Below, piece by piece: positions 1 through 20,081 of a stretch of 20,081 nt of DNA. The number at the start of each line of letters is the position of its first letter. Within the stretch, counting starts at the first letter, position 1. A model generated the notes under the pieces. It was not told the DNA's origin, made no database searches, and saw only the letters and a program-made list of their open reading frames with translations. Position numbers and translations under genes: made by a program. Origin of the DNA: a virus; the IMG/VR virus record IMGVR_UViG_3300025687_000446, positions 1-20,081 of that record; one strand, 5' to 3'.

Positions 1-1
1 T

Positions 2-40
2 GGTATTTCTGACCCCGAAGAAACACTGAGTTTACAGTAA
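2..40 (+). other. Possible C-terminal tail of a truncated upstream gene
   Basis: One frame is open from the left edge of the window to a TAA at 38-40 and would encode only the last dozen residues of a protein (ending ETLSLQ). The next gene starts 17 bases later. The other two forward frames close within 30 bases. The stretch is too short to name, and it could equally be non-coding leader of the terminase operon. Confidence 0.2.
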
Positions 41-56
41 CTTATGGTTCCTATGT

Positions 57-503
57 ATGGTCCTCAATCAATCTGAAATTGCTGAAGCCTTTGGAGTCAC
101 CACGCGAGCCATCCAAAAATGGCACAATGAGGGTATGCCTTTGGAGGGTATGGACGGCAAAGAAAACCGATATGATTTGACGAAATGCGTTGAATGGTAC
201 GTTAAGAAAAGAGTTGGCAATGACCTCCAGTATGAAAAAACCAGACTGACAAAAGCGCAGGCGAATAAAACCGAACTCGAAGGCAAATTGCTTGAGCGTG
301 AGCTGCTACGAGCGGACAACGTCAAGAACGTTTGGGTTTCACAGATTATCGCGTTTCGTTCTCGAGTTCTCGCTATGCCCACCAAGCTTGCACCGGACAT
401 TTTGCAAGCAACCTCTCTGACGGAAGCCAAAGGCATCATTGCAGATGCTTTGGAAGAAGCACTAAAAGAATTCAAAGACGTTCCTCTTGACGCCTACGCA
501 TGA
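57..503 (+). CDS. Terminase small subunit, Nu1-like DNA-binding protein
   Basis: This 148-aa protein probably recognises phage DNA at the packaging site and delivers it to the large terminase subunit. Residues 1-50 look like a winged helix-turn-helix: QSEIAEAFGVTTRAIQKW is the helix-turn-helix, followed by a basic wing region. Residues 55-90 form a charged helix rich in Lys, Glu and Leu, likely a coiled coil for oligomerisation, and the C-terminal part is also helical and acidic. This layout is that of lambda Nu1-type small terminases. The next gene, the large subunit, overlaps the end by ATGA, which supports translational coupling and the assignment. ATG 57 is the first start in this frame with a plausible N-terminus; ATGs at 44 and 53 are in another frame that stops at 76. 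No strong ribosome site is visible. The family is assigned from the fold pattern and position, not from a search. Confidence 0.85.
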   Translation: MVLNQSEIAEAFGVTTRAIQKWHNEGMPLEGMDGKENRYDLTKCVEWYVKKRVGNDLQYEKTRLTKAQANKTELEGKLLERELLRADNVKNVWVSQIIAFRSRVLAMPTKLAPDILQATSLTEAKGIIADALEEALKEFKDVPLDAYA

Positions 504-2326
504 GCGCACTTCTTCAGCAAGTTCTTCAGGAATCTCTCCAGTATTTTGAACCTCCACCAAAACTGACAATCAGCGAATGGGCTGATGAATACCGCAAGTT
601 ATCCGGTGAAGCTTCAGCCGAGCAAGGCCAGTGGCGAACAGAACGAGCCGAGTTTCAGCGCGGCATCATGGACGCAATCTCTGACCCACTCATCCACACT
701 GTGGTTCTCATGTCTTCAGCTCAGTGTGGTAAATCTGAAATTCTGCTCAATACTCTGGGCTATTTTATCCATTTCGATCCTAGTCCAATTCTATTTTTGC
801 AGCCTACGGTTGACGCTGCCGAAGGATTCAGCAAGGAACGAATCTTTCCAATGCTGCGAGATACGCCAGAACTGAAGCAACTGACGCTTGACGGCAAAGG
901 CAACCAAAGAGACACGATCCTGCAAAAGCGTTTTGCTGGTGGTCAGTTGACACTCGTTGGGGCAAATTCAGCAACAGGCTTGTCTTCGAGGCCAATCCGT
1001 ATTTTGCTTTGTGACGAAACAGACCGTTATCCGTATACGGCAAAAATTGATGGCGATCCGTTGCGGCTGGCAATGAAAAGAACGTCAACGTATTGGAACC
1101 GCAAGATTGTTTTGGTTTCAACTCCAACCGTCAAAGGCGTTTCGGTGATTGAGCGTTGGTTTGAAGAGTCAGACCAAAGATTTTATTTTGTGAAATGTCC
1201 ACACTGCGACCATGAACAAACACTTCAATGGAATTCGGTTCGCTGGACAGGTGACGGTTCAGACGCAAAGCTACATTGTGAAAAATGCGAAACAGGCTGG
1301 ACTGAAGGCGAGCGGTTGAGAGCAGTTCGAGCAGGAAGCTGGCAAGCTAAACGCCATTGCAACGGCATTGCCGGATTTCGATTAAATGCGTTGTATTCGC
1401 CTTGGACAAGATTGTCTGAAATGGCGCAAGAGTTTTTGCAGTGTCAGAATTCGGCACAGCAGCTTCAGACCTTTGTCAATCTGAGCTTAGGCGAAACTTG
1501 GGAAGACCAAGGCGAAACGATTGACGAACACGGACTTTACAACAGGCGAGAAGTCTACAAAGCACCAGCACCAGCAGAAGTTTTAGTGATTACGGCAGGA
1601 GTGGACGTTCAAGACGATAGATTAGAAGTGACGTTTCTGGGAACAGGCAAGGACAACGAAGGCTTTGTCTTAGACCACCAGATTCTGCATTCAGATCCAG
1701 CCGCACCGCAAACTTGGATTCAACTCGACAAACTTCTCAAAGAACGCTGGCGTTGTGCCGATGGGCATGAGTTGCCAGTTCAAGCGGCTTGTATCGACTC
1801 AGGCGGACACTACACTCAAGCGGTTTATGAATTCGTCAGAAGCAGAACCGCTTCCAGAATCTACGCAATCAAAGGTGTAGGTGGCGAGGGCAAGCCACCA
1901 ATCGGCAGACCGTCAAGAAACAACTCCGGCAGAATCAAACTCTTTCCGGTTGGGGTAGACACGATCAAACAAGCAATCTTTGGTAGACTTCGCATTGCCA
2001 GCGGACCAGAAGCACTAAGATTTCCGAAACACTTGGATGAAGAATACTTTGCCCAATTAACCGCTGAGAAAATCGTCACCAAGTACCACAAAGGCTTTCC
2101 AAGGCGCGAATGGATCAAGATTCGACCACGAAATGAAGCCTTGGATTGTTTAGTTTATAGTTTAGCAGCACTTAGTTCGCTAAACATTCGGGATTGGAAA
2201 AGACTACAAAGAACTGCTAAAATAGCCGAAAAAGTGGAATCAGCGATTCCAGAATCACCGGAAGCACCAAGACGAAGAACTTTGAAACCTGCACGAAGAC
2301 CACAATCTTGGATTCAAAGGTTTTAG
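500..2326 (+). CDS. Terminase large subunit, lambda GpA family
   Basis: This 608-aa protein is the ATP-driven packaging motor and the nuclease that cuts concatemeric DNA. The N-terminal ATPase has a deviant Walker A at residues 72-79 (SSAQCGKS), a Walker B at 167-174 (RILLCDET) and a coupling motif at 207-210 (STPT). A Cys4 zinc-ribbon-like insertion lies at C233, C236, C260 and C263. The RNase H-like nuclease half starts near residue 363, with acidic candidates D369 (GVDVQDDR), D433 (CIDSGG) and D549 (EALDC). The C-terminus is basic and Arg-rich, as expected for portal or DNA contact. The length fits the GpA family (lambda gpA is 641 aa). It overlaps the small subunit by ATGA at 500-503. All the motifs needed for both activities appear intact. 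Confidence 0.96.
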   Translation: MSALLQQVLQESLQYFEPPPKLTISEWADEYRKLSGEASAEQGQWRTERAEFQRGIMDAISDPLIHTVVLMSSAQCGKSEILLNTLGYFIHFDPSPILFLQPTVDAAEGFSKERIFPMLRDTPELKQLTLDGKGNQRDTILQKRFAGGQLTLVGANSATGLSSRPIRILLCDETDRYPYTAKIDGDPLRLAMKRTSTYWNRKIVLVSTPTVKGVSVIERWFEESDQRFYFVKCPHCDHEQTLQWNSVRWTGDGSDAKLHCEKCETGWTEGERLRAVRAGSWQAKRHCNGIAGFRLNALYSPWTRLSEMAQEFLQCQNSAQQLQTFVNLSLGETWEDQGETIDEHGLYNRREVYKAPAPAEVLVITAGVDVQDDRLEVTFLGTGKDNEGFVLDHQILHSDPAAPQTWIQLDKLLKERWRCADGHELPVQAACIDSGGHYTQAVYEFVRSRTASRIYAIKGVGGEGKPPIGRPSRNNSGRIKLFPVGVDTIKQAIFGRLRIASGPEALRFPKHLDEEYFAQLTAEKIVTKYHKGFPRREWIKIRPRNEALDCLVYSLAALSSLNIRDWKRLQRTAKIAEKVESAIPESPEAPRRRTLKPARRPQSWIQRF

Positions 2327-2327
2327 T

Positions 2328-2507
2328 ATGCGAAACCGAAGGAACCGATACTTGACACCAAAACAGTTGGCTGCTGAGTTGGACGTCAGCGAAAGAACAG
2401 CCTACCGATTCTGTGAATCCGGATTGGTTCCGGCTTACAAAGTTGGTGGAAGTTGGAGAATCGAAAGCCAAACCAGTTATTTAGACGCCTTTGCAAAATT
2501 AAATTAG
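2328..2507 (+). CDS. Small excisionase/MerR-like helix-turn-helix protein
   Basis: This 59-aa ORF starts one base after the terminase stop, with an AAAGG ribosome site at 2316-2320. Its sequence has the pattern of the HTH_17 (excisionase-type) domain: YLTPKQLAAELDVSERTAYR is the helix-turn-helix, followed by LVPAYKVGGSWRI, the short wing typical of this family, and a last helix. Such proteins bind DNA as recombination directionality factors or small transcription regulators. Its place between the terminase and portal, next to a promoter, favours a regulatory role over excision, since no integrase is visible here. It is the first of three small genes that interrupt the structural operon. The fold is fairly certain; the function is not. 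Confidence 0.8.
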   Translation: MRNRRNRYLTPKQLAAELDVSERTAYRFCESGLVPAYKVGGSWRIESQTSYLDAFAKLN

Positions 2508-2527
2508 TAATAAAATAAAAAAAATCT

Positions 2528-2567
2528 GCATTGTGTGCTTTTTTTTGTTGACGCATACACGCAATGC
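2528..2567 (+). promoter_or_regulatory. Inverted repeat flanking a promoter -35 element (candidate operator)
   Basis: GCATTGTGTG at 2528-2537 is nearly the reverse complement of CACGCAATGC at 2558-2567. Nine of ten pairs are standard and one would be G-T. The 20-base spacer contains the T-run and the -35 box. A dimeric HTH repressor bound to both arms would cover the promoter. Two HTH genes lie on either side. The operator role is inferred. Confidence 0.5.
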
Positions 2568-2576
2568 GTTTAAATT
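2548..2576 (+). promoter_or_regulatory. Sigma-70-like promoter for the small-gene cassette
   Basis: TTGACG at 2548-2553 is followed by a 17-base spacer and TAAATT at 2571-2576. The -35 matches consensus at five of six positions and the -10 at four of six, at ideal spacing. The region is AT-rich and lies in the only sizeable gap of the early part of the window, just upstream of the 69-aa gene. The leader between the -10 and that gene also holds a short inverted repeat (TTAGAT 2575-2580, ATCTAA 2604-2609) and an inner stem (TCAGC 2589-2593, GCTGA 2600-2604). It would allow this cassette to be transcribed independently of the late operon. Confidence 0.6.
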
Positions 2577-2637
2577 AGATTCAACAGTTCAGCAATAGAG
2601 CTGATCTAAATCAAAAACCAAAAACGAGGGATTAAAT

Positions 2638-2847
2638 ATGAACCAGAAACAAATCATCATTGACTACATCAACCAAAATTACTGTTTTGGAGATATGGAA
2701 GCAGAGTCAGGACAAACTGCTGCGGAAATCTGCGAGTTTTGGAAAGAAGACGGAGTGTGGCACATCGATGACCACCAGCTTGCTGGAATTGAGTTGGTCA
2801 AGGTTGTTAATGGCAAAGTCGTTCAAGTAAAGGAAGAAGAATATTGA
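2638..2847 (+). CDS. Small acidic protein of unknown function (candidate moron)
   Basis: This 69-aa protein is not recognised. It is acidic, rich in Glu and Asp, with one short aromatic stretch (EFWKEDGVWHIDD, about residues 33-45) and a C-terminal beta-like segment (IELVKVVNGKVVQVKEEEY) that resembles a small strand pair. There is no signal peptide or membrane segment. It has a good ribosome site (GAGG at 2625-2628) before its ATG and its own promoter candidate about 60 bases upstream. The HTH gene that follows starts inside its stop codon, so the two are coupled. A small acidic protein followed by a coupled HTH regulator and preceded by an operator-like promoter is the layout of acr-aca operons. 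That makes an anti-host-defence role possible, but nothing in the sequence proves it. Confidence 0.65.
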   Translation: MNQKQIIIDYINQNYCFGDMEAESGQTAAEICEFWKEDGVWHIDDHQLAGIELVKVVNGKVVQVKEEEY

Positions 2848-3011
2848 CCAGCATCGAATTCAGAAAGGCTCGACAAGAGTTGGGCCTGTCAATGGTTCAA
2901 GCATCCAAAAAATGCTGCGTTTCCTACCGAACTTGGCAAGATTGGGAAACTGGCAAACGTCGGCTTCCCAGTTATGCCAAGGTTTTTTTGCATTATCTCA
3001 AAACGCAATAA
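2844..3011 (+). CDS. Small XRE-type helix-turn-helix protein, TTG start
   Basis: This 55-aa ORF begins at TTG 2844, which overlaps the TGA of the preceding gene (TTGA). GGAAG, about 10 bases upstream, serves as ribosome site. No ATG start fits: the only internal ATG, at codon 17, would remove the first helix. The protein matches the compact Cro/CI (XRE) pattern: FRKARQELGLSMVQASKKC forms helices 1-2, VSYRTWQDWETGKRRLP is the recognition helix and the typical turn, and a last helix follows. It ends at a TAA at 3009-3011. Its size, coupling to a small unknown gene, and the inverted repeats at the promoter suggest an autorepressor of this cassette, in the manner of Aca proteins. It could also be a simple late-gene regulator. 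Confidence 0.78.
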   Translation: MTSIEFRKARQELGLSMVQASKKCCVSYRTWQDWETGKRRLPSYAKVFLHYLKTQ

Positions 3012-3020
3012 TCTCTAAAT

Positions 3021-3062
3021 CCTGCCAATTCTGCCAATCCTGCCAATTCTGCCAATCCTGCC
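3021..3062 (+). repeat. 9-bp tandem repeat array
   Basis: Four tandem 9-bp units alternate CCTGCCAAT (3021, 3039) and TCTGCCAAT (3030, 3048). A fifth, imperfect unit starts at 3057 (CCTGCC then diverges). The array lies in the 84-base gap between the XRE gene and the connector gene. It could be a replication-slippage microsatellite, an iteron-like protein binding array, or the footprint of a past insertion. Confidence 0.85.
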
Positions 3063-3078
3063 CACAAGCTTGAAGTTC

Positions 3079-3096
3079 TGCGCTATTTCTAGCGCA
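3079..3096 (+). promoter_or_regulatory. Perfect hairpin abutting and including the start codon
   Basis: TGCGCTA (3079-3085) pairs perfectly with TAGCGCA (3090-3096) around a TTTC loop. The last paired base is the A of the ATG start of the next gene. No Shine-Dalgarno sequence is evident upstream. In mRNA the stem would partly hide the initiation region. No T-run follows, so it does not look like a terminator. Confidence 0.6.
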
Positions 3097-3692
3097 TGGC
3101 AACCAATCAATTCGACCGCGCAAACTATCCCACAATTGAACCTGACCGTCTCGTAGCTGGCGAACGCTGGCTTTGGCGAAGAGATGACCTTGCTGTTGAC
3201 TATCCACCAGACAGCTACTCTCTGACCTATTACGGACGTTCTCACGGTTCTTCTTCTGCTGAAATTGCGATTACTGCAACCGAGGCAGATTCCAAGTATT
3301 TCATCGAAGTCTCTTCTTCTACGACTGCCAGCTATCCAACAGGCCACATCCATTGGCAAGCCTGGATTACTCGAACTTCTGACTCAGAGAAAATCAAGGT
3401 TGGCGAGGGACAGTGGTACGTTCTGACAGATACGGACGTTGCCCACGATCCGCGAACTCACGCTGAAATCATGCTCGAAAAAATCCAAAGTCTTTTGGAA
3501 GGCAGAGCAGACAATGACGTTGAAGAGTATTCAATCGGCAACCGTTCACTGACGAAGCTTTCAATCACCGATTTGATGAAATGGCGCGACTATTACCGTC
3601 AAGAAGTCACTAAAGAGCGGCAACTGACTCGCGTCAGAAGCGGCAAACGTCCTGGCAATCTGGTGAAGGTTGAGTTCAGGAGGGCAGGATGA
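3096..3692 (+). CDS. Head-region protein with C-terminal gpW/DUF6148-like connector segment
   Basis: This 198-aa protein has two parts. Residues 10-115 are rich in strands and aromatic residues (AGERWLWRRDD, then HWQAWITR and the GEGQWYVL strand), like an Ig-type beta domain. Residues 118-175 are helical, with THAEIMLEKIQSLLEGRA, EEYSIGNRSLTKLSITDL and MKWRDYYRQEVTKE. That half resembles the short gpW-type joining proteins found between terminase and portal, where the repeated pattern is a helix, a YSIxxRSL turn and a final LxxxRxxYxxEV helix. The end is basic. An in-frame TAG lies at 3090-3092 just before ATG 3096, so this is the earliest possible ATG. The gene overlaps the portal by ATGA and carries the portal's strong AGGAGG ribosome site. 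The role is likely head completion or head-tail joining; the beta domain is unassigned. Confidence 0.7.
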   Translation: MATNQFDRANYPTIEPDRLVAGERWLWRRDDLAVDYPPDSYSLTYYGRSHGSSSAEIAITATEADSKYFIEVSSSTTASYPTGHIHWQAWITRTSDSEKIKVGEGQWYVLTDTDVAHDPRTHAEIMLEKIQSLLEGRADNDVEEYSIGNRSLTKLSITDLMKWRDYYRQEVTKERQLTRVRSGKRPGNLVKVEFRRAG

Positions 3693-5185
3693 TTCAAGAA
3701 GCAATGTGGTGGCTCACGGATAGAGTGCATAGGCCAGCACCAGAGAATCCAAGCCCAAAGCAGAAGAAGCGTCGATATGATGGCGCGGCAGGTTCAAGAT
3801 TCCTGGCGGATTTTGTCGGCTCAACCACAAGCTCAGACGCAGAACTTCAATATTCGCTTAGACGTCTACGAGACAGAGCCAGAGAACTTTGCCGCAATGA
3901 TGACTACGCAAGACGTTACCTGCAACTGATGTCAAGCAATGTAGTTGGCGAGCATGGTTTCACGCTTCAGTCTCGCGCCAGAAATCTCAATGAGCCGAAT
4001 GTTGGACAGTTAGATGCTGCTGGGAACGAAATCATTGAGCGAGCGTTTCGACGTTGGGGCAAATCCTGTTCAGCAAATCAGCGTCAGTCTTGGCTAGATA
4101 TTCAGCGATTGGTCATTCAGGGACTTTGTCGCGATGGCGAGATTCTGATTCGTTTTGTTCGTGGGAAGCGTTGGCGTGATGGACTCGCGCTTCAGGTGCT
4201 AGAGCCGGATTACCTCGACGAAGAATATTTCACCACAGAGCCAAGAGGCAGAAGAGTGGTGATGGGTGTGGAACTCGACGAGTTCGACGCACCGCAAGCG
4301 TACTATCTCAAGCTTGGTCAAGGCCATCCGTTCGACACCTTTGGACAACGAAGAAGCGACAAAAGAACCAGAGTTCCAGCAGAGGAAATTCTGCACATTT
4401 ATTTGCCTGACCGAGCGCAACAAACCAGAGGCGTTACTTGGTTCGCATCAGCCATGTCACGAATGCGGATTCTCTCAGGTTATGAAGAAGCAGAACTGAT
4501 TGCTGCTCGAACCAGTGCCGCAAAAATGGGCTTCTTAGTTTCGCCTGATGGTGAAGGTTTCATTGGGGACGAATCGGCAGACGGCAATCAAATCATGTCT
4601 GGCGAGCCTGGAAGTATTCAGCAGTTGCCAGCAGGAATGAGCTTTCAAGAGTGGAATCCTAGCCATCCAACTTCAGCATATGCCGAATTTCATAAAGGTG
4701 TGCTTCGAGGCATTGCCAGTGGACTTGGCATTTCTTACACCAGCCTGTCAAACAACCTCGAAGGCGTTTCGTATTCGTCGATTCGTCAAGGTGCACTAGA
4801 AGAACGCGATTTATACCGTCAGATTCAAAGCTTTTTGATTCAGCACCTGTGCGAGCCAATCTGTCAAGAGTGGCTGAAAATGGCAATGACTTCCGGCTCA
4901 ATCCCAATCCCAATCACTCGCTACGACAAGTTCAGCAACACACTGGAATTCAGAGGCAGAGGTTTCAGTTGGGTGGACCCAGCAAAAGAGATCAGAGCAG
5001 AAGTCGAAGCAGTTAGAAATGGCTTCAAGTCACTGAATGACGTTGCCAGACAATACGGCAGAGACGTGGAAGAGGTGTTTCAGCAAATGCAGAACGACAA
5101 GGCAATGGCGGAACGCTACGGAATCAGTTTAGCCTTTGAGCCTTTAGGCAGTCCACACGGACCAGTTGAGCCAGAAGTCGAGTAA
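3689..5185 (+). CDS. Portal protein, lambda family
   Basis: This 498-aa protein should form the ring at the capsid vertex through which DNA enters and the tail attaches. It follows the lambda-type portal pattern: a polar N-terminal arm, then a helical region at residues 55-90 (RRLRDRARELCRN, DYARRYLQLMSSNVVG), the strand RDGEILIRF at 148-156, LEPDYLD at 171-177, and the signature IYLPDRAQQTRGVTWFAS around 237-254. The C-terminal half contains helical clip and stem-like segments and the usual GISYTSLSNNLEGVSYSS region. Its length is close to lambda gpB (533 aa). The ATG overlaps the previous stop and has an excellent AGGAGG ribosome site. It overlaps the following capsid gene by TAATG. No truncation is seen. 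Confidence 0.96.
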   Translation: MIQEAMWWLTDRVHRPAPENPSPKQKKRRYDGAAGSRFLADFVGSTTSSDAELQYSLRRLRDRARELCRNDDYARRYLQLMSSNVVGEHGFTLQSRARNLNEPNVGQLDAAGNEIIERAFRRWGKSCSANQRQSWLDIQRLVIQGLCRDGEILIRFVRGKRWRDGLALQVLEPDYLDEEYFTTEPRGRRVVMGVELDEFDAPQAYYLKLGQGHPFDTFGQRRSDKRTRVPAEEILHIYLPDRAQQTRGVTWFASAMSRMRILSGYEEAELIAARTSAAKMGFLVSPDGEGFIGDESADGNQIMSGEPGSIQQLPAGMSFQEWNPSHPTSAYAEFHKGVLRGIASGLGISYTSLSNNLEGVSYSSIRQGALEERDLYRQIQSFLIQHLCEPICQEWLKMAMTSGSIPIPITRYDKFSNTLEFRGRGFSWVDPAKEIRAEVEAVRNGFKSLNDVARQYGRDVEEVFQQMQNDKAMAERYGISLAFEPLGSPHGPVEPEVE

Positions 5186-7434
5186 TGGCAGAAAACCACA
5201 AGCCAACCGAGGGCATGATTGCCGAGGCAAACCGTGGCCTAGAGTGGAGACGAGAATTTGGACGAGGCGGAACCAGTGTCGGAATCGCTCGCGCCAGAGA
5301 CATCAGCAACGGCAAGAGTTTACCGTTGGCAACCGTGAAGAGGATGAAATCTTTTTTCGCTCGCCATGAAGTTGACAAAAAAGCCGAAGGTTTTCGACCA
5401 GGCGAAAAAGGTTATCCAAGCAACGGACGCATCGCCTGGGCTTTGTGGAGTGGGGATGCTGGCAAAAGTTGGAGTGAGAAAATCGTGAATCAAAGCGAGA
5501 GAAACATGGATTTAACTAGCATGACCGAAAGACACGTTATTGACGTCGAAGAGACTAACGACGAATACATTGTGGCGTTTGCCAAGGCTGAACAAGTCGC
5601 AGAAGAGCCGGAAGAGCGAGAAGTGGAACAAGTCGAGACAAGAGACTTACCAGTTCAAACTCAGTACCGAACCGGAAGCGTTCGCATGATGGATGACGAG
5701 TCAGACCGTCGAGTGATGATGAGCATTTCGTCAACGAATCCGGTTGAAAGAGAATTTGGCTATGAAGTTCTCGAACACAATGCCGGAAGCGTTGACATGG
5801 AATTCATGTCTTCAGGCAAAGCGCCACTGTTGTTGGACCATGACGCAAGGCAACAAATTGGAGTCGTAGAACGAGCCTATATGGACAACGACAAACTGAG
5901 AGCGCAAGTCCGGTTTAGCAAAAACGCAATGGCGGAAGAAGTTTATCGTGACGTAGTCGATGGGATTCGTGGCAACGTCTCAATCGGCTATCAGATTCAA
6001 GGAATGACGAAAGACGAGAACGGCTACAAAGACAAGCCGCTCTACAGAGTCAATATGTTTAAACCGCTCGAAGTGAGCATGGTTTCCATTCCTGCTGACT
6101 CCAGTGTTGGGGTAGGCAGATCCAAGCCGGAAATTTCCGGTAATGACAATTCTGCAATTCAGGAGAAAACAATGAGCGCAGAAGTAGTTCAAGAGCCGGT
6201 AAACACACGGCAACCAGAAGACCAACTGAAAGAGTACCGCAACCAAGCTTCTCAGATTCTCGAACTTGGTAAGCGGCATAACGAGTATGACTTGGCTTTC
6301 AGAGCACTTCAGGAAGAGAAAAGCCTAGCTGAATTCCAAGCCATGCTGCTTGAGAAGAAGACTTCCAAGCCAATCGACTTCAGCGTTGACGCCTCACCGA
6401 AAGAGAAGCGCAACTATTCCTTGGTGCGAGCAATCCGAGCCGCAGACCAGAAGGATTGGTCAAAAGCTGGTTTTGAAATGGAAATCAGCCAGGAACTCGC
6501 AAAGACGCAAAAGCGACAACCAAAAGGCTTTTTTGTGCCGGATTGGGGTTGGCAGACTCGAACGGTATCAACTGCAGCCGGAGCGACCTTTGGCGCAGGC
6601 TCAAATATCGTTCCAGAGGACTACCGAGGTGATCGCTTTATCGACGCCTTGATTTCAACCTCAATTCTTGGGCAAGTAGGCGCAACCGTGCTGAACGGTT
6701 TGCAAGGCAACGTGGCGATCCCCAAAATTAGCACCAGCACCGCGGCGGCTTTCATTGCGGAAGGTGGCTCAGTTGGAAATAGCGAGCCTGACTTCGCACA
6801 AGTCACCATGACGCCAAAGCTTTTGGCGAACAAAGTAGCCGTGACTCGCGAATTAATGATCCAGAGCGACCCATCTGTCGAGCAGTTGATTCGTAATAAC
6901 ATGGTTCGAATCTTCGCAGCCAAACTCGACAACGTGGCAATCAAAGGTGGTGGTTCAAACGAGCCAACCGGAATTCTCAGCACGGCTGGAATCGGGGACG
7001 TTTCCAGTGGCGGAACCAGTGGCAACGCGAACTTAAGCTATGGCAATGTCGTTGATATTATGACCGAAGTCAGTCAAGACAACGCTCTACTTGGAAACCT
7101 TCGCTGGGTAACTCATCCGGCAGTTGTGGGCAAACTGATGCAGACACTGGTTGCTTCCAGCACTGACTCGCGGATGATTATGCCAACACCGGATTCCATG
7201 CTTGGTTATCCAGTTGTTCAAACCACGCAAGCACCGAGTTCTTCACCGTACTCGCTGATTTTCGGCAACTGGTCAGACCTTTATGTGGGCTTCTTCTCAG
7301 CACTCGACGTACTGGTGGACCCATACTCCAGTGCCGGAACCGCAACGACCAATCTGTTCTTCTACCAAGATTGTGATATTGCGGTTGCTCATGCTGAAAG
7401 CTTCGCAGCAGCGCAGGACGTCACTGTCGCCTGA
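5185..7434 (+). CDS. HK97-type prohead protease fused to major capsid protein
   Basis: This 749-aa protein joins three parts in one frame. Residues 1-107 are a domain often seen before phage proteases (AEANRGLEWRREFGRGGT, then SFFARHEVDKKAEGF and GRIAWALWSGDAG). Residues 155-312 are an S78 prohead protease with the expected triad candidates H219 (LLLDHD), S266 (NVSIGY) and E296 (KPLEVSMV). A charged helical segment, about 330-450, could serve as scaffold (delta domain). Residues 455-749 are an HK97-fold capsid protein (VPEDYRGDRFIDAL, PKLLANKVAVTRELM, GGGSNEPTGIL, WVTHPAVV). In most phages these are separate genes. Met330 has its own strong ribosome site, so a free 420-aa capsid protein could also be made. 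There is no stop or frameshift between the parts. Self-cleavage at the junction is expected from the family. Confidence 0.93.
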   Translation: MAENHKPTEGMIAEANRGLEWRREFGRGGTSVGIARARDISNGKSLPLATVKRMKSFFARHEVDKKAEGFRPGEKGYPSNGRIAWALWSGDAGKSWSEKIVNQSERNMDLTSMTERHVIDVEETNDEYIVAFAKAEQVAEEPEEREVEQVETRDLPVQTQYRTGSVRMMDDESDRRVMMSISSTNPVEREFGYEVLEHNAGSVDMEFMSSGKAPLLLDHDARQQIGVVERAYMDNDKLRAQVRFSKNAMAEEVYRDVVDGIRGNVSIGYQIQGMTKDENGYKDKPLYRVNMFKPLEVSMVSIPADSSVGVGRSKPEISGNDNSAIQEKTMSAEVVQEPVNTRQPEDQLKEYRNQASQILELGKRHNEYDLAFRALQEEKSLAEFQAMLLEKKTSKPIDFSVDASPKEKRNYSLVRAIRAADQKDWSKAGFEMEISQELAKTQKRQPKGFFVPDWGWQTRTVSTAAGATFGAGSNIVPEDYRGDRFIDALISTSILGQVGATVLNGLQGNVAIPKISTSTAAAFIAEGGSVGNSEPDFAQVTMTPKLLANKVAVTRELMIQSDPSVEQLIRNNMVRIFAAKLDNVAIKGGGSNEPTGILSTAGIGDVSSGGTSGNANLSYGNVVDIMTEVSQDNALLGNLRWVTHPAVVGKLMQTLVASSTDSRMIMPTPDSMLGYPVVQTTQAPSSSPYSLIFGNWSDLYVGFFSALDVLVDPYSSAGTATTNLFFYQDCDIAVAHAESFAAAQDVTVA
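6161..6174 (+). promoter_or_regulatory. Internal ribosome binding site and in-frame ATG for the capsid part
   Basis: AGGAG at 6161-6165 is followed by a 6-base AT-rich spacer and ATG at 6172-6174, in frame with the fusion at Met330. It is one of the best ribosome sites in the window and sits exactly at the border between the protease domain and the scaffold/capsid segment. It would give a 420-aa protein starting MSAEVVQEP. This start is inferred from sequence; use of both starts would set a protease to capsid ratio. Confidence 0.7.
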
Positions 7435-7974
7435 GTGTATCAGCTAGACGAGTTACAAGGTTGGGGTAAAACTCGACCTTGTATCTTACTTTGTGGCGGA
7501 CCTTCTGCGCCTTCCGATTTGGCGCAAGCGAAGGCGCGGATTGGTTCCAAAGATTACGACTTAGCAAGCGTTAATAATCACGGTTTGCTTTTCTTGGGGG
7601 AACTTGCCTGGTGTTACGCGCATGACGTCCGAATGGTAGCGCACCTGAAAGAATACGATTCACCAGCGATTATTCACCATGACCCAAAGAATCTAAGAGA
7701 CAAAGATATTCATGGCGGAATTGTCCCATTCATTCGGCTTTCAGGACCAGAAGCACTTTGGACAGCAGATTATTTGGGCTACTCAGAGATTCACATTTGT
7801 GGAGTGGATTTCTACACGGGCAACCGTCGATACTGGCATCAGTGGGATTTAGACAAAAAGCCAACAAGAGTGCAGGAAGATCAGCAAGGCAAGTGGATTG
7901 AGGCAAGAGATTTAATGCAGAATCCAGCAAGAGTGATTGTTTATAACGAACGACTTCAGAGAATATTTCAATGA
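7435..7974 (+). CDS. DUF115/MptE-like Rossmann protein of unknown role
   Basis: This 179-aa protein begins with GTG directly after the capsid stop (TGA GTG); no ATG alternative preserves the N-terminal motif. It has a nucleotide-binding-like start, PCILLCGGPSAPSDL at residues 15-29, a VNNHG motif at 46-50, a short DVRMVAH strand, HHDPKN at 81-86, and GVDFYTGN at 123-130 near the end. This order (glycine-rich Ser loop, VN motif, GxDxY) resembles DUF115 proteins, related to 6-hydroxymethylpterin kinases and flagellin glycosylation-linked proteins that occur in some phage genomes. It is not needed for head or tail assembly in known phages, so it looks like an accessory gene in the head operon. 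The substrate cannot be told. It overlaps the next gene by ATGA. Confidence 0.55.
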   Translation: MYQLDELQGWGKTRPCILLCGGPSAPSDLAQAKARIGSKDYDLASVNNHGLLFLGELAWCYAHDVRMVAHLKEYDSPAIIHHDPKNLRDKDIHGGIVPFIRLSGPEALWTADYLGYSEIHICGVDFYTGNRRYWHQWDLDKKPTRVQEDQQGKWIEARDLMQNPARVIVYNERLQRIFQ

Positions 7975-8183
7975 AGATTCAGATTATCAGAGGCACGGTG
8001 GCAAACGGTGGACCTGTCAGAGTGGGCCAAGTGATTAGCGTTGACCCAAAAGAGGCACAGCAACTGGTGAACATGGGCAAGGCCGTTGTCTATGAAAACA
8101 GAGCCAAAGGACTTGAGCCAGAAGAAGCGCCACCAGTGACCACTCGAACCACAAAAACAGCACGAAAGCCTAAAGCCAAATGA
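7971..8183 (+). CDS. Small head-region protein of unknown function
   Basis: This 70-aa protein has a compact beta-like first half (MKIQIIRGTVANGGPVRVGQ, then VISVDPKEAQQLVNMGKAVV) and a Pro, Thr and Lys-rich disordered tail (residues 47-70). Short proteins with this GTxANGxPVxVGxVIxV pattern are found between capsid and head-tail joining genes in many siphoviruses. They may bind the capsid or connector, but their role is not settled. The ATG overlaps the previous stop (ATGA) and its end overlaps the next start, so it is expressed with its neighbours. No motif for catalysis is seen. Confidence 0.7.
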   Translation: MKIQIIRGTVANGGPVRVGQVISVDPKEAQQLVNMGKAVVYENRAKGLEPEEAPPVTTRTTKTARKPKAK

Positions 8184-8467
8184 GCGTTGAAACTGCAGCC
8201 GATAGAACTGCCATGCTCGCAGATTATGGCTCAACAGTAACGAAGGCGGACGCAAGCACTTTTGTGGCGATTTTTGACAATGACTTTCTTGCGGTTGATG
8301 TAGACGAAAGCGAAGTCGAAAGCTCAGAGCCAACACTGTTGGCAAGAACCGCTGACGTTTCGAGCCTAGCGCATGGTGACACTCTGACCATTTCAGCAGT
8401 GAGCTACACGGTTCGAGGCATTCAGCCGGATGGAACCGGAATGACGCAAATCATGTTGAGTGTGTAA
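8180..8467 (+). CDS. Head-tail attachment protein, gpFII-like
   Basis: This 95-aa protein likely joins the filled head to the tail. It has an N-terminal helical stretch, a central strand (STFVAIFDNDFLAVD) and the C-terminal block GDTLTISAVSYTVRGIQPDG followed by GMTQIMLSV. That ending, VRGIQPDGTGxTxxxL, is the hallmark of the Phage_attach/gpFII family and of related head completion proteins in this position. Lambda gpFII is 117 aa, so the length is slightly short but normal. It follows the 70-aa gene by ATGA overlap and is followed by TAATG overlap with the tail terminator. The assignment rests on position plus the C-terminal motif. Confidence 0.78.
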   Translation: MSVETAADRTAMLADYGSTVTKADASTFVAIFDNDFLAVDVDESEVESSEPTLLARTADVSSLAHGDTLTISAVSYTVRGIQPDGTGMTQIMLSV

Positions 8468-8895
8468 TGGCGCACAAACGAGCGCAAATCAAAGCGAGAA
8501 TCCAAACGGTTCTGACCGGACTAGCGACAACAGGAAACAATGTCTTTCTCTCAAGAACTTATCCAATCGCAACCAGTGATTTGCCTGGTCTGCTGATTTA
8601 TGCCAACTCCGAAACGGTTGAACGCTTAGAGATTGGTATTCAGAACCGTCAGCAACGGACACTTGACTTGGTGATTGAAGCGGTTGCGAAAGGCAACACG
8701 GCAGAAAGCACTTTGGACACAATTACCGTCGAGGTCGAGGAAGCAATGGCGAACGACCAAACGCTGAACGGGTTAGCGATAGATTCACAAATTACGGATA
8801 CTTCAATCCGTCAAGCCTCCGCTGAGTCGGAGTTTTTCATTGCGACTTTGCGGTACACGGTTCTGTATCGCACGATTGACAACGATGTTGAATAA
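8467..8895 (+). CDS. Tail terminator protein, gpU-like
   Basis: This 142-aa protein likely caps the tail tube once it reaches the length set by the tape measure, and then docks to the head. It starts with an amphipathic helix (HKRAQIKARIQTVLTGL), followed by a strand around NNVFLSRTYP, the segment SDLPGLLIYANSE that recurs in gpU-type terminators, a beta hairpin (RQQRTLDLVIEAVAKG) and a helix (ESTLDTITVEVEEAM). The C-terminal strands (SEFFIATLRYTVLYRT) complete the alpha/beta fold. Its position between the gpFII-like protein and the tail tube is the usual place for such proteins. The start overlaps the previous stop (TAATG). Some minor tail proteins (gpZ) share this position, so a gpZ-type role is the main alternative. 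Confidence 0.72.
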   Translation: MAHKRAQIKARIQTVLTGLATTGNNVFLSRTYPIATSDLPGLLIYANSETVERLEIGIQNRQQRTLDLVIEAVAKGNTAESTLDTITVEVEEAMANDQTLNGLAIDSQITDTSIRQASAESEFFIATLRYTVLYRTIDNDVE

Positions 8896-8907
8896 AGGAG
8901 AAAGAAA

Positions 8908-10161
8908 ATGGCGATTCCAGACCGTTATCTAAGACTAAGAAGTAGTCAACCGTATATTACAACCGAATCAACTGCTGGCAGTTATGTCGCAGTTTCCGCT
9001 TCTGACGCATTCACCACGACTGAACCTCTGGCGCTAAGTCAGACGTTCAACACTTCAGATATTTCTGAGGTTGGCACTCGCCTGCTTCAGAACAGAAGTT
9101 TTGTGAATTATGCCGAGCGAGCAACCTTTGATATTCCGTTTCTGGTCAAGCCTTCCGGCTCTGCTGGCACGGCTCCAGCCGAATCCACACTGTTGCAAAA
9201 GGTGTTTGGCACACTAACCACTTCTGCTGGAGTATCAAACACTTACAGCTTCAGCCGAGTTTCGGATACTTTCCAAGTGGCGCAACTAGTAGACACCTAC
9301 AAACTCTATGTGGCGAATGGAACCGTTGTCGAAGGCTTCAGCGTAGACATTACGAGAGACGGAGTGTTTACGATGAACGCAAACTGTCGCGCCTCTCGAA
9401 TCCGCTACTCTGGACCAGTCAACGCGACTGGAACAAGTGTCAGCGTGACAGACTCTTCACCTGCAACCGTAACCTTAGATCCTGCCTCAAACGCAGTCGC
9501 TAGCGATTACTTCTTTGCTGGGCAACTGGTTGACATTTACGACTCCAGCGATACGCAAGTAAACACTGGAGGTGCTGCAACCATCAGTTCACCAAGCACA
9601 ACAGCCGCGACGGTTGGGGTTCAGGCTGCTTCTGGCGACTCTTTCAGTATTGACTCGACTGACTACCTAGTGCCTCACTTGCCAGCCGCTACGCTTTCGA
9701 CTTATGAGCCAATCGCCACTTCAGCCGCTCAAGTTTACTTAGCAGCACAGAACACCGCAGCCGGAAGCTTGATTGCGTCAGCTAACGAGTTTCTAGCCAC
9801 TGGCTTCTCCATGAGCGTTTCTAAGAATCTTGGCGACCCAGGCTTGGCAGAAATGACCGGAGACAAGTACCCAGCCGCTGCTTATGTCAGCAACGCCATC
9901 ACCGTCACGGGTTCTTTTGATTTTGTTATGCGACCAGCACAAGCCTACCGATTCGAGCAGTTCGCAAGACTAGAGCAAATCGCAATTGGCATGCAGGTTG
10001 GCGACACCGCAGGAAGTATCGTGCAAATCATCATTCCTTCCGCTCGCGTTTCCATTTCAGGAACAGAGCAAGATGGAGCCGCAGCCGCAAGCGTAGACTT
10101 TGCCTTGACTCAAGGCTCTTCTGCAACTGACGCTGCCGCTTTCTCACTCATTTATAAGTAA
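8908..10161 (+). CDS. Major tail (tube) protein
   Basis: This 417-aa protein should polymerise into the tail tube. It is the first gene after an intergenic gap with a very strong ribosome site (AAGGAG at 8895-8900), as expected for the most abundant tail protein. The sequence is rich in Ser, Thr and Ala with alternating strands, no Cys except C160, and the pattern FSVDITRDGVFTMNANCRAS in the middle and SVSKNLGDPGLAEMTGDKYP near residues 303-322, both usual for siphovirus tube proteins. Residues about 168-270 form an additional Ser/Thr-rich beta segment (VDIYDSSDTQVNTGGAATIS) which is not needed for a minimal tube; lambda gpV is only 246 aa. This may be a surface-exposed decoration domain. No signal or membrane segment is present. 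Confidence 0.85.
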   Translation: MAIPDRYLRLRSSQPYITTESTAGSYVAVSASDAFTTTEPLALSQTFNTSDISEVGTRLLQNRSFVNYAERATFDIPFLVKPSGSAGTAPAESTLLQKVFGTLTTSAGVSNTYSFSRVSDTFQVAQLVDTYKLYVANGTVVEGFSVDITRDGVFTMNANCRASRIRYSGPVNATGTSVSVTDSSPATVTLDPASNAVASDYFFAGQLVDIYDSSDTQVNTGGAATISSPSTTAATVGVQAASGDSFSIDSTDYLVPHLPAATLSTYEPIATSAAQVYLAAQNTAAGSLIASANEFLATGFSMSVSKNLGDPGLAEMTGDKYPAAAYVSNAITVTGSFDFVMRPAQAYRFEQFARLEQIAIGMQVGDTAGSIVQIIIPSARVSISGTEQDGAAAASVDFALTQGSSATDAAAFSLIYK

Positions 10162-10167
10162 TAATTC

Positions 10168-10524
10168 ATGCCATCTATTTTTGATGTCCAGCGAGCAAAC
10201 GAAGTCACGATTGATTTCAATGACGCAGACTTGGACCTAGAAGCAACCTTCAATTGTGTTCTACCTCACCAAAAGCTTTTGACTGAGGCTCTGAACGCAG
10301 CCACGAAGACACAGAAAGGCAAGCAGACAATTGATTCATTAATGTTCGCTCGTAAGCTTTTTGTGCCTTGTGTGCAGTCCTGGTCATTCGATGAAGATTG
10401 TAGTGTTGAGAACAAAAGCCTGTTTGTTGGAGAAGACGCAGCACTCAATAAAATGGCAACGCATGTTAGCTTGAAGCTGATGCGTTTAGCCCAGGCGAAA
10501 GTCGATGACGAAGAGGGAAATTAA
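10168..10524 (+). CDS. Tail assembly chaperone, gpG-like
   Basis: This 118-aa protein is the short form of the tail assembly chaperone, which binds the tape measure and recruits tube subunits. It begins six bases after the tube gene stop at an ATG with a weak ribosome site. It contains an acidic N-terminus (NDADLDLEATFNC), a helix (HQKLLTEALNAATK), a central FARKLFVPCVQSWSFDEDC segment and a helical end (LKLMRLAQAKVDDEEGN). The last three codons carry a slippery heptamer that lets some ribosomes make the longer GT form. The size is close to lambda gpG (140 aa) and it has the same position before the tape measure. Confidence 0.85.
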   Translation: MPSIFDVQRANEVTIDFNDADLDLEATFNCVLPHQKLLTEALNAATKTQKGKQTIDSLMFARKLFVPCVQSWSFDEDCSVENKSLFVGEDAALNKMATHVSLKLMRLAQAKVDDEEGN

Positions 10525-10568
10525 AAAGTTACCTAGATTTAGTCTTAGAACGAGCGGCTTATCTAGGT
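10515..10568 (+). promoter_or_regulatory. -1 ribosomal frameshift signal (slippery site plus stem-loop)
   Basis: The heptamer GGGAAAT at 10515-10521 is in the X-XXY-YYZ register for the G frame (codons GAG GGA AAT, then the TAA stop). Nine bases later, ACCTAGAT at 10531-10538 is perfectly complementary to ATCTAGGT at 10561-10568, giving an 8-bp stem with a 22-base loop. Lambda's G/T site is GGGAAAG, differing only in the last base. After slippage, translation continues in the -1 frame, which is open to 10970. Confidence 0.88.
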
Positions 10569-10970
10569 GATTCAGCCGAGCATGGCATTCAGGAAGGCGA
10601 CAGATACCAAGCGGTTTGGTGTTGCAAATCTGCTGAGAATGTCTGGCAAGATGACGAAGAGCCGCCTTGTTCAGTTTGTCCAAACAACTTGACGCTGACC
10701 GAGCGTAACTTGGCAGCGGTTCAAGCGTTCAGAGACTTGGACACAACCGGACGAGACTTGGGTTTTGATATTGGTTTTCTGCGCGAAGAAGCAATTGATT
10801 GCTACTTAAGAAGAAACCAGACCAACACACCAGAAGTCTATTCGGCACTAGTGACGATTGACAGAGAAGTCACTAGCCACAGAAAGCAAGAGAACGAGCG
10901 CAAACGAGACTTGCAGAAGAAAAAGTCCGCAACCGCTCGACCTACCCCAAAGCCTAGAAGAAAACGATAA
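10521..10970 (+). CDS. T extension of the frameshifted GT tail assembly chaperone
   Basis: This is the -1 frame part of the GT fusion. From the slip at 10515-10521, translation reads LKSYLDLVLERAAYLGDSAE onward without a stop to the TAA at 10968-10970, giving 149 residues after G residue 118 and 267 aa in total (lambda gpGT is about 284). The frame is open across the 165 bases between the G stop and a TTG at 10689, and that stretch is well-formed protein, so the TTG is not the true start. A Cys-rich patch (CC, then after 13 residues CSVC) suggests a metal-binding site. The rest is helical and ends very basic (RPTPKPRRKR), which may suit tape-measure binding. It overlaps the tape measure start by TAATG. 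Confidence 0.86.
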   Translation, partial: LKSYLDLVLERAAYLGDSAEHGIQEGDRYQAVWCCKSAENVWQDDEEPPCSVCPNNLTLTERNLAAVQAFRDLDTTGRDLGFDIGFLREEAIDCYLRRNQTNTPEVYSALVTIDREVTSHRKQENERKRDLQKKKSATARPTPKPRRKR

Positions 10971-13900
10971 TGGCAAACGCAGCCTCTACCATTGAAATTG
11001 AATTAGAGATTCGTGACGCCATTAACCGTTTGGGCAAGCTTGAAGGCGAACTCAAAAAGTCTTCGAGTGCAATGGACCGAGTGGCGAACTCAACCAGAAA
11101 AATGGAGTCCGCTTTTAAGTCTGCCAGGAATGCTGCTTCTGCTTTGGTTGCTGCGATTAGTGTTCAGCAAATCGCACAAGCCGCTGACACTTTCACAAAT
11201 TTCGCCAATCAAATCCGCATTGCAACCAACTCAGCCGCAGAAGCCGCAGCGGTTCAGAAAGAGTTGTACCGAGTTTCACAGACCACCGGAACCGCAATTG
11301 AGGACACCACCAAGCTTTACGCTCGCCTTCGTGTTGCTGCTGACCAGTTAGGCTCATCCCAAGCCGAAACCATCCGCATTACTGAAATTGTTGCCAAGTC
11401 TTTAGCCGCAGCCGGAACGAGTAGCACTGAGGCTTCTGGGGCATTGCTGCAACTCGCGCAAGCCTTGAACTCGCCAAAGGTTCAGGCGGAAGAGTTCAAT
11501 TCGTTGATTGACGGAATGCCCAATCTGCTCAAAGAAGTTGAAAAGCAACTTGGACTCACGGCTGGAAGTCTGAAGAAGTTTGTGACCGATGGCAACCTGA
11601 CGAATCAGTTATTTAAAGACGCAATCCTTGGGTCTGCTGAAGCCATTAACGAACAGTTTGGCGCAGCTCAGGACACGATTGGAACAGCCACTCAAAGAAT
11701 CAACAACAGCCTAACGATGCTCATTGGGAAATTTGAGCAATCAACCGGAATCTTCAACAAGACGGCAAACGCACTCACCAAACTAGCCACAGAATTCGAC
11801 AAGGCAGACAACATTGTTCGTCAGTTTTCAGAAGTAGTGGTAATGCTGGGAGTTTACTTTGACAAGCTCAAGCAGCTAGCACTTGCCTTGACCAAACCTC
11901 TACGAGATGCCTTTTCTGTTTTTTCTGGAGGAACGTCAAATCCAATCGCCAAAACCATCAACTACATTCAATATTCGCTTTCTTTGCTGACGGTTGCCGT
12001 TGATTATCAAACGCAGAATTTGGCAATTCGGTTGGAACGATTGGCTTATCAGATTCGAGATTTTTTCATCGGCATGGTTGCCAACCTTCTGAGCTTCTTT
12101 GAATCGGTTGATAACTTTTTCATCAATCAAATCAACAAGGTTATTGGCTATTACAACAGTGCCGCAGACTCAATTGGGATGGACGGAGACGTTGCGCCAA
12201 TTGCAACCTCAACAAGTGCAAGAGAATCAGAATTAAAATTTGAGAGAGATTCGGCAGAATTTTTAGCAGACAGCTACCGAAGACAGGCTGACTTACTACG
12301 ACAAGCAGAAGAAGCTTATGCTGCCGTCAATGCAGAGTTCAATCAATACACACAACAGATTGATTCTGGGACACTAATCAAGACTGAAGAGCAACTGGGC
12401 AATGTAAACCTTGAAGCTGCAAATGCCGCCTCATCAGTTGAGAAGCTGAAAGAAAAAATCGAAGAAGTCAAAGAGATTGAATACACCGATTTCACAGGCC
12501 AGATTTCAGAAGCGCAACAAGAAGAGTTCACCAGACAACTGGAAGAACAATTCCGAATCAGAACAGAACTTGGACAACTGACCGAAGACCAACAGAACCG
12601 ATTCACGCAAGGCTTAGAAGAAGAATTTGAGCGAGTCACTGAAATCAACGCCTTGACTCAGCAAAAGAATGACCTCTACGAAGCAAGCCTTTTCCCAAAA
12701 GCCAGAGAACTAACTTACCTTGAGGAAGCAACCGAACAACTAAGAACTCAGCTTTTACTTCAGGGACAACTGAACGAAGAAGCAGAAAGAACCGCAGGAG
12801 CAATTGTTTCAGGCATTTCTGGCGCAGGACCAAACGCTAGTCGAGCGATCAACATTGCTCAATCGAAATCACCAGAAGAAGCCGCTGCCAAACTAATCTT
12901 GAGCAACGAAAAGGTTGCCAAAGCCATCGACTCAAGCTTTGAACTTCTGTTTGAGGTGCTTGACCCATTCATTGATTTACTTGGCGATTTAATCAGTGCC
13001 ATTAATCGCTTGATTGGAGCATTGATTGAGAACGCAACAAATGCCGCAGAAGGCTTGCTTGACACGGTTGGACTTGGCCCAAATGGTTATATTTTTGGAG
13101 GTGGACTTGCCAGAGACTTAGAAGCTGCTTTCAGCAGCTCAAGACCTGGAGGACCAACCAATCAGCAAAAAGCATTTGCTCAAGCCGATTTGATTTTTGA
13201 AAACATTGCAGACGCTCCGTCAACGAGGGATCAACTGCAACCAAAGATTGACGAACTAGCTGACTTGATTCCAGATTTGGGACTGACCGAAGTTATCAAC
13301 CGAATAACGCAAAACACTGAAGAGGCAGTTGCTAGCCTGGAAGCTGTGCAAGAAATCAATTTCAAAACACTAGCAGCAGCTTCATCTGCTCCTTATCTTA
13401 TGAATCAAATAGGTAAGGAAATAAAAAAAGTAAATCAGAAGATTGCTGAGACAGAAGAGAAATCAAAGATTGTTATTCAAGGATTAATTGAAGCCTATAT
13501 TCAGGAACCACTGAACGCCTTGGATGATTTGACCCAATCCGCACAAGACCAGATTGACGCCATTGATTTTCAGAACATGAGCATTGAAGAGCAGATTGAG
13601 TTTCGATACCAAGAGTCAATTGCGACGATTGAACAGCAAAAAGCCTTGGCGGACTTAATAGATGATGAGGATTTAAGGACTCAGTTGTTGAATGCCGCAA
13701 ACAAAGCAGAAGCGAAAACGATTGAACTGAAAAACAAGCAATTAGACCAACTCGAAAGAGAACAGCAACTTCTGGCACTGCAAAACGTCGAAACAGGTTT
13801 GCAAGCCTTACTGTCAGATTTTGAGCGCACGATTGAAAAGATTGATGAGTTGGTTCAAGGACTCTTTGACCAAGTCCAAGAATTGCTCTTTTCGGACTTT

Positions 13901-15262
13901 TCTCCACTGGGACCACAAGAACAATTCGCTCAAGCTCAAAGCACTTACGAAAGCCTACTAGAAAATGCCTTTGATGCTGATGCAACTGAGGAAGACATTA
14001 AACTTCTGCAAGCCTTTGTCAATGAATACCTCACCGCAGCCAGGAACGTTTTTAAGTCCTCAACAGCCTTTACAACCATTTTCGAAGGTGTGCTTGGTGA
14101 TTTAACGGGACTTGGACTGCAAACGTCTGTCAATGCTCCGATTCAAGCAAGCAGTAATTTATCCAGTGATTTGGAAGAAATCCTCTCCGTCTTGGATGAA
14201 GACTTTGCGGAAGTCGTCAACACTCTGATTGCTAGCATTGACTCCGCAGCACTAGCTTTTGCTCAACAGCAAATTGAATACATCACAGAAGTTGCTCAGA
14301 TTCCTTTAACGCTTAGTGGTGATGATATTGTTATTGATACTTCTGGAATCAGTGAAACGGTTGAACTGACAAGCGACAACTTCAGCTTGGACTCAACCAA
14401 TCTTGACCTCTCGCTGGTAATGTCCACCAGTATGTTCACGGTGGACACTTCTGGGCTGAACTTAGGAACAATCACACCTATTGCAACAGCCGGAACGCCA
14501 AACTTGGGAACCATTACCCCAACCGTTAGCCTGAATACTTCTTCTGTGACATCAGCTTTTTCCACGCTGACCACAAACGTAAATAATGCAATCAGCAGTT
14601 TTGTTTCTGGACTAAGTGAAACCTACGCAAAGCTTGGAATCATAAATATTGGGGGAACAGGTAGTTTTGTTAGCGATGCCACTACATTTTCTGGGAACCA
14701 ATACAGTGCTGGAGATTATGGTGCTTCTGTTAAATCGGGGTCTAATACTTCTTTTGCTGACCTAACTGCTACTTATTTACAGTCAGGCGAAGAAGTCTAT
14801 CCTTACGGCATTTATTTTAGATATTCAGGCAATTCTTACGCTTATTATTACGAAACACTGAGCGATGCAAACCAAGTTTATAATTCTTATAAAGATATTT
14901 TCAATCCTACAAAATACGGCTTCCGGCAAGGCGGATTAGTCCCAGACCCAATGGACACCATTCCAGCCATGTTGAGTCCTGGCGAATATATCCTATCCCC
15001 AGAAACCGTTAGACGTTATGGAGTCAGCAATCTGAACCGTCTCAACTCTGGCGATTCAGCCGCAATCAACGCAACCTCAGACCCAGAGGTCAAACGCTTA
15101 CTGGCTGAATTGATTGTGGCAGTGCGAGAAAACGAGACAGAAGTCAACGTCTACACCGATATGGCAGGCCAGACAAAAGCAGGCATTGAAGAATTCAGAA
15201 GCGAGCTGAGAGAAAGAACCAGAAGGCAAGGCGAGCAGTATGTCCCAGCAAGGTATATCTGA
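10970..15262 (+). CDS. Tape measure protein
   Basis: This 1430-aa protein sets tail length and is probably ejected with the DNA. Residues about 20-65 form a charged coiled coil. Residues 65-260 match the siphovirus tape-measure N-terminal pattern (AADTFTNFANQIRIATNSA, TKLYARLRVAADQLGSSQ, QAEEFNSLIDGMPNLLKEVE). Two hydrophobic segments, near residues 363-390 (FFIGMVANLLSFFES) and 654-685 (DLLGDLISAINRLIGALI), could insert in the host membrane. Long Gln/Glu-rich helices follow. The C-terminus has the usual GFRQGGLVPDPMDTIPAMLS and PGEYILSPE motif near residue 1315. At about 1.5 angstrom per residue it would give a tail near 210 nm. No lysozyme or peptidase motif is seen. An AT-rich, Tyr-rich segment (residues 1224-1318) differs in composition from the rest. 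Confidence 0.94.
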   Translation: MANAASTIEIELEIRDAINRLGKLEGELKKSSSAMDRVANSTRKMESAFKSARNAASALVAAISVQQIAQAADTFTNFANQIRIATNSAAEAAAVQKELYRVSQTTGTAIEDTTKLYARLRVAADQLGSSQAETIRITEIVAKSLAAAGTSSTEASGALLQLAQALNSPKVQAEEFNSLIDGMPNLLKEVEKQLGLTAGSLKKFVTDGNLTNQLFKDAILGSAEAINEQFGAAQDTIGTATQRINNSLTMLIGKFEQSTGIFNKTANALTKLATEFDKADNIVRQFSEVVVMLGVYFDKLKQLALALTKPLRDAFSVFSGGTSNPIAKTINYIQYSLSLLTVAVDYQTQNLAIRLERLAYQIRDFFIGMVANLLSFFESVDNFFINQINKVIGYYNSAADSIGMDGDVAPIATSTSARESELKFERDSAEFLADSYRRQADLLRQAEEAYAAVNAEFNQYTQQIDSGTLIKTEEQLGNVNLEAANAASSVEKLKEKIEEVKEIEYTDFTGQISEAQQEEFTRQLEEQFRIRTELGQLTEDQQNRFTQGLEEEFERVTEINALTQQKNDLYEASLFPKARELTYLEEATEQLRTQLLLQGQLNEEAERTAGAIVSGISGAGPNASRAINIAQSKSPEEAAAKLILSNEKVAKAIDSSFELLFEVLDPFIDLLGDLISAINRLIGALIENATNAAEGLLDTVGLGPNGYIFGGGLARDLEAAFSSSRPGGPTNQQKAFAQADLIFENIADAPSTRDQLQPKIDELADLIPDLGLTEVINRITQNTEEAVASLEAVQEINFKTLAAASSAPYLMNQIGKEIKKVNQKIAETEEKSKIVIQGLIEAYIQEPLNALDDLTQSAQDQIDAIDFQNMSIEEQIEFRYQESIATIEQQKALADLIDDEDLRTQLLNAANKAEAKTIELKNKQLDQLEREQQLLALQNVETGLQALLSDFERTIEKIDELVQGLFDQVQELLFSDFSPLGPQEQFAQAQSTYESLLENAFDADATEEDIKLLQAFVNEYLTAARNVFKSSTAFTTIFEGVLGDLTGLGLQTSVNAPIQASSNLSSDLEEILSVLDEDFAEVVNTLIASIDSAALAFAQQQIEYITEVAQIPLTLSGDDIVIDTSGISETVELTSDNFSLDSTNLDLSLVMSTSMFTVDTSGLNLGTITPIATAGTPNLGTITPTVSLNTSSVTSAFSTLTTNVNNAISSFVSGLSETYAKLGIINIGGTGSFVSDATTFSGNQYSAGDYGASVKSGSNTSFADLTATYLQSGEEVYPYGIYFRYSGNSYAYYYETLSDANQVYNSYKDIFNPTKYGFRQGGLVPDPMDTIPAMLSPGEYILSPETVRRYGVSNLNRLNSGDSAAINATSDPEVKRLLAELIVAVRENETEVNVYTDMAGQTKAGIEEFRSELRERTRRQGEQYVPARYI
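12526..12652 (+). repeat. Short tandem duplication within the tape measure gene
   Basis: Protein segments FTRQLEEQFRIRTELGQL and FTQGLEEEFERVTEINAL are similar and lie 25 residues (75 bases) apart. The DNA copies, from 12527 and 12602, have diverged. It is a coiled-coil repeat, and an expansion of this kind would change tail length. Confidence 0.5.
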
Positions 15263-16299
15263 TGAGCCAGTTACTCGCTGAAATCACTGTAGCAGAAACG
15301 GTTTACCGAGGTTCAAAGCTTGGCCTGGCTGGCGAGTATTTTTGGCAACCGTTCATCAAGAGAATGCCTTCACTCGAACTTGGACAGGTAGAAGATTCAG
15401 GAAAGATTGGGGTGAAGTTCGGCAACCTAACCTTGCACAACGATTTCCTGAATGCGGAAGCACCTTTTGCTTTGCAACGCTATGAAGACCTTGTGCGACT
15501 TCCCCAGTTGTACCCATGCACCATCAAATGGGGTGAGGCTGGAAGAGACTTGTTTTCTGGTCAAATCTTTTTGCAGGCGATCAGCGAAACAGAACTGACC
15601 TTTGCCTTGACTGACACCGAATATTCACTGGGTGCAAGGCCATTCACACTTACCGAATCCTTTGCGTTTGTCGAAGGTGTGAGTGTGCCAGGCGGAGGGC
15701 AACCTGTGAGCATTACCGCAAATTCTCATGGGTTTGCGACAGGGCAACAGGTGATTTTTGAAAAGATGGATACCTACGGTGGAAACCTAGAATACTCAGG
15801 CGTGAGCGATGACAACTATTATTACATTGTCCGAACCTCTGCCAACACCTTCACTTTACAAGATAAGGATTTTATCCCAGTAACGGCAGGTGTGGGTACT
15901 GCCGGAAGTTTCGTCAGTGACGGAGACACGCATCGAGTTGGAATTCCTTTGAGGCTTCCGTTTTCTTGGGGAATCGTGAACGAACAAACTCCAGTAATCA
16001 AGAAGCGAGATGATGAAGTGGCAAATCCAAATCTGGAACTCGCCAGCAGCAGTGACCCGATTGAAATTAGAGAGGACGGAGTCCTGATCTATTCGACAGA
16101 TTCCGGCTCAACAGAGTATTGGAATGCGAGCGGCAATTCTGGAATTGCTCCAACAACGTCAACCATCAAGCTCAATGCTGCAACGGTTGGCGGAGTCCTA
16201 AGCATTTCTGGAGTATCGACCAGAGGGACAACACTTGCGCAGTTTTTCAGCTACACTGCTTCTCAACTAGGACTCTCTCTGGATGTGAGCCTGCAATGA
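15262..16299 (+). CDS. Tail-tip protein, N-terminal part
   Basis: This 345-aa protein follows the tape measure, where tail-tip hub and distal tail proteins lie. The ATG overlaps the previous stop (TGATG). It begins with beta-rich sequence (LLAEITVAETVYRG, GKIGVKFGNLTLHNDF) and has an inserted beta domain at about 147-225 (SITANSHGFATGQQVIF and YYYIVRTSANTFTLQ). That domain resembles the small FCCH-like modules found in phage tail proteins. Residues 240-300 continue in beta style, and the end reads TTLAQFFSYTASQLGLSL. In related tail proteins such an ending usually runs on into an LLDF-type segment, and a similar segment is found in the gene two steps downstream. So this may be the front of a protein now divided over several cistrons. 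It has no catalytic motif. Confidence 0.6.
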   Translation: MSQLLAEITVAETVYRGSKLGLAGEYFWQPFIKRMPSLELGQVEDSGKIGVKFGNLTLHNDFLNAEAPFALQRYEDLVRLPQLYPCTIKWGEAGRDLFSGQIFLQAISETELTFALTDTEYSLGARPFTLTESFAFVEGVSVPGGGQPVSITANSHGFATGQQVIFEKMDTYGGNLEYSGVSDDNYYYIVRTSANTFTLQDKDFIPVTAGVGTAGSFVSDGDTHRVGIPLRLPFSWGIVNEQTPVIKKRDDEVANPNLELASSSDPIEIREDGVLIYSTDSGSTEYWNASGNSGIAPTTSTIKLNAATVGGVLSISGVSTRGTTLAQFFSYTASQLGLSLDVSLQ

Positions 16300-16478
16300 G
16301 CTTAATTTCTGGAAAGGCTTTTTTAGTCGATGAAACGATTAGCGACACAAGAGTAGAGGACTCACCTGTGGAGATTCGCAATTCTGTGACGATTACCGTC
16401 AACGGAACCGGAACGCTGATTGTGCGCTCGCTTGACGTGGCAACCACTGCCTCTGATATTGAAATTTACAGTCCATAA
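16296..16478 (+). CDS. Small 60-aa protein between two tail-tip genes
   Basis: This ORF starts at ATG 16296, overlapping the previous stop (ATGA), and ends in a TAATG overlap with the next gene. The same frame is open further upstream, but that part lies over the end of the preceding gene. The peptide is beta-like and rich in Thr, Val and Ile (SPVEIRNSVTITVNGTGTLI and VRSLDVATTASDIEI). It has no known motif and no membrane segment. It might be a small adaptor at the tail tip or a remnant of the middle of a once continuous tail-tip protein. The overlaps favour real expression. Confidence 0.6.
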   Translation: MSLISGKAFLVDETISDTRVEDSPVEIRNSVTITVNGTGTLIVRSLDVATTASDIEIYSP

Positions 16479-17041
16479 TGGCGCAGGCATCTTCACGCTC
16501 CGAACCGTTGCTTGATTTTGCAACTGATGTTGCCAAAGCCGCAAACATGCTGCTTCAGATCGACGGTAGCACATTGCGAGTGATTAACCGGATTCAAACC
16601 GGAGCAGTTTATCAGACGGTCAGGAATCCAGAGTTGTTGGGGTTGAGTGTCAATCCAGCTTACCCAATCAAGAAGGTGTATTCTGAATTTGAATACAATA
16701 CGCCTTACCCTGACTCTGTAACGCTAGCGACTGAGCGGAAGGTGGTTCAGGTTGATAATTTGAGTTATGGGGAAGAACAAAAATATGAAGCACTTTCGAC
16801 AAGTGAAGAAAAGGTACTGCAATTTCTCAGAGCAATCTTGATTTCAGAAGCCTCACCAATCTGCACAGCTAGAGTTTTTGGAATTCAAAACGATTGGCTC
16901 TTAGGCTACCGAATCCTTTGTGTGGACGAACGTCAAAGCTTGCAGGCCACCATTACAATCACCTCAATCATTTACTCATTTGACAGTGAAGAAACGATAA
17001 TCAGCGGACCAACTGACTTGGACTTTGTAAGAGCTGCATGA
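16478..17041 (+). CDS. Tail-tip protein, C-terminal part
   Basis: This 187-aa protein begins with LLDFATDVAKAANMLLQIDG, then STLRVINRI. That pattern normally lies in the middle of larger tail proteins, after a segment like the end of the 15262 gene. The rest is beta-rich (KKVYSEFEYNTPYP, then RKVVQVDNLSYGEEQ), with a helix (SEEKVLQFLRAILISE) and a run of strands to the end. The start overlaps the previous stop by TAATG and its stop overlaps the next start by ATGA. It likely forms part of the tail tip with its two neighbours. No signal peptide or enzyme motif is seen. The split reading is an inference from sequence pattern. Confidence 0.58.
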   Translation: MAQASSRSEPLLDFATDVAKAANMLLQIDGSTLRVINRIQTGAVYQTVRNPELLGLSVNPAYPIKKVYSEFEYNTPYPDSVTLATERKVVQVDNLSYGEEQKYEALSTSEEKVLQFLRAILISEASPICTARVFGIQNDWLLGYRILCVDERQSLQATITITSIIYSFDSEETIISGPTDLDFVRAA

Positions 17042-17994
17042 AAATTATCTACACCAATGCAATCACAGGCATCAGCAGTTCAGCCAGTCACTTATCAGCA
17101 GATTATGCGATTGCCAAAACTGAGAACAATTATCCCAAGCAGCCATACATTGCGAACGCAACAAGTGGGACGATTACCGTTACCTGTCCAGGTGCTGAAG
17201 CGATTTTCTTCAGTTATCTTGCGGAAGCTGTGACTGTAACATTCAAGGATTCTGGAGCCTCTACGCTTTCAACTGAGACTTATTCCAATAGCTACACACT
17301 GAGCGAATACTATCTGTTAAACGAAAAGACACACTGGAATGATTCGGTATTTGTAGCTTGTCCAGCGACGACCAACACGGTTGAGATTGCCTTGTCAAAT
17401 TCAACTGATGTCAAAGGAACTTTGGACGGTTGGGTCACAGGATCTTCAGGCCAGTTGGGAAGACTTCAGGCCAGCAGTACAAATATTTATCTGGAAGAAT
17501 ATCCACAAATTAAACTTGGGGCGTTTGTCAATTCGGCACAAATCAACCGAATCACGGGAGACGGGACCGGAACAACAGATTTGCAACTAACCACAGGCGG
17601 AGATTCCAGTTTTAGCGTCACTTCAATGACGCTGCCTGTTGTTGTGAACACCATTCGAGCTGGGAAAGTGCTGGAAACTTATAATCCAAACGTGGGTATG
17701 TCGATCAGCAGAGACTCGCTAGGAATCAAACAAGAACGTGATTCAGGTTTGGTCTACCGTTTGGGCGAGATTCGCAGACGATTCACTGGTTCGGTTCAGG
17801 TCTTAGAATCAGAGAGAGACACCGCAACCAAGGTGTTTTCTGGCTTACGAATGCAACCTGTTGCTGCTGAGATTCTGGGCTATCAAACCAACACCGCAGT
17901 TTTTGGTAGCTTCTTTGAGCCTGCTTCCATTGCCTACAGTTACCAAGGAAGTCAGCTTTATGATTACAACTTTGAATTTATTGAACTGATATGA
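17038..17994 (+). CDS. Tail-tip or distal tail structural protein
   Basis: This 318-aa protein is mainly beta-sheet with high Ser/Thr. Its middle (GTLDGWVTGSSGQLGRLQAS and YLEEYPQIKLGAFVNSAQI) and C-terminal half (RLGEIRRRFTGSVQVLESER, then ATKVFSGLRMQPVAAEIL) suggest a tail scaffold component rather than an enzyme. The ending, YSYQGSQLYDYNFEFIELI, is typical of proteins that hold a beta-barrel core. It has no recognisable family name from the sequence alone. It is coupled by ATGA to both the gene before and the fibre-like gene after it, so it is likely made in the same amount as other tail-tip parts. Confidence 0.5.
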   Translation: MKIIYTNAITGISSSASHLSADYAIAKTENNYPKQPYIANATSGTITVTCPGAEAIFFSYLAEAVTVTFKDSGASTLSTETYSNSYTLSEYYLLNEKTHWNDSVFVACPATTNTVEIALSNSTDVKGTLDGWVTGSSGQLGRLQASSTNIYLEEYPQIKLGAFVNSAQINRITGDGTGTTDLQLTTGGDSSFSVTSMTLPVVVNTIRAGKVLETYNPNVGMSISRDSLGIKQERDSGLVYRLGEIRRRFTGSVQVLESERDTATKVFSGLRMQPVAAEILGYQTNTAVFGSFFEPASIAYSYQGSQLYDYNFEFIELI

Positions 17995-18677
17995 GCCTTC
18001 TAAAAGTCAATGAGCTTCAGGTTTTTAATGGCTCGACGATTACACTGACGGCAACAACGGTTGCGACATCCAGTGTTTTTAATACGGGTGGACAACTGAA
18101 TGTTACTGGTGCAATCACGGTCACGGATGCCAGCACCACCAGAACAAACTTGGGTCTTGGCACAATCGCAACGCAAGCGGCTGATTCGGTAAATATTGAC
18201 GGAGGCGCGATTGACGCTGTGACGATTGGGACAAATTCAGCCGTCACTGATTTGCGAGTCGATAATCTACAACTCGACGGCAACACGATCAGCAGCACAA
18301 ATACAGACGGAAATATTACGCTGGACCCAAACGGCACGGGTAACGTTTCAATTGGAAATTTTTCCTTTGACGCAGACCAAACCGTTGGCGCAGGTCAGGA
18401 CAATTATGTTTTAACCTATGATGACGCTACTGGACTGATCAGCTTGGAAGCTTCTGCTGGTGGAGGTGGTGGCTCTGGAAGTAGCTATATCGAACACAGC
18501 GACACAGTTTCAGACTCTTTGGCGATCAGCAGTGGAACCAATCGTATGTATGTTGGCAACACAACCTTTACGGGTAGCGGAACGATGGCAGGTTATTTAG
18601 TGGTCAGTCACGGTTTTGCAAATTTTACTGGGACGGTTAATGTCGATACATCAGGCACTCTTAAAGTGGTGAGTTAA
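17991..18677 (+). CDS. Fibre-like tail protein
   Basis: This 228-aa protein is low in complexity and rich in Thr, Ser, Gly, Asn and Asp. It contains NLGLGTIATQAADSVNIDGG, a pattern often seen in tail fibres of environmental phages, and further short repeats (LRVDNLQLDGN, ITLDPNGTGNVSIG) that suggest a triple beta-helix shaft. A poly-Gly linker lies at residues 157-161, before a compact C-terminal part (residues 166-228). The N-terminus (MSLLKVNELQV) is like the attachment tip of short fibre proteins. It sits directly before the DGR variable protein and may carry or hold it. It has no catalytic motif. Confidence 0.65.
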   Translation: MSLLKVNELQVFNGSTITLTATTVATSSVFNTGGQLNVTGAITVTDASTTRTNLGLGTIATQAADSVNIDGGAIDAVTIGTNSAVTDLRVDNLQLDGNTISSTNTDGNITLDPNGTGNVSIGNFSFDADQTVGAGQDNYVLTYDDATGLISLEASAGGGGGSGSSYIEHSDTVSDSLAISSGTNRMYVGNTTFTGSGTMAGYLVVSHGFANFTGTVNVDTSGTLKVVS

Positions 18678-18679
18678 AT

Positions 18680-19858
18680 ATGGCAGGTGAAATTCAACTA
18701 AACAGTGTGACTTTAGCCACTGAATCCGGTGGTCTAATCAGCTTTGGGGGTTCGGTTCAGGCCGTTCCGCCTACAATCCCCAACTGGTATTTAGCCGAGC
18801 AGCAAATCACAGGTGGAAATGATGTCAGTGCTGGATTTTATGCTGGTTCTGCTACAGCTTCAGAAAGGCGGACAGTAAATATTCCGGCTGTGCAACTACA
18901 AATCAACGCCACTGTTTACACACTTTCGACTGCTACCACACTGGACGCAGACACAACAGGTTCTTGGGCGAGTAATGAAACCTCCAAAGCAACAGCAGCA
19001 AACCGCAATGGAGAGGATGTCTATATTTATGCGGTAGAACCTAGTTCGGGAACCACTCCAAATTTCTGCTTAAGCTCCAATTCTACCTATCCTGATGGAA
19101 CGGTTGGAGGTGTGACAGCCAGTGCCACAAACTCTCGCAAGATTGGCGGATTCCACTGTCTGTGTGTTGATGTTGGGACAATTAGTGGGCACTCCCTAAC
19201 AGGTTACCTCGATGGGGATATTCTGCCTCGAAGTGTCTGGACACAAGCGCAACATCGTCCAACTTCAAGTCCAGAAGGAATGGTTTATGTGGGTAATAAA
19301 CTTTGGGCGGATATTTACTTAGCCAGTAATACCACAACGCTGGAATCCAGTTACGGTGGAACCATCGTTGATGGGGCAAGCAACCCCGATTATCACTGGT
19401 ATAATTTTGTAGAGAGATTTGCGGAAATCGACAAAAGACTCCCCACACAAGCCGAGTTTATGGCTCTAGCTATTGGCAGCAATGAAGAAACCAATATCAG
19501 TGGATCAGCAGACCCTGGAACGACTGGAGGCCACAGTGACACAGCTAGTCGCAGAATGATCTCAAATGTCGGGTGTGAAGACTGTGCAGGCGCATTGTGG
19601 CAATGGGCCAATGAAACCGGATCTGACGGTGGTGCAGCTAGTTGGGCAGTTCAAGACACCGCCTCCGACGGAACGACATACGATGGAGCTAATTCTATCG
19701 GTCGGGGTCAAGGATACTCAGTTCCAAATCGCGGGCTCGTGGGCGGCGATTTTAACGATGGCGCGAAGTGCGGGTCGCGCGGTGTCGGTTGGTATTATTC
19801 ACCTTTGATTCTCGACGGCAACGTCGGGTCGCGCGGAGTTAGTGGGAGTCTGTACTAA
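18680..19858 (+). CDS. DGR variable protein with FGE/C-type lectin-like fold, likely tail receptor-binding protein
   Basis: This 392-aa protein has an N-terminal segment (about 1-45) that may attach to the tail, a Ser/Thr-rich beta middle (about 60-185), and a C-terminal FGE-sulfatase or C-type-lectin-like domain from about 195. In that domain, RLPTQAEFMALAIG (253-266) and SNVGCEDCAGALWQW (295-309) correspond to the usual RLPTEAEW and GNVWEW blocks. The last 40 codons before LY-stop (residues 351-390) are the variable repeat. Two GSRGV motifs lie in that part, at 365-369 and 383-387. No key FGE catalytic Cys pattern is claimed: the fold in DGR proteins serves binding, not catalysis. The start is ATG 18680, three bases after the fibre stop, with a weak GGTGAG ribosome site. 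It would be exposed on the tail and vary host recognition. RT-driven change of the last 40 codons is inferred from the repeat pair. Confidence 0.88.
   Translation: MAGEIQLNSVTLATESGGLISFGGSVQAVPPTIPNWYLAEQQITGGNDVSAGFYAGSATASERRTVNIPAVQLQINATVYTLSTATTLDADTTGSWASNETSKATAANRNGEDVYIYAVEPSSGTTPNFCLSSNSTYPDGTVGGVTASATNSRKIGGFHCLCVDVGTISGHSLTGYLDGDILPRSVWTQAQHRPTSSPEGMVYVGNKLWADIYLASNTTTLESSYGGTIVDGASNPDYHWYNFVERFAEIDKRLPTQAEFMALAIGSNEETNISGSADPGTTGGHSDTASRRMISNVGCEDCAGALWQWANETGSDGGAASWAVQDTASDGTTYDGANSIGRGQGYSVPNRGLVGGDFNDGAKCGSRGVGWYYSPLILDGNVGSRGVSGSLY
19730..19849 (+). repeat. DGR variable repeat (VR), 120 bp
   Basis: This segment matches the repeat at 19904-20023 with no gaps (offset 174). 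It differs at 27 of 120 positions, and 22 of those differences fall at adenines of the other copy: 17 A to G, 4 A to T, 1 A to C. It starts exactly at a codon boundary of the variable protein and ends 6 codon bases plus stop before the gene end. The five other differences are at 19752, 19753, 19770, 19840 and 19849. The last two may mark the initiation-of-homing end, where VR and TR often differ. Confidence 0.94.
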
Positions 19859-19868
19859 TTTTAAAAGT

Positions 19869-19881
19869 CCCTCTGGGAGGG
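19869..19881 (+). promoter_or_regulatory. Short GC hairpin just after the variable gene
   Basis: CCCTC (19869-19873) is complementary to GAGGG (19877-19881) around a TGG loop. It lies 11 bases after the stop codon and 20 after the end of the VR. In studied DGRs, such as that of Bordetella phage BPP-1, a hairpin or cruciform just after VR helps retrohoming. This stem is shorter than the usual ones. No T-run follows, so a simple terminator is less likely. Confidence 0.5.
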
Positions 19882-19903
19882 TGAGGCAGTACCGTTGTTA
19901 CAG

Positions 19904-20023
19904 CACGGGATCGTGGGCAGCAATTGGAACAATGGCACGAAATCCAGGTCACGCAGTGTCAATTGGAATAATTCACCTTTGAATCTCAACGACAACATCG
20001 GGTCACGCAGAGACAGTGAGAGG
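19904..20023 (+). repeat. DGR template repeat (TR), 120 bp
   Basis: The template copy lies 45 bases after the stop of the variable protein gene, in the same orientation, in the canonical VR-then-TR order. Read in the VR frame it has no stop and nine AAY (Asn) codons; seven of these have changed in VR. AAY codons can be varied at the first two bases without making stops, a known design of DGR templates. It has 38 adenines, 22 of which differ in VR, against 5 of 82 other bases. No coding gene covers this stretch. The transcript would also act as the template RNA for a reverse transcriptase expected further right. Confidence 0.94.
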
Positions 20024-20081
20024 GCCACAACACCACTGGCTGGCTGGCTCACCTTGGCTTTTGCCAAAATACACAACGGTG
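20024..20081 (+). other. Region after TR, with tetranucleotide repeat and short hairpin
   Basis: TGGC occurs three times in tandem at 20037-20048. TTGGC (20054-20058) pairs with GCCAA (20063-20067) around a TTTT loop. In known DGRs the segment between TR and the reverse transcriptase forms part of the functional template RNA, so these may be structural elements of it. No gene can be read in the 58 bases, and the window ends here. Confidence 0.45.

Follow-up and report, generated by a model that had tools for sequence, protein, structure and literature searches.

We find that the window, our name for the whole 20,081-nucleotide stretch of viral DNA analyzed here, carries the two repeats of a BPP-1-type diversity-generating retroelement (DGR). 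We are highly confident of a joint reading in which the reverse transcriptase (RT) of this element is fused to a small protein, termed PKHLN, its cassette has most likely spread recently as one unit in older phage backbones, and alleles of its target gene, mtd, recombine. The assignment to the BPP-1 type, which upholds the DGR proposed in the initial annotation, follows from differences between the variable repeat (VR) and template repeat (TR) that concentrate at template adenines, from a target of the Mtd family with VR at its C-terminal end, and from an adjacent RT that has the motif YVDD and matches the Bordetella RT (bRT), read in L001, a locus identical to the window over 7402 bp, and in its near-copy L002.

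Repeat pair and target gene

The features of the window and the RT of L001 are the following:

5185-7434: open reading frame (ORF) of 749 aa with prohead protease (Peptidase_S78) and capsid domains together
17991..18677, + strand: ORF of 228 aa directly upstream of the target, matching phrog_15769 (function unknown) at 2.6e-7
18680..19858, + strand: target gene, Mtd-like receptor-binding tail protein of 392 aa, VR at the C-terminal end
19730..19849, + strand: VR, variable repeat, 120 nt
19826..19849, + strand: IMH-like 3' segment of VR, place and function putative
19869..19881, no strand given: short inverted repeat after the stop codon, with a 5-bp stem and a 3-nt loop (TGG), a weak candidate for a target hairpin
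19904..20023, + strand: TR, template repeat; identity to the other TRs of its clade, 96.7-100%
20024..20081, + strand: first part of the TR-RT spacer, truncated where the record stops; the spacer has 102-103 nt and is nearly invariant in the nine loci listed
7447-8736 in L001: RT ORF, 429 aa

A recount reproduces every number given initially for the two 120-nt repeats, which lie 54 nt apart at the positions listed. Twenty-seven of the 120 positions differ between them, 22 at the 38 TR adenines and five at the 82 other bases (hypergeometric P 1.2e-9), the same counts as before, and no VR/TR difference falls on any adenine of VR. The repeats have 93/120 bases in common; the second-best ungapped match to VR in the window, on both strands, reaches 50/120. 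Read in the frame of VR, the TR gives abundant Asn codons, in keeping with the AAY-rich template described earlier, and VR closes the 392-aa ORF, as expected of the C-terminal end of a protein that it had been taken to be. Among the non-adenine differences, the C-to-G change at 19770 falls on the base where the TR of the window, L001 and L002 departs from the TRs of 11 other loci. The C-to-T change at 19840 and the G-to-T change at 19849 lie in the 3' segment of VR (positions 111 and 120), where VR and TR differ in 10/10 distinct pairs. The sole non-adenine difference left without explanation is the adjacent GG-to-TT (TR to VR) at 19752-19753, which among 14 VR/TR pairs is confined to the window and its near-copies L001 and L002.

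The target protein matches Pfam PF21916 (mtd_2nd, 6e-14, aa 102-187), the tail protein family phrog_11262 of PHROGs (1.6e-54) and, in the PDB, Mtd of BPP-1 (1yu4, 2.5e-22, aa 147-389). Judged by these matches, it is an Mtd homologue with VR at its C-terminal end, so that the lectin-like domain assigned to it at first is refined to the Mtd family. The remainder of the window is a tailed-phage module for head and tail, with large terminase, small terminase, portal, protease-capsid and tape measure genes. Roseobacter phages account for the six best terminase matches (48-53%), which gives no more than a lead to the host. Further downstream, L001 has integrase and CI-type repressor genes, and the phage is therefore probably temperate.

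The reverse transcriptase beyond the end of the record

The RT family (RVT_1) has no match in the 20,081 bases of the window, since its record breaks off 58 nt past the TR. A scan of IMG/VR, whose entries here are metagenome contigs, many of them short, returned 29 loci with the target as query. Over the 7402 bp that lead up to the last base of the window, L001 matches it with 100.000% identity and L002 with 99.986%. Beyond that point both carry a 429-aa RT ORF that starts 271 nt past the end of the target match, placing an RT within several kb, where the initial annotation had proposed to look for one. Residues 2-320 of the L001 RT match bRT (PDB 8ub7) with an E value of 1.5e-58. The protein has the motifs YVDD and PIGNYTSQ. 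An alignment of 28 RTs, that of BPP-1 among them, shows no variation at the DD of the active site or at the PIG...SQ residues. The records of the window (20081), L012 (5982) and L013 (7396) all stop 54-58 nt past the TR; these ends are perhaps assembly breaks where shared cassette sequence begins.

By analogy with BPP-1, the TR would be transcribed together with the conserved spacer, the RT would copy this RNA with errors opposite adenines, and the cDNA would replace VR as far as the IMH-like 3' segment and so alter the surface with which the tail protein binds its receptor.

Comparison with known DGRs

The BPP-1 DGR (mtd-VR, avd/bbp7, TR, brt) shares with the present element an Mtd target with a C-terminal VR, the gene order target-TR-RT, an RT alignable over residues 2-320, and a TR and VR that differ at the 3' end. 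Unlike in BPP-1, where the avd gene bbp7 lies between VR and TR, only 54 nt and no avd separate the repeats here; the RT is longer by a C-terminal 100-aa protein; and no strong 8-bp hairpin follows VR. Caudoviricetes sp. vir525, a Methanosarcinales virus, is the top-listed annotated relative of both target and RT (tail protein with Mtd, 51.1% over 65% of the query; RT, 47.0% over 75%). Its order of tail protein, RT and small ORFs is that found here, but its RT of 339 aa is unfused and is followed by a separate 95-aa ORF. The DGR of Chromohalobacter phage YPCBV-1 likewise combines an Mtd-like target (33.6%) with an RT, but it has an annotated Avd (PF22296, 5.7e-16).

In our loci, the Avd model PF22296 matched none of 13 records, which are possibly fragments; the same model does detect the Avd of BPP-1 and YPCBV-1. 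Searches by tblastn with these two Avd proteins against the fetched loci matched only in their own two records. Passages of two papers describe Avd as essential in BPP-1 (PMC6642488, PMC12875486), and according to a passage of another, an Avd-like domain co-occurs with 62% of DGR RTs and is thus not universal (PMC8934634).

At the 3' end of the repeats, VR differs from TR in 10/10 distinct pairs at TR positions 102, 106, 110, 111, 116 and 120, as expected if this part is an IMH and is not copied. VR would accordingly contain an IMH and TR a differing IMH*, with the function assigned from BPP-1. The short inverted repeat after VR occurs in 10/10 spacers listed. Folding against shuffles gave z 0.14 for 19848-19903 and z -0.71 for 19868-19890, as compared with z -5.14 in the same test for the 8-bp hairpin of BPP-1, and detected no GC-rich hairpin like that of BPP-1 (8-bp stem, GRNA loop) just past VR. 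The BPP-1 hairpin raises efficiency, as stated in part of PMC3240598, and we do not treat such a hairpin as defining for all DGRs. The lack of an Avd match in those 13 records and of a strong hairpin both weigh against our reading.

A fusion of the reverse transcriptase to PKHLN

In the clade of the window, the RT continues in frame into a 100-aa protein, which we label PKHLN after its motif. The fused frame is open in all 12 clade contigs that reach the junction (11 loci and L037), including the near-duplicates L001/L002, L004/L005 and L016/L017. In six contigs with no cassette at this site (L006, L007, L009, L011, L014 and L018, where L009 equals L011 and L006 nearly equals L014), PKHLN has a gene of its own, with its start 15-18 nt past the mtd stop codon. 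Because these six contigs are partial, their genomes may have a cassette elsewhere.

To place the fusion among its relatives, we scanned for PKHLN and obtained 95 relatives, of which 80 were kept and 78, contig fragments included, were tabulated. An Mtd homologue is found in 73 of the 78 loci; 55 have an RT match of at least 150 aa, one has an RT remnant and 22 have no RT. Outside the clade of the window, 35 of the 55 RT loci have a gap of 280-350 nt between the RT match and PKHLN. When 25 of these 35 gaps were checked for an ORF by a crude pick, 17 held a full-length member of one family (95-104 aa) and eight a fragment or another frame. The RT, the small ORF and PKHLN of L058 all lie in a single open frame that ends at 4586, a fusion that apparently arose independently. 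A 77-kb relative, L099 (IMGVR_UViG_2936390555_000003), has its RT at 3697-4716, the small ORF at 4717-5000 and the PKHLN gene at 5001-5330. A single in-frame TAG interrupts the RT gene and another the PKHLN gene, each ahead of the gene's end, and the small ORF has one in-frame stop, its type not listed; L099 is perhaps a TAG-recoded phage or else carries several nonsense mutations. A single genome scan added seven prokaryote contigs with PKHLN relatives (L111-L117).

The predicted model of PKHLN alone has a pLDDT of 93.2, and it had no match to solved folds at E <= 0.001. Two members had no match in Pfam, PHROGs or NCBIfam, phage records gave no function match for one member, and a single match was to an uncharacterised viral model (E 3.7e-4). 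In BPP-1, the 3' end of brt is overlapped by bbp4, an 82-aa gene whose resemblance to PKHLN is weak (4.7 bits), a score at which homology is suggestive only; a literature search for bbp4 found nothing.

The fusion could be a neutral loss of a stop codon, with PKHLN still made mainly from its own internal start codon, and we rate the chances of this as slightly better than even. An AAGGAG stands 9 nt before an internal ATG of PKHLN in 11/11 fused loci listed, as does a GGAG 7 nt before it in L058, so that the protein may also be made alone, and PKHLN is conserved whether fused or free. When the entire fusion is modeled, confidence is high for the RT, low for the joint at 331-335 and poor for PKHLN, which few rows cover. 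Against a neutral loss stand the frame that stays open in every clade contig reaching the junction and the apparently independent single frame of L058.

Among the few papers returned by literature searches on such fusions, no title or abstract opening reports one between a DGR RT and a phage protein. A DGR survey (PMC8144416) uses none of 'fusion', 'fused' and 'Avd' in its main text, and 'fusion' and 'fused' are likewise absent from PMC6642488. PMC8934634 treats domain fusions across classes of RT, and the 12 of its 59 passages covered here mention none in the RTs of DGRs.

A cassette probably younger than its phage backbones

We compared synonymous divergence in 12 hand-chosen pairs of cassette-bearing loci, taking mtd before VR. 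In all 12 pairs, dS of the RT (0.015-0.073) is below that of mtd (0.226-0.733) and of PKHLN (0.34-1.144); the ratio of mtd to RT ranges from 3.6 to 31, with a middle value of about ten. The RT has a dN of 0.000-0.004. An alignment of eight loci, scanned in 50-nt windows, gave a pairwise difference of 0.06-0.25 through mtd before VR and of 0.00-0.034 from the end of VR to the end of the RT, a block of low divergence that is sharply bounded. Diversity climbs across the start codon of PKHLN, whose first variable site lies in its third codon. Further out on both sides the difference is 0.15-0.53, where unrelated genes may be aligned. The mtd tree mixes cassette-bearing and cassette-less rows and joins L010 (with) and L009 (without) as sisters at 100/100; support is low, with 3/9 forks well supported for mtd (5/9 inner forks open) and 1/8 for PKHLN.

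The simplest reading of these data is that one founder cassette (spacer-TR-spacer-RT) would have spread recently, and as a whole, into phage backbones that are older and more varied than it, its flanks being exchanged by recombination. Frequent DGR transfer between genomes has already been reported at large scale, in a part of PMC8144416. Low divergence of the cassette could come partly from RNA constraint or gene conversion. That constraint at the nucleotide level, in place of recent spread, accounts for the low TR-RT divergence seems unlikely to us. According to part of PMC12875486, the TR and spacer of BPP-1 act as functional RNA, and the end of the TR together with the spacer folds somewhat better here than shuffles do (z -2.08), but the low divergence spans the whole 987-nt RT coding region, synonymous sites included, and identity drops to 41-53% for the RTs of IMG/VR relatives that are more distant. 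Recent spread of a founder cassette is thus the reading we retain.

Cassettes also seem to decay. L020 retains, at 5140-5680, a VR, a TR-like repeat and an RT reduced to its C-terminal third, and L100 an RT match of 38 aa.

Adenine specificity and signs of activity

We read 14 VR/TR pairs, 10 of them distinct (window = L001 = L002; L012 = L013; L016 = L017). Over all positions of the 10 distinct pairs, 238/379 adenine cells differ, as against 34/821 non-adenine cells; within positions 1-96 the counts are 198/309 and 10/651, so that variation across related genomes sits at template adenines, as the initial annotation had anticipated. Among the 10 VRs, 26/31 adenine positions in this segment are variable, compared with 10/65 others. 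The changes at adenines are to G in 171 cases, to T in 47 and to C in 20. In E. coli, C accounts for 59.3% of the errors of bRT according to part of PMC12875486, which also cites in vitro data favoring misincorporation of A; the direction of the G excess agrees with the C misincorporation described there. At TR position 48 (window 19951; VR 19777), an adenine at a third codon position, none of 14 VRs listed, from loci with or without a cassette, has an A (13 G, 1 T), which reflects either a strong context bias or an old difference.

Closely related loci point to recent activity of the DGR. L004 and L005 differ at seven of 13,329 sites, and two of the seven are TR-adenine positions of VR (binomial P 1.7e-4 for at least two of seven differences within 38 positions). 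L010 and L009 have 955 identical bases in mtd, ending just inside VR, and differ within VR positions 1-96 at 9/31 adenine and 2/65 non-adenine positions. Both pairs lend indirect support to RT-dependent mutagenic retrohoming, which we infer from these sequence comparisons. Were the DGR now inactive and the VR differences old, a reading we regard as very improbable, the direct succession of mtd and PKHLN in 6/6 clade contigs without the cassette and the RT remnants of L020 and L100 would be readily accommodated. It would accord poorly with an RT whose dN is so far below its dS and whose active-site residues are conserved, with the two adenine differences between the near-identical L004 and L005, and with adenine changes between L010 and L009 directly after an identical stretch of mtd. 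An ordinary tandem duplication diverged by point mutation, for which two direct repeats sharing most of their bases might be mistaken, can be dismissed given the adenine asymmetry of the VR/TR differences in 14 pairs, the nearly constant TR beside hypervariable VRs and the adjacent RT.

Probable exchange of tail alleles

Exact matching reveals mosaic blocks around mtd, in coordinates that place VR at 1050-1169. L007 and L009, both without a cassette at this site, are identical except for one mismatch in two blocks, the first reaching from 1112 nt upstream of mtd as far as position 115 and the second spanning 1144-2551; between these blocks their mtd alleles differ. The mtd allele of L009 is the one that shares 955 nt with the cassette-bearing L010, yet it sits in an L007-type backbone that has no cassette there. 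L010 and L021 are identical over 1170-2661, and L015 and L016 over 1135-2003; each of these pairs has different mtd alleles and a common cassette side. Since VR spans 1050-1169, the three right-hand block edges fall within the final 35 nt of VR or exactly where it ends, and because the DGR rewrites VR, the crossover could sit anywhere from the start of VR to the edge. A swap of mtd with its edge in VR leaves the cassette behind. These mosaics suggest that recombination carries mtd alleles between phages that have a cassette at the site and phages that lack one there, presumably to the latter.

A more far-reaching interpretation is that the spacer-TR-spacer-RT block is itself mobile and has a single insertion site, between the 3' end of mtd and the start codon of PKHLN, which it enters perhaps through its RT and IMH, with PKHLN captured as an RT domain. 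The block would then also be a shared diversity generator, because tail alleles mutated by it pass to phages that lack it. We consider this interpretation as a whole doubtful, and favor the recent spread of one cassette among recombining backbones.

The DGR itself is of a known kind; less usual is a natural set of otherwise similar phages, some of which have the cassette at one and the same site while others lack it there. The fusion of RT and PKHLN names a specific candidate partner for a DGR RT found without Avd. Overall, the data suggest a mutator that is spreading as a young unit and whose new tail alleles reach phages without it. Metagenomes already available could be used to ask whether a carrier keeps the advantage of its DGR to itself or shares it through recombination.
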